Position numbers and translations under genes: made by a program. Below are positions 1 to 64,000 of a stretch of 64,000 bases of DNA, piece after piece (within the stretch, counting starts at the first letter, position 1; each line of letters opens with the position of its first letter). The notes under the pieces were generated by a model. That model worked only from the letters and a program-made list of their open reading frames with translations. It ran no database searches and was not told the origin of the DNA. The DNA lies in NCBI GenBank assembly GCA_015178975.1, contig WHVD01000020.1:744001-808000 (forward strand), given 5' to 3'. The stretch is from Hysterangium stoloniferum. Lineage: Eukaryota > Basidiomycota > Agaricomycetes > Hysterangiales > Hysterangiaceae.

Positions 1-3000
1 GATCGTCATGAGAGCGTGTGAGTTCCACATTCTCCTTCCAGACAATTTAATAAATATTCTTCGGCGGTATATCACTCGTTGATTGTTATTTTCAGATTAT
101 GTGATCAACAAGTGTACTTGGGTGGTGGCAGCAGCGGTGATGGTATATGACTACGGTAAAGCCTGGGCTATCGCGATTACGCCGGGAGATAATGAATATC
201 TATTTTGTACTTTCAGGATTGACCATTGAACACGAAGTACGTGTTTCCAAGTAACTGCTAGATTAAGTCGTTTCTCATCTATTACTTCTCACAGAAATCT
301 ATGTGGGAGCGCCGATGGTCCTTAGGAAAATGCCTGTATCTTTTCGTGAGTTATTCACTTGAGTTATATTAGATCATGATAATGATTGCCATCGTTTAGA
401 CCCGCTATCTGGGACTATTCGCAGCCATTTTTGGCCTTTCTGGTGAGCGCTCTGATTTCATTATAAACCTTCCTGTCTCAAGCAACTTTCGCAGTAAACT
501 TTAGTGTAAATCTTACGGCCAAGGTGTGTCAGATTCCGACTGCTTCGTCCACGGTCAATATCTCATATATTTTAATAGTTGTAAGGATCAATTAAACTCT
601 TATTTGCACCGTAATAATGACGCTTTTATGTCGAACAATAGCTGTAACGCCTTCGTTTGGTGGCTGCTATTCTCGTTAGTATGGATTGATGATTTAAAAA
701 ACCTTTCTAATTCCCCTTCCACCACGAAAGTGTAACTGCCGCCATCATATCAGCCCAAGGTACGCTCAACGGGACATGGTTTTTCGAGGAAAACATCAAA
801 CTGATGCTCTCACTGCACATTGCATCAAGTCATTCTACTATGTCGGGTGGGCTTTTCTCATTAATACAAGATCAATGTCATTTATTCATTGTTACCAACT
901 CAAAAGGTTTGCGCCGTTTATCGACGGAATAACAAGTTGCTTATAGTACTAGTGATCATATTAGCACTAGTGGTACCTGCAAGTTTGCTCATGATGGGCC
1001 TTAATATGCCTGTCGGTGAGTCCTTATATTTTACTAAAACAATATGTCCAACCCGTTACTAATATGCCATAGGATCTGCGCCGCCGTTCGGATTCACCGG
1101 TTGCGGGCATGCCAGTGCAACATTACCAAGGTTTGCCTTTGGAATGCTTCCGCCGTTGATCTACGAAACAATTCTCTGCTCCCTCATGGTATTAAAGGCC
1201 ATTCAGAATTACCGAGATGGATATGGGTGTTCAATTTTATCGGCAATGGTACATGACAGGTAAGTACGAGGTCCAAAGCCTCCCCTGGTAAGCGTGAGCT
1301 TAAAAACCCGCTGTCTAGTCTCATTTACTTCGTTGGGTATGTCTGTCACGTTTCTTCGGGGTCGCACTTCCCACTGCACACTTTTTTTCACTTCATTTTC
1401 CAGTATCTTCACCGTTCTGTTTGTTGACTTCACCCTCTACTGCTTCCATAAGCAGGAATGGGCTCAGTTCGTCGTAGGGTGAGTTAAATCACTTTTGCTT
1501 ATTCATGCTCAAGCCTAAAATACATATAGACGGGAATATACTATACCATGCGCGATGGGATGCCGACTCCTAATGAATACCATGGAATGGGCTGAAGTGT
1601 CAAAATCTTCTCGTGACACAATCGTTACGCCAACAACGTATTACCCTATCGACAGGCTACCAGCTCACACAAGTGAAGTGAAAATCACCAACGTAACTCC
1701 GGCCGTAAATGAGTCCTACGGATTTCACACTACGATAGGGCAGTAGTCGTGTAGGTTCCCCGCGTACTACATTTTCTAGATTTGATACTATTCTACATTG
1801 CAAAACCACGTTGTTTATTATTTCATGGCAAATTGAGGCAGCTATTCTATTTTCTGTTCTGACTATCGTACATCAGATAAATATATATATTGAATCATCA
1901 TTATGTTTGGGTTGTTTCTGGGTATTTTTTAACTAGTTGCTCTCACTCGCGGGAGGCCTGAATGTACCCCTCGGCTGCTTCGAGCAGTGGCTGGTTAAAC
2001 GGAGCAAGAAGAAGGGTCTGCAAGCTTATCTTCATGCTATCGCGAAGTGTCTCAAGGGAACGATCATGTCAGTTATATCTTGGAGTTGCTATATGACCGC
2101 TTCAAGGTAAGCCTTCGACGATATTACGAAATACTTACCGACTAGTGCAGACGAACGTTGTACTTCATTTGAAGACAGCCTTCCTAATTCCCTTCCTATG
2201 ATATACAGAAGAGCAGAGGCCACGGAACATGTGTATTTAAATTCTGTCCAGTTCAGATGTCTCTTAGCAACCACCACCGAGGAACATCGCTGAGAACGAG
2301 GACTGATAGCTAGCTTGGCCCATTTGTGCGGAGATGCCAAATTTCCTGTATTGTAATCCACTTCGAGTGGCACAGACTAAGTCCCCTTAACTCCGATATT
2401 TTAAGCCTTTTGGTGTTAAAATTCGCTAACCGCTTAAAATTGGGATAGTGCAGGATAGTGTAGGATCATTCCTCGGACACTGCCGTGAACGCACTCAAAC
2501 GCCCACTCTAACCCCTTCGTCGTGTCCTAAACACCATTGGGTCATGCTCGTTTTTCACCGAACAAAAAAAAATTGAATGAATGAATAGATTTATTTAAGA
2601 TGGCACAATCATTCTCTTGAATTTCTTTTAGATCATTTTGACAAAATCGGCACTGTAATTTTTTAATGCATAGAAAGTAAAAAATAGTCATCAGATAGAT
2701 CATCTGCCTAAACTACTTTGCGACAGTTTCCCAATCTCATTCCGAGTCGAATGCAAAGCCTAGAAATGTAAATATTTAATCCTCAGCAGCCATTTCTCTT
2801 GTAGAATTAAATTCATACACAGGCCACTGTTCTTAGACGGTTCTTAAATTTATTCAAATCTTACAATGGATGAGACTCATATAGTTGACTACATCACCAG
2901 TTTCACTGGAAATAATTTTGAATTTAATTCATATTTCATGTAGCATTTATCATACATATAGTCGTACGAAATGGGGCAGCTTATATTCTTCGACACACAC

Positions 3001-3605
3001 TTAAGGCAATAGACCATTCGATGAAACTTATTTGGTATGTTGGGCCTGTATTGCACTTCAAATATTATAGAAAATGGATAGTTGGCTTTTTAATAGTAAA
3101 TAAAAGGTCTAGCAGCCATCTTTGTACTATAAAATTGCCTGGTTTGTTGATGGGAGCCCTTAAAATTCGTTAAAATTCGTTAAAATTTGCCTTAAAATTA
3201 AGCTCGGTTAACTTAATTAGGCCTTGTAGGTCACTTAATTGCGACTTATGTTTAAAATCCAACCTAAAAAATTATGTGTAGCTTATATTGACTGTTATTC
3301 ATTCTCTTCACATACAACAGAACTTTTTCAGTGGGTTTTATTGCATTCAGGGCTGCTGGATGACGGGTCTTGCAATTATATTATGGGTGAAAGTGACTAT
3401 CATGTGGTTTGTTATGAAACCAACACACTTGCCAACTCCATAATGTCCTATTATTAATTATATACCATTATAACAAAAAATATATTATTCCCTTCAGTGC
3501 GAAAAGGTAATCGAGTAAACTACACTCGAGCCTATGAATGAAAATGTAAGCCTGGTGGCTTACGACATACTGATTACGTTATCACAGACGTGCATAGTAG
3601 TTTTT
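1..3605. other. no supported gene; unassigned AT-moderate sequence
   Basis: I see no open frame with a recognisable domain here; the reading frames are short (under 100 codons) and of unremarkable composition. A GTAAGC splice-donor-like site after a possible short coding run near 2105 suggests decayed exon material, but nothing can be assembled. Short tandem echoes (GTTAAAATTC around 3165-3185, GGATAGTG around 2443-2463) are the only repeats noted. Confidence 0.4.
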
Positions 3606-3735
3606 TCATATCGTTTTACTTACCGTCATCATCATGTATCGTACTCGCCGTTCTCGAGGAATACAGTTTGGTCCTATCAATGAATGTCTGGACCGATGCC
3701 AATGTAAGGCTGCATTAGACAGCAGCCTTTCACTT
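3606..3735 (+). repeat. dispersed ~130-bp repeat R1, copy 1
   Basis: The stretch from ATCGTTTTACTTACCGTCAT to the end of CAGCAGCCTTTCA recurs, inverted, at about 7985-8110 with roughly 90% identity by eye, and as a more diverged copy at 6643-6775. The best-conserved core is the GGTCCTATCAATG...AAGGCTGC segment. No terminal inverted repeats, target duplications or coding potential could be established, so the nature of the family (short non-autonomous element or duplicated exon) is unknown. Confidence 0.6.
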
Positions 3736-5180
3736 TTTTTTTGATATCGACTTTGCCTTTTCCGACAACGCAAACACGTCACCTTCGACTCGTTCGCATC
3801 CACTCATTTTTCATCCGACATCCTCATTCGACTCTCCCAATCGGAAATTATCGTACTGCTCTCACCCTCACTGAACATAAAATTCGAGTCATCACATCTG
3901 CGAACCATTATCTTCAACGTCGTTGTCTCGTTCAACACCCGCCGTTGAAACTTGGCCCAGAATCGTACCTTCAATTTCATGTTACACTTGCATTGCATTC
4001 ATCACCGTCATTGTGACTTTGCCCATGCTGCTGTTCACCTTGTTCGATGCCTTCAATTAATCACACTTACAAGCCGTGGTCACCGTCTTATTTAACGCCC
4101 ACTGTTGAAACTTGTCCCAGAATCGTAGCTCCAACTCCGCGTTGCACTTCCACCTTCGCCGTCGTTGTCTCATCGCCATTTTGACACCACCTCGCAATCG
4201 TAACTTCAACATCGTGCCGCACTCGCAGTCGCACCTGCACTCGCACCTGCACTTGCACTCGCATCCGCACTCGTTTTCAGTATCGCACTCGTAACTGCCG
4301 GTCATACAACGTTATCGTCGAACCAATTGAACCGACCCATGCTTGGCCCACACCCGTGCTGTTTTGCATGTCCGTCACGATTGTCACCGTTACCATCACT
4401 ACCGTCACCGCCGTTCAGCGTTGACCACAAGTCGTAACTCCAGTACACATATTATTCCATTGTCGAAATTCACCCTATCCTACACATTGCTGTACCGTTC
4501 ATCATCGTCTCATTCACAACACTTGGATATTGACTCGTTCCGGGGAACCCACTCATTCAGTCCTTTCCGTCAATTAGATCTCAGTGCAGTTTGAGTTTGA
4601 CTCTGGCCTCTACCATTCTATTCCAGCATCACAATAGAAGCCGCAGCAATTTCCTGGATCTTTACAATCTTCATTTTCACCGTCGTATCGATTTCGTCTA
4701 CCGTAGTGTTTGTCAATCCGCAACTCATCCGCTGTTAGGGATCAACATGTCTGCCGACTTGGTTGTTGGGGATACTGTCCATTTTGATCGGGGGAGGGGT
4801 GTAAGCCTGGATCTGCCCTGCACTCCGGACCATTCGTTTGGTTTCGCAAATCTGCTATTTCTCACTCTTTGCGAACCGTGCCTTATCCAGGTTTTCAGGT
4901 TCCGAATAGAGAGGAGTGTAAGTCTGGACGAATATCAACAGTCTTGTTTTGGGTTTTCTTATCTGTTTATTTTCGGGACCCTTTCACAACCGTACCCCCT
5001 CACAGTACTGCATTGTCCGTTATCAGTGTCCATCATCGTCCATCATTCCCCCATATTGCACAGTTCACTGTCTCATTTTGCATTTTACAATAACTTAAGA
5101 GATGACAATATATTGACATAGCACATTTACTCAGGCAAATCCCATGAATACACTTTCCCATTATCTTGACCAAAGTACAA
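3736..5180. other. unassigned region with a partial direct duplication and one 176-codon frame
   Basis: Two segments, about 3890-3985 and 4075-4145, share a GTTGAAACTTG(G/T)CCCAGAATCGTA core and look like an old direct duplication. The segment 4230-4275 is a degenerate TCGCAC(C/T)TGCACT simple repeat. An open frame at 4591-5121 (+, 176 codons) has no recognised motif; its composition (rich in Ser, Leu, Phe, His) does not look like a conserved protein, so I do not call it a gene. Confidence 0.3.
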
Positions 5181-5184
5181 ATAT

Positions 5185-5705
5185 TCACTGATGATATTTG
5201 GTCAATCTGCTGATTGCATATTTTATGCCTTGTTTGACGCTACCGTCAATGAAACGCTCTGGCCTCCAGACGTCGGCGTCGTCACCCCAAACCGACTTAA
5301 GCCTTGATAAATTCAGGAGGGGAGAACATAAAGTATTAGGACGTGAACCTGTTGTAAGTGAGAATGGATATAATGAATTTTTGTCCTGCGGGAATTGAGA
5401 CATCTGTGACGATTTCCCCCTTCTTCGTCGTTGTAGCCGTAGACAGGGGAATAACGTCGTCCCGTTTTGATTTACACTTGATCGCTGGAACGATGGAGTG
5501 AAACCGCAGGGTTTCCTGTCCAAAATTTATCTTTTAGATAGTGAAGTATGCGAGGGGCACACACCTTTATCAAGGAGAGGAGATATTTCATGGAGTCAAG
5601 GTCGGCGACTGACAGCTCGTCATCTCCGCGCCGTGTGGCTTGCGTACGAGTCGCTTTGATCTCATCCCTAACTAATGTTTGATATTCGTGGTTCAACATA
5701 AACAA
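5185..5705 (-). pseudogene. cytochrome P450 fragment (C-terminal half without heme-binding loop)
   Basis: On the minus strand three exons read as the I/J-helix to PERF region of a fungal P450. Exon 1 (ending at 5565) contains HEYQTLVRDEI and ELSVADLDSMKYL. A 49-bp intron (5516-5564) precedes exon 2 (5349-5515), which starts with the ExxR motif ETLR and continues FHSIVP and DDVIPLS. A 46-bp intron (5303-5348) leads to exon 3, LKSVWGDDADVWRPERF. Splice phases agree, so the exons are real gene remains. No FxxGxRxC heme loop follows, and there is no AGxxT segment upstream, so the gene is cut at both ends. The style of the IPLS and WGDDADVWRPERF segments is typical of basidiomycete P450s (established family knowledge). 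The upstream side runs directly into a monooxygenase fragment on the same strand. Expected role if whole: heme monooxygenase of secondary or xenobiotic metabolism. Confidence 0.75.
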
Positions 5706-6560
5706 ACCATGAGACCAATAAAATATAGAGCAGTGATGATGGACATAAACCCACCATTGGCAGCTGACACTTTAGTGTTCGCAGTGTCCGAAATTGCCAC
5801 TGTGCCTTCACCGTTTCGCCCATAAGGGTAGTAAGGTCGTTCATTGAGTGGAAGCTGGTTGCAAAGATAACTACGTCTGCGTGGTAATTTTTAGTAGTGG
5901 TCCGCACGCCACCTGGAACGAATTCAACAATCGGGTCCTTCGTCAAATTGACATTTGGAGATCCGAGCGACTTGAGATACTTCCCGTCTATGTCCCAGAT
6001 CCTGTGCTGCAACACGATTATTTAACCATTGTCACTGTGTTATTCCTCCCCTCATACCTTGCGTGCAATGTCCCAATCAGGTGTCAACAGATCGTGAAAC
6101 TTTTCTGGGCCAGTTTCATATATAAATTTCATACACTCTGCCTCAGGTGCCTTCCTGGCCTTTGCCCCAGATTCGGTAAGATGGAAGAGTTTCCATCCTT
6201 GCTCAAACACACTAACATGTATGTGCGTGTCAACAGTGTGAAACCTGGAATATAGTGTAAAAGTTAAAAATTAGAATATGCGCTGAGGAAGGATGAGGAT
6301 TTGTACTTACCTTGAAGATGTGCCCCAGTTGGTATTTTACATATAATATTGAAAACATTGTTTTGTCAAGCATCGAGTTGCACTGATGGGCTCTCGTAAT
6401 TATATTGTAAATATTGTATAATATATATATATTCTTTTTTACATTTCGGCCAGGCGCGAGGAAGTGTGGGAAAGTGATACCTAATCGGGAACACACGCGG
6501 GGTATCCCGGGGGAGCTGAGCGCCTGGAGTATCCTGAGAGAGGCGGTGAACACGGAGGCA
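5706..6560 (-). pseudogene. flavin-containing / Baeyer-Villiger-type monooxygenase fragment
   Basis: The minus strand shows exon 6058-6244 (ending PDWDIARK), a 51-bp intron 6007-6057, then an exon below 6006 reading HRIWDIDGKYLKSL, SPNVNLTKDPIVEF and DVVIFATSF. The last is the FMO/BVMO ATGF motif with Gly replaced by Ser; the order PNV..L..DPI then DVVIFAT is characteristic of the family (known FMO/BVMO layout). A further GTAAGT-AG intron, 6245-6310, marks an upstream exon, and 6460-6550 is probably a decayed exon. The FAD and NADPH Rossmann motifs (GxGxxG) are not visible. The fragment fuses into the P450 relic, so this is most likely a broken oxidase pair joined by deletion. Confidence 0.7.
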
Positions 6561-6642
6561 AAAAAATGGCTTAAAATTGGCGAACTAAGTATAATTAGGT
6601 GGTCGAGTTAGTCTACATATTCTATATAATCGGTCCGATACT

Positions 6643-6775
6643 ACCATCTGAAAGGCTGCCGTCAATCGCAGCCTCACTAACTCTCAGTCCAAACGTTGAT
6701 AGGACTCGAGTATATTCGTCTATGAACAGAGACGGCAGTACATGACTACTCTCTCCTAAGTAAAACGATGATGAA
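6643..6775 (-). repeat. dispersed ~130-bp repeat R1, diverged copy 2
   Basis: Minus-strand match to the R1 core: AGTCCTATCAACG, GCAGCCTTTCAG and ATCGTTTTACTTA in the same order as at 3606-3735, with more substitutions than the copy at 7985-8110. Confidence 0.45.
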
Positions 6776-7037
6776 AAACCACTGACATTTCCTAAAGAAG
6801 TAATGATGACAAATATCGATCATGTGACGACGATTTTTTTTTTAAATACATTTATATACCGTGTCACACGACTAGCAGTTGGAACAGGGACCCTAATGGA
6901 AATGTATGTAGATGCCGGGGTGAGGAGGTGTGGGTAAGAGGGTCAATTGTGTTAGAGTAAACTGCAAGCTGGGGAACCACCCCTATTTCCAATCTCCCTG
7001 TGTTTGCAATCCTCCACAAACGCATCCCCAACAAAAT

Positions 7038-7268
7038 TCAAGTGTTGTCATATGTAATCTCCGGTTCGTTTTGTATGATGGAACAGAAAACTTTAGTTTT
7101 ATCCCGCATGGACAATTCGAGGAAGGCTTCCTTGAGATCATGGATGATATCAGAGGCCTCGGGAACATGCTCCAGACTTTCATGCAAGACATCAACTGCA
7201 ACTACTCTACAGCAATTGTTAATAATGTGGTGCAGGGCCAGGTGTTGCATGCAGAGCGATAAAACCAT
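7038..7268 (-). CDS. hypothetical short ORF with a degenerate second copy nearby
   Basis: A 76-codon minus-strand frame including the segments DVLHESLEHVPEASDI and LKEAFLELSMRD has balanced, amphipathic, protein-like composition. The segment 8628-8760 (plus strand) resembles the same sequence at nucleotide level (CATGCA.., GTCTGGAGCATGT.CCC, then TCAAGGAAGCCTTCCT versus TCAAAGAAGCGTTGCC) with an internal deletion. That indicates a small dispersed family with one better-preserved member. I recognise no domain. The overlapping plus-strand frames at 6930-7340 appear to be shadows. It could equally be a piece of an uncharacterised transposon protein. Confidence 0.3.
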   Translation of the reverse strand: MVLSLCMQHLALHHIINNCCRVVAVDVLHESLEHVPEASDIIHDLKEAFLELSMRDKTKVFCSIIQNEPEITYDNT

Positions 7269-7984
7269 GCACAGTCAATTTTACAAGTTAGTTGGTTGCG
7301 GTATTCTGTCCTTCATAATGATAGTGTCCCAGGAATAAAACTGGCGTTGCTGAACCATCAACTTCATATAAACGGTCGGACTTCATGTATTTTTCTACAA
7401 TTCTTAAGTCTTAGATAGATATATGAAGAAATTTCGCATTGTTAATGCCAATGCTGGCTAGGAACTAGATGTACTTGTAGTAATGCTGCTTCGGAGTGTC
7501 TCCTGGTAGATGAGTGTATTTTCCACTTGTACTGGTTTTAGGGGGAAAGGCGAGGATCGAATGAAAGGGTTTTAAAAGACAAGGAAGGGATTCTATTTGA
7601 ACATGCACAAAGGTTGTTGCTTTCACAAGTGACGTGTCTTGAGTAGAATTGCCTGTGATGATTGCTGTAGCGAAAGTCCATATGCCAGACGAAGAAGGCT
7701 TGAAGTCGTTTGTTGTTAGTATGTTGGTATAATTGTATTCTCGCATCCCTTTGAGTATTGCGCAATGTCAACACCCTGTTCATTGAAAATTAAATATAAG
7801 CTAGATTCAAGATAATAACTCGGTATTTGTATGGTAGATGCCAACTAGTTAAGGTGTACAATTTACAATGCTCGTATCTATGCTAACTAAAGTGACCATT
7901 TTCGGGGAACAAAAGAGATGTAAGAACAAAGGAAAATAACAAAGGGGAACAGAAAGAACATGGTGGAATGTTCTGTGAGGCAAA
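7269..7984. other. no gene seen
   Basis: Short frames only, with no repeat or domain that I can recognise. Confidence 0.3.
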
Positions 7985-8110
7985 GGAACTGAAAGGCTGC
8001 TGTCTAATGCAGCCTTACATTGGCATCGGTCCAGACATTGATAGGACCAAACTGTATTCCTCAAGAACGGCGAGTATGATACACGATGATGATGGTAAGT
8101 AAAACGATTA
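7985..8110 (-). repeat. dispersed ~130-bp repeat R1, copy 3
   Basis: Near-identical inverted counterpart of 3606-3735: both contain GGTCCTATCAATG, TGTCTGGACCGATGCCAATG and TAAGGCTGCATTAGACAGCA. Similarity stops at CAGCCTTTCA on one side and at AATCGTTTTACTTACC on the other. Confidence 0.6.
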
Positions 8111-8627
8111 TCTAAAGATGTACTATGCGCTCTGTGACAATGTAATTGGTATGTCATAAGCTACCAGGCTTACAGGAACAATGGCAAGCTTTTATTCTGA
8201 CCCTGCATGAGATTCCAGCTATACCCAAGAGACTAGTACTATGATGTGCTTGTTAATTCCAACAGTTCACTGAAAGTGCACATCATTGCATAGCCTATCC
8301 ATGCATGATCCATGATATCATCGATCAAGGCACCTGGAGAAACCTCCCCATGCATACTTTCATATTGGAGTGGACTCATCACCTGAATGAATGACATTAA
8401 AACCTTCTTTCTATATGTCTACAATATGTTGAATGGCAAGCTCTGTACCAAAAGTACCCATTAGCTTGAATTAGGATGGCCACAATTGATCATGTCAGAA
8501 ATGCTGACTCATTAATGATGATATCTTGAATTTCCAGTATCATGGGGAAGCCTGAGGGAAATATTTAAAATCACATCTCCTAATCCTTCGTTTCCGGTAG
8601 AAAGTTGATTGTGCGGCATACTGTGGC

Positions 8628-8760
8628 TCTGCATGCAGTACCTCACCTTGCACTGATGTCTGGAGCATGTCCCCAACGGCTCTCCCGTGGTGCACACTGT
8701 CAAAGAAGCGTTGCCTGATCTATCCATGTCACCTGCAGGACCCAAACAGGCCAGCAGTCA
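8628..8760 (+). pseudogene. degenerate copy of the 7038-7268 reading frame
   Basis: Nucleotide similarity to the minus-strand frame at 7038-7268 over two blocks separated by a deletion; no continuous frame is kept. Confidence 0.3.
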
Positions 8761-9938
8761 CTCCCACATGCAAGAAAATGTGCTCGGCACCATATAATTC
8801 ATATAGTCCCACCCAAGTATTATTATATCAACAGGGCCTATTTTCATGCAGGGAAGAGGTCCATGGGTCCCCAAAGGTGTGAGGTGCCATGTATAGCTAA
8901 CCAGAGAAATTATACAGGGACTGACAGTGCTGCACCTCCAAGTGCAGGTCCCCAGCACCTCACTGGGGGGACTCACTCCACCCAGTCAACATAAATATAT
9001 ATTAATATTAATATCTACATAAAATAGTGATACAGTTTTGTTGTATCATCTGTCCACAATTGAATTATGGGAAGAGTCTACTGAGTTCCATCATGTCCAA
9101 GGCTAATCCTCCTCCTATATGGACTTAGGCAGCTGAAAATAAACTATGAGCCCTATTCAAGACCTTAATACTATTAAATAAGGATAAGATTGACACTCAC
9201 AGGTCTAGGTCAAATACCATATCAGGCCACACAGGGTCATTTATGCTCGATAACACCATTGCAACAAATTCACCTGGCCAAAATTTACTGACCCAAGATC
9301 CCCTAACTCTAATCCTTGGGCAGGGGCATAGTAGTATCACCTCAGTCCATTATATGATATATGAGACTGAGGTGAGTTAATATTGTTATGTACTCATGAA
9401 TAATGTAATTAATAGCCACTCATTAGTTATATTATCATTAGGTCTTACTTTCTAACAATTTATCCAACTGGGCTCTGCATCATAAGAAGCATGCAATTGC
9501 ACATCCAGGACAGGTCCCCCAAGGGGCTAGAAATATAATGTGGAGAAGTACATTCAAACAAGAATATGGTAAGTGATTCTATATCTCTAGAGTCAAATGA
9601 AATGAACAAAGTCTGAGGCATTTCCATGACTACTCTTGTCCCAGAATACTGTTGTCACAAAGGATTCAATATCATTTCCAAAAGAATTCTGTGCTTACTG
9701 ATCTTCAACTCATGTGAAGGAACACCCTTGATCCCATTCTTCTCTATGTAAATCAATGCATATGCTCTCCATGATTTCTGTCCTTCAGACAAGGGTGAGC
9801 AGAAATCTGCAAAATTGACATTGGGCCAGCAGAAATATTTGATGTTGGCTTCATCAATATGATAGGTATATCTACATGGTAGGAAACTGAAGTCTATATA
9901 GTCTAGCTACTATCTGTACATACAATCCAATCACAAAA
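8761..9938. other. unassigned region with a short LTR-like motif
   Basis: No gene seen. Around 9330-9440 the sequence CCTCAGTCCATTATATGA..GACTGAGGTGAGTTAA resembles 34960-35015 (inverse) and 41870-41910, so it is probably a fragment of the same old LTR family (family 5). Confidence 0.35.
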
Positions 9939-10350
9939 TCAACTAAATAACCCCCCAGTAATTTGCCTCAGCATATTCTTGGACAACATAATCTTGCAAC
10001 AATGCTGCACATAAGTGGAAGCTATGTCCTTCTCTAGACCTTCTGCAGGTTTCTCTGGAGGCCTACCCATAAGCTCCATGCTTAACACCAATGGTAATTG
10101 TAGATCATCATGATGCCAGAACAGCTGGCTCATGTCTGTCCATGCCTTGTGGTCTTGTGCTGCTGCGACACCTTCATATGCTGCCTGCACCTTTGCTACC
10201 ATTGCAAATGGTGTTAACCACTCTACATGCTTCCAAATTATGTCTGAAGCACCCAGTGGCAATGAAACATCAACATAATGCACATGTTTGGCAGGATGAT
10301 GTGCTATTTGGACTGTAATAGTCCTTAACCCTCTGGTGGCATCAGTGCAA
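9939..10350 (-). CDS. unidentified protein-coding relic, about 135 codons
   Basis: An open minus-strand frame whose translation contains ATRGLRTITVQIAHHPAKHV, LPLGASDIIWKHVEWLTPF and QDHKAWTDMSQLFWHHDD. The 114-codon frame starts at an internal GTG and the same frame stays open upstream to at least 10350, so the true start is unknown. Composition is clearly protein-like, but I know no matching family. It sits beside a diverged LTR-like repeat (10360-10960), so an uncharacterised retroelement gag or a captured gene are both possible. Confidence 0.35.
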
Positions 10351-10359
10351 CATGATATG

Positions 10360-10960
10360 GTTAACTGACTATGGCAGGGGTGTCATGTCATACCAATATT
10401 ATCACAACTCTTAACATTCAAATCTTCTGAAATTTTTGACTTTTTCTTGCATGCTGAATCCTGACTACACCAGAACCAAGTATGATGTCTGTTAAGTTGT
10501 GTACCACAAGGTTGGAAGTCTGATGATGTCCAAACAGAAGGATGTGGCTTTACCTTGTGTACTGCACCCTCACAAATGTGCCATCAGTTGTCCTTAAAGT
10601 TCAAACATGTGAGAGCTTATCTATTAGAGGCTGAACAGTGTGCAGACTGTTGGACCTCCAGGTTGATTGAGAGAGAGAGAGAGAAGAAGAAGAAGTTGGA
10701 AGTCTGAGGGAAGAGAAGAGCTAGTAGAAGTAACTTAGTTGATATTCTGATTGTCCTATAACTACTTTACAGCTTTGTATATACACATATTTCTGGCATC
10801 TCACAGTACTAATGAGGAGACAAAGGATTACCTAAAGTAGAACAAGGCTGTTACTAAATCGGAAATACTATGGGTATGGGTTTCCGAGGTTCAGAAAATA
10901 CATATTAGGATGGAACATACAGGCATACTATTCAGAACACAAGGGAATGGCCTGAAAAGG
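10360..10960 (-). repeat. diverged LTR family-3-like repeat
   Basis: Inverse-oriented landmarks of LTR family 3 are kept in order: a GTCCTTAAA block, GATATTCTGATTG(C/T)CTA, a CAGCTTTGTATATACA block in place of the family's GGGTTCATATACAA, and ACTAATGAGGAGA. Similarity is clearly lower than for the solo copies at 23167 and 25059, so this is an older relative. A GA-rich simple repeat lies inside (about 10668-10700). Confidence 0.45.
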
Positions 10961-11339
10961 AGATTCAGTATCTGATGGTTATCCGAGGATATGGGATAAT
11001 ATCAGGTGACTTGGAGGTCCCATGGGATTCCGGGCACAGGTCATAACAATGTCCCAGTTTCTGCTTCTTATGGTCCTTTACCCTGTTGTCAGGTAAGCAC
11101 TGTACTGAAATATATTGGAATTTATTTGACTGATGTGAATCTGTATCCTCTTACCCTCCAGACCTCCTGTGCTGCCATCTCCACCTGTTGCTTTGTAGTC
11201 ACAAGGGGACCATCTGGGACTTCATAAGCTCCTTTGAAAACCATGTCACTTCTTTTTTGTTGAGTAGCTGGAGAATTGGTGTCATCCATTGTGCATTAGG
11301 TAGTTCAGTTTGCTAGCATGTAAATGCAAAGTACCCTTA

Positions 11340-12115
11340 CTCTCCCCCAACAAAGTCATCACATGAGCCCCTGTCTGCAGGGGCCAACTCAGCCTAAGCA
11401 AATGAGCAGGCATCTATGATGTGGAAATGTTTGCCCTAGCAAGTGCCTGTGCTACTCTATCCAACATCATCTCCAACCTCCCTGAAGTTAAACACTTTCT
11501 CTTTTTCTCCAATAACCAAGCCACTCTAAATTCCATTGATGACCTCCAATTTTCTTCTATTAGCTTCTGGAAACACATTGACTTGCTGCTAACAGACCCC
11601 TCTCACTACATCTCCCTCTCCTGGATCCCAGGGTACCATGGTTTCCATGGCAACAAGGGGGCTTATATCCCCCAGTCCTCCACTCCACCATTTCATGGGC
11701 CCTAGAGCATGTGAAGGCATACTCTCTGAACCTCTGACACAAAGACTGGTTCAGCCTCCCTCACACCAATGCTGCCACCATTGCACTACACAAACATCCT
11801 GACCTGCACCTTTTGAAGTTCCACAAAGAATATGGAGGGCTCTGTCACACCCACACCTGCATCATCAAGGCCATTACAGGCCATGGATTCTACAGCACTT
11901 ACTACCACCACTTTCTCCCTGACCTCCCCTTGTGAGGAGTATGCTTTTACCACAGTTTCATTGTGGTAAAACACTCCTTTTATTTTATTTATATTTTACA
12001 CATTCTATTCATATCTATCTATCTTTTATATTCTTCAAATATTCCATCATTTCATTAGTTCAAAGCATTGTGTATACTTGTGGGTGCACTCGGCACCAAT
12101 TAGAACTCAGGACCC
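11340..12115 (+). mobile_element. LINE (Tad1/I-like) 3' end with RNase H domain, 5'-truncated
   Basis: The plus-strand frame 11421-11705 reads VEMFALASA, FFSNNQATLNSI and ISLSWIPGYHGFHGNKGA, the order of an RNase H domain from a non-LTR retrotransposon (DAE-like, DNQ-like and HxGxxGNExAD-like motifs, two acidic residues substituted). Further coding sequence to about 11935 ends with AITGHGFYSTYYHHFLPDLP, like the C terminus of fungal Tad1-clade ORF2. The 3' region 11930-12115 holds a 12-bp hairpin (TTTTACCACA..TGTGGTAAAA) and recurs at 24688-24870. The reverse transcriptase and endonuclease are missing, so this is a dead truncated copy. It abuts a truncated LTR. Confidence 0.65.
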
Positions 12116-13128
12116 CATCCTACATGCTCCCAACCCTCTATATTGTATAGTTACAACTGGAGTTTTCACCGGAGCCTGCACATCAACTTTTTTATGCCTG
12201 ACTCTCTGTACGCACCCCCACCTGTCTGCACCTAACCCTCTGTGTCTCATACACCAGTCCTCGGACTCCACTGTACTACGGACTCCACCCTACATACACC
12301 CGACACTCTGTGTCTTATGTACCAGTCACCGGACGCTGACAGGACTCCTGGAACCCCTCTAACAGAGCATAGAACCCCACTCCTGTTATGATCTGTCTCT
12401 GCATCTCACACACCAGTCATCGGAAAACCCACCGGACTCCACTGGACCTCCTGCACATCAAACCTGTCTATATCTGACACTATCTTGTGCACCAAGTCAC
12501 CGGACTCTGACCGGACTTCCGGAACCCCTCTAACTGAGCCCCACTCCAGTTATGGTTAAATGACCTGTCATGATTCGTTCTCCGCTCCTGTTCCATTCCG
12601 TCCCTAATTCCCAGTTTAGCATTTACTTGTTTTATTTTATGTTTAATAGTTCTGCCTCTCATTAATACCGGATTTGGTATTATTACATTTCACAGTCTAT
12701 ATAAGTCTGCTATATTCATGTACTTAGAATCCAGTTTCAATCTCGAACAAGTTTTCCCCTGAACAAGTTTGACCCTTGAACAGTCTCTAGTCCTCTTGTC
12801 TGTCTGCACACTCAATTCCCGGAACTCCCACAGGAACTCCGGAATCTATATCTTCCTGTATGCATTCTGTCAGCTCGAAATATGGACACCCAAATGAGTG
12901 TACGAGGGCACAGCCTATAAGCTGAAGCCAAGTCCATCTCAGTCATTCACCATACTTTCTGGTAATTATTCTGATATCACCATTCCTTGTACTAATATCC
13001 CTGGAACTTTCCCGGGACTTATTACCCAGGGACTCCGTGGGACAATTCCCAGAAGCAAGTGTGTGTTCGGAATAATTATCGGAAACCTCCATGGGACTAT
13101 CTGTGGAGCTTTGTTCGGGAACTTAACA
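12116..13128 (+). mobile_element. LTR family 2, solo LTR lacking its extreme 5' end
   Basis: About 90% similar by eye to the complete solo LTR at 61048-62103, entering about 30 bp inside it and ending at the same TTAACA terminus. The right flank (GTGATGCACTC) is the last exon of the hAT transposase, so the LTR family inserted into that gene. The left edge adjoins the LINE 3' end, so the expected left target duplication is gone. It is a fossil; no internal retroelement region is attached. Confidence 0.7.
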
Positions 13129-14240
13129 GTGATGCACTCAAGGAAGCTTTGTCATTGTCATTGTCATCGCTACTTTCAAGTTTAAGTAAAAGCTGCGATA
13201 GCTTTGTGGTTTTTGGGTATTTAGGCTGAATGGCAGGAGCACCATTTCCATACAACCTTATGTACCATTCCTGAAACTATAAAAATAAATTAGTGATTGA
13301 AAGTAGAAAAACACAGATTCTCACTATTTTTTCAACATGCTCAAGTGCCCGAATTTTTAATTCAGCACCCCAGTACTTCTTGAAATGCAGTGCTTTTTGT
13401 GAGGGATTAAGCACTGTGAATATCAGGGACTATGAAGTGGGACAGATCAGTATAATGTATATGACATACCCATGGCAATGAGATAGGCATTGGATTCCTC
13501 AGTTTTGTTATAGTATTCAGCAATTTTTGCAATTCCGGCTCCTAGGGGTGAAATGAACAATGGGCTACACTTAGAATGGTGCTTTGTTCATGCAGCATGC
13601 AATCCCTCAAGTGCCGGAATTGCCAAATAAAGTGTAGGATAATTTTCTGATGAGAAGGCTTGTTGTGTGGCATCTGCATACTGATAAAACCAATTCAATG
13701 GGTAATTGGATGACGTGATGTTAAATTGAATAAAACACTTACACTTATTAATTCTCGAAATTCCTGGATCTTGTCCCACTCTGCCTTATCCAATGCAATT
13801 GAATGAAGTTTTGCATGCCTCGTGGTGTCGTTCTCTTCAGCTGTTATGTCAAATATAAAGCAGTCCACATGCTGTAGATATAAAATATCAGAATAACCAA
13901 GTATCATCTCTGTTTTAACACTTACATCCCGTAAAAGATATGCCCGGTTCACCATAACAAAAGTAGATGACCAACAAACTGGCATATCTAATAACAGTGT
14001 TTGTGGGTGATTGGAGCCTTTGTCCTTTTGTAGTTTGAGAAATAGTTCTTTTCTTTTGCTTGAGCTTCGAACCTGAAGTATATAGATAGTATCAGTGTGA
14101 AATGAATGCATCTTTTATCACATACCTTCACAACTATGGCATGAACCATCCCCAATACATCCTTCTCGTCACCTGTGCCTTGAGTCGGAAGGTGTGCTTC
14201 CGGGTCATGTGGGTTGTAGTGTTTAGCACCCGAATATGTC
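13129..14240 (-). pseudogene. hAT-superfamily transposase relic with introns
   Basis: Minus-strand exons separated by GTAAGT/GTATGT...AG introns read in order: LGMVHAIVVK, VRSSSKRKELFLKLQKDKG and DMPVCWSSTFVMVNRAYLL (the R-x-x-W-x-S/T-x-x-M region), then ENYPTLYLAIPALEGL, IAKIAEYYNKTEESNAY, SQKALHFKKYW and EWYIRLYGNG. These are the landmarks of the central and C-terminal part of hAT transposases (established family features: the W-S-T region, the PTL..IP..L segment, and KYY..T..s..Y..AM before the dimerisation region). Introns I can place are 13277-13324, 13414-13469 and two near 13735 and 13925. The N-terminal zinc finger and first catalytic Asp are not seen. An in-frame stop follows GLHAA near 13590, and the 3' end is cut by LTR family 2 at 13128. 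Host domestication cannot be excluded, but the damage argues for a dead transposon. Confidence 0.65.
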
Positions 14241-14288
14241 GAGATAATTGCTTGAGTGGCAGACCATGTAGTACAGTATATAGTTAGT

Positions 14289-14316
14289 CCAGTTGAGGGG
14301 TAGAAACCTCAACTGG
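14289..14316. repeat. short perfect hairpin upstream of the hAT relic
   Basis: CCAGTTGAGG and CCTCAACTGG form a 10-bp perfect stem around an 8-base loop, about 50 bp upstream of the first recognisable hAT exon. It could be a subterminal motif of the transposon or a chance hairpin. Confidence 0.4.
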
Positions 14317-15155
14317 AAGCCCAGCTATATCACCGGTTTATTCTACACCGCTCTATCTAAGTTACTTAGTACCTACATAGAGAGTCTCATACTGAGTTTA
14401 TAAATGTATATCGCCCACTAATTCAATCTATTAATTCTACATATGGGGCAATTCACCTAGAGGATAATATGTATAATACAATACTATCTGGTTGATTATT
14501 TCGCTCCTTGACTAATTGAACATTACTTTGGTAATGATGTTTACATAAATGCCTTTGAGCCCTGACATTTACTACTTCATTGCTGCTCACAGGCATTTTT
14601 TCACATGAATGCTTTCAATTTTCAAAATGACGGTGAGCCCTAGAACAAGCGAAGTATTTCAAGGACGTTGGTGATCTCCACATGGGATCCAGATGTGTAC
14701 AAGTACAATGATATCCAGACTCATTTGAGCTATGAGGTAGGCGTGTTCGCCCGGCTGAAGGTCTGACAAATTTCGGACGCGATGTGGAATCATCGGGAGG
14801 ATAAGGCAGCTGTAGGGTAAAGTCGTTCAGAACGCGTAGTCGACATATGTAGCTCAATCTCAAAACTTCTAACAAACGGAATAAGAAACTATTTGAACTC
14901 GATCGGTGATCAATCTATGGAAGTCAAAGGTGACTAAAGGAGATGGTTAAAAAAATCTAGGGATGAGATAGTTGACGCAAAACAACTTGAAACAGTTCTT
15001 AATTCTCGAGTGAAACAATAGAAAACAATCGTAAGTAAGCTTGACATGGTCACCAAATAACGGAGGCCCTCACGAGAAGCCACGTACTCGTGTTACATGA
15101 CTGATAATCGAATAGATTTAGAAATGCTTTTGGACTACGTCTGACCTTATCGAGC
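14317..15155. other. no gene seen
   Basis: No domain-bearing frame and no repeat recognised. Confidence 0.3.
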
Positions 15156-15440
15156 GGACACGTTGGATGCCTCACGGCAGTCAATTTTGCGGCATTGCTC
15201 AAAGCTTAGTGCCTTCTTTCTCGTCCGAAATCGCGATGTTGGACAATAAATATAACCATCTATCCGATGAAATTTCATCTTTGGAGTTATAGAAAAGATT
15301 TACGATCACACGTGCGCAAACCTTCGTTTCCGAAGCTTGCGACTGCGATACAGCCAATGTTGGCGTGGGTGCGGCCGACTTGTTCATCGATCACATAGAG
15401 AACGCTAATGAGGCATCAAGCGCCAAATGATATAATTAAT
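15156..15440 (-). repeat. 3' flank of zinc-finger gene, duplicated at 20515-20690
   Basis: Read on the minus strand, GCCTCATTAGC, GTGATCGATGA, CAGTCGCAAG, TTC(G/A)GAAACGAAG and AAATCTTTTC occur in the same order and spacing as downstream of the 20213-20467 frame. The duplication that produced the two zinc-finger loci therefore includes 3' flanking DNA and was segmental rather than retroposed. Confidence 0.65.
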
Positions 15441-15470
15441 CAAATCATAAAACAAAAATATCAGTCCTAT

Positions 15471-16362
15471 TTATACAATGCCGCCGTCGTCCTCTTCATC
15501 AAGGGTACTCCGTTCCTCGAGCTCCTGCTCCTGCTCCTGTGCCTCCTCATCAAGGATAACAATTCTATCCAATCGTCCCGGAGGAACATACCCGAGTTCT
15601 TTTGCGATCGTGACGTATGCTCCAGATATGAACTGCCGCCGTAGTTTCGCACATTTTTTGCAGTTCTGACACTGTGCATCGCCTGCCAGGCAGTTCTGGC
15701 ACTCACCGCATCCCTTACATCCTCCACAGTAAGCAAGCAAGGAGCACTCGCGGCTGTTCCTAATGTGGGTGCGGACTTGGTCTGCTCTTGACCAGGTTTG
15801 ATGGCAGGCAGGATTCGGACAGAAGTGTGTGAAATATTGCTCTGCCATCCGATGCTTGTGTTCTGTGGTGATAATGCGCCCATCGCAGAGTTTGATTGTA
15901 TGATTTCTGATCGCTCGCAGCTCATCGCGAACATGGACCACCCAGTGTCGCAGGGCGTGGTCCAACACGGTCGCCAGACTACACACCGTCTTTCTGCAGT
16001 GCATGTTCCCATAAGGACAAGGCACTTCTGATGAACGTAATTCAATGTGAGTTCCCGAGGATGAAGAGGAGGTGGGAGACGAGGAAGAGGGGGAGGAAGA
16101 TTTAGGAAAATGTGCTGGTGCGATTCCCCGAGGACACTTGGGACCTAAAAGGACCCTTTTGGCATGTTTATTGTGTGCCTTTGGTTTGTGTTGTGGTTTT
16201 GACCCATGTGGGACAAAAATAAAAGTGTCAGCAGGCAGATGCCCGCTGACTCGTTGTTTATTGGGGCTCTGGTTTCCGCAGATAGTAAAGCTTTTACTTT
16301 CTGTCTGTGGTTCAGAACCAGTATGATTTAAATTCGGGTTGGCGGGCGCGTGCCTGAGTTTG
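15471..16362 (-). CDS. cysteine-rich C2H2-type zinc-finger protein, last exon
   Basis: The minus-strand frame ends at TAA 15471-15473 and is open without interruption up to about 16376, some 300 codons. No ATG occurs in the first 180 codons, so an upstream exon must supply the start; a CTCAG acceptor near 16362 is a candidate. Order: a basic Pro/Ser/Lys-rich segment, a poly-Ser stretch (about 16040-16100), a Cys/His cluster (CPYGNMHC), then a C2H2-like finger HFCPNPACHQTW...RTHIRNSREC. A Cys-rich knuckle region follows with CGGCKGCGECQNC and CQNCKKC, then an acidic Glu/Gln-rich tail (LDEEAQEQEQELEE). The layout suggests a nuclear nucleic-acid-binding protein, but I know no named family. A partial paralogue lies at 20213-20467. 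It is downstream of and on the same strand as the 294-aa gene. Overlapping frames on either strand are shadows of this one. Confidence 0.6.
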
Positions 16363-16702
16363 TATTTTATTAGTCATTTGTTGTCAACAATCAATAAAAT
16401 ACTCCATACGTGTGCGCCCCGTCAACCCAAGCGATGGCCGATGGCCAGTTTGGTGCCTGCTCTCTTGACACTTCCTGTGAAAGAGTTGGAAATGACATCA
16501 AACTACACCACAAGTATCAGCATATTTATAGTGAAGCTCCAGTCAGAGACAAAACACCTGACAGAATGGCCTGTTTGTGTAAAGTCGGGAGCAGCAGCGG
16601 TCTTGCTCCATGGATTCATGCATATGGAGGATGAATCAGACGGTCTGGTGGTAGCTGACATAGTAGTTTTAGGATTGAAAAATCTAAATTTAAGCTGCGC
16701 CA
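16363..16702. other. intergenic or intronic stretch between two minus-strand genes
   Basis: May contain the 5' exon(s) and promoter of the zinc-finger gene. On the minus strand CTATAAATATG near 16530 is TATA-like. A 66-codon minus frame at 16503-16703 starts just past the stop of the neighbour and may be a small exon, but cannot be confirmed. Confidence 0.3.
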
Positions 16703-17904
16703 TCAGCGGTCCTTTGAGTTAAGATTAGATCTCACATACCCGCCATTCCATCCACCAAGTGAAGAATATGAGGGCATGCTCGTATTGAATTGAGGTTGCT
16801 GCGGTATCCGCATTGGGAACATGTCGGACGGTGCCCCCCGACAACTTGGAAACACCATAGGATCCGGGGACGGATCCCACTGTGAGAAATGAGATTCGGC
16901 AGAATGCATCCGTGTACTCTGCGGGAAGCTGGGTTTAATAAGTAGTTAGATAAAATAACGATAACGAGAACCCTCGAACTCACGATCCGTAGTCTGCCGT
17001 CGCATCCCACCTCGAAGAGGAGCTCGTGTTGGGGGAATGGGATATCCATGAGTCCAGGGTATTGCTATAAAATAATCGAGCGTTAGATCTTGTAATATGT
17101 TGTATCTGTGCCGAGAACTTACCTCTGGTAACTATGTTCATTAATTCCTGGCAATAGAGCTGAAAGCGGGACCTCTGTGTTCCTCGACCCCATTCGGGAC
17201 CTGTCTTCGCTAGTATGAAAATGTTGGTAGCAGGGCAAGTTGAGCCCTGAAGGAACAGGCTGGCCATAGCTATGACATAATCGCGCGTTAGATGTGGAAA
17301 ATTGCAAGATGTCGCATCACCCGAAAACTTACCTCAGACCATGCCCACTGACCCCTGGCGGTGGGGCCGAAATCGATGCTATTATATTGTCCAGCCTCAT
17401 TCGGGACCTCTCTTCACTGTATAAATGTTGGTTGTACCGCGAGTTCAAGGTTGAAGGAACAAGCCAATCGTTTGGGGATGCCAGTCCTGATAAATCAGGA
17501 GGGTAAACGAACTGGGTACTAGTGTCGCCAGTATCGAAGGTAGGGGGACCCAGCGGATACCTTTCATCAGGTGGTCCTTGTGAAAAAAACCATTGAAAGG
17601 GATCTTCTTGCCCCAATGCATCCAGGGCTCCACCGTGGACGCCCGGAAAATGATTAAAATCGGGGTGTGCAGCATGGCTACGGGAGGATTGACGAGATAG
17701 GCCTTGCCTAAAAAATCCAGAAAAATGGGAATTAATTAACATGCTGCGCAACATCAACACAACTCACTCACAGGTCATATGAGTCGTGGGGAGAAAATCT
17801 CTGGTTAGGATAAGGGGCGTCTTCCCTAAAAAATGGTCACGTTAGAAGGGTGGTGGAAATATCACATGAAGAAAACACGAAATGTCGTTAAATAGAGCGT
17901 ACAT
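16703..17904 (-). CDS. six-exon gene, predicted 294-aa Ser/Pro-rich protein of unknown function
   Basis: Six minus-strand exons join in one phase: (2 bp at 17903-17904)+17772-17825+17333-17707+17123-17269+16984-17064+16703-16928, total 885 nt = 294 codons plus stop. All five introns are GT-AG and 55-77 bp (17826-17902, 17708-17771, 17270-17332, 17065-17122, 16929-16983). The start ATG would be split by intron 1; the frame is also open upstream, so a longer N terminus is possible. The protein is hydrophilic and low in Lys (MEDAPYPNQRF at the start, SPDPMVFPSCRGAP and RIPQQPQFNTSM near the end), with no transmembrane segment or catalytic motif. The end of exon 3 (YNQHLYSEERSRM) and exon 4 (CYQHFHTSEDRSRM) repeat each other, suggesting exon duplication. 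A strong alternative donor, GTATGTGAG, lies just before the stop, so a longer splice form running towards the zinc-finger gene cannot be excluded. Function unknown; a disordered regulatory protein is a guess. Confidence 0.6.
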
Positions 17905-20150
17905 TATTGCGAAATTGAGAAGAACTGTTGATTCTAAGTTGTAGGTGACGAGTCTGTGGTTAAGGAAAAACTGGCAGAAGAAATGAGAGTTGGTTTGAGG
18001 TTATATATCTGCTTATCCACATCAACAAACTCAAATCCAAGGTTTCCGCGATTGTCTTTGTTTTGCAATATCGCAGGGCAATTGAGTAATCCTAACCCTC
18101 GTGTATAACATGCGTTGGGTGCCAACTCCATATTAATTCGGAAGCGGTCTACTGCTGGTAACCCTTATTATCAATACGACCGGCTAGAGATAAGAAGGGG
18201 GATAGGAGGTGAAGTATTTGCCAGGTAAGGCGAACAGCCTTCCCTTTGTTTTTCTGTGTTCTGATTTAATTAAATGGTGAAGCGCACAAAGCGCACAGCC
18301 ACACTGCGTCAGCCACCGACATGAACTTGGATTGTTACACTACAGCTCTGGCTTACAAGATATATTGCGGGTTAATTGTTAAACAAGATAGTAATAAACA
18401 ATAAATACTCAATAATGCAAGTCGAACACCCGTGCGACAAGGCTAATAAACGGATGTGGCTGCCTGCCGTATCAAACTTCGATCACAAGCATGAGAAAAC
18501 ACAGGAATTGTCGAATTTTAAGTCATCGGATTGAGTCTTCCATTCAACAACAGCCTTCCTCCACACCAGAAACACGATGCGGATAGGTCATTAAAAAACC
18601 GGTCCTCATTGAAGTCTTAATCAAGGCTAGTCATCATATAGTTCGTCAGTTTATACTGCATTCGAGACTCAAGACCATCAGAATCTGCAGAAGTTTACAC
18701 TGAATGAGTGTAAAGGATAGTCGACTATAAATACAACCAGTAAATACCACTTCTAAATCATTGCTGTCTGCTCACAGATCTACGCCGGATCTTCACCGAA
18801 TGGCATCCAGTATGGGCTTCAGAATGTATTGAAAGGACTTTATGCAGTGCAAGATGAGAGATTGTGATATTGTGATATTGCCAATGTGAACCGTGTGGCA
18901 GCAATATCCGTGATTTTTGAATAGAAGATGTGAACAATGAACAAGGTTACAGCCCGTCAAGGAGATACTAATACAAACAGTCTCAGTTCCTCTTAATGAA
19001 AAATTGGAATGGTCAGATGAATCTGCCAGCGAGTTGGGTTCTAGAGTAGTACAGTATAGATGTATCGCCGCGATGTTACCTCACTGCTGGTACACGTGGT
19101 GGCCAACCTACTGCAGGCTTCGCCAAGGCTGCCACCCTAGGAAAACAGGTAGAGAACTCAAATACCAGCAACAATGACCGTTGAGATAGCAAGCAATTCA
19201 GCAGATGGTTCAAACGACCCCCACAATGAGTCCCAGATATCATATCCCCATACTCCTATTAGATTTTTTGGGTTCACGAACAATGTAGCATGTGATTGAT
19301 GGGTAACCGGGTATAGTATTACCGGTAGTAGGGTACTTAAACTAGGTACTTGTACTCTACACTTCATACGTTTGCAACGCGTTCTTTCTACCCAAACCGA
19401 GTCAAGCGTATTTCGAAACCGCGAATTCTAACTACTCCTTGATAAGAACCAAAACCCCAACATGTTTTTTCATCTCCACGATCACTCACAATATCTGCCG
19501 GCGATTTACATTCCCTAGCCTTGAGCTTTATGCTATTCCTCCTCATCCCATCTGCACTGAATCAATGGTTAATAAAAATATATATACCCTTACTGAAGGA
19601 TTCCTATTTTCGTCTTCACATAGGCTTAATTCGGCGAAGAAAAGTCACATATTCGCACTGAAAAAATTTGACGCCAATACTGGCCCGCTGGCCCCAAGAC
19701 CGAGCTCGAATGGTTCACCTGGGCCGCATGGATAATATTATTGTCGATACCTAAGTCCTGCATCAATAGAGCTTCTGAGTCGAAATGCATTAAATACCAG
19801 TATCCGTTTATGTGACCTAAAATCCTTCTGTCGGAAAATCCAATTTCTATCTGTATGGTCTCTATCTATCGCGGAAGGTGCGGTCAGTTGTAATGTTCTT
19901 CATCCATAAAGGGTATCTCTGATATCAATCCTCTAATAGTTTTTTCTCCGTCAAGCTTCGTAGGGGCAGTGACAGTACCGAGCACTGTAGCAAGCGTAAG
20001 GTGAAATAAATTAATTCAAAGAAAAGAGGGATATAAACTACCGGCGTTGACTCCACGAGTGGATTATGGCATACCTCTGCATTGCGTCTCCATAAGAATC
20101 CTCATCACTATCAGGAACTTGGACTGTCCTAAATAGAGATGAAGTGTTTC
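17905..20150. other. no supported gene; promoter side of the 294-aa gene and unassigned sequence
   Basis: A 65-codon minus frame (17934-18131) could be an additional upstream exon of the 294-aa gene but is not joined by a convincing intron. A 98-codon plus frame at 19439-19735 has no recognisable motif. No repeats were identified. Confidence 0.3.
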
Positions 20151-20212
20151 TCTACGAACTACCTTTTCACATGGCTAACACGGAGAGGAATTAACTAAGC
20201 AAATACTAAACA

Positions 20213-20467
20213 GTGAAGGGACCGCACATACGGAGTTGTAAGAAGTGCGGAAAGTGCCGCCGCTGCCTGGAAGACGATTTACAGTGCGAGGTGTGCAAAG
20301 CGACGACGGCAGCTGATATCCGGCACTTACCTCAATTTTGCAATGGAGCTCGGATATATTCATCGCAGTTAGGTGTAGATTTTATAACTGAAGAGCAGGC
20401 GCAGGAGCGGGAGCTCGAGGAGCGGAATACCCTAGACGAAGAGGAAGAGGACACAATCTATTTTTGA
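20213..20467 (+). pseudogene. partial paralogue of the zinc-finger gene (C-terminal part only)
   Basis: The 84-codon frame contains CKKCGKCRRCLEDDLQCEVC followed by an acidic tail EEQAQERELEERNTLDEEEE. It matches CKGCGECQNCLAGDAQCQNC and the EEAQEQEQELEERSTLDEE tail of the gene at 15471. The C2H2 finger and everything N-terminal to it are absent, and about 16 residues between the finger and the knuckle are deleted. The 3' flank is shared too. It may be the last exon of a diverged live gene or a truncated duplicate; the upstream sequence gives no matching exon, so pseudogene is favoured. Confidence 0.5.
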
Positions 20468-20689
20468 ATAAACCTGCTATTTTTCTATTACTGTATTATT
20501 AACCCATATTGACCATTAGTGCCTCATTAGCCTCGTGAACGTGATCGATGAGAAGTCGATCACGACCGGGTTAATATTGGGCCGTCACAGTCGCAAGTTT
20601 CAGAAACGAAGATTTAGCGCGTGTGTTCTTAAATCTTTTCCATAACTTCAAAGATGAAGTTCTTTTGGACCAACCCTCACAAGTTACTG

Positions 20690-21300
20690 TTGGGTGTCCT
20701 TAAATTTTGGGTGGGTGAGAACTAGTCCTGTCATACATATGATCCTCACAGTAAGTCACTGATCAGAAACCAAAGGATAAGCTGAGGGTTGGGTTGAGGG
20801 TTGGGTTGGAGGGTCAAAGAGTTGGAGACCAAGAGTCAGAAACTGAGGGTAAGCGAGTGCAAGCAGAGGTGGAGAGCAGGATACTTTAGAGTGAGACTAT
20901 GAGAGTTGTTTTGGAGTGTTCTGAGTCGATATTCTGATACTATGATACATGAACAGTTTATATACAGAAAGCTGGCACTTAGCCAAATGAAAACAGAACA
21001 AAGAGAAGTACTAATGGAGAAGATGGGACAGAATAGAGAGTGATGTGAATGAGGACTGGTTGATGGATCATTATAAATCTGGATGTAGGTGGTAAAGGCT
21101 ATGAGGACAAAAAGGTGGGATTACTGTTCCAATTGTATAGGGTAAGGGGCAGGTGAAAACACCAATCAAGAACAATGAAGGTGCCTAATGGGGTTATTCA
21201 GAAGGCCAACAGTTTGTGCAAATTGGGAACTGATGAATGATGAGAGTTTTCATGAAGTCCAATTGGGTCTGACAGTTTACTGAAAACACAGGTTGTGACA
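20690..21300 (-). mobile_element. diverged, truncated LTR of family 3
   Basis: Minus-strand orientation. It begins at the family terminus TGTCACAACC (21300) and keeps the landmarks TACTAATGGAGA, GATATTCTGATA and GTCCTTAAATTTTGGG. It is clearly older than the solo copies at 23167 and 25059, and its outer end is missing. It lies directly against an LTR family 1 piece. Confidence 0.55.
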
Positions 21301-21759
21301 GCTAGCTTATTTAGATAATGGAATGTATGCAATACCAAATCCAGTAATAATTACAGACAGAATAGGGAAGCCTGAAATGGGAAAGGTAAACACCAAACTA
21401 GGTGTTAGGGATGGAATGGGACAGGAGCAGGGTTTGAAAACATGACAGGTCAGGAGCAGGGTTTAAAAGCATGACAGGTCATTTGACCATAACAGGAATG
21501 GGGCTCAGTTAGAGAGCTGATGGGTTGTCCAGGCAGAGTCCAGAGACTAGTGCATGGAACAGAGTTGGATATAGACAGGGTTGATGTGTGCAGGTCCCAG
21601 TGGGTTGTCCAATGGCTGGTGCATGAGATAGAGAGTCGGGTGTAGACAAATATGATGTCTGGGTCCCGGTGGGTTGTCTGGTTAACTGTAACTTGCTTCT
21701 AGAGAGTTGGGTGCCTATAGGATGGGGTCTGGAGACTGGTGGGTTTTCCAGTCCTAACA
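21301..21759 (-). mobile_element. LTR family 1, partial copy
   Basis: Minus-strand orientation, starting at TGTTAGGACTGG (21759). It contains the family landmarks TTTGACC..AACAGGAATGGGG (inverse of CCCATTCC..GGTCAAATG) and ACCAAATCCAGTAATAATTA. The other half is absent, cut by the family-3-like LTR. Confidence 0.6.
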
Positions 21760-21929
21760 GTACCCTTCCTTTTAGCTGAAGTCCCATAGAGGCCCTAGAA
21801 GTTGATAAGGTTCATTAGTAACATGTACGTGTCAAAAGGTAATGTGATCTGGAAGGTAAGGTTCAAATGTGACAAGCCTATATAAAAAATTGAATTTTTT
21901 GTAAAAACTCTTTTTTCATATCCCATCAT

Positions 21930-22815
21930 CCTCCTTTTAAAAATGGGACCAAAACCTACACCTAGAAGACCAAATGCCAAAGCCAGGCTGTCCATGGCCT
22001 CCCTATATCAGGCTCCACTCATGGCTGCCCAAATATTGGCACAGCATGATGAGCAATGCCAAGAGAGAGAGGAGGTGGAGAGGAAAGCAAAGAAGGCTGA
22101 GGATGAGTTGGAGAGGGAGTACCAGGCTGCAGTGGCTGTGGAGAAAGCGGTGGAGGAGCAGAAGAAGAAGGATGAGGAGGAGGTGGCTCAGGTGGTGGAA
22201 TGTGCCATGGCTGCTGCAGAGAAGTCTGTGGGAAAGGTAAGTTGTGACATCCATTATATATTTTTTATGTCACTGACTTGTTTCTTTTGGCACAAGGCAG
22301 TAGAGCCTGAGTCTGAGTCTGAGGGGGAGGCTGAGAGCCCCCAAAAGGTAAGTGATGGCACCATGAGAATGTCTGAGGAACTGACAAAACCCACAGAAGG
22401 TGCATAAGGTGGCTCCAGTGTGACTGGAGCTGAAAAATGATCTGTGGTGCACTGGGTGCAGTGGCCACAATGTGGACTGTTGGCAGAAGTCCAGGTAGGG
22501 CCTGGGCTGTTGGCCATGTGCACACCTCAAAGTGAGGTGCTTACTTGTCCACAAACCCACAGGTTCCATGGTGAGGGAAGCGAGTGCATGGTCTGAGAGG
22601 CCTGGGGCCTTTGAGGACATGTTGGGACAGATAACCATGGGCATCAAGGCTGAAAACAAGCTGCTGGAGGAGAGCAACCAGGTCCAGGGGACCATGGTGG
22701 AAGCTCTGCAAGGACTCTGTGGGGAGTTCCAGGAGTTCCTAGCAGAGTATGGGGACTACCACTACTCACTCCAAGGACAAAGGCAGGAGTCCTGAAGAGC
22801 CTGGGGATGAGGACA
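21930..22815 (+). mobile_element. gene-like coiled-coil segment associated with LTR family 1, copy A (fossil)
   Basis: The plus strand starts GPKPTPRRPNAKARL and runs into a long Glu/Lys/Ala-rich helix (about 22040-22235) with coiled-coil character, then an acidic segment (EPESESEGEAESPQK) bounded by intron-like GTAAGT/AG signals. A second helical segment follows (22590-22760) with LGQITMGIKAENKLLEESNQ. The same modules in the same order occur in 29590-31032 next to another family-1 LTR. A family-1 LTR begins at 22821. It looks like a non-autonomous LTR-borne gene segment, either a divergent gag-like region or a captured fungal gene. Treated as a fossil. Confidence 0.5.
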
Positions 22816-23166
22816 GGATATGTTACGACCAGAATTCCCACTGGACGCTGGGCACTAACATATATGCACCTGCAACCTATATGCACCAATTATCAGTTTA
22901 CCGGAAAACCCGCCAGACTCCGTATGTCAGACTTGTCCACGTTTGACCCTCGTTACTTCATGTATCAGTCACCAGAATATCCATTGGACTCCATCCCTGT
23001 CTACCTCCAATCCTGTCCCACACACCAGTCACCAGACCCCACTCAGAAAACCCAGCCCTCTAACTGAGCCCCATTCCCATTATAGTCAAATGACCTGTCA
23101 TGATTCGGACTCCACTCCCACCCCATTCCCATTATGGTTTTATGACCTGTCATGATTCGGACTCCA

Positions 23167-23877
23167 TGTTATGACCGTGTCGCAACCCTATCGGTCCCCG
23201 AGGTTATCGCCACACATCGACAATTCAAGTTACTGTTCAAGTCACCACATTGGAAACCATCGGCCTCCTGACACTGACATACATTTTCGCGGTGATCAAA
23301 CTCCATTTACACCCACATCAAAATACACTTGAACTATCTGGTTAAACTCTGATACGTCCCTTTTATTATGATGATCTGCTCTATCCTATGTTTCACATAT
23401 GTCTATATATATAATTCCACTCTCGGTTATCATCGGCCTCCGAACTAATCATAAACTTCCCATTCCTAGTCAAGCTTATTGTTAATACCATTTTCCACCC
23501 TTCTCCCCGTTAGTATTTTTTAGATGCCTGATACTTGTATATGAACCCACTGTAGTTGAAGTTACTAGGCAATCAGAATATCAACTCAGAATACCCTCTT
23601 ACGCCTCCAGAAGTCTCATACTAAGAATTCTGTCTTCCGCCTTCGTGTGCACTCGCCTCCCTTCGGTCCCCGACCCCTCAGCCCGACACTCGACTCATCC
23701 CTCAATTCCAATCGGTAATTCTCACCGAGAGGTATTCATTGGGACTAGCCTTCATCCGCCCAAAATTTAAGGACACCTGATGGACAACTGCGAGGGCACA
23801 GCACATAAGCTGAAGCCAAGTCCTTCCGATCAGTCCCCATCAGTCCACCGACATTAGTCAGTTTCCAGTTCTTAACA
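23167..23877 (+). mobile_element. solo LTR, family 3, with 5-bp target duplication
   Basis: 711 bp, TGTTATGACCG...TTCTTAACA, flanked by CTCCA on both sides (23162-23166 and 23878-23882), inserted inside LTR family 1. It has a TATA-like TGTCTATATATATAATTCC region near 23405. A clean duplication and intact ends indicate recombination to a solo LTR after a relatively recent insertion. Confidence 0.85.
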
Positions 23878-24227
23878 CTCCACTCCATTCCATCCCATTC
23901 CTAACACCAAATTTGGTGTTTATTTATGTCATTTTATGTTTGCTAGTTTAGTTTTCATTACTACTGGATTTGGTATATTATTCATTCCACAGTCTATATA
24001 GTCTGGCAGATGTTGTACATACAATCCAGTCAGAAAATCAGCTTAGATTCTCCCCAGTAATCTTAGTATATTTTCTGCTCTAAATTCCTCTTTGAAACAC
24101 ACTGCTCTTACTTGTTGGAGCCCACAGGCTCCGACCCATCTATCACTCGACCCCCGACTTATCTATCTTGACTCCCTGACCTCTCAACCCATGAACCCCA
24201 CCTGGACTCCCCGGGATTCCTGTCCGC

Positions 24228-24435
24228 TGTAAGGGAGTGACATTCCCTACACTGTGATTTGGTAATATTTGATCCCATTGTTCCACTTCCCTTGTTCTCA
24301 GTCCTATTGTTCTCATTCCCATTGTTCTCCACTTGTATGTATATTCTGTACATGTGGATCATAATACAGTAGTGGTTTATTCCCCATCACTCATTCTAGT
24401 GTCTGTCTGCACCTGCAGCAGATACCAATCTTACA
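24228..24435 (+). mobile_element. 208-bp LTR-like insert (possible TRIM/solo mini-LTR)
   Basis: An insert absent from the other family-1 LTR copies (compare 38812-38828). It starts TGTAAGGGAG and ends AATCTTACA, giving TGTAAG/CTTACA inverted ends of LTR type. Internally it has a pyrimidine-rich CCATTGTTC(T)C repeat. The flanks TCCGC and CCACC are similar but not identical, so the target duplication is only tentative. Confidence 0.45.
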
Positions 24436-24553
24436 CCACCTATTTGAAATTGGACAAGACAATCTCGTGAGGGTGCAGCCTATAAGCTGAAGCCAAGTCC
24501 TACTGGCTTTCTCGCAGGTTTCTCTGGAAACCCTCCATGTCTGCACCTTAACA

Positions 24554-24687
24554 TCCTGAGGCAGAGGCTGTTGGAGTCCAGTACATAGATACAATCGTCA
24601 AATCTAATGAAACCATGCTTGTCAAGAGACCACTGGGGTTGACTGGGGTCCACAGGATTGTCAGAGTGTGCTTTGGTTATTGGGTGT
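24554..24687 (-). mobile_element. Ty3/gypsy integrase N-terminal fragment
   Basis: Matches 60975-61047 plus 62104-62170 (GAGGCAGAGGCTGTTGGAGTCCAGTAC..., then ACCACTGGGGTTGAC), i.e. the RNase H-integrase junction of the same gypsy family, minus orientation. This copy preserves the site into which the family-2 solo LTR inserted at 61048. Fossil. Confidence 0.6.
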
Positions 24688-24870
24688 GAGGAGTATGCTT
24701 TTACCACAGTTTCATTGTGGTAAAACACTCCTTTTATTTTATTTATATTTTACATATTCTATTCATATTTTTCTATCTTTCATATTCTTCGAATATTGCA
24801 TATTTCATTAGTTCAAAGCATTGTGTATACTTGTGGGTGCACTCAGCACCAATTAGAACTCAGACACACT
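24688..24870 (+). mobile_element. LINE 3' end, short 5'-truncated copy
   Basis: Over 90% similar by eye to 11930-12115: GAGGAGTATGCTTTTACCAC, the 12-bp hairpin, an AT-rich stretch and the TGGGTGCACTC(A/G)GCACCAATT end. Both copies stop at the same AGAACTCAG, consistent with the true 3' end of the LINE and extreme 5' truncation of this copy. Confidence 0.6.
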
Positions 24871-25058
24871 TTAACCCAAGAACCACCACTTGTAAGACAT
24901 AAACTAGGTCTACTACGAGCGGTGATCAGGGTAACGTGTCAGCTACTACAAAGGTAGCAATATCTGAACTACTGAACACTTCTGGCCTCGAACTATAACA
25001 GTTGAGGCCTCCACTCGAACCATCGCACTCGTTGACTCCTTTGTCATCTCGTGCTCTT
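24871..25058. other. no gene seen; flank of LTR insertion
   Basis: Short unique-looking stretch between the LINE end and the family-3 solo LTR. Confidence 0.3.
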
Positions 25059-25779
25059 TGTTAAGAACTATAAACTGACTAATGTCGGTGGCCGACAGGG
25101 ACCGATCGGAAGGACTTGGCTTCAGCTTATGGGCTGCGCCCTTGCAAATATCCGTAGGATGTCCTTAAATTTCGGGCGGGCGAGGACTAGTCCTAGTGAG
25201 TACCTTTCGGCGTGATACCGATCGGAATCGAAGGACAAGTCGGGCGTCGGGCCAAGGGGTTGGGGCCGGGAGTGGGCGAGCGCACGCGAAGGCGGATGGG
25301 GGAAGTCTTAGTATGAGACTGATACAGGTGTATGAGGGTATTCTGAGTCGATATTCTGATTGCCTAGTAACTACAATTACAGCGGGTTCATATACAAGTA
25401 ACAGGCGTCTGGAAAATACTAATGGGGAGAAGGGCGGAACACGGTATTAACAATAAGCTTGACTAGGAACGGGAAGTTTATGATTAGTTCGGAGGCCGAT
25501 GATAACCGAGAGCGGGATTACGGTAAAAGGAAATGGTTCGAGGACTACAAATATAGATAGACATATGCGAAACATAAGATTGAAACGGATCAACATAATA
25601 AAGGGGACGTATCAAAGTTTGACCAGACAATACGAGTTATTTGACGTGGGCGTAAATGGAGTTTGATCTTCGCAAAACATTCGTCAGCTTCGGGGCCGAT
25701 GGTTTCCGAGAGGATGACTTGAAACGTTGACAAGTGGCGATAACCTCGGGGCCGATAGGGTTGCGACACGGTCGTAACA
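25059..25779 (-). mobile_element. solo LTR, family 3, with 5-bp target duplication
   Basis: 721 bp, minus orientation (TGTTACGACCG...GTTCTTAACA), flanked by CTCTT at 25054-25058 and 25780-25784. It is clearly alignable to 23167-23877 along its whole length; intact ends indicate a fairly recent insertion. Confidence 0.85.
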
Positions 25780-25859
25780 CTCTTTCTCTCACTTTCTCTT
25801 ATATTGCACCGAATAGGTCAATATCCTTCCTTTCTACTCATTTCTTCGTATATAGAACG

Positions 25860-27985
25860 GTCAGAACTTCTGCCACTCTTCACATTGGGTCTAGTGGAAT
25901 TGCCAACAGAATATCTTGATGTAACTTCTCGATGTTCATGGAGGGTGTTTATAATTACTATAATCTCAAATATTTACTAATAAAAGTCTTATTTTTACAA
26001 AACTCTATCTTTAAATAGTGATATCTATTCTGAAACAATTATATCATCAAAAAACAACCATCAGAAATAGTTCTCCATATTACATCTTATACAACCCATA
26101 GTTATTTAACAAATTCCATTGTATATAATTTCCTTCCTTTTACAGATGCTTACTAATACTTTTATTAGTACTTTGTTTTTTAAAAGTTGTAATGTAGTTA
26201 TTTCCATGTAAAATATGTAAAATATTATTGGAAATTTTTCATACCACAGCTGTCTTTATTAAATAAAACCTCCTATATATTCTGGGCATGTTGAATCAAG
26301 TAGAAATCTGTTCAGATTGACAGATCCATTCCAGAGTAATACATATGTATTTAGAGGTACCAATGATATACATATGCATTGAATGGACTATCTATTTTTT
26401 AAAAGTATTAGTGTTTCAAATTACTAATTTTTTATTATCTACTTGTGTCCAGAAATATTCTTTAGGTTGTAATGTACAAGAGCGTTTAAAACTTTCAAAA
26501 GGTTTTAAAAACCAAATTATGTTTGAATCATATCCCAGATGTTTAAATGACCTTTAGAGTATATTAGAATTTGGTATACTTAATAGTTTTCAGATATCCT
26601 CCCATGATAATTCCACAGATGATGAGATTAATGAGGTAAGTCATGTGGACTGATGTAGTAAGCTGCTGATTCATGAAAATGGGTTTCAAGTTGTGTGGGT
26701 TTACCATGGCATAGTGGCTGCTCCCCTCTTTTGGATAGATATCCCATCATCTAGTCAAAGTGTTGGGTTTGCCACCTAGGTGGCCATGTCAAAAATGGAT
26801 AATCATATTAAAGGCTGAAAGGTATTCAGACCAGTGGGCTTGCTGGCAGGTCAAAAGTTTTGTAGTAGAAAAATATTCCACATTTTTGTGATCAGTAACA
26901 ATGTCAATCGGAGTTCCCATGCCTTCCAGATAGTGTCGCCAAGTTTTGAAAGCAGCAAAAATTGCTAGGAGTTCCTTATCATGAATGTCATAGTTGAGCT
27001 CCAGTCCAGTGAAGGTCTGGGACAAAAAAGCCACAGGGTATACTTCTCTGTTAGAGTCCTGGATGGATAAAATTGCTCCAAGTGCATAGTCTGAGGTATC
27101 CATCTCTACAATGAGTGGGAAGTCCAGTTTCCAATGTGAAAGAATAGGAGCTGAAGAAAAAGAATCTTTTAAAAGATTGAAAGCTTTTCAACACTGATCA
27201 TCATCAAAATTCCATGGAGCACCCTTGCATGTGAGATGAGTAAGGGGGACCATGATTGTGAAATATCCATGGATAAACCATTGGTAAGAATTGGCAAAGC
27301 CAAGGAAAGATTTGTATATCTTTGACTTTTCTGGGTTCAGGCCAATCTTTGATGACTTGTACTTTTGCTTCATCCATGCAGAGTCTGTTGGGTCCCATTA
27401 TGAAACCTAGATATTCCATGGAGTCTGTGTCAAAAGTACATTTTTTACCATTTGCAAATAAACCATGTTATCTGAGTCTTCAGAGAACTTCACAGACCTG
27501 TTTGTCATGTTCTGCAGAGTCCTCAGAGTAGATAAGAATGTCATCCAGATAAACAATGACACATACATCAAGCATGTCAAAGAAAATGTCATTAATAAAA
27601 CATTGAAAAACAGATGGAGCATTGGTGAGCACAAAGGGCATCACCAACCACTCAAAAGCCCCATAGCAGGTTCTGAAAGTGGTCTTCCACTCGTCTCCCA
27701 TGGAGACCCAGACTGAGTGGTAGGCATGTTTAAGGTCTATCTTGGTGTAAATCAATGTGTTCCATGGAGTGTCGAGCAGGTCAGATATAAGTGGGAGTGG
27801 ATATTTGTCCTTTTTTGTGACAGCATTGAGTCCTCTGAAATCAACACATAGTTGAAGGGATCCATCCTTTTTCTTGAGAAACAAAACAGGTGCTTCAAAT
27901 GGAGATTTGGAGGTTCTGATGAAACCTATGGACAAATATTCATCCAGGAAATCCCAGATTGTGGAAGGTTCCATGGAGGACAGCA
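25860..27985 (-). mobile_element. Ty3/gypsy pol fragment: reverse transcriptase and RNase H
   Basis: Minus orientation. The reverse-transcriptase region (about 27974-27200) and the RNase H region (about 27103-26790, e.g. MDTSDYALGAILS and DIHDKELLAIF) are in family order. It lacks integrase on this strand and the LTRs, carries several breaks, and is interrupted by the solo terminal unit at 25940-26602. A fossil of the same gypsy family as the pieces at 60390-64000. Confidence 0.8.
25940..26602 (-). mobile_element. solo copy of the 675-bp terminal unit of the 42473-48918 element
   Basis: 663 bp, inverse orientation, starting GGAGGGTGTTTATAATTAC and ending CAGATATCCTCC. It is flanked by CAT on both sides (25937-25939 and 26603-26605), a 3-bp target duplication. 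The related gypsy copy at 62205-62235 shows the uninterrupted target region. It aligns end to end with the terminal repeats of the complete element, with perhaps 5-8% differences by eye. It carries no ORF, so it was either mobilised in trans or left by recombination between terminal repeats. Confidence 0.85.
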
Positions 27986-29510
27986 GATAAATATGTCCAA
28001 GGGGTGGCTGAGTGTTAAGTTGTTAAGAACAGGGTCTCTCGATCAGCATGGTTTCATTAGACTTGACAATTGTACCTATGTACCAAACTCCGATGGCCTC
28101 CGCCTCAGGATCCTTCAGTACAAACATGATCACCCACTCTCTGGCCATTTTGGGTACAACAAAACTCTATCATTAATAAGCAGAGAATACACTTGGCCCG
28201 GACTCTGTGGATCCATTAAACACTATTGTAAATCTTGCACTACTTGTCCACACTCTAAATATCAGCGACACAAGCCATACGGCCTTTTGAAACAACTCCC
28301 AGTACTGGAACACCTGTGGAATTCCATCTCTATGGATTTCATTGAACACCTACTGGATTCCGAAGGCTTTTCCACCATTCTAGTCATTGTTGACAGCTTC
28401 TCAAAACAAGGTATATTCATCCCTACATATGACACAATTATGTCCGTGCAGTTAGCGGAACTTTTTATTATCCACATATTTTCCAAGCATGGAGTTCTGT
28501 CCCATGTAACTTCTGACCGAGGATCAGAGTTTGTGTCTCACTTCTTTAGATCCCTTGGGAAATCCTTGGACATGAAATTACATTTTACATCCAGACATCA
28601 CCTGGAAGGCGATGGACAAACTGAATGCATCAATCAGACATTGGAACAATACCTCCACATATATTGCAACTATCAACAGGACAATTGGAAATCCCTATTA
28701 CCACTTGCAGAATTTGCTTACAACAATGCACCCTCGGCCACTACTGGTGTTTCCCCATTCTTTGCAAATAAAGGATATAATCCAAATATTACAGTACATC
28801 CAGAACGAAATCTCACCTCTGCCCATGCTCAAGAGTTCACCACAGACCTCCACAAGCTCCATGAGGAACTCCAGACTGCAATAAAGTCTGCCCAAGAGCA
28901 ATATCAACATTCAGCAGACAAACACCAGATTCCACCACCCAACTTCAAAATTGGCAATTGTGTTTTTGTCAAAGCTCAATTCTTTCAGACTACCCATCCA
29001 TCAAAAAAGCTTGCTGAAAAATATTTAGGTCCTTTGGAAATTATCATGCAAGTAGGTTCAGTTTCTTGGACCCTACAGCTTCCAGATAGCATGTGCGTGG
29101 TACACCCAGTATTTCATGTTTCCATGTTAGAACCTTGTACTGCTAACACTATCCCAGATCACATGCAATCTCCACCTCCTCTGGTCATCATTGATGGAGA
29201 ACCTGAGTTTGAAATCTCACAAATTTTAGATTTCAAAATTGACAAGCATTGATGCACTTGTAAACTGCTTTACTTGGTCAAGTGGGTGGGTTACAAGGGC
29301 ACCAATGAAGAGACTTCATGGATTTTGGCCACAGAACTTGGTAATGCCACAGAAATCATTACTGACTTTCATACAGCTTACCTGCTCAAACCCAGACCAC
29401 TATCATCTCTCTGACCACACTCCGCAGACCCTGTGTTATGTTTGGACTCATTCTCATTATTCCCTGTCACCCTATGTCTCTCTTTGCTTTTACAGGTTCT
29501 GACATATCTT
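27986..29510 (+). mobile_element. Ty3/gypsy integrase with chromodomain, opposite orientation to adjacent RT
   Basis: The plus-strand frame to 29252 holds an integrase zinc-binding region (HDHPLSGHFGYNKT, CKSCTTCPHSKYQ), the catalytic core (SMDFIEHL, VTSDRGSEFVSHF, GDGQTE) and a C-terminal segment. A chromodomain-like tail (LVKWVGYKGTNEETSW) follows in 29260-29330. One of the better preserved pol pieces here, but without RT or LTR on this strand, so it is a truncated fossil. It meets the minus-strand RT piece head to head at about 27985. Confidence 0.8.
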
Positions 29511-29589
29511 TCAAGTCCTTAAGTGGAATTCCCTGTGGACTTTGATTCTTATGTTTTTCACACTTTACTTTTATTTTCAATTATTATTA

Positions 29590-31057
29590 AAACTTTTATT
29601 ATTTTATTCATCTATATTGATGGGGCTGTGTTTTTTCCACACCTCATTCATCTCCTCAGGGAGCTCCACTACCTCTGCAGGCACCCCGTCCTCATCCGAA
29701 CTGGCATCCTCGGAACTCCTGACTTGCAGCTCCTCATATACATAGCTGCCAAACTCTGCCAGGAATTTCCAAAGCTCTGAGCAGAGCCCATGGAGATTGT
29801 TTGCCATCACAATGTGGACCTTGTTGCTCTTCCGGAGCAACTTGTTCTGGGCCTCGATGCCCTCGGCGATCTGCCCCAAGACTTCTTCCAAACCGGAATA
29901 CCCATCTGACCTGTTGTTGTCCCGCACCATGGACCCATGGGCTGCTCATGAACGAGTGAGCACCTCACTTTGAGATGCACGCACTGGTAGCACCCTGGTC
30001 CCTGCCTGGACTTCCGATTGCACTCAGTGCTCCAGTCATTACAACCAGAACACTGTGGGTCATTCTGTACTGGTAGGAGGACTGGTGCCACCTTCCTTGC
30101 CTTCTGTTGTTATGGTTAGTTACCCAGATATCCCACGAACCCAAGACTTACCTTTTGGGGGCTCTCTGGCTCCCCCTCAGACTCCAATTTGACCTCTGTC
30201 GCCTTGTGCTGAAAATGCCAAGTGAGTCAAAAAAAAAAATGACAAGTTGAATTGAGGGACTTACTTTGCCCACGACTACCGTGGCCCTCTCTGCAGTCGC
30301 CCAGGCTTTTTCTGTGGCAATCCGCACAGCCTCCTCCTTATCTCTTTTCCTCTGCTCCTCAGCCACTTTCTCCACGGCCAATGCTGCCTGGTACTCCCTG
30401 TCCAGGGCCTCCTCGACCTCCCTGACCTCCTTCTCTGCTTCTTCATGTTGTCGGCACTGTTCCTCTTGCTGTGCCGAAATCTGGACTGCGCTGAGAGGCG
30501 CCCAATATGGAGTGCCTGTGGAGGGCCTGGCGGTCAGCATTGGTCTTCTTGGCATTGGTTTTGGACCCATATATGGTGAAGATGGGGGTAATAAAGAAGA
30601 AGAAATTTCATTTTTTCAATTTTTATATAGGCTCATCGCATCTGAACGTTACCTTCCAGATCACATGACTCTTTGACACATATGTGTAACCGACATGACT
30701 TTTGACACATGCGTGTAGCTGACAAGAACCTTATCAAGGTCTAGAGCCTCTTTGGGACTTTGGCATAAAGGGAGGGTACTGCTATGATCCTCCATGTGCA
30801 GTTGTTCCATAGTTTGTTCGATACCCTTGCCCTTGTCAGGGGCCACAGACTCGTCCTCGTGCTCAGATTCGTCTGGGTTTTCTGGGACTTTTTCAATACG
30901 GGCTTCTTCCATGGCATCCAGCTGGTGTGTGAGTGTCTGGCTGGTATACAAAGTAAGTGGGGAATGAAGAGTTGATGGTCCAGGTAATGATGCCTGTACA
31001 TGTGCTTTCCTTCTTGGTGGCATATTGAACAATCTGCAAGTCTCAGTCAGAAAATAC
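29590..31057 (-). mobile_element. gene-like coiled-coil/CxxC segment downstream of LTR family 1, copy B (fossil)
   Basis: Minus strand, starting directly after the LTR at 31058. A leader (MFNMPPRRKAHVQ) is followed by a separate MGPKPMPRRP module with a long charged coiled coil (about 30540-30290) and an acidic EPESPQK segment. A cysteine cluster follows (CSGCNDWSTECNRK, CYQCVHLKVRCSLV), then a helical module (LGQIAEGIEAQNKLL) with a Ser/Asp/Glu-rich tail. Intron-like GTAAGT...AG signals separate the modules. No pol region follows. It shares its order with 21930-22815; the Cx2C..Cx2C cluster style is common in Agaricomycete multigene families (from memory, unverified). Treated as a non-autonomous LTR element fossil. 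Confidence 0.5.
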
Positions 31058-31855
31058 TGTTAAGGGTATGTATACAGTGGGGTTCCGGAGAAACCCATGG
31101 GAAAGCCAGTAGGACTTGGCTTCAGCTTATAGGCTGTGCCCTCATGAGATCATGTTGTCCAATTTCAAACAGTCTGGGCGGGGTTCGTGAGTTGAGGGGT
31201 CATGAGTCAGAGGTCGTGGGTCAAGAGGTCAGGGAGTCGAGATAACTAAGAGAGTTAGATGTGTCAGAGCCTGTGGGCTTAGCAAGAACGGTGTAATTCA
31301 AACAGGAGTTTAGAGTTGAAAATGTATTAGATTACTGGGGGAATCTAAGCCAGTGTTCTGACTGGATTGTATGTACAACATCTGCCAGACTATATAGACT
31401 GTGGAATGAATGACATACCAAATCCAGTAATAATGAAACGAAACTAGCAAAACATAAAACAAGAATAGTAAACACCAAATTGGTGTTAGGAACAGGACAG
31501 AATGGAGCAGAGTCCAAATCATGACAAATCATAACCCATAACGGGAAACAGAGTGGGAGCGGAGTCCAAATCGTGACAGGTCATTTGACTATAATGGGAA
31601 TGGGGCTCAGTTAGAGCGATGACGGGTTTTCCAAGTAGGGTCCAGTGACTGATGCATGGCATGAGGTTGGACATAGACAGGGACGGAGTCCAGGAGGTAT
31701 TCCAGTGACTGATACACAATGTAATGAAGTCAAGTGTGGACAAGACTGACATACAGAGTCCAGTGGGAATTCCGGGAAACTGACAATTGATGTGCATAGG
31801 GCATGGGTGCATATAAGTTAGTGCCCAGAGTCCAGCAGGAATTCCAGTCATAACA
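31058..31855 (-). mobile_element. LTR family 1, complete-looking copy
   Basis: 798 bp, minus orientation, TGTTATGACTGG...CCCTTAACA. It is the LTR of the non-autonomous element whose body is 29590-31057. Contains the family landmarks AGACTATATAGACTGTGG and GCTTCAGCTTATAGGCTG. Confidence 0.75.
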
Positions 31856-31896
31856 AGGCTACCTGTTGGTATCCAAAGATTTAGGATATCTGTTAC

Positions 31897-32810
31897 AGTG
31901 GCTTACAAAACTGTCCCAATGTTTTGGTAATTTCCATTAAATGTTTTATAACTGATCAAATAAGTTTCCTAAAATACTGAAAGGATTCTCACAGATCTGT
32001 TAGTATACTAGCTTTTATATTCCCAAAATTTACATAATGTTCATTGACATTAGTGTCACAGTGAATATTTAAAAAATAACCAATCATTGGGACCGTTTTG
32101 TGAGCACCCTTTTTGAATCAGATATCTTGTTATTCTAGTACTTTGTGTGGCCTCTCTTAGCCTTTATTACAGCATCATGTCCTCTTGGAATAATTTCTAT
32201 AAGTTTCTAACATTCCTGAGGCTCAATATTTGGCAATTCCACTTCCACCCTCTCCCATAACTCCCAAACTCCCTTTGGTGGTGAAGGATATTTTTTGTGG
32301 CTGTTTCTTCAGGTGATTCCAAAGATGTTCTATGGGATTGAGGTCAACTTGCTGGCCAGTCTAATACCTGGATTTGATTTTCAGAAGGCCATTTTTGTGC
32401 CATCTTGGATGTATGCTTTGGGTCATTGTCTTGCTGGAAAATGACCTTCCTTCAATGTCTGCAAGCCTTCCCACTCCATTCCAACCATACAGCCCCAGAC
32501 CATGATATTTCCACCTCCATGCTTGACAGTAAGTTGGGTTGTCATTTCACAAAGTGATTCTCCAGCTTTCTTCCACACATATTGATGTACATCTGATCCA
32601 ATATCCTTGATTTTGGTCTCATCAGTCCACAATACCCTCTTTCAGTCATCCACTGTCCAGTTTGGTATTTAAAGGGAAAGCTTACCCTGGCCTTTCTATG
32701 TTGAACCTTCAGAAAGGGTCTTCACTACAACTCTGAAAGCATGCCGTTCAAGGTCCTCCTGACTGTTTTGGGATAAGACATGATGTTTATTGATGGAAGC
32801 TTGCCAAAGG
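31897..32810 (-). mobile_element. Tc1/mariner-like transposon relic
   Basis: The left end CAGTGGCTTACAAAACTGTC directly after TA is Tc1-like. On the minus strand 32423-32632 encodes MWTDETKIKDIGSD and VKHGGGNIMVWGCM (first catalytic Asp and following block of Tc1 transposases). Further down, DPKHTSK, DWPA and LNPIEHLW (about 32420-32290) give the second Asp and the DLNPIE(H/N)xW block. The frame is broken between these blocks (a stop near 32420) and the N-terminal paired domain is only partly recognisable above 32660. A matching right terminal inverted repeat was not found, so the right edge is approximate. Confidence 0.75.
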
Positions 32811-32814
32811 TGAT

Positions 32815-33680
32815 TTGATGCATGATCCTCCCCCCAGTCAGCAGGAGAAAGCTTGGAAGGATGTCCTCTTTTCAGGTTTTCTTTTCTATATACATGATAA
32901 CATGTGGCTGAAAGGTACCTTCCTGTGTCAAACTCATACAGATAGGGGGGTCAATCTTTGGGAGCTGATATTGGGCTTGTGTGAGGTGTACCAAGGAAAC
33001 CTAGTAATCTGCCCTATTATATTTTCCTAGCCTGCTATAATTCTGTGCACTTCCCTTGAGCAACAGCTGTTGCATTATTTGCCTGAATTGCATTAATACC
33101 CTCCCTACCATGAATTGCACAGAAGGGTAATTTATTGATATGTGCAATAAGCTCTTAACATTTGTTTGATGATGGCATTTATATTCTCAGTCTGGCTGTC
33201 CATTTTCAGGTGATGGGAAGATGAAACTGTGAGTACACTTCCATATACCTTGCAAACTTCCCTCCAAAACCTACCAGTCCACCCCTTGTCTCAGTCACAA
33301 ATTATTCTCAAATCCAAAGGGGGCAGCTACTTTATTCACAAAGATCAGTGTGAACCCTTTCACTGATACATAAGTCCAATGATGTAGACTCACAAATGAC
33401 AAAGCACATTAGTTTGTCTACCACAATGAAAATTGCTGATTGGAAATTCTTTCCAGAAGGGGGAAATCTGGTTATTTAGTCCATTGAGATGACTTCAAAA
33501 GGCCTGAGAGGCACATCCATAGGTCAAAGTGCTCCTTTCCATGCAGTGTGGGCTAATTTACTTTTCTGGAATACATCACAACTTTGAGTGTACACCACAC
33601 AGTCCTGTAGCATTCAAGGCCAGAAGAAATGGTCTTTCATCAGCTGGAAATGTCACTGTCCTGTGGCATGAGCTCCTTCA
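32815..33680 (-). mobile_element. retroelement integrase relic
   Basis: Minus-strand six-frame reading gives scattered integrase-core traces (IFIVVDKLMCFVICES, a following FVNKVAAPFGF). It is heavily decayed, with many breaks, and probably belongs to the gag/protease relic at 33971-35949. Confidence 0.45.
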
Positions 33681-33682
33681 AA

Positions 33683-33970
33683 GGGGAATTCCTGCCAGAC
33701 TCTGTGCACTAACTTATAGGCACCTATGCCCTATATGCACCAATTGTCAGTTTCCCGGAATTCCCATTGGACTCCATACATCAGTCTTGTCCACACTCGA
33801 CTTTGTTACATATTAGATTACTGGGGGAATCTAAGCCAATTTTCTGACTGGATTGTATGTACAACATCTGCCAGACTATATAGACCGTGGAATGAATGAC
33901 ATACCAAATCCAGTAATAATGAAACAAAACTAGCAAAACATAAAATGAGAATCGTAAACACCAAATTGGA
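33683..33970. mobile_element. two LTR family 1 pieces joined head to head
   Basis: 33683-33810 is the 5' part of LTR family 1 in plus orientation (GGAATTCCTGCCAGACTC onward); 33811-33970 is an internal part of the same LTR in minus orientation (TTAGATTACTGGGGGAATCT onward). An inversion or template-switch junction lies near 33811. Confidence 0.55.
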
Positions 33971-35949
33971 TAGCGCTCACTCTCACAGGGAGGATCAACC
34001 TGGATCCTAATGGTTGCTCCCTCAGCATCCCTATTTCATAGTTAATGTGGAAATCTTCTCCCAGGAGAAGTGGTATGGTCATTCCTCTGATGACATACAT
34101 TTTGGCCATAAATCTGAGTAGTATTCCATTCTCATCCTCAAGGTAGACAAGGATGTTGATGTATCCCAAGAGTTTAGCATTACCAGTAAGCTGGATAAGG
34201 TGCAATTTAAGACCTTGCTTGAGTTTTCATTGATTCTCTAATCCCTTATAGAAGTCTTCCAAAATTAAGGAGAGGTCAGCTCTGGCATCCAATCTGATCT
34301 CAATCAGTTCAGAGGAGTCTGAGTTCACGATATGCATGTAGCATAGAAATTCCTATACTGCAGTAACTGCACAGAGGTCCCTTTTTTGATAAATGATAGT
34401 CATGTTTTCTTTCATTATTCGACTAGATTAAGGGTATTGTATTCTAGGCCTTTCATTTTTCTTTTCCAATGCTAACTTGACATTCCTTTTGATGCATCTG
34501 CTACTAGGTTCCATAGGAGCATTTCCTAGGGTGGGAGTGTCATCTTCTTCCTCCAAATCTGAATCCTCATAAAACATTAGCATAGGCAGCAGCTTAGGGT
34601 CAAAAGGAAAGGTTTCCTCTTCTATGAGATATTCCTTACTGGGGCATTTGGATCAATTAATAAATACTTCTTCATCTTCAACAAGCAGTAGCTTTAATTG
34701 TCATGAATTCTTTTCTTCTATCAGACCCATAAGATTCTGATGATGACCATTCAGCCAGTCTCCCTTTTCTAGAAAGTCATAGTCTGATATCAATATGTAT
34801 ACTTCTGATACTTCATGCATGTTAGAATTGTTAAAAGTGATACCCTAGAATGTAGTTCTCAGTCTCATATATTCGTAGTATAATGCGCTCACATTAGGTA
34901 CCTAGAATGTAGTTCTAGTACATGCAAGATTAGTTAAGGAAATGGTCTATTTGATAAATAGACAGCTCACCTCAGTCTCATATATTCATAGTATAATGGA
35001 CTGAGGCAAAGCTATAATTGACACCCGATATATATGTGTGTGACAGTCAATGTGACTGTGATTAGTACAAAGGATGTGATGGGGGCAAAGGGAATATTCA
35101 TTTGCCTGATTTCGGATTCAATTGTCCCTAACACATATAGAAGTATATGTGGTGTCTTTCTTCCTCAACAAGAATCAAGTCCTGCTTCTACAGTGACATT
35201 ATTCTCTGATCAAGGGGTGTAGGTGGAAATGAAATTGATTCATTATCAACATTATTTACTTGTCCTTGTATGCTTAATCCATCAACGGCTTCATACAATC
35301 TCAGATCCTCAGCTTCCTCAACAGGATTCTGCATGGAGCATTTGTTGATTGAAACATAGTGAGACATCTTGCCATCATGAGGACAATCTACATTAAAATG
35401 TTCCAAGCTCCAGCACTCCTTAGGAGGCCTAGCAACACTCTTCTTGGGACTTCTCTTGAAGAAGAGTTTTCTGTGTCCTTTGTCCTGTGCTGGGTGGGTC
35501 TTCTCATAGCATTCCCATTTCCAGTTTCACTAACAAGGATGTGGCTGTGACTGATTGAGTTATCTCTGGTTGAGAACTCCTCTCCTGTTTTGAACCTAAA
35601 CTGCTCCTGTTCCATGATCATGACTCTAGGTTTTTGGATTGGATAGCATTCTCAATGTGTTCGGTTCCAAGAATTGACAAGGGCTTCTTGCAAATTGTTG
35701 GCATAGGTCTGGAATCCCATGATATCATTAATGGGTTGACCTTGTAAGAAATAAAGCCACTCTGTGGGTAGAGTCAGGATCAGACAATGCATTTCTTCCT
35801 TCCAATCTTTGTGGAAATCATACAGGAAATGAGATAGTTTAATCCTTTGTTGAATATACTGGACCAGAGTTTCCTGATTGTGACAAGGTTGGTGGAATCT
35901 CATTTCTTCCTATTCTAAAACCAAGTATTCTCACCATTGAGTTCCCAGC
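33971..35949 (-). mobile_element. LTR retroelement gag/protease relic
   Basis: Minus orientation: a gag-like segment (35903-35652, e.g. DFHKDWKEEMHCLI), a zinc-knuckle-like segment near 35390 (EHFNVDCPHDG) and an aspartic-protease-like segment near 34100 (IPLLLGEDFHINYEIG). The order fits gag-protease of a Ty3/gypsy element. Broken in many places; fossil. Its 5' LTR would be 35950-37225. Confidence 0.5.
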
Positions 35950-37225
35950 TGTGAGGTATTGGCAGTATCTCATAATTTTCTCTTAATTTTCTTGAATTAT
36001 TTAATATTTTCTCGAATTTATTGTATTTTTATTATATTTTTGTTGTGAAATATAAGGCCTTATTCCTCTTAACTTCACATAAATAATAGAATATATGGGC
36101 TCATATTATGCCATTATTACTTATTCAATTTATTATAATTTTTAAGTAATTAATTTGCATTTATTTACTTAGTTATTGCCTTGTGGCACCTTACTGCAGC
36201 CTTGTTTGCACTTAGTCACGGATGTGACTATTCGAGTCATTATTTGATTCCGCTGACTCAGCATTTGCTTCCATTCCGGGACCGCGGCCTTGAACCTTCA
36301 TGTTCAAGCAAAGGGTTGGAATCCTTGTCTCAGAGAGGGGAGTCATATGATAAATAAAGGGTAAAACATAAGTACAATATAAGGTCATTATGATCTCAAT
36401 AATGACCTCATAAAATAAATAAATAGTTAATTATTTAGTTATCAAAATGTATATAAGGAGGGCCAAGTTTCCAATAAAATCATCTTATCACACACATATT
36501 TTACTGCACAGCTCAGAACATTATCTCATCATCCTAAGGACAATAATAGCCTTAGTCTGATACATTAACTGCAAGCACCTACACTTGCAGAATCTTGAAT
36601 CTTTGTCAGCAACTCTTGAACTTAGCTAATCATCTAAGTTTCCCCCAGCCTCACAGCTACCCTTAGGCTTACTAAATACATAGTAAACCTAAAATAAGTA
36701 TCCTTATTGAAATACCTGCCAATACTAGATTATTCAAAGCCCATACCTAAGTTAATGAATTAATCAAGTACAAGCACACAGGAATTCCAATATAAATTAT
36801 TCTCTCTATTAATAAATTATTTAACACCTTTTTAAATATCTATTAATAGTTATAAATAAGCATACAAGAAACCAAAGCTTTATATCAAGTCTCTGCTACG
36901 TTACTGCACATATCTCAGCTTCCAGCCCCTATTCTCAAGGAATAGTTCTTTTATTTGCTAAAAGAGTCATATATTGTTTTATTGAACCTTTCAATAATCA
37001 AAATAAGCATTTATTTGAGTTGTTTAAGCTTAATAGCACAGCTCATTAATCTATCAGTATTTAAATTACTGGACCTTTGCCTATTTTATTGTTGAAGCTC
37101 TGTGACACTATAGCATATATTGAGCTATCTAAGAGAAACCCCTAAATACATTACACCGGCAAACTTTCAATGATACCCGAGAGGACATATCTGTGAGATT
37201 GACTAAACTCAGTATGATACTCACA
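35950..37225 (-). mobile_element. probable LTR (family 4) of the adjacent gag/protease relic
   Basis: 1,276 bp between TGTGAGGTATTGG (35950) and ATGATACTCACA (37225), i.e. TGTGAG/CTCACA inverted ends. It lies immediately upstream of the minus-strand gag relic. AT-rich with a TATATAAGG motif near 36450. Only one copy is in the window, so the LTR call rests on ends and position. Confidence 0.45.
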
Positions 37226-38050
37226 GTGTAGTGTGCTCCACCATATCTCAGCATTACCAGTGAGTCATCTGGGGAGAGTGACCCTAAGCTCATCAAAAGG
37301 ATTAGGGGTGACAGGTGTAAATTTGGAGATTATAATAGTGGTGCAATTTCTTAGGAACCTAGCCCTATCTCTGTAGCTCCAAATGTTACTTGGGAACAAG
37401 GGGCCTCTAGGTTGGGAACCACTTGGTGTTCTGTTGGGCTTCTTTCTCTAGTTTGCCCATACTGAAAAGGAAATGTGGTTGTGGTTGGTGGAAGGAAGCA
37501 CTGATCAGAATGTCCTTTTCTGTAGATGCTCTATCACTTTGATTCTCATATCCAGTGGAAGGTTCTCCAATATTAACAGGTGATTGAGTGATTATAGAAA
37601 ATAGGTATTAGGGGACTCTCTGTGCCCTCAAACAAAAGACTCAGTTGTTGAGGCCAGGGATGAAGGTACTTGTGTTGTCTTGTTGTAGGCATGGAGTAAT
37701 TCCATCATCGTCTTCTCATGAGTCTGGACCTGAGGCTGAAATACACAAATGGTATGTTGGGTGACTTTTCATTGAGAGAATGCTCTAATGTTTGGATATA
37801 CAGGTAGCAATAATTGACTTTGGGGACAGTACAAGTAGCTCTGATCAACACATGCAAGATCTGCTCATCATGTATACTCAACAAATCAACTAGTTGAATG
37901 AACAAGTGTTACAACCTGAACTCAGAACCCCAAAGGACCCCCGAGTCACCTGACATTACTCCACATTCTCAGACTCCCATCAGATACCATATTTCCTTTT
38001 TGGGATTTTTTCTTATATCTTGATTTGTACAACCAATATGTCTGACTGTG
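37226..38050 (-). mobile_element. further gag-like relic
   Basis: The minus strand at 37740-37660 reads QTHEKTMMELLHAYNKTTQ and neighbouring frames give similar gag-like, Gln/Thr-rich traces. No clear domain; very decayed. Confidence 0.25.
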
Positions 38051-38890
38051 TGTTATGACCGGAAAACCTGCCGGACTCCAGGCACTAACTTATATGCACC
38101 TGCACCCTACATGCACCAGTTATCAGTTTACCAGAATACCCACCAGACTCTGGACATCAGACCTGTCCATGCTCGACCTTCATCACTTCATGTATCAGTC
38201 ACCAGAATATCTGCAGGAACCCACTCCTGTCTATCTCTGACCCTGTCCCATGTACCAGTCACCAGACTCTGCTCAGAAAACCCATCAGCTCTCTAACTGA
38301 GCCCCATTCCCATTATGGTCAAATGACCTGTCACGATTTGGACTCCATTTCTGCCCCATACCCATTATGGTTTAACTACCTGTCACAATTTGGACTCCAC
38401 TCCACTCTGTTCTGTTCTGTTCTGTTCCTAACACCAAATCTGGTGTTTACTTATCTTGTTTCATGTTTACTAGTTTAGATTTCATTATTACTGGATTTGG
38501 TATGTTATACATTCCACAGTCTATATGTATAGTCTGGCAGATGTTGTACATACAATCCAGTCAGAAAATCAGCTTAGATTCTCCCCAGTAATCTCAGTAT
38601 ATTTTCCCCTCTAATCTCCTCTTTTAAACACAGCACTATTTACCTTGTTGGAGCCTATGGGCTCTGACCCATCTATCACATGACCTCAGACCTATACATT
38701 ACTCAACCTCTGACTCATCACCGCCTGACCTCTCGACCTCCGCAGAATTCCTGAAGTCAACCCTCCAACCTCTCAGCCCACCAACTACTCCCGGACTCCC
38801 TGGGATTCCTGTCCACCCATCTGAAATTGGACGACATGATCTTGTGAGGGTGCAGCCTATAAGCTGAAGCCAAGTCCTACCGGCTTTCCC
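38051..38890 (+). mobile_element. LTR family 1, nearly complete
   Basis: Plus orientation from TGTTATGACCGG to GTCCTACCGGCTTTCCC, where a family-3 LTR begins. It has all family landmarks and lacks only the extreme 3' end. Confidence 0.7.
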
Positions 38891-39206
38891 TGTTACGACT
38901 GTGTTGCAACCCGATAGTCCCCGAGGTTATTGCCACCTATCAATGTTTCAAGTTATCATTGAAGTTATCATATCGGAAACCATCGGTCTCCCAATGCTGA
39001 TGTATGCTTTCGCAGTGATCAAACTCCATTTACGCCCCCATCAAAATATACTTGTACTATCTGGTTAAACTCTGATATGTCCCTTTTTATTATGATGATC
39101 TGTTCTACTTCATGTTTCACATATGTCTATATACTTGTAAGCCTCGGACTATTTCCTTTTTTTGTAATCCCGCTCTTGGGTATTTCACGGCCTCCAGACT
39201 AATTGT
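38891..39206 (+). mobile_element. LTR family 3, 5' part
   Basis: TGTTACGACTGTGTTGCAAC onward, matching the first ~310 bp of 23167-23877, then cut. The missing 3' part may be the fragment at 42178-42472 plus 48922-48957. Confidence 0.65.
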
Positions 39207-39943
39207 ATGTACAGGGCAGGCTTCCGGAGAAACCCATGGAATGTCCGGTAGGACTTGGCTTCAGCTTACAGGCTGTGCTCTCGCGAGATTGTGTTGTCCA
39301 ATTTCAAACAGGTGGACAGGAATCCCGGGGAGTCCGGGCGGGGTTCATGGGTCGAGGGGTCATAGGTTGGAGGTCATGGGTCGAGAGGTTGTGAGATAGG
39401 TAAGAGAGATAGATGTGCCAGAGCCTGTGGGCTCTGACTAGTGTGAGTGGTGTGATTCAAGTAGGAGTTTAGAGTGGAAAATGTATTAGATTACTGGGGG
39501 GGAATCTAAGCCGATTTTCTGACTGGATTGTATGTACAACATCTGCCAGACTAAATAGACCGTGGAATGAATGACATACCAAATCCAGTAATAATGAAAT
39601 GAAACTAGCAAAACATAAAACGGGAATAGTAAACACCAAGTTTGGTGTTAGGAACAGGATAGAAAAGAGCGGAATCTGAATCGTGACAAATCATAATCCA
39701 TAATGGGAAACGGAGCAGGAAACCGTGACAGGTCATTTGACTAAAATGAGAATGGGGCTCAGTTAGAGCGATGACGGGATTCTGAGTGGGGTCTGGTGAC
39801 TGATGTGTGGAACGAGGACAGACATAGACAGAGATGGAGTCTGGGGGTAGTCCGGTGACTGATATACAATGTAATGAAGTCGAATGTAGACAAGTCTGAC
39901 ATATGGCATCTGGGCAGGAATTCCTGTAAACTGACAATTTGTA
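39207..39943 (-). mobile_element. LTR family 1, truncated at both ends
   Basis: Minus orientation. The order of landmarks (GACTTGGCTTCAGCTTACAG, TTAGATTACTGGGGG, ACCAAATCCAGTAATAATGA, ACTGACAATTT) matches 31058-31855. Confidence 0.65.
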
Positions 39944-40500
39944 ATGTATTAGCCTTACTTTAATACTATTTTCTGCAAAAGGAGTCCAATGCTCTATCAA
40001 AATGTGCAAATACTCAATTCACTGCAAGGTAAAATAATTTAAGTATTTGATATTAATCAGTGGCAGCCTAAATAGACTTAGAATCCCTGAAGTCAAGAGT
40101 TTACTTGAATATATGCACCCAACTTCGCAAAGAAGGTTTTGAGAGCTGCTTGTGCAAGCTTGTTCTTTTTCTGTGAAAATATGTACTTAAAATATGAATA
40201 ACAATTTACTGATTCCGAAGCTAGATTTAACTTCAATACTAGCTAGTTTATATATATTTTATACTATTATCAAACAGTAAAAATATTTATAAACAGGTCA
40301 AAAGATTAGATATAGAATAAAACACTATTTGGCTAATATATGCTTTATTTACACTAACCTACAGGGTCTACTGTGATACTAACTTATCAGGATCTTAATG
40401 TAGTCTTAGGATCTTGCAAGGATATTCTCAGTATTTATTTATGCTCAAACACTTTAAGATGTCTTGTAAATATGCTTTACTGATTCACAATAAATGAGCA
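39944..40500. other. AT-rich, no gene seen
   Basis: No frame or repeat recognised; probably part of the repeat-rich unit that continues to 42177. Confidence 0.3.
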
Positions 40501-40930
40501 AGGGAACAGGGATTATTTGTAAAGTAATAATCAGTCAAATTACTCAACAAGAGGTGAGTGAAGTTTTAGATTACAAATAACAAGAAATGTAACAAGGATT
40601 ATTTGCAATGTGATAATCAGTCAAATTACTCAACAAGAGATGACTGAAGTCTTTAGATTACAAATAACAATGTAAAGAAAACTAATAATCAATACTCAAT
40701 TAAGAGGTGACTATAGTATAAAGGATTAATACCAGAAGCTCAACAAGAGGTGGCAAGGAATCCTGATTGGTCAGAAGAGTGACCAGGGGATAGGACTATT
40801 GTCAGAAGGTCAACAAGAGATGACAAAGAAATCCTGAGATAACTTAGGTCAGCAGCTCAACTAGAGGTGACTAAGTATTTGTATTTATTTGTCCAACAGC
40901 CCAACAAGGGGTGGAATAAACTGCTTGCTG
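40501..40930 (+). repeat. spaced repeat motif CTCAACAAGAGGTGAC
   Basis: Seven versions of (C/A)TCAACAAGAG(G/A)TGA(C/G) occur at irregular 40-85 bp spacing (about 40540, 40627, 40700, 40740, 40805, 40855, 40900). The first two units also share about 70 bp of surrounding sequence (GTAATAATCAGTCAAATTAC...), i.e. a tandem duplication. Confidence 0.5.
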
Positions 40931-40999
40931 CAGTGGCACACTGATGGGGCTGATAAAATGTAGTAAAGATGATCTTGATTTCAAGGCTGGAGCTGAGCT

Positions 41000-41200
41000 C
41001 CTTATATACATTTCAGTCTGAGACATTTAGAAGATTCTAGAAGATCTGGAAGGAATGATGTCATTTAGAATTTTCTAGAATTTTCTAGAGCATTGTGGAA
41101 GGTTCTAACTACTTTCTAAGACACTATAGAATATTCTTGGCATAATAGAAAATTCTGGAAACTTACAGAATATTCTACAATATTCTATCTATTATTAGTA
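41000..41200. promoter_or_regulatory. possible LTR promoter with heat-shock-element-like inverted pentamers
   Basis: After CTCCTTATATACA the sequence has clustered GAAnnTTC/TTCnnGAA units: AGAAGATTCTAGAAGATC, AGAATTTTCTAGAATTTTCT and several TTCTAGAA-type motifs to 41190. HSF sites are alternating nGAAn units (established). Whether these are bound is inference; AT-rich palindromy could also explain them. Confidence 0.3.
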
Positions 41201-41340
41201 CCTATTAACTATTCCTTTGGCAGCCACTGGAATGTTCCAGAGATTTCTGGTTTTTGCTGTAGTAGCATATATGATGACATAATGCTCTCGCACCTGTGCA
41301 CACGTATGACACCCTTCGCGTCTTGTGACTGTCACATGTT

Positions 41341-41620
41341 GTGACAGTTGCGCGCCTTTGTGACAGTCACACACCTTTGTGACAGTCATGCGCCTTTGTG
41401 ACAGTTGCGCGCCTTTGTGACAGTTGCACGCCTTTGTGACAGTTGCGCGCCTTTGTGACAGTCACACGCCTTTGTGACAGTCATGCACCTTTGTGACAGT
41501 TGCGCGCCTCTGTGACAGTTGCGCGCCTTTGTGACAGTTGCGCGCCTTTGTGACAGTTGCGCGCCTCTGTGACAGTTGCGCGCCTCTGTGACAGTTGCGC
41601 GCCCTTGTGACAACTGTCAC
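41341..41620 (+). repeat. 20-bp minisatellite, 14 units
   Basis: Fourteen consecutive ~20-bp units of GTGACAGTTGCGCGCCTTT type with variants GTGACAGTCACAC.CC and GTGACAGTCATGC.CC that recur in the order A-B-C-A-A-A-B-C-A, showing a higher-order unit. The minus-strand frames across it are artefacts of the period. Confidence 0.9.
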
Positions 41621-41689
41621 CTGTTGTGATGGTTGTCACTCGTTGTGACGATTTTCCCGCTCGCCGTGTAATAAGCACAGTGGCCGGTT

Positions 41690-42177
41690 TTATATTATTA
41701 TATAATTATTATATTTATTTTTAGTTAGTTATAAATATAATTGTTGAATTAGGCTCACGCGTCACTCATTCATGCTTATGCCATTTCCCTTGGGTACCCG
41801 GCACTTGCCTAGCGACATTCGGAGCCGACCGGCCATATATAAGGTAGTTGACCACAGTAGAAACACCTCAGTCCGTTACCTTACATACAACGTGACTGAG
41901 GTGAGTTAAGGTCCTAAGCTACTCATCCTTACTGTAACTAATAGTTGTTGATTAGTTAAACTACTATTAGGTATATAATATATCAGTCCGTTACCTTACA
42001 TACAACATGACTGAGTTAAACTACTATTAGGTTCTTGAGTATTCAACAATAATATTTTATTATAATAATATAAAAATATATATATTGCCTTGATTATGCG
42101 CGATTATTTCACATCGTGTTTTGTCAGCGTCTGAGTTTGAAATGTCATGTGAATGTCACATGATTACCCCCACGTTT
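41690..42177 (+). mobile_element. LTR-like 3' segment (family 5)
   Basis: Contains CATATATAAGGTAG, then CCTCAGTCCGTTACCTTACA..TGACTGAGGTGAGTTAA, partly repeated at about 41983. The same CAGTCC..GACTGAG block appears at 9335-9380 and, inverted, at 34960-35015. No ends could be defined. Confidence 0.35.
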
Positions 42178-42472
42178 GTATATGAACCCACCATAGTTGT
42201 GGCAATCAGAATATTGACTCAGAATACCCTCTTACACCTCTAGAAGTCTCGGACTAAGTATCCCGTTATCCACCTTTGTGTGCGCTTACCCACTCTCGGT
42301 TTCTGACCCCTTGGCCCAACACTCAACTTATCCTTTGGTTCCGATTGGCAGTCTGCCGAGAGGTACTTGTTGGGACTAGTCTTTGCCCGTCTGAAATTTA
42401 AGGACACCTGACGGATAGTTGCAAGGGCGCAGCACATAAGCTGAAGCCAAGTCCTTCTGATCGGTCCCTATT
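42178..42472 (+). mobile_element. LTR family 3, 3' part, split by the 6.4-kb element
   Basis: Matches the last ~300 bp of 23167-23877 (TTGTATATGAACCCAC...GGTCCCTATT) and continues after the insertion at 48922-48957 (GGCCTACTGACACTAGTCAG...TTCTTAACA). It therefore gives the exact empty target of the 42473-48918 element. Confidence 0.75.
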
Positions 42473-43147
42473 GGAGGATATCTGAAAACTATTAAGTATA
42501 CCAAATTCTAATATACTCTAAAGGTCATTTAAACATCTGGGATGTGATTCAAACATAATTTGGTTTTTAAAACTTTCAAAAAGTTTTAAACTCTCTCATA
42601 CATTACAAACTAAAGAATCTTTCCAGACACAAGTAGACAATTAAAAAAATTAGTAGTTTGAAACACTAATACTTTTAAAAAATAGATACCTTTAGATAGT
42701 CCATTCCATGCATATGTATATCATTGGCACCTCTAAATACATATGTATTACTTCGGAATAGATCTGTCAATCTGAACAGATTTCTACTTGATTCAACATA
42801 CCCAGAATATATAGGGGGTTTTACTTAATAAAGACAGCTGTGGTATGAAAATTTTCCAATAATATTTTACATATTTTACATGGAAATAACTTCATTACAA
42901 CTTTTAAAAAACAAAGTACTAATAAAAGTATTAGTAGGCATCTGTAAAAGGAAGGAAATTATATACAATGGAATTTGTTAAATAACTATGGGTTGTATAA
43001 GATGTAATATGGAGAACTATTTCTGATGGTTGTTTTTTGATGATATAATTGTTTCAGAATAGATATCACTATTTAAAGATGGAGTTTTGTAAAAATAAGA
43101 CTTTTATTAGTAAATATTTGAGATTATAGTAATTATAAACACCCTCC
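42473..43147 (+). repeat. left terminal direct repeat (675 bp)
   Basis: Starts GGAGGATATCTGAAAAC, ends TATAAACACCCTCC; the ends are short imperfect inverted repeats (GGAGG(A/G)T(A/G)T). No ORF. Its inner flank TTAATG does not match the outer flank, so the repeat is not an independent insertion. Confidence 0.9.
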
Positions 43148-43211
43148 TTAATGAAGGTCTTGATTTGAAAATTGAAAAAATGTAATGAAAGTACTTCTAT
43201 TGTAGTCTCTC

Positions 43212-44720
43212 ATGGCAAATGAGGCAATTAAAGAATGTATTGATATTATAAAAGAGTTCAGTATACCTGATGTTCTGGATACTAAATACCACAATCCTTT
43301 AGAAGCCATTAGACTATCTTTTGAATCTGCTAATACTTCACATATTTTCTGTGACAATGTAATTCTTTGGTCTATTGGTGGAGACTTTAGAAGTATCATA
43401 TATGGAAAATGCAAAGTATATTTCTCACTTTCCTTTAAGATAAAGTTATTGCACTCAGGTACTCTCAAAAATAATGATATTGCACCTACAAATACTCCTT
43501 ACTTTTCTTATAAAATTTCATTATCTGAGGTACCTATCAAAAACATAATAAAATTCCTAAGAGAAACCATTTGTGATGAAATTATATTACATGATATAGA
43601 TATCTCCCAAGATATCTCCTATGTTACTACTAGAAAAGATGTTCTTAAGCATATATTAAATATTGGAATAAGAAAAGATGATATTATAGATGATAGAAAA
43701 AAGGTTGGAGATAATTGTATATCCTTTTACAATGAAGATCACTCATGTAAGATCAAAGTATATAACAAATTTGTACAAATGCTAGAAAGCTGTGATGTGA
43801 TGACTACTCTAGGATCTAGAATCCACAATTTATATGTTGATCCTACTGAGTCAATGTCACAATCACTAGAAAGATTAAAGGATGTGGGAATGACAAGGAT
43901 TGAAGTTAAGTTTTATGGTAACAAAGTATTTTCAAAATCATGGTATATAGATAACTTTATTAGTATTAGAAATAACTTTAATGGATGTAGATTTTATAGA
44001 AGTTCCTTTGAAGAGCAGTGGAGAGCACTTGTAGATAGCATCTATTCCAAATCAATAATAATGGTTTACTTAGAAGATAGAAAGTTTTTCACATATTGTC
44101 ATTGGTGGAATTCTTTAACAGGAAAGATCCAAGGAGGCTTCCAAAAGAATGTAAATAAGGAAGATATAATTCAATTAGTTTCTAACTATAGTTTTAATGG
44201 AAATACTACCAAACTTGTTAGGGTTGATGATGGGATAACCATGGTAGAGGAATACAAAAGGTCACAAAAGGGTATTACACTTATACCTGGTCCTAAAGGA
44301 GGGCTCTATCCTAGGATTGAGAGTTCATCTTCACCAAGTGATATAGGGCTTGTGGATTACAAAGGAGTAAAGCTTGGTTGGGTTGACACTCAGATAACTA
44401 AAAAATCACCTCCCCTTGTTCCAATTTATAGAGTTAGTAAGAATTTAGAAGATATAAGTGATTTGAGAATATCTAGATACAAGGTAGGATATTCAATTCT
44501 TAAAGAAAATTCAAAATATCAAGTTATATCAAAAGGTCAACTTTTATATAGGGGAAAGAATTGCACTGTTATAGAAGTCTTAGATAAAAATTCAGAAGTA
44601 CTAAAGGTAAGGTGTGGAGAATCCTTACAAAATGCTGTAAAGGATATGAAAGATAAGACTTATATAAGAACTGGTAGAATAGTAAAAAGACATGGACAGA
44701 AAGATATACATATAAAATGA
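43212..44720 (+). CDS. 502-aa protein, possible rolling-circle Rep-like initiator
   Basis: First gene of the element, 64 bp inside the left terminal repeat, ATG at 43212, intronless. I do not recognise it with certainty. Visible blocks: LHDIDISQD (about residues 126-134), an R..VGDNCISFY segment (to about 173), KIKVYNKFVQMLES (180-193) and MTRIEVKFYG (227-236). A further region has QWRALVDSIY and a C-terminal basic tail. The succession of a D-x-D motif, an h-S-h-Y turn, K-h-Y-x-K and R-h-E-h-x-h-Y resembles the core of Rep_trans/phage gpII-type replication initiators (known for those families). This is a weak, by-eye resemblance and no catalytic Tyr is assigned. Alternative: an unrelated DNA-binding protein of the transposon. 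The 103-aa gene follows 31 bp downstream. Confidence 0.6.
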   Translation: MANEAIKECIDIIKEFSIPDVLDTKYHNPLEAIRLSFESANTSHIFCDNVILWSIGGDFRSIIYGKCKVYFSLSFKIKLLHSGTLKNNDIAPTNTPYFSYKISLSEVPIKNIIKFLRETICDEIILHDIDISQDISYVTTRKDVLKHILNIGIRKDDIIDDRKKVGDNCISFYNEDHSCKIKVYNKFVQMLESCDVMTTLGSRIHNLYVDPTESMSQSLERLKDVGMTRIEVKFYGNKVFSKSWYIDNFISIRNNFNGCRFYRSSFEEQWRALVDSIYSKSIIMVYLEDRKFFTYCHWWNSLTGKIQGGFQKNVNKEDIIQLVSNYSFNGNTTKLVRVDDGITMVEEYKRSQKGITLIPGPKGGLYPRIESSSSPSDIGLVDYKGVKLGWVDTQITKKSPPLVPIYRVSKNLEDISDLRISRYKVGYSILKENSKYQVISKGQLLYRGKNCTVIEVLDKNSEVLKVRCGESLQNAVKDMKDKTYIRTGRIVKRHGQKDIHIK

Positions 44721-44751
44721 AAAAAGTTCAGCCTACTACTTCTGTACCAGA

Positions 44752-45063
44752 ATGGATCTCCTTGAGACCAATATCACTAACCTCAATGGACAACATATAA
44801 ATAATATATGTGAGATAGTAGTCTTATCATTGTCACTAGATCTTAAAATGAAGAAGATCCTTGTAGCAGTTGTAGAACTTAATATCAAACTTGTTAAGAA
44901 AGGTTCTTCAAAACTTAATGAGGAATCTTGTGGTAGTGATGTTATATTCTTCCTTCTTAATATTGGAAAAGATCTAGAACATAAATTATTTTCCAAGGTA
45001 AATATAGATGATGAGGTAGTGGAGAAATTAGTTGAATATGTAAGAATAACTGAAGATCCCTAA
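44752..45063 (+). CDS. 103-aa small protein of unknown function
   Basis: Same strand as the 502-aa gene, 31 bp after its stop, ATG at 44752, stop TAA 45061-45063, 24 bp before the palindrome. Predicted mainly helical (LSLSLDLKMKKILVAVVEL), no signal peptide or known motif. Tight spacing suggests an accessory partner of the 502-aa protein expressed from one transcript or a very close second promoter. Confidence 0.5.
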   Translation: MDLLETNITNLNGQHINNICEIVVLSLSLDLKMKKILVAVVELNIKLVKKGSSKLNEESCGSDVIFFLLNIGKDLEHKLFSKVNIDDEVVEKLVEYVRITEDP

Positions 45064-45087
45064 AATATTACTACAATATTTAAACCT

Positions 45088-45788
45088 ATTCCCCATAAAT
45101 CCTATTTTTAAAAGAAATTTCAACTAACCTATTTCCCATAAATCCTCCTTTTTAAAAGTAATCCGAAAATCCTTTAAAATCCCATAATAAAGATTAAAAA
45201 TTAATAAAGGGTAGTAGCGGTAACATATGCTTAGGGGCTCCAGCCCCCGGTTAATCTTAATAGTTCTTTTACCTCAATAATTTACCCAAATTTCAGTTGT
45301 CTTCTTACCATAATTATTCAGTAGGGTTGTAGCTATTACCATCCAACCTTTTCTATTTTCAGGATTTACCAATATTTCAACTATCTTCCCCTTTTCAGAA
45401 ATTCTATTAATAATTCAAATACAGTTCCTAGCTTACTAAAAGAAACATAGTCTCTAACTTGCTAAATAGATATTATTGTTGTTGAAGATCTAAGAAAGAG
45501 ATATTGGTAAATCCTGAAAATAGAAAAGGTTGGATGGTAATAGCTACAACCCTACTGAATAATTATGGTAAGAAGACAACTGAAATTTGGGTAAATTATT
45601 GAGGTAAAAGAACTATTAAGATTAACCGGGGGCTGGAGCCCCTAAGCATATGTTACCGCTACTACCCTTTATTAATTTTTAATCTTTATTATGGGATTTT
45701 AAAGGATTTTCGGATTACTTTTAAAAAGGAGGATTTATGGGAAATAGGTTAGTTGAAATTTCTTTTAAAAATAGGATTTATGGGGAAT
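45088..45788. repeat. perfect 288-bp inverted repeat with 125-bp spacer
   Basis: Arms 45088-45375 and 45501-45788 are reverse complements with no difference that I could find. They begin ATTCCCCATAAATCC and reach inward to GGATTTACCAATAT. Each arm also holds a small hairpin, GGGGCTCCAGCCCC. The right arm ends 2 bp from the stop codon of the 117-aa gene; the left arm starts 24 bp after the stop of the 103-aa gene. Possible roles: bidirectional terminator, replication origin or cruciform for the Rep-like protein, source of hairpin RNA, or a young inserted foldback element. No target duplication is obvious. Confidence 0.9.
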
Positions 45789-45790
45789 AA

Positions 45791-46144
45791 TTAGGGTTCT
45801 ACTAAATAAATTTGAGGGTTCCCAGTTATTCCAAGATCTCTTTTTATTTCTTCAAATGTAGATGGAAATCTTGATAAAATCTCCTCAATATTTACTTCCT
45901 CTTTAGGATGAGAAAACTCATAGATACACATGATAAACATTCCATCTTCACCCTTAGGAGCATCTTCATGTTTCTGGATATTGAATGTTATTGGACATCC
46001 ACTTCTTCTTATTAACCTCTTAATATCTCCCAAGTAGCCACTCTCTGTAGTTATATGATGTCGTCTACACTGTTCCAAGATCTTTTCTTTTCTAACTTTA
46101 TATCCAAGTACCTTAGGGAAGTTCATATTATCTAATTTCATCAT
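45791..46144 (-). CDS. 117-aa protein of unknown function
   Basis: Second gene of the minus-strand pair, 17 bp after the 204-aa gene; ATG at 46144 (a second Met follows immediately), stop 45791-45793. Basic N-terminal half with RKEKILEQCRRHH and KRLIRRSGCP, acidic C-terminal half (EEVNIEEILSRF). No known domain. Coupling to the nuclease-like gene suggests a partner or specificity subunit (inference). Confidence 0.5.
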   Translation of the reverse strand: MMKLDNMNFPKVLGYKVRKEKILEQCRRHHITTESGYLGDIKRLIRRSGCPITFNIQKHEDAPKGEDGMFIMCIYEFSHPKEEVNIEEILSRFPSTFEEIKRDLGITGNPQIYLVEP

Positions 46145-46161
46145 GTAGAGCTTTTAAAATT

Positions 46162-46776
46162 TCAGTTTAAGAAGGTGTTTCTAATTTTAGATTTAAGTTG
46201 ATCAAATGAATTATTATCCATAATATCAAGTATTTTAGATTTATATTCTATTTCAAATACTTCTTCCTCTTCTTCATCACTAGGGATATAACTCTTATTC
46301 CCCCATGAAGTTTTAGGCTTGTGACTCTTAGAAGTATCTTTCCTAATAAATCTGTACCATTTCCAAAATCTTCCTACAGAGACTATTCCAAATATCCCAT
46401 GATAGTCCTCATCTAGAAAGACTACCTGCATGTATTCTTTTAACTGATCCTCTGCCTTTTCTACTTGTTCTTCTAACTTCCCTGGATTGATTAACCTCTT
46501 ATTTTCCACTATCAAATATTTACATTCATATAGACTTTGTGCTTCCTTTTTATAATGGATAACAACAAAGTCTGGTATAAATATCTTAGGTATTTCTACA
46601 TCATCCCTATTGGTTATGCTATATTGTAAGGATAGCTGGGGATTAACCAATAATGGTGGTTGTAAAAGTGATACTAGTCTAACATTCCAAGGTGCATACC
46701 AAAAGCATTCTAAGTTTTCAGGGTTTATAGAAGTACTTTCAGCAGCACTCACAGATATCTTTAAGATCTGCTCCAT
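46162..46776 (-). CDS. 204-aa PD-(D/E)XK-type nuclease-like protein
   Basis: Intronless, ATG at 46776. Residues 67-73 IPDFVVI followed 15-25 residues later by LIVENKRL (88-95) give the PD...ExK signature: D69, E91, K93, with beta-strand-like hydrophobic surroundings as in PD-(D/E)XK folds (RecB, Vsr and many transposon-borne nucleases). A helical segment with LEEQVEKAEDQLKEY follows, as is usual after the ExK strand. The C terminus holds an acidic EEEEE stretch and a basic tail. It is transcribed divergently from the transposase, sharing a 98-bp spacer. Likely DNA cleavage or resolution during transposition; assignment rests on motif pattern only. Confidence 0.6.
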   Translation of the reverse strand: MEQILKISVSAAESTSINPENLECFWYAPWNVRLVSLLQPPLLVNPQLSLQYSITNRDDVEIPKIFIPDFVVIHYKKEAQSLYECKYLIVENKRLINPGKLEEQVEKAEDQLKEYMQVVFLDEDYHGIFGIVSVGRFWKWYRFIRKDTSKSHKPKTSWGNKSYIPSDEEEEEVFEIEYKSKILDIMDNNSFDQLKSKIRNTFLN

Positions 46777-46874
46777 TAGGATTCATACATATAACTAATA
46801 TACAGGAATTTTCAATATTCTCTATTAAATTGAATATTTCCAAATCAGTATAGCATTGTATACTAATCATATCA
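46777..46874. promoter_or_regulatory. shared divergent promoter region
   Basis: The 98 bp between the ATGs of the nuclease-like gene (-) and the transposase gene (+) is very AT-rich, with TATA-like TTGTATACTA near 46857. Both genes must be driven from here unless transcripts start within coding sequence. Confidence 0.4.
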
Positions 46875-48230
46875 ATGTCTCCTCTAAATGAGGAGTTTAA
46901 TAAGTTAATGGACCAACAATGGAAGTTCCTTTATAAGGAATGGCCTCAGATCAAGCCATCCAAGTATCATAGGTCTGATATCAAACCTATTGATAAAATT
47001 AGTCACATTAAGGATCTTGTTCTTCAGAGACTTGGTATTATTCCAGTCTTTTTCTTCCTTGTTGTGGTCTTTGCCACCCAAGATTATCCTGGACCCTATA
47101 GAAATATGGAGAAAGGACTTTTAATACTATATCAACTACTGCAAGGTTATTCCTTAAATCAAATGTCAGTCTTTATACCTAAAAGTAGTTATTATGATAT
47201 TTTTAGAAAATTCTATGAAAGACAAGGTAATGATCTTGATAAAAGGATCTCAAATATGCTCATTTCTATGTTCTCAACTATTGATATACGCATTCATTCT
47301 GCACAGAAAAATCCTCCATTGTTTAGACATGTAACATTAATGATAGATGGCCATGATACTAGAGCAAGTGTTATTGGTGAGAAGAGTGAAGATATGTATT
47401 CATATAAACTCAAGAAATCTGGACTTCGCACACAAGTTTGTATTGATATAAATGGCATGGTTCTATTCACATCAAAGTCAGCACCCTGTAAAGATAATTC
47501 AGATGGAGTCATGTTTGTAAAGATGAAATTGGAAAAGTATATAGACAAACTAGATTGTATTGCTTTAGATGGGGGATATCCCTTACACCTTACAAAGATA
47601 ACAAGTAATACAGAATTAGATATGATTAACTTCTGTATACCTATACGTAAATCAAAAGGTATAGAATTGTCAAAGGAAGAGAGTACCTTTAACAAAATGT
47701 TTGGTAGTTTCAGGTCTAAGATTGAAGCTACTTTTGGAGAGCTGGCTACCACATTTAAGAAGCTCAGTAATGAAGGAGGTGTTAGAGTTTCTGATGATGA
47801 GGTATTCACAACCCAGTTAAAGCTTGGATGTCTCTTATTAAATGTGAAGAAGTTTGTAATTTTAGGTGGTATTCAACCTCAACCTCATCACTCTTCATGG
47901 TTATCTTCAGAGTTTGACTACTGGAAAGATGAAAATATTGAAACATATGAGAATCTCCCATCATTGACAGATAGTAGAAGTAATGCTCAGGAGATGCTCA
48001 AGCTTCAAAGAAGTTTTCTGAGTATGGAGTTAGGTGATGATGAAGATATGGATGAGACAGATGAGGCATATGAAATTGAGGAAATAATAAACCATAGAGG
48101 AAAAGGAAAGTTCAGAGAGTACCTTGTAAAATGGAAGGGATATGAAGATGTAACTTGGCAAGGAGTGAGGAGTTTTGATACCACAGAGTGTATAGATGAA
48201 TACTGGAAAAAGAAAGGAGAAGAAATTTGA
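46875..48230 (+). CDS. 451-aa DDE transposase (DDE_Tnp_4-like) with C-terminal chromodomain
   Basis: Intronless. An N-terminal helical region (about 1-140) has a helix-turn-helix-like part near residues 85-115. The catalytic core follows: VTLMIDGHDTRASV (D158), YSYKLKKSGLRTQVCID, then DCIALDGGYPL (D232), an IPIRKSKGIELSKEE segment and FRSKIEATFGEL (E284). The spacing and the motifs DG(T/H), DxGYP and R..vE..FG are those of DDE_Tnp_4 / PIF-Harbinger-IS5-like transposases (established). Residues 399-451 are a chromodomain: YEIEEIINHRG, then YLVKWKGYEDVTWQ, with aromatic cage residues Y399, W and a terminal helix. Chromodomains read H3K9me-type marks, so insertion may be steered to heterochromatin, consistent with its position in a retroelement graveyard. 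It ends 13 bp before the right terminal repeat. Confidence 0.85.
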   Translation: MSPLNEEFNKLMDQQWKFLYKEWPQIKPSKYHRSDIKPIDKISHIKDLVLQRLGIIPVFFFLVVVFATQDYPGPYRNMEKGLLILYQLLQGYSLNQMSVFIPKSSYYDIFRKFYERQGNDLDKRISNMLISMFSTIDIRIHSAQKNPPLFRHVTLMIDGHDTRASVIGEKSEDMYSYKLKKSGLRTQVCIDINGMVLFTSKSAPCKDNSDGVMFVKMKLEKYIDKLDCIALDGGYPLHLTKITSNTELDMINFCIPIRKSKGIELSKEESTFNKMFGSFRSKIEATFGELATTFKKLSNEGGVRVSDDEVFTTQLKLGCLLLNVKKFVILGGIQPQPHHSSWLSSEFDYWKDENIETYENLPSLTDSRSNAQEMLKLQRSFLSMELGDDEDMDETDEAYEIEEIINHRGKGKFREYLVKWKGYEDVTWQGVRSFDTTECIDEYWKKKGEEI

Positions 48231-48243
48231 TAAACTTCCAGTA

Positions 48244-48918
48244 GGAGGATATCTGAAAACTATTAAGTATACCAAATTCTAATATACTCTAAAGGTCATT
48301 TAAACATCTGGGATGTGATTCAAACATAATTTGGTTTTTAAAACTTTCAAAAAGTTTTAAACTCTCTCATACATTACAAACTAAAGAATCTTTCTGGATA
48401 CGAGTAGACAATAAAAAAAATTAGTAGTTTGAAACACTAATACTTTTAAAAAGTAGATACCTTTAGATAGTCCATTCCATGCATATGTATATCATTGGCA
48501 CCTCTAAATACATATGTATTACTTCGGAATAGATCTGTCAATCTGAACAGATTTCTACTTGATTCAACATACCCAGAATATATAGGGGGTTTTACTTAAT
48601 AAAGACAGCTGTGGTATGAAAATTTTCCAATAATATTTTACATATTTTACATGGAAATAACTTCATTACAACTTTTAAAAAACAAAGTACTAATAAAAGT
48701 ATTAGTAGGCATCTGTAAAAGGAAGGAAATTATATACAATGGAATTTGTTAAATAACTATGGGTTGTATAAGATGTAATATGGAGAACTATTTCTGATGG
48801 TTGTTTTTTGATGATATAATTGTTTCAGAATAGATATCACTATTTAAAGATGGAGTTTTGTAAAAATAAGACTTTTATTAGTAAATATTTGAGATTATAG
48901 TAATTATAAACACCCTCC
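48244..48918 (+). repeat. right terminal direct repeat (675 bp)
   Basis: Same orientation as 42473-43147, about six differences, four of them clustered in CCAGACACAAG versus CTGGATACGAG near position 155 of the repeat. Followed by target duplication ATT. Confidence 0.9.
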
Positions 48919-48921
48919 ATT

Positions 48922-48957
48922 GGCCTACTGACACTAGTCAGTTTTCAGTTCTTAACA
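48922..48957 (+). mobile_element. end of the split LTR family 3 fragment
   Basis: GGCCTACTGACACTAGTCAG...TTCTTAACA, continuing 42178-42472. Confidence 0.7.
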
Positions 48958-49430
48958 TTCCCACAGGTTTCTCTGGAAATCCTCTGATAAGCTCCTCATG
49001 CAACTTAACACTATGTCATGTCCTTTCATCCTAATATGTATTATCTGATGATTGGAAACCTGCACCCATTGTATTTCCTAATAGTGATAGTCTTGTTCTA
49101 CTTTAGGTAGTTTCCTTGCCTCCTCATTAGTATGTTCAGATGTTGGAAGTCCATATAAATACCAAGTTGTAAAGGGCAATCAGAATATCAACTAAGTTAC
49201 TCCTAACAGTCTTTCACTCTACTCTTGGATATCCAATCTTCTCCTTCTCACTCTTCCTTTGCCCTTGATCAACCAGGAAGACCAATGGTTCACTCACTGT
49301 TGGGATTCCCAATAGATAAGTCTTTGCATATTTGAAATTCACCTTTGTGAGGGTCCAGCACACAGGCTGAAGCCACACCCTTCTGTTCAGGCTCCATTGG
49401 ACCTCCAATCTCATGACAAGCAACTTAACA
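48958..49430 (+). mobile_element. old diverged LTR family-3-like repeat
   Basis: Plus orientation, with landmarks CCTCCTCATTAGTA, GGCAATCAGAATATCAACTA and CACAGGCTGAAGCCACACCC. More diverged than the solo LTRs. Confidence 0.45.
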
Positions 49431-50550
49431 ACAAGTCTCTTTTAATCACTCTTTTCTTTGTCACTTTTACAGCAGAATCATAAGCTCATGGGACCATTCA
49501 GGGATTGATTTATGATACCAACCCAACCAAGCTGCTATTGTTGTGGGCACAGTTGGATATCTCACCATGTATTCTTGTGCAATGGCTGTAACTTTTTCCT
49601 CAACCATTTGGGATGAGTAGTGCATATCCCATTTATTATTAACTGGTTCATTGTAAACCAATTGTCCCTGATACACATGCTGAAGCCAGTGGGAATACCA
49701 AGATAGCATCATCATACTGGCTGAATGGTGTACTATGTAACTCCAGAGATGCTCGACTGTTGTAATGGCAAGTGTTGTTCTGGTGGACTGGGAGAAGTGT
49801 TAGTTGATGGCTTTACCTCAACCTGAGGGGAACTTTTCACAGAAGCTGGCTTTTGGGAAGTCAACAAATATTTCCTCATTGTAACATTGCCAGGTGGTTC
49901 AAAGCCAGTGGGTCTTGATCATGGAAGAGAGCTGCTTGGTGGAGTTGAAGGCTTCATGGTTGGTTCCTTACCCATAGTCATTGTGGTTGCCTAGAGTAAA
50001 ATACTATGTAGTAGAAATTTTCTTCATAGGAAAACAATGGTCTGGCCCAAATAACCACTGTGAAGAGTTGTAGAAATTCTAATCATTTGATATATGAAGA
50101 ATATCAACCCTCTAGGTACAATATCACTGTATTGACTATCAAAGTCTAATGCAGGTGTAAAAAGATTGATTGCTGTAAGTAACTGTGAGGTAACTAGAGG
50201 CAATTAAGATGGGAATAGGATTGACCTTTATGGTACAATCCTGAATGGAATAGGTCCAACAAAGTGGGATCAAGATACGAATGGTTTGCAGAAAGGAATA
50301 GTAATGTGCAAGGAGATACTGGTAGTGATGACAAGCACATTTGAGTAATAAGCTTTGAGCTTCAACTGCAAAGTACAAAGCTAAGAGTGATGTGTTCAGT
50401 CTTAACTTGTAGCCCTTTGAGATGGCTGAGATGATACCCCAATCACAGCTTGCATAATACTTCAAAGGATATCTTGGGAAAGTCATTGTTACAGGGTAAA
50501 AGTGTCTGAGGTCCAAGTTGTGCCCACTAGCAGACACAAGACTCTGGTAT
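49431..50550. other. unassigned, with protein-like minus-strand frames
   Basis: Frames at 49467-49715 (with AAWLGWYHKSIPEWSHELM) and 50139-50537 on the minus strand are protein-like but match no domain that I know; they may be part of an unrecognised retroelement or host relic. No repeat boundaries seen. Confidence 0.25.
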
Positions 50551-51033
50551 CACTGAAGGCACCCCAAGATTTTGGGAGTTGGAAAACTTTCAGAAAATAT
50601 TGATATTTGGCCAAGTTTTCTAACCATTTTTTGCACACAAAAACTGTTTTAAAATTTTGAGTATTAGCAGGTTTTTCTGAGGCCAAAAATTGTATCTGAT
50701 AATCCTAAAAATTTGCATCAGGAAATTGTGAGGAAACATTGTTAGAAATAGCCTATTTTTTATAAATACCCTAAGTTTTTCCACCCAACATAATCCTATG
50801 AAAACTGTAATAAAGGGCCTAGAAAAATTAATTAAAAACTACATATTTCTACTCAATTTTGCCCCTCAGGGAATTGAGTGAAAACTGTGATTTCCAGTCT
50901 GAAAAAATCTTGTGAGAAGACAAAGTTTTCTTAAAGTTTTGTCAAGAAAAACCATAATGAAATTTAAAATTTAATGATGCTAGTTTTTGTGACACTTTGC
51001 GACTTTGTGTGACACTTTGTGACACTTTTTGCA

Positions 51034-51118
51034 ACACTTTGCAACTTTGTACTTTTTAATTTGTTAAAAAGTACAACAAATTAAAATGCAAATTAAAAAG
51101 TACAAAGTTGCAAAGTGT
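51034..51118. repeat. perfect 30-bp-stem hairpin
   Basis: Arms 51034-51063 and 51089-51118 (ACACTTTGCAACTTTG... and its inverse) around a 25-base spacer, adjoining irregular repeats of TGTGACACTTTG at 50985-51035. Just inside the left terminal inverted repeat. Confidence 0.8.
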
Positions 51119-51861
51119 CACAAACTGTAGCACAGTGTCTTCACACAATAATTATCTATGTAAAAAGCCTCCAAAATTTCTATTATCCTCTTTTGCCTAT
51201 GACCACAAACAATGATACACTATACACAGCACACAGCACATGGACAAAGGGAGGAAAAAACCCATCACGTTCAATTATATAGATAGTGTACATTAAGAAG
51301 AAGCCACAGCAAACCTGATATACAGTAGGAGGTACACATCACATGTGAATTTGAAGCTGGTGGATGATAGCATGGAACAAGAAAATGGGGCTCAGGGCAT
51401 GCAGTATCCAAGATGGCAGTGGCAGCAGGGGGCAGGCTGGGGTGGGGCCATGGTGGGTAGTTGAGTATTGATACCAGTATCATCAGGCACAGGATATAAA
51501 TGAGACATTGGACATATTAGGTAGAATATACTTTTTACTTGTATAAATCTTGAAAGTTGGTGGTTGGTGCAGCACTGTGACAAGGCAGGGAGAGGTGATG
51601 TGGGCATGATGATGTGATACAATATGCTGAGCAAGAAAAGGGGAATCCAAGTCCAAGTCTAGCTGGAGAAGATAGCAATAGAAGTGGGGGGGGGGGGGGG
51701 AATAACCAAAGGGAGCCAGCCATTTTCATTGTCTGCATACTGCTCCACAGACTGCCATGCTGCACATTTTCAGGGGACAGCACAAGCATGGTCCCCAGGC
51801 CTCACAGGTGCTGGTATGACTATGATTGGCACATTGTCAATGTGTGTGGGTGATGTGAGTT

Positions 51862-52544
51862 CTATGCCTCCGTGTGCATGCACAAGAAATACCCTGGCCC
51901 TGCCCCCATGCCCAATCTACCCCCCACTCCACACCACTTGAGCTCATTGTGGTGGTACTCAATCTTGATGTGCTTGGCAAGCTCCCAGGGCCCTGCAGGA
52001 AAAATGGTGCATTCAGCATCCCAAACCCCCTCCCCTCCACTGCTGCCACCCCCACTCATGTTCCCCACACCACTGCTGCCACTCCCACTCCCACCAAGGC
52101 TCCCATACCCACTCCCACCATTCCTAGAAGTGCTGCTGCCAAACTGAAGCAGGCAGCACCCTGAGCCCAGACTCAAGCTGGTCTCATTGGACCAGTTCCA
52201 TGTGTGGTGTGGGGGTGCATGCCACTGTGCATGATTGGGTGCAGTGGTGTGGAGTGTAGTGTGCTCAGGTGCAATGTGTTATAGGGATTATGTCCATGTC
52301 CATGTCCACCACTGCTGCCACCACTGTGCAGCCTGTGTCCATGCCTGTGTCCATGGGGCCTGTGACCACTGTGCATATGCCCCAGCTTGGGGAAGGTGGG
52401 GCTCTCAAGCATCACGGAGGGTGGGAAGACAGGGTGCCATGTTGTGGCAGGGGGGAAGTGGTCATCAGGGTCCACATAGATGGTGGGTCCATTCAGCATG
52501 GGCACAGGATCAGCGCTGCTGGAGTAGTAGGAGGGTTTAGTCAA
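51862..52544 (-). pseudogene. low-complexity gene fragment inside the long-TIR element
   Basis: The minus strand gives a His/Gly/Ser-rich reading frame (52544-52173, e.g. HPVFPPSVMLESPTFPKL) followed in another frame by a Gly/Ser-rich stretch and CTIFPAGPWELAKHIKIEYH (52050-51950). The latter looks like genuine conserved protein sequence with a change of frame or an intron between. Likely a host gene fragment carried by the transposon; I cannot name the gene. A run of 12 G lies at about 51687-51700. Confidence 0.4.
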
Positions 52545-52589
52545 AAACTTGTATCATCAAATTGAAAATTTCATTATGGTTTTCCCCTT

Positions 52590-53275
52590 GGAAGGGTGTT
52601 TATAATTACTATAATCTCAAATATTTATTAACAAAAGCCTTATTTTTACAAAACTCCATCTTTAAATAGTGATATCTATTCTGAAACAATTATATTGTCA
52701 AAAAACAATCATCAGAAATAGTTCTCCATATTACATTTTATACAACCCATAGTTATTTAATAATTTAATAAATTCCATTGTATATAATTTCCTTCCTTTT
52801 ACAGATACCTACTAATACTTTTATTAGTACTTTGTTTTTTAAAAATTGCAATGTAGTTATTTCCATGTAAAATATGTAAAATATTATTGGAAATTTGTCA
52901 TACCACAGCTGTCTTTATTAAGTGAACCCCCCCCTATATGTTTTGGGTATGTTGAATCAAGTAGAAATCTGTTCAAATTGACAGATCCATTCTGAAGTAA
53001 TACATATGTATTTAGAGGTGCCAATGATGTACATATGCATGGAATGGACTATCTAAAGGTATCTATTTTTTAAAAGTATTAGTGTTTCAAACTACTAATT
53101 TTTTTAATTGTCTACTTGTGTCTGGAAAGATTCTTTAGTTTGTAATGTATGAGAGAGTTTAAAACTTTTTGAAAGTTTTAAAAACCAAATTATGTTTGAA
53201 TCACATCCCAGATGTTTAAATGACCTTTAGAGTATATTAGAATTTGGTATACTTAATATTTTTCAGATATCCTCC
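52590..53275 (-). mobile_element. solo copy of the 675-bp terminal unit, inserted in a TIR
   Basis: Inverse orientation: GGAAGGGTGTTTATAATTAC...CAGATATCCTCC, 686 bp. It splits the right TIR of the 50551-53685 element between GGTTTTCCCCTT and TTGACAAAAC; comparison with the left TIR (TTTTTCTTGACAAAAC) shows the target and supports a 3-bp CTT duplication with one shared or lost base. Confidence 0.85.
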
Positions 53276-53685
53276 TTGACAAAACTTTAAGAACACTTTG
53301 TCTTGTCACAATATTTTTTCAGACAGGAAATCACAGTTTTCACTCAATTCCCTAAGGGGCAGGATTGAGTAGAAATATGTAGTCTTTAATTGATTTCTCT
53401 AGGCACATTATTACAGTTTTCATAGGATTATGTTGGGTGGGAAAACCCCAATTTCTCATTCATAAAATCCATAAAAAATAAACTATTTTTAACAATGTTT
53501 CCTCACAATTTCCTGATGGAAAGTTTTGGGATTTTCAGATACAATTCTTGGCCTCATAAAAACCTACTAATACTCAAAAATTTCAAACAGTTTTTGTGTG
53601 CAAAAAATGGTTAGAAAATTTGGCCAAATAGCAAGATTTTCTGAAAGTTTTCCAACTCCAAAAATCTTGGGGTGCCTCCGGGGTG

Positions 53686-54999
53686 AATTTTCGTCATCTG
53701 ATGGTGGCACGAGATAGCCCCCATGGGAATTTTGCTGTGTATATACAACTTACTGAATCTTATTTGAAATATTTATAGTCTCAAACCTCCTTCAAAGTAC
53801 TACTACTACTACTGGCACAATATTCAGACATTACAACTTGAAAGCATTTAAGGTGTTCACGCCCCTCGCGCTACTCCTCGCGCCAAATTTTCATAACCGT
53901 TATATTTTCAGCTGATGATGCAACATGTGGAAGTGCTTTGGTGCATGTCGCCGCCACCTCCCCCCGCAGATTGCGCAGGGGCATTGAGCGCGGGTGCCGC
54001 ACTTCCACCTCTACCTCCACCTCCACCTCTACCTCCACCTCCAGGGTAATGGTTTTCATACTAAGAAAAATGATCAGTAAATACCCATTACCTTTCACAA
54101 AACTAACATTTGGTCACAACGGCACTTTCCCAGGATATCGATATCCTAGGGGAATATGTTAGATAGTATTAAATTACACGAGAAGCCCTCTCCAGTGACA
54201 TACTTTCACGGTACATAGCTATCAATCTTTAAACAGTGAGAACGAGGTATTGGGTGATGTGCAAATGTATACGTGCACGTGCCAAAAGCGGCAAAAACAA
54301 TGTGAACGTGACCAAATGTTAGCGCTGAAAATTCAATCGGGCCGGAGTGTTGCGAAAAGTGTAGGGATGACTCTCAAGTTGTATAAGGACAATGAGGCAT
54401 TCGTGTCACTGTATCGGGGGTCTCATGGACAACCCGAAGTTGTGTAGTGTACGTTTCATCGTTACCTGTTGGTAATCAACCTGACATTCCTAGAATATTA
54501 TAGAATATCTCAGAACATACTTAACATAGCTTTAGTAATACCTCTGTCATCCCTTCCAGAACCTTCTCCCCATAGATATATATAATCCCCAGTAGTTCAC
54601 TCATACAAGCCAAGTTATATTCTAATATCTACTGTGGTCTGCGCAAGTTCCCAATATTACCTACCTAGCTTACTTTGGACTGTGTACGTTTGAAAAGGTG
54701 AATATTTTAGTAGACTGTATTGCCATAATGATCTGAACAATCTTCTTGTAGAAATTGGGTAGAAACCTCTGAGAACTGGAGGGAAAGTGTCAAGAAAAAT
54801 AACTAAAGACACAATTTATGTCATTAAATAGGTGATATCGCCTTACGAAAGGAAATGGATAAGGGTAGTCATGAAACCTTCATGAGAGACCTGTCTTAGA
54901 AAATCCCAAATGAGGTACACACAAAGAGTGCCAGGTAAGCAATCCCGGCCTTCCAATGCCAAATCCTGTTAGAAAACATGAGTAATGTAGAAAATGAAT
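53686..54999. other. intergenic, simple repeats, no gene seen
   Basis: Contains (CTA)n near 53800 and (CTCCAC/CTACCT)n near 54003-54045. A 65-codon plus frame at 54250-54447 with a basic Gln/Arg-rich start is not supported further. TTCTAGAATATT-type palindromes near 54487 echo those at 41040-41190. Confidence 0.3.
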
Positions 55000-55071
55000 A
55001 GCCAGACTGGGGATTGAACCCAGGATCTCTCGATTACATAACAAAGGTGTTAACCACTACACCATCTGACC
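55000..55071 (-). tRNA. tRNA gene, predicted anticodon TGT (Thr)
   Basis: 72 nt folding as a cloverleaf: acceptor GGTCAGA/TCTGGCT (one G-U, at the first pair), T8-G9, D stem GTGT/ACAC, anticodon loop TATGTAA with anticodon TGT, T arm CTGGG-TTCAATC-CCCAG. The A box (TGGTGTAGTGG) and B box (GGTTCAATCCC) are present, and a TTTT terminator follows within about 10 nt. The anticodon stem is weak (G-U pairs and one T-T), so isotype is uncertain and a tRNA pseudogene is possible. Confidence 0.65.
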
Positions 55072-55555
55072 TTGGGTAGGTTTGGTCTTACACTGTACTT
55101 AGGGATATAACCCTAAGTGCCATTCCTATTAGATCATATACACACTGAACTCAGAGCTGTACACCATATGGTCCCAGTTGGAACAATGGTTGGTATTATA
55201 TAATCTAACAAATCCACATCCCACACACATCATGTCTACGCCATAGATGCTCTGGGCCATCCCCCCCAGTACAACTTAACCCATCTTACGCCATGTGTGA
55301 GTTGAAAGATGTGGTCTTGCATCGGTGACGAGGGAGTGTGTCATAATATAGGATTGTGTGAGTATGCACAAGGTGTTAAGTCTTCCATTGCACATGTGAT
55401 TGAATTCTAATTATCGATCCCATACTTGGTGATAGTGATATGGCACAGAAGAAATGATCAGATGCACATGACCATGCTCATGTTCACCATCTACAAGCAT
55501 ACTCAACCACCACTATGCAGCCCAAAGTACCATGGTAATTGTGATATATGCCACA
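55072..55555. other. no gene seen
   Basis: Flank of the tRNA gene; no frame or repeat recognised. Confidence 0.3.
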
Positions 55556-56020
55556 TGGTAGAATACTCAGTTGGTGCTAAGTTGATTTTCTGATCAGATT
55601 GTAAGTACAAACATATGCTAGGCTATATTGAACTAAATATTATTGTACAACAAATCTGGTGAGATAAAAGGATGAAATGGGCAAAGAAGAAACAAGGTGG
55701 GGTTGATCATACTAAGCACAAGGGTTGAGATGGAATAGGGACAACCACAGGGGCATAATAAACAAGATGTCAAACCGACTCAAGAGTGGATTGGAGAAAA
55801 TATCTTTGAGCATCTAAGAGGTATGGGATATCTGGTTGGAGTCCAGTTGATAGATTGGCTTGTAAATGAGAGATAGGTGCAGATATGGTGGGATACAGGT
55901 CCTCCGATCCTAATACAATCATGAGGATGGGTGATGGCAGCATAGGGCACCATTTCAAATCACATCTTTATCTGTCCACCATCAATGTTCAGCTGTGGAT
56001 AATCATAATGTACCACTGCC
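55556..56020 (-). mobile_element. old diverged LTR family-1-like repeat
   Basis: Inverse landmarks ATTTTCTGATCAGATTGTAA, CTAGGCTATATTGAAC and CAAATCTGGTGAGATAA correspond to the family-1 order but with many substitutions. Confidence 0.35.
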
Positions 56021-59000
56021 TGGTCAGCCAATCCCATTCCCCCCCAGCAATGGCAGACCACTCTGATGATCCATTTTTAGTTGCTCCTGGACAACCATGG
56101 GTACCACCAATGCAGTATGGTCATCTGCCAGAAAATGTAATTATACAGTGACAGGCACCACAATTGCATGGTCACCCACCTACAGCTGCACAACCACAGG
56201 CACAACAGTTAGCCCACCTCCACACTTGCAATTAGTGACACCTCATCCTCCACTTGCAGCCAAACCTCCTCTACCTGCTGCTCCACCTTGACCCATTGGA
56301 CAGCCCTGATGCGGAAGCCAGGATAGAGAGACATGTCATGGGGCTCATTAATGTAAAGTGTGAAACTGGGCAGAACCAAAGTTTGGAAAGTATTGATTGC
56401 ATGGAATGGTGGACCTCCCAAAGCTTCAGCCAGTCCCTGAGACTTTGAGGACTCTTCTGAGGGATGACACATCTGAGGCCAAACAGTTTCTGGAGACTAT
56501 CTATGCATTCAATAATGCATTTGTATGACATCACTGGTTGTCAAGTTAGATGACTCTGTGATGCAAGGGCATGGCTCATATGTCTTCAAAATTGAAGGTT
56601 ATTTGGTTCACAACGATGGATAATTGATCCCTTATGCAGAATATATAACACCTCTTTATATCCATGATACTGCAAAGCCACAGCAGCAAAGGTAGAATTA
56701 CAATTCTGGCTGAAGGCTAAATAGTAATACTTTTTCAAAGCTACAAGAAGTGATACATGAATATGATCCCTTTATAAACCCTCATTACCAAGCAATAGGT
56801 GGTTGAGGACTCAGCCAGAGACTCCACAGTTACATTTCAGGTTAACTTTTAAGGCTTTCACTGATATATGACACTGCAACGATCTATCTGGTAATAAAGT
56901 TGCAGTCATTTTTACCTGGGGAGGCTGATACAGGTGGTGGTGATTCTTGAAGCATTATTGTTCAGAAAAAAAAGGGGGGGCAGGTTTCATTGCATCCATG
57001 AAGGACAAGCCATTTATGCACCTCTTCCCTATATGATACCTTTTCCCAGGGGGAGTGTGGTTGGTCATGAGACATCCCCTATGCAGGTCAAGATTGGAAA
57101 CAGTCTTTTAAAGATAAAATAGGCAGAGCAGTGACAGGGTTTAGTGTACTGGATAGCAAGATGATTTGGATGATGGGAATAAAAAAACTGTGTGTCAAAA
57201 GAATATTATGCCTCTCACCTATCTATCTTCCAAGGAGAATGAAGCCAAAACACCTTTTATGCAGAAAGCTACTCCAACAGTACATTCTTGATGCCTGCCC
57301 AACAACAGAGCACTGTAGATTGATATTTTTTGAGGAACAGTAACAGAAGATGGGTAGTCAAAATACCAGCCAGGTTCATGATCTGGAAGCTTCACCAGCC
57401 CATGTACCAATTATTGCCATGCTGAAAAGATAGAGTAATGTGAAGACTACAATCACTGTTCTCTTGTCTGTTTCAAATTCATTAAACTGGTTGATGAAGT
57501 TCAGGTTCCATTGCAGTCGGAAAGACAACATTCTGGAGGAATTAACCCCATGAAAACATTGGGGTTGGCTCTTGAACCTTGGTAGTAGAGCAAATTTCCT
57601 TTTGTCATTTTTGAGGAAATTGGTGAGGGCTTTGAGTATTGTCCTAAGGTTTGGTTCTTCTTCAATTGACAATACTGGAATGTGTTATGAGTCGAGAACA
57701 GAACAAGAGCTGTGATAGGACATCCAGTAGAGCTAGAACTATGATGAGCATTAGAGGACAAGCTGTGATGTGAAGTGGGATTGCCACTATTGGGGGAGGG
57801 CACTAACATGAAAATTGCATCAGCCACTACCAGTGTGAGTGCTATAGTTAAAATGATGATGTGAGCTATGAATGGAATGATGCAAACTATGATTAAAAAA
57901 GCAGGATTAAAAACACTAACACAAGGACTCGGAACAATTGGGGGGAAGCTGAGCCAGACTTGTCCCTGATTCTGGATATACAAATGTAAACTGTATGGTT
58001 TTTTTTTCAGAAACACTGTGGGATATCATTCCCTACAAACCAACTCGGTAATACAAAAGTTCTATAGGGTATGAGGGAGTGTTCACACAGGCTGTGCCAT
58101 GAATAGATTAAGGCTTCCACTTGGCAGGCAATTGTATTGAAGCATGATAGTTCTGGCAGCTACCAGGATTGGACAAGGTCGGAGAAGCTGGATCTGACTG
58201 GTGTCAAATGTGGAATGATTTGATTTTCACTCAGAAAGATATCATCTGTCAGGGTGGAGCAGAATTCAGCCCCATTTCCTTCTCATCAACCTTGAATGCA
58301 CCATTGCTGAATTACCAGAACCACCAGAAAGGTGTAGATATCAGGGTGTCTTGTGATTAATAGTATATGTATATTTAATATTTTAGTCAGACCAGAATTT
58401 CGAATTTCATCCATGATAGGACTGGCTTGGAACGCAGCAAGTTTTCAGTTTCACAGCCTCAGAATGAGAGTTCAAAAATGAGAGAATGGGGCACCCATGG
58501 TATGACCATCATATTATGCATGAGTGCTGCTGAACTGTTTCGAGAGAGTCAGATCCTATTCCAAGCAGGAATAATGTGGCTTCCTCACAGCACTGGCAAC
58601 GGTCCGTGGTCATGCCTAGTGGGACTACAACTGCCATTTTAAGGTCGTCACCCATTAATAAAGGGAGGACCTTCATAATTGATGTGAGTTACATCTAGAT
58701 GTGTAATTTTTTTCTACATGAAAAGCTCAGGAATGGGGTGGGAAATGGAGAATCTCATTTTCAAGACCATGCAGCGCTGTAAGTTGGGGGAGTGTGGCTG
58801 TATTTATGCCTTGAGAAATGGCGGTATGTCATAAAGGCCCATGTTTTGATGGTCACATTGTTCAAAAAGGATGACACAATCTTTATACAAGACTATGCCA
58901 GTCAAGGGGGAGCATTTTAGTCTTACCTTATATGACTCATCAAGCTTTTTTTTGGCCAATCAAATAAGTGAAAGGAGCATGGTGGGTCCATGGGCACTTT

Positions 59001-59159
59001 TAGGCACTGTGTGAGGGCACGGAGCACCCAAATCCTGAGGTATGGGAGAGTCTGACTAAGCTGACTGGTGTGTTAGCACCCGAAGGTTAGTCAGTGCAGG
59101 AGCAAATCACCTGTGCCTGCCACCTGCATTCCTGTCACAGACATTGCCAGGTGTGACAC
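56021..59159. other. unassigned sequence with protein-like traces
   Basis: A plus trace at 56053-56150 reads MADHSDDPFLVAPGQPWVPP; a minus frame at 57501-58016 has a hydrophobic helix (PFIAHIIILTIALTLVVADA) and a Ser/His-rich part; a plus frame at 58169-58360 reads IICQGGAEFSPISFSSTL. None can be assigned to a family, and the pieces do not share an obvious gene model. Probably decayed repeat or retroelement material. Confidence 0.25.
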
Positions 59160-59397
59160 ACCTGCACAGGCATGAATGGGCATGCCACATTGTTTGCAAA
59201 TGTGTGCACACCCACTCAGGCCAAATAGACACACCATGTTGCATGTGAGCCTGAACAGGCACAGCACACCCACTCCCATGCACGAGCACATGCCTCCCCA
59301 CCCACTCAGGCACAAACAGCCACAGCATGTTGTGTTTGCCAATGCATGCATGCGCCGCCCCTGTTTGCAATGCACTGTGCCCAATTGTGCCCAATTG
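59160..59397 (+). repeat. degenerate tandem repeat, CACCCACTCAGGC type
   Basis: ACCCACTCAGGC.AAA and ACACCATGTTG/ACAGCATGTTG blocks recur two to three times at about 60-120 bp spacing. Confidence 0.45.
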
Positions 59398-60085
59398 GAC
59401 ATGCACCCTGCTCTGATTGGCCCCTCCAGTTGGTGCATGTCCCCTTTCCTTCTCTCTCCATCCTGCTCTGATCAGCCCTCTTCCTCCAGGTGGTGTGTGT
59501 ACTGTTTCCTTATCTCTTTGTCCTCCTATGATCGGCCTCCTTTCTTTCCTCCAGGTGTTGTGTCCCTCTCTCTCCGTCCTGCTCTGATTGGCCTCCTCTC
59601 TCTTTCCTCCAGGTGGTGCATCCTTCTCTCTCTGTCCTGCCCTCTCTTTCCTCCACATGGTGCATGTACCATTTTCTTCTCTCTTTGACCCCCTCTGATT
59701 GACCCCCTCTCTCTTTCCTTCAGCCAGTGCATCCCTCTGGCCTGCTCTGATCTGCCCTCTCTCTTTCCTCTAGGTGGTGTGTGTACCATTTCCTTCTCTC
59801 TTTGTCCTCCTCTGATCGGCTTCCTCTCTCTTTCCTCCAGCTGGTGCATGTATCATTTCCTTCTTCCTTTGTCCTCCTCTGATCAGCCTCCTTTCTTTCC
59901 TCCAGGTGGGTGGTGTGTGCACCATTTCCTTCTCTCTCCATCCCCCTCTGATAAGCCTCCTATCTCTTTCCTCCAGGTGGTGTGTGTACCCTGTCTTTCT
60001 CTCTTCTTCCTCCTCTAATCAACCTCCTCTATCTTTCCTCCATTTAGTATGTGTATCTTTTGCCTTTCTGTGCACCATAACTCAA
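59398..60085 (+). repeat. minisatellite, about 11 units of 45-70 bp
   Basis: The core TTTCCTCCAGGTGGTG recurs near 59485, 59540, 59603, 59647, 59713, 59763, 59831, 59894, 59965 and 60034, followed by (T)ACCATTTCCTTCTCTCT and CCTCTGATCGGCCTCCT. Strongly pyrimidine-rich plus strand. The several frames across it are period artefacts. Confidence 0.85.
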
Positions 60086-60289
60086 TCTCATCTCTTCACA
60101 GCCATTTTGTGATATATTCTTGATGGGTTTGCTTCCCACCTATAACCAACACAACACTGCTAATATAAGGTATCGTTTTTTCTCAGGATTGGAGGCCATT
60201 CACTGAGAGCAATCCTGAAACTTGCCACCATTATGTGTAACATGCAGCTTAAACTGAGGGTTGTTTTCTTGCAGCATTTTCTCTTCCCC

Positions 60290-60389
60290 CTTATAAAATA
60301 AATAAAAATAAAAATCAATAAATCCAAAAACAATATAATAAATCAAAATGAAATACATTAAATCAAAATAAATAAATCAGGTGAGATAG
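60290..60389 (+). repeat. A-rich (AAAT)n tract
   Basis: AATAAATAAAAATAAAAATC and similar, about 95 bp, just outside the gypsy fragment; may be an old retroposon tail. Confidence 0.4.
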
Positions 60390-62710
60390 TAATTACTTGC
60401 AGTTGACAGTCAATTCAACCATTGGCCTGTTTATAGTTTCAATATACATGGAGATATTATTCCAGTGTTTAATTGACATGCTTGGTTTTTCCATTGCCTT
60501 CTGTGTGGTATCCAGATGTAAAGTGTAACTTCATGTCCAAGGTTTTCCCACAGGATCTAAAGAAGTGAGATTCAAACTTAAAACCTCAATTGGAAATTAT
60601 GTGGGACAGGACTCCATGCTTGGAAAATATGTGGATAATGAAAGATTTCACTAGTTGCACAGATGTAATGATATCATATGTAGGGATGAAAATATCTTGG
60701 AGAATCTGTCAACAACAACTAGGATTGTGGAAATCCTTTGGAATCTGGTATGTGTTCAATGAAATCCATAGAAATGGAGTGCTATGGGAGTTCCAGTAAT
60801 GGGAGTTGCTTCAGAAGGCCATATGGCTTGTGATGCTGTGATTTGGAGTGTAAACAAGTAATGCAAGATTTACAATAGTGCTTTGGAGTCTGGGCCAAGT
60901 ATATTCTCTTCATATCATTGACACAGTCTTGTTGAGCCTGAAATGTTTTGAGAGTGGTCATTATGTTTGTACTGGGTGATTCTGAGGTAGAGGCCATTGG
61001 AGTCCAGTACATATGTATATATGATTGTTAAGTCTAATGAAACAATGTGTCAGGAACCGGAAAACCCGCCGGCCCCCGGACCCCGTCCTACATGCTCCCG
61101 ACCCTCTATATTGTATAGTTACAACCGGAGTTCCTGCTGGAGCCCGCACATCAACTTGTTTATGCCTGACTCTCTGTACGCACCCCACCTGTCTGCACCT
61201 AACCCTCTCTGTCTCATACACCAGTCCTCAGACTCCACGGGACTCCGAACTCCACCCTAGATACACCCGACACTCTGTGTCTTATGTCCCAGTCACCGGA
61301 CTCTGACCGGACTCCTGGAACCCCTCTAACAGAGCATAGAACCCTGCTCCTGTTATGATCTGTCTCTGCATCTCACACACCAGTCATCAGAAAACCCACC
61401 GGACTCCACCGGACCTCCTGCACATCAAACCTGTCTATACCCGACACTATCTTGTGTACCAAGTCACCGGACTCCGACCGGACTTCCGGAACCCCTCTAA
61501 CTGAGCCCCACTCCAGTTATGGTTAAATGACCTGTCATGATTCATTCTCTGCTCCCGTTCCATTCCCTCCCTAATTCCCAGTTTAGTATTTACTTGTTTT
61601 GTTTTATGTTTAATAGTTCTGCCTCTCATTAATACCAGATTTGGTATTATTACATTTCACAGTCTATATAAGTCTGCTATATTCATGTACTTAGAATCCA
61701 GTTTCAATCTTGAACTAGTTTTCCCCCGAACAAGTTTGACCCTTGAACATGTTTCCCTTCGATCCCAGTCTCTAGTCCTCTTGTCTGTTGATTCCCGGAA
61801 CTCCCATAGGAACTCTGGAATCTATATCTCCTTGCATGCATTCTGTCAGTTCGAAATATGGATGCCTGAATGAGTGTACGAGGGCACAGCTTATAAGCTG
61901 AAGCCAAGTCCATCTCAGTCGTTACCCATTCTCTGGTAACTATTCTGATACGACACTCCCTTGTACTACTAATATTCCCGGAAACTCCCCAGACCTATTA
62001 CCCGGGGAGTCTGTGGGACTATTACCCGGAAAGTGTGTTCGGAATATAGTTACCGGAGAAACCTCTGCGGGACTATCCGTGGAGCTTTGTTCAGAACTTA
62101 ACACAATGCTTGTCTTGAGACCACTGGGGTTGACCAGGGTCCACAGGGTTGTCGAGATGTGCCTTGGTTACTGGATCTAGTGGAATTGCTGATAGAATAT
62201 CTTGATGTAATTTCTTGATATCCAAAATGATAATTCCACACATGACTGGATGAATGAGGTAAGTAGCATGGACTGATGTGGTAAGTTGCTGATTTGTGAA
62301 GATGGGTTTTAAGTTGTGTGGGTTTACTGTGGCATAGTTATTACTCCCCTCTTTGGGATGGATGTACCATCATCTAGTCAAAGTGTCATGTTTTCCAAGG
62401 TAGCCAGGTTGAAAATGGATGATCAGATTAAAAGCAGATATTCAGACCACTGGGCTTGCTGACAGGTCAAAGCTTTCCCAGTTGAAAAAGATTCCTGTGG
62501 TCTGTGACAACATCAACTGGAATTCCTGCACCCTCCAAATAGTGTTTCCATGCTTTGAAGGCTTCAAAAATCATGTGATGTTCCTTGTGATGGACATTGT
62601 AGTTGAGCTTTGCTCTGGTAACAGTCCAGGAGAGAAATGTGACTGGGTCAATTTCTCCATTAGAGTCCTGGATGGACAAAAGGTTCCCAATGCATAGTCC
62701 AAGGCATCTG
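60390..62710 (-). mobile_element. Ty3/gypsy RNase H to integrase fragment, split by a solo LTR
   Basis: Minus orientation: RNase H traces at 62679-62440 (PVTFLSWTVTRAKLNYN), linker to 62109, then the integrase N-terminal part below 61047 (CKSCITCLHSKSQHH, PYGLLKQLPLLE) and core traces to about 60390. Family order is kept. Several breaks; fossil. Interrupted at 61048-62103 by LTR family 2. Confidence 0.7.
61048..62103 (+). mobile_element. solo LTR, family 2, with 5-bp target duplication
   Basis: 1,056 bp, TGTCAGGAACCGG...CAGAACTTAACA, flanked by CAATG at 61043-61047 and 62104-62108. The unoccupied target is seen at 24600-24620 (AATGAAACCATGCTTGTCA). It has a TATA-like CTATATAAGTCTG near 61667. 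Confidence 0.9.
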
Positions 62711-62719
62711 GTTCAACAA

Positions 62720-64000
62720 TGAGGTGGGAGTGTAATATAAACAAGTATCAGGGGCACCATGAGGGGGTAGTGACATGGGTGGAGGTCCTGCAATTGAGAC
62801 AATGAGGGTTCTCTTGTGGGAAATAAATCATGGAGGTCTGGAGATAATGGGAACCTAATAGTATTCCCCAACTAGGTCGAGACCTTTGTGACCTTTCATG
62901 GGAAGGCTAGATGGTTGAAAGGGGGCCTGGCTTACTCAGGTTTGCAACATGGAAATCCAAAACAACTTCCTGCATGTTTCCGAGTTCAGTAGCCAGGATT
63001 CAGGATGTTTCTTTGTCTGTTCCTTCATAGTCAGACCATTTTACCAAATAGAGCAGTTTACAGGCACATTGCTGTTGATCAATTTTAGAATCTAGTACAG
63101 CCTCAATTTCAAATTCAGGCTCCCAATCAATGATGACAGGTGGAGGAGGGAGCTAAATTCACTTGGGGATGATGTTCAGTGTAGCCGGTTCTAATACAGA
63201 GACATGGAAAACCAGATGTACTGTGCACATGGTGTGGGGAAGCTGAAGGGTAAATGAATGGGTACCAGCCTGCACAATAAGCTTGTAAGGGCCAAGATAT
63301 TTTTCAGCAAGCTTTTTGTGGGTCAGGTGGTCCTAAAAAACTCAGCTTTGACAAACACTCAGTCACTTATTTTAAAGTCAGGTCATTGGGGACATCAGTA
63401 GTCTCCCCATTTCTGGGTGTATACTTGAGTGGTGAGTATGGATTGTCAGAGGGTGCAGTGGAGTTCATCTAAGTCAGTGACAAATTCCTGAGCATGGGTG
63501 GAGGCCAGATCATGTTTCTGGGTGGACGGTGATGTTGGGATTGTAGCCTTTATTCACAAAGAAGGGAGATATGCCAGTAGCAGCATGTGGGGCATTATTG
63601 TAGGCAGATTCAGTGAGAGGTAGGAGGTCCAACCAATTGTCTTGTTTATATTTGCAATAGATACAAAGGTATTGCTCCAATGTCTGATTAACTCATTCAG
63701 TCTGTCCATCACCCTCTGGATGGTGGCCTGAAGTGAAATGTAACTTCATATCAAGGGCTGTCCCAAGTGATCTGAAGAAGTGAGAGATGAATTTGGAACC
63801 CTGATCCAAGATGACATGAGTCAGGACACTGTGTTTCAAGAAGATGTGGATAACAAATAGCTTCACAAGTTTTGGGAGGTAATTGTGTCATGTGTTGGAA
63901 TGAAAATGCTCTGCTTGGTAAATCTGTCTACAACAACCAAAATACAATAGAGGTGTAGGACTGTGAGGGAGGAAGGTGTTCAATGAAATCCATGGAAATT
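62720..64000 (-). mobile_element. Ty3/gypsy integrase-chromodomain fragment, runs off the window
   Basis: Minus orientation; six-frame reading gives integrase-core and C-terminal traces (NQTLEQYL, YNNAPHAATGISPFFVNKG, KWGDY) and chromodomain traces near 63080-63000 (KLLYLVKWSDYEGTDKE). Because integrase lies upstream of the RNase H piece at 62440-62679, this is a separate copy from 60390-62710. Many breaks; fossil. Confidence 0.65.

Follow-up and report, generated by a model that had tools for sequence, protein, structure and literature searches.

A DNA transposon with a DDE-chromodomain transposase between long terminal direct repeats in Hysterangium stoloniferum

Introduction

At this locus of Hysterangium stoloniferum, a transposase gene and four other open reading frames (ORFs) lie between two long direct repeats, which raises the question of whether a DNA transposon can be built like an LTR element and move as one unit. 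The analysis covered a stretch of 64 kb, referred to here as the window, and the sample behind our reading is one full copy and two solo repeats within it. The locus is probably an autonomous DNA transposon of composite-like architecture, with a long terminal direct repeat (LTDR) on either side of an interior (INT), that is, LTDR-INT-LTDR, moved as a unit by the DDE transposase encoded in the interior.

Anatomy and insertion site

The element consists of a 5,096-bp AT-rich interior between two 675-bp direct repeats, and its five intact ORFs (502, 103, 117, 204 and 451 aa) all run in open frame from ATG to stop.

42473–48918, plus strand: whole element, 6,446 bp, with ATT target-site duplications at 42470–42472 and 48919–48921
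43212–44720, plus strand: 502-aa protein, not matched to a family
44752–45063, plus strand: 103-aa ORF, a probable gene
45791–46144, minus strand: 117-aa ORF
46162–46776, minus strand: 204-aa protein, with PD...ENK at residues 68–93
46875–48230, plus strand: 451-aa transposase, with a DDE_Tnp_4 match at residues 170–302 and a C-terminal chromodomain at 399–446

When the interior was randomised 300 times under a Markov-1 model, the longest chance ORF had a median of 66 aa and a maximum of 110 aa, and the 117-, 204-, 451- and 502-aa ORFs were longer than the longest ORF in all 300 randomisations. The 103-aa ORF is not above this maximum; ORFs of at least 100 aa averaged 0.02 per randomisation. 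Pfam searches (E up to 1) returned no reverse transcriptase, RNase H or gag in any of the five ORFs.

With regard to the insertion site, the outer flanks read CCCTATT up to the left end and ATTGGCC from the right end, giving ATT/ATT, while the inner flanks of the terminal repeats, TTAATG after the left one and CCAGTA before the right one, show no match between them. For the empty-site comparison, the outer flanks were joined with a single ATT retained and aligned to paralogues in the window.

23535–23881, plus strand: empty site 1, a paralogue of the target without the insertion, 78% to the joined flanks
25059–25397, minus strand: empty site 2, a paralogue of the target without the insertion, 79% to the joined flanks

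The joined flanks align through the joint to both paralogues, which, like the empty sites of the solo repeats below, are diverged (77–87%) and match over a short stretch (~36–54 nt) on one side of each joint. This pair of empty sites indicates a single insertion site for the element as a whole. These observations support a DNA transposon that sits at one site as a unit and whose DDE-chromodomain transposase is encoded between the long direct repeats.

Most of what an earlier note had read from the letters of this DNA is borne out, namely direct 675-bp repeats of ~99% identity, ATT on both outer flanks, five intact ORFs, the lack of a reverse transcriptase, a 451-aa DDE-chromodomain transposase and the presence of the element at its site as a unit.

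Terminal repeats and solo copies

The two terminal repeats (u1 and u2) differ by six substitutions and no indel (99.1% identity), and share the start GGAGGATATCTG and the terminus TAAACACCCTCC. Each unit is also bounded by imperfect inverted repeats of its own, GGAGGATATCTG/GGAGGGTGTTTA (8/12 in u1). The ends are GGAGG/CCTCC, and no ORF of at least 80 aa is confined to the units. Two further copies that the earlier note did not contain were found in the window, each with a 3-bp duplication and an empty-site paralogue.

42473–43147, plus strand: left LTDR (u1), 675 bp
48244–48918, plus strand: right LTDR (u2), 675 bp, identical to u1 at 669/675 positions
25940–26602, minus strand: solo repeat s1, 663 bp, ATG/ATG flanks in element orientation, empty-site paralogue at 62172–62609
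52591–53275, minus strand: solo repeat s2, 685 bp; with its 3' end taken as CACCCTTC, the flanks in element orientation are CAA/CAA; empty-site paralogue at 50989–50557

By analogy, s1 and s2 are the counterpart of solo LTRs. Both have matching 3-bp flanks and empty sites that span the joint, with length differences near the joint of 3 nt for s1 and 2 nt for s2; the boundary of s2 was placed where its flanks match, and an extra T there permits an alternative reading without a duplication. The ends are common to the four unit copies except for the second-last base of s2; the differing boundaries that the earlier note had named as a refuting outcome were not seen in these two further copies from the window. 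No multimers occur within the window, where the units total four. As a side observation, the single-strand fold of the unit has a z of -2.68 (20 shuffles).

The solos differ from u1 or u2 at 24–30 positions and from each other at 44. The six differences between u1 and u2 are packed into 58 bp, which has a probability of ~3e-5 under random placement in a test picked post hoc, and such clustering is what a conversion tract would give. The donor for this putative tract was not found among the copies in the window, because u2 agrees with no other copy at three of the six differences.

The three duplications (ATT, ATG and CAA) are all of 3 bp and have no common motif. All three targets have paralogues in the window, and the same is true of 34.9% of its sequence outside the family; insertion into repeats is not claimed here as proof of chromodomain targeting.

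The transposase

The 451-aa protein matches the Pfam families DDE_Tnp_4 (4.9e-10; 39.7 bits, cut-off 24.8) and Chromo (2.1e-6, also passing its cut-off), and scores 13.9 bits with the NCBIfam model IS5_4, whose cut-off is 140. A tblastn search of plasmids returned a sole record, a DDE_Tnp_4 transposase from a Streptomyces plasmid, which aligns to residues 163–322 (27%) with an E of 1e-3 in the database search and 2e-11 as a single comparison. By its sequence, the transposase is of the IS5/PIF-Harbinger type. A putative catalytic triad of D158, D232 and E284 is tentatively proposed. In one MAFFT run with four bacterial rows, three being near-identical copies, D158 stands opposite D in all four rows and E284 opposite E in three, but D232 opposite D in only one. 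The motif [C/D]xxH is absent throughout the protein. The PDB sequence search returned 39 distinct sequences, which match the chromodomain region. Exact-pattern scans, whose reach is close relatives only, found no relatives of the protein in viral_contigs or genome_contigs, and none by the 28-base end pattern in viral_contigs.

Comparison with known architectures

The PHIS group comprises PIF/Harbinger, Pangu, Nuwa, ISL2EU and Spy elements; AT is among its subgroup duplications, and Spy is not known to make one. In the excerpted text of Han et al. (2015, PMC4482050), the subgroup duplications TWA, ANT, CWG and TNA are given, a GG start is reported for several groups, and the inverted repeats of PIF/Harbinger range from 5 to 1042 bp. 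The element resembles these transposons in its DDE_Tnp_4-type transposase, 3-bp duplication, GG start, short inverted repeats and more than one protein (PMC4482050). The PIF/Harbinger label of the earlier note suits the transposase type but not the target sites, since ATT, ATG and CAA fit no single subgroup motif given there on either strand, with only ATT fitting ANT. Furthermore, a Myb/SANT partner was not found here by Pfam. The words "direct repeat" and "chromodomain" are absent from the excerpted text of PMC4482050, and that of PMC12477816 has chromodomains in Gypsy elements only.

The closest layout is that of KolobokP, found in seven animal phyla (Kojima and Bao 2022, PMC9587614, as excerpted here and below). 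Its long terminal direct repeats, of ~450 or 660 bp and with their own short inverted repeats, also occur as solo repeats and are described as unlike any other DNA transposon; a DDD/E transposase is encoded in the interior, and multimers take the form (LTDR-INT)n-LTDR. The duplications are mainly of 3–4 or 4–5 bp, and a strong target preference is not reported in this text. The earlier suggestion that the architecture looked undescribed is therefore not supported: it is already known from one animal transposon lineage, from which the kind of transposase differs here. The present element shares with KolobokP the LTDR-INT-LTDR order with inverted repeats in each LTDR (imperfect here, 8/12) and the solo LTDRs flanked by duplications (2/2 solos, 3 bp). 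However, its transposase is of the DDE_Tnp_4 (IS5/PIF) type, carries a chromodomain and lacks [C/D]xxH, which is given between the second D and the E for Kolobok and four other superfamilies (PMC9587614), and none of the four other ORFs of the element matches a His-Me nuclease family in Pfam or NCBIfam, which a diverged member could escape. The element is thus read as an independent second case of the KolobokP-like architecture. With regard to a fungal case of KolobokP, the excerpted text of PMC10989895, which cites the KolobokP paper, reports KolobokH only.

Bacterial composite transposons and the "pseudo-composite" units of IS26 also have two direct copies of an end module, one on either side of a body, that can be mobilised jointly with it (PMC9587614, excerpted). 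In the present element, however, the transposase lies in the body.

Alternative explanations

The most serious rival treats the 675-bp unit as an ordinary MITE-like, non-autonomous DNA transposon and supposes that a circle bearing the genes and a single unit entered a resident solo by homologous recombination, as in model b1 of Kojima and Bao (legend of Fig. 5 in the excerpted PMC9587614). The outer ATT would then date from the earlier insertion of that solo, with no movement of the composite as a whole. This account predicts the identical ATT/ATT and the empty site, and solo units bounded by duplications outnumber the full element in the window by 2 to 1. Against it, a resident aged like the solos would give ~24–44 differences between u1 and u2, where six are seen, and clustered; a very young resident would be compatible with six. 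We consider this rival unlikely.

An LTR retrotransposon or retroelement derivative, with its interior replaced, a captured DDE gene and solo LTRs as the solos, would share the layout of direct repeats, the near-identical end pair and the solo copies. Notwithstanding, the ends are GGAGG/CCTCC rather than TG/CA, no RT, RNase H or gag domain was found by Pfam (E up to 1) in the five ORFs, and the DDE domain belongs to DDE_Tnp_4, whereas the gypsy-like pieces in the window have an integrase of the rve type. Duplications of 3 bp, as seen here, are short for LTR integrases. Such an origin appears very improbable. Least credible of all is that two independent insertions flank a gene cluster by chance, an outcome the earlier note had put forward as a test. 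The unit does exist alone, but the flanks of each terminal unit are unmatched (ATT/TTA and GTA/ATT) while the outer pair is matched, and the joined outer flanks meet two empty sites.

Proposed mechanism and significance

In the preferred reading of an autonomous transposon that moves whole, the transposase would pair the outermost ends, namely the left unit's GGAGGATAT and the right unit's ACACCCTCC, and move the 6.4-kb element with a 3-bp duplication. It should also move a single 675-bp unit as a non-autonomous element, because each unit has both kinds of end; recombination between the two terminal units may alternatively give rise to a solo. Recombination, as gene conversion or through a one-unit circle, would keep the terminal units nearly identical, and the chromodomain probably directs integration to histone-methylated, repeat-rich chromatin.

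A bolder version, which we regard as possible but doubtful, is that an IS5/PIF-type lineage arrived at the LTR-like layout on its own and replicates via a circle of one 675-bp unit and the interior that rebuilds identical ends at each integration, with the putative 204-aa nuclease and the 502-aa protein serving this cycle and the chromodomain picking heterochromatic targets. If true, eukaryotes would possess a DNA-only counterpart to the cycle of retroviruses or of IS26 translocatable units.

A second transposase type with the same layout, a similar repeat length and the solo habit would mean that the layout can evolve repeatedly and that it probably serves a function, for instance in keeping the two ends identical; a second system for testing this would then be at hand. 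Moreover, such elements could be misfiled by annotation pipelines as LTR retrotransposons, and their solos as solo LTRs, and the fusion of a chromodomain to DDE_Tnp_4 renders chromatin-targeted DNA transposition testable.

Other open reading frames and a hairpin

The 502-aa protein has nothing above cut-off in Pfam, NCBIfam, the PDB sequence search, the plasmid tblastn or the viral_contigs pattern scan, the last of which reaches close relatives only. A by-eye likeness to rolling-circle replication proteins was dropped; the sole Pfam match at E up to 1 is Tfb5 (0.25, below cut-off). The 204-aa protein is a possible PD-(D/E)xK nuclease, judged by eye and a regular expression, and has no match in Pfam, NCBIfam, the PDB sequence search or the viral_contigs pattern scan for close relatives. 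AlphaFold models computed without an alignment had a mean pLDDT of 31.9 (502-aa) and 32.0 (204-aa) and were unusable. Sub-threshold matches only were obtained for the two short ORFs, to two PHROGs of unknown function and BlaR1 (103-aa) and to Ribosomal_S21 and a UshA-like family (117-aa). These two ORFs are convergent, and the gap between them is occupied by a hairpin.

45087–45789, no strand assigned: hairpin with 292-nt arms, complementary at 291/292 positions, and a 119-nt spacer

Terminal repeats and solo copies of the unit

The element at 42473-48918 is bounded by two direct repeats, u1 and u2, which differ by six substitutions and zero indels in a pairwise comparison and enclose an interior of 5,096 bp with a G+C content of 31.6%. 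Two extra copies of this repeat unit, the solo units s1 and s2, were overlooked in the earlier note.

Copies of the unit in the window
42473-43147: u1, left terminal repeat, 675 bp
48244-48918: u2, right terminal repeat, 675 bp
25940-26602, minus strand: s1, solo unit
52591-53275, minus strand: s2, solo unit

Both u1 and u2 start with GGAGGATATCTG and end with TAAACACCCTCC, and the ends of the unit form imperfect inverted repeats (GGAGGATATCTG against GGAGGGTGTTTA, with 8 of 12 positions identical, the first five included). ATT is found on either outer side of the whole element. The inner flanks are TTA after u1 (43148-43150) and GTA before u2 (48241-48243), and thus there is no duplication around u1 alone or u2 alone. 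Read in the element orientation, s1 has ATG on either side and s2 has CAA, the latter when its end is read as CACCCTTC, a single substitution away from CACCCTCC; reading this end instead as carrying an inserted T leaves the flanks mismatched. The other ends of s1 and s2 match those of u1 and u2. A profile built from these same four copies detected no fifth copy in the window at E values up to 10.

Divergence among the four copies

Sites differing between copies of the unit (gapped columns left out)
u1 and u2: 6/675
u1 and s1: 26/663
u1 and s2: 24/675
u2 and s1: 27/663
u2 and s2: 30/675
s1 and s2: 44/663

In the columns that are gap-free in every copy, s1 and s2 each have 21 private changes and 3 sites separate the solos from u1 and u2; the solos are therefore independent copies that predate the u1/u2 split. 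The differences between u1 and u2 lie at unit positions 152, 153, 156, 159, 170 and 210, a clustering expected for six random sites in about 3 of 100,000 draws, by a test picked after the differences had been seen. u2 has the s1 base at positions 152 and 153 and a base present in no other copy at 156, 159 and 210; position 170 falls in a gap in s1. We read this cluster as a putative conversion tract over a very young pair of ends.

Empty sites

The flanks of each insertion were joined, with one copy of the duplication kept, and searched within the 64-kb window. For all three insertions (the composite, s1 and s2), the joined flanks have matches in other parts of the window that span the joint, with a shorter arm of 36-54 nt per match.

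Empty-site paralogues (identity to the joined flanks)
25397-25059: composite, 79%
23535-23881: composite, 78%
62172-62609: s1, 77%
50989-50557: s2, 87%

These sites are paralogues and not allelic sites. At the composite joint neither paralogue has a gap, though in one of them a 1-nt gap lies four bases beyond it, and the target bases have diverged to GTC and ATC as against ATT; close to the joint, the lengths differ by 3 nt for s1 and 2 nt for s2. The alignments point to a single insertion site, within a pre-existing repeat, for the entire composite, and to separate sites for the solo units. An inverted duplicate of about 400 bp (50557-50946 and 53275-53677, 88%) carries s2 in one copy, the other being the s2 empty site.

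Transposase and other interior ORFs

The 451-aa protein scores 39.7 bits against Pfam DDE_Tnp_4 and 28.0 bits against the Pfam chromodomain family (cut-offs 24.8 and 25.1, respectively), and its chromodomain region also matches HP1-type and cpSRP43 chromodomain structures in a PDB sequence search. A DDE_Tnp_4 transposase from a Streptomyces plasmid aligns to residues 163-322 with 27% identity. The putative catalytic triad is placed at D158, D232 and E284 (spacings of 73 and 51 residues). In a single alignment that included four bacterial rows (three being near-identical copies), the residue aligned with D158 is D in 4 rows, that aligned with E284 is E in 3, and that aligned with D232 is D in 1; the middle residue is thus tentative. 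The [C/D]xxH motif is absent throughout the protein.

The five interior ORFs are of 502, 103, 117, 204 and 451 aa. As the longest ORF in 300 Markov-1 randomisations never exceeded 110 aa, length by itself makes four of the five secure; the fifth, of 103 aa, is probably real. The 204-aa protein contains PD...ENK at residues 68-93, a motif that could hint at a PD-(D/E)xK nuclease, a reading for which domain libraries (including Pfam and NCBIfam) and PDB sequences gave no support. The 502-, 103- and 117-aa proteins had nothing above cut-off in the domain libraries searched (including Pfam and NCBIfam), nor did the 502-aa protein have a match in PDB sequences, in viral_contigs (exact-pattern scan) or by plasmid tblastn.

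The gap between the convergent 103-aa and 117-aa ORFs is occupied by a hairpin with outermost bases TA...TA. It could be a foldback element nested within the transposon; alternatively, the transposon may use it as a terminator or in replication.

Interior hairpin
45087-45789: 703 bp, 292-nt arms (291/292 complementary), 119-nt spacer

Mode of movement

All readings are based on one full copy and two solos within one 64-kb window. The best supported is that the enzyme would act on the two outermost ends, so that the whole element moves. A single unit would also be mobile, since both ends are present in each unit, although recombination between units could be another source of the solos. Given the pattern of u1/u2 differences, identical ends might be kept up by recombination or through a circle. 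The main rival to movement of the whole element is that a circle integrated into a resident solo unit, which could still be so for a young resident. The gene content and the flanks disfavour both a retrotransposon and two independent insertions of the unit.

In a one-unit circle, GTA and TTA would border the unit, with 2 of 3 bases alike; this pair might conceivably be a worn duplication from a founding insertion of the unit into the gene body.

Comparison with known systems

To the earlier note the architecture plus gene set looked undescribed; the architecture itself is known from KolobokP, an animal transposon lineage with the same layout. According to the sections consulted of Kojima and Bao (2022, PMC9587614), KolobokP is reported from seven animal phyla. 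Its long terminal direct repeats, some 450 or 660 bp in length, each have short inverted repeats of their own, and the interior between them codes for a DDD/E transposase, joined in most families by a His-Me nuclease. The paper also describes multimers, solo repeats and evidence suggestive of single-repeat excision, says that the repeats resemble no other DNA transposon's, and gives the [C/D]xxH motif for Kolobok and four other superfamilies. The H. stoloniferum element shares this layout as far as those sections describe it; unlike KolobokP, its transposase matches DDE_Tnp_4 and lacks [C/D]xxH, as compared by Pfam match and motif.

The transposase type, the 3-bp duplication length and the GG start are features shared with PHIS (PIF/Harbinger, Pangu, Nuwa, ISL2EU, Spy), as described in parts of Han et al. 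(2015, PMC4482050), but no single duplication motif in those parts covers ATT, ATG and CAA. The terms 'direct repeat' and 'chromodomain' are absent from the PHIS text (PMC4482050). TET/JBP-coding fungal transposons include Harbinger relatives, and no long direct repeats were seen in the sections consulted of that study (2025, PMC12730594). No further case of the layout was recognised among the matches listed from full-text searches of open-licence PMC papers; within that literature and among those matches, the element is the second case found of a KolobokP-type layout.

Neighbouring features

Gypsy-like pol pieces at 26789-29252, in which the minus strand codes for RNase H and RT and the plus strand for an integrase with a Tf2-1-like SH3, look like a broken, rearranged retroelement. 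The Tf2-1-like integrase is compatible with a fungal host.

Integrase piece
27852-29252, plus strand: Tf2-1-like integrase

A 19-bp unit is repeated in tandem in about 14 copies at 41339-41612, 0.9 kb upstream of the element. Outside the element family, a sequence of roughly 1 kb is present twice in direct orientation (12110-13128 and 61078-62103), the two copies lying 49 kb apart with 88% identity.
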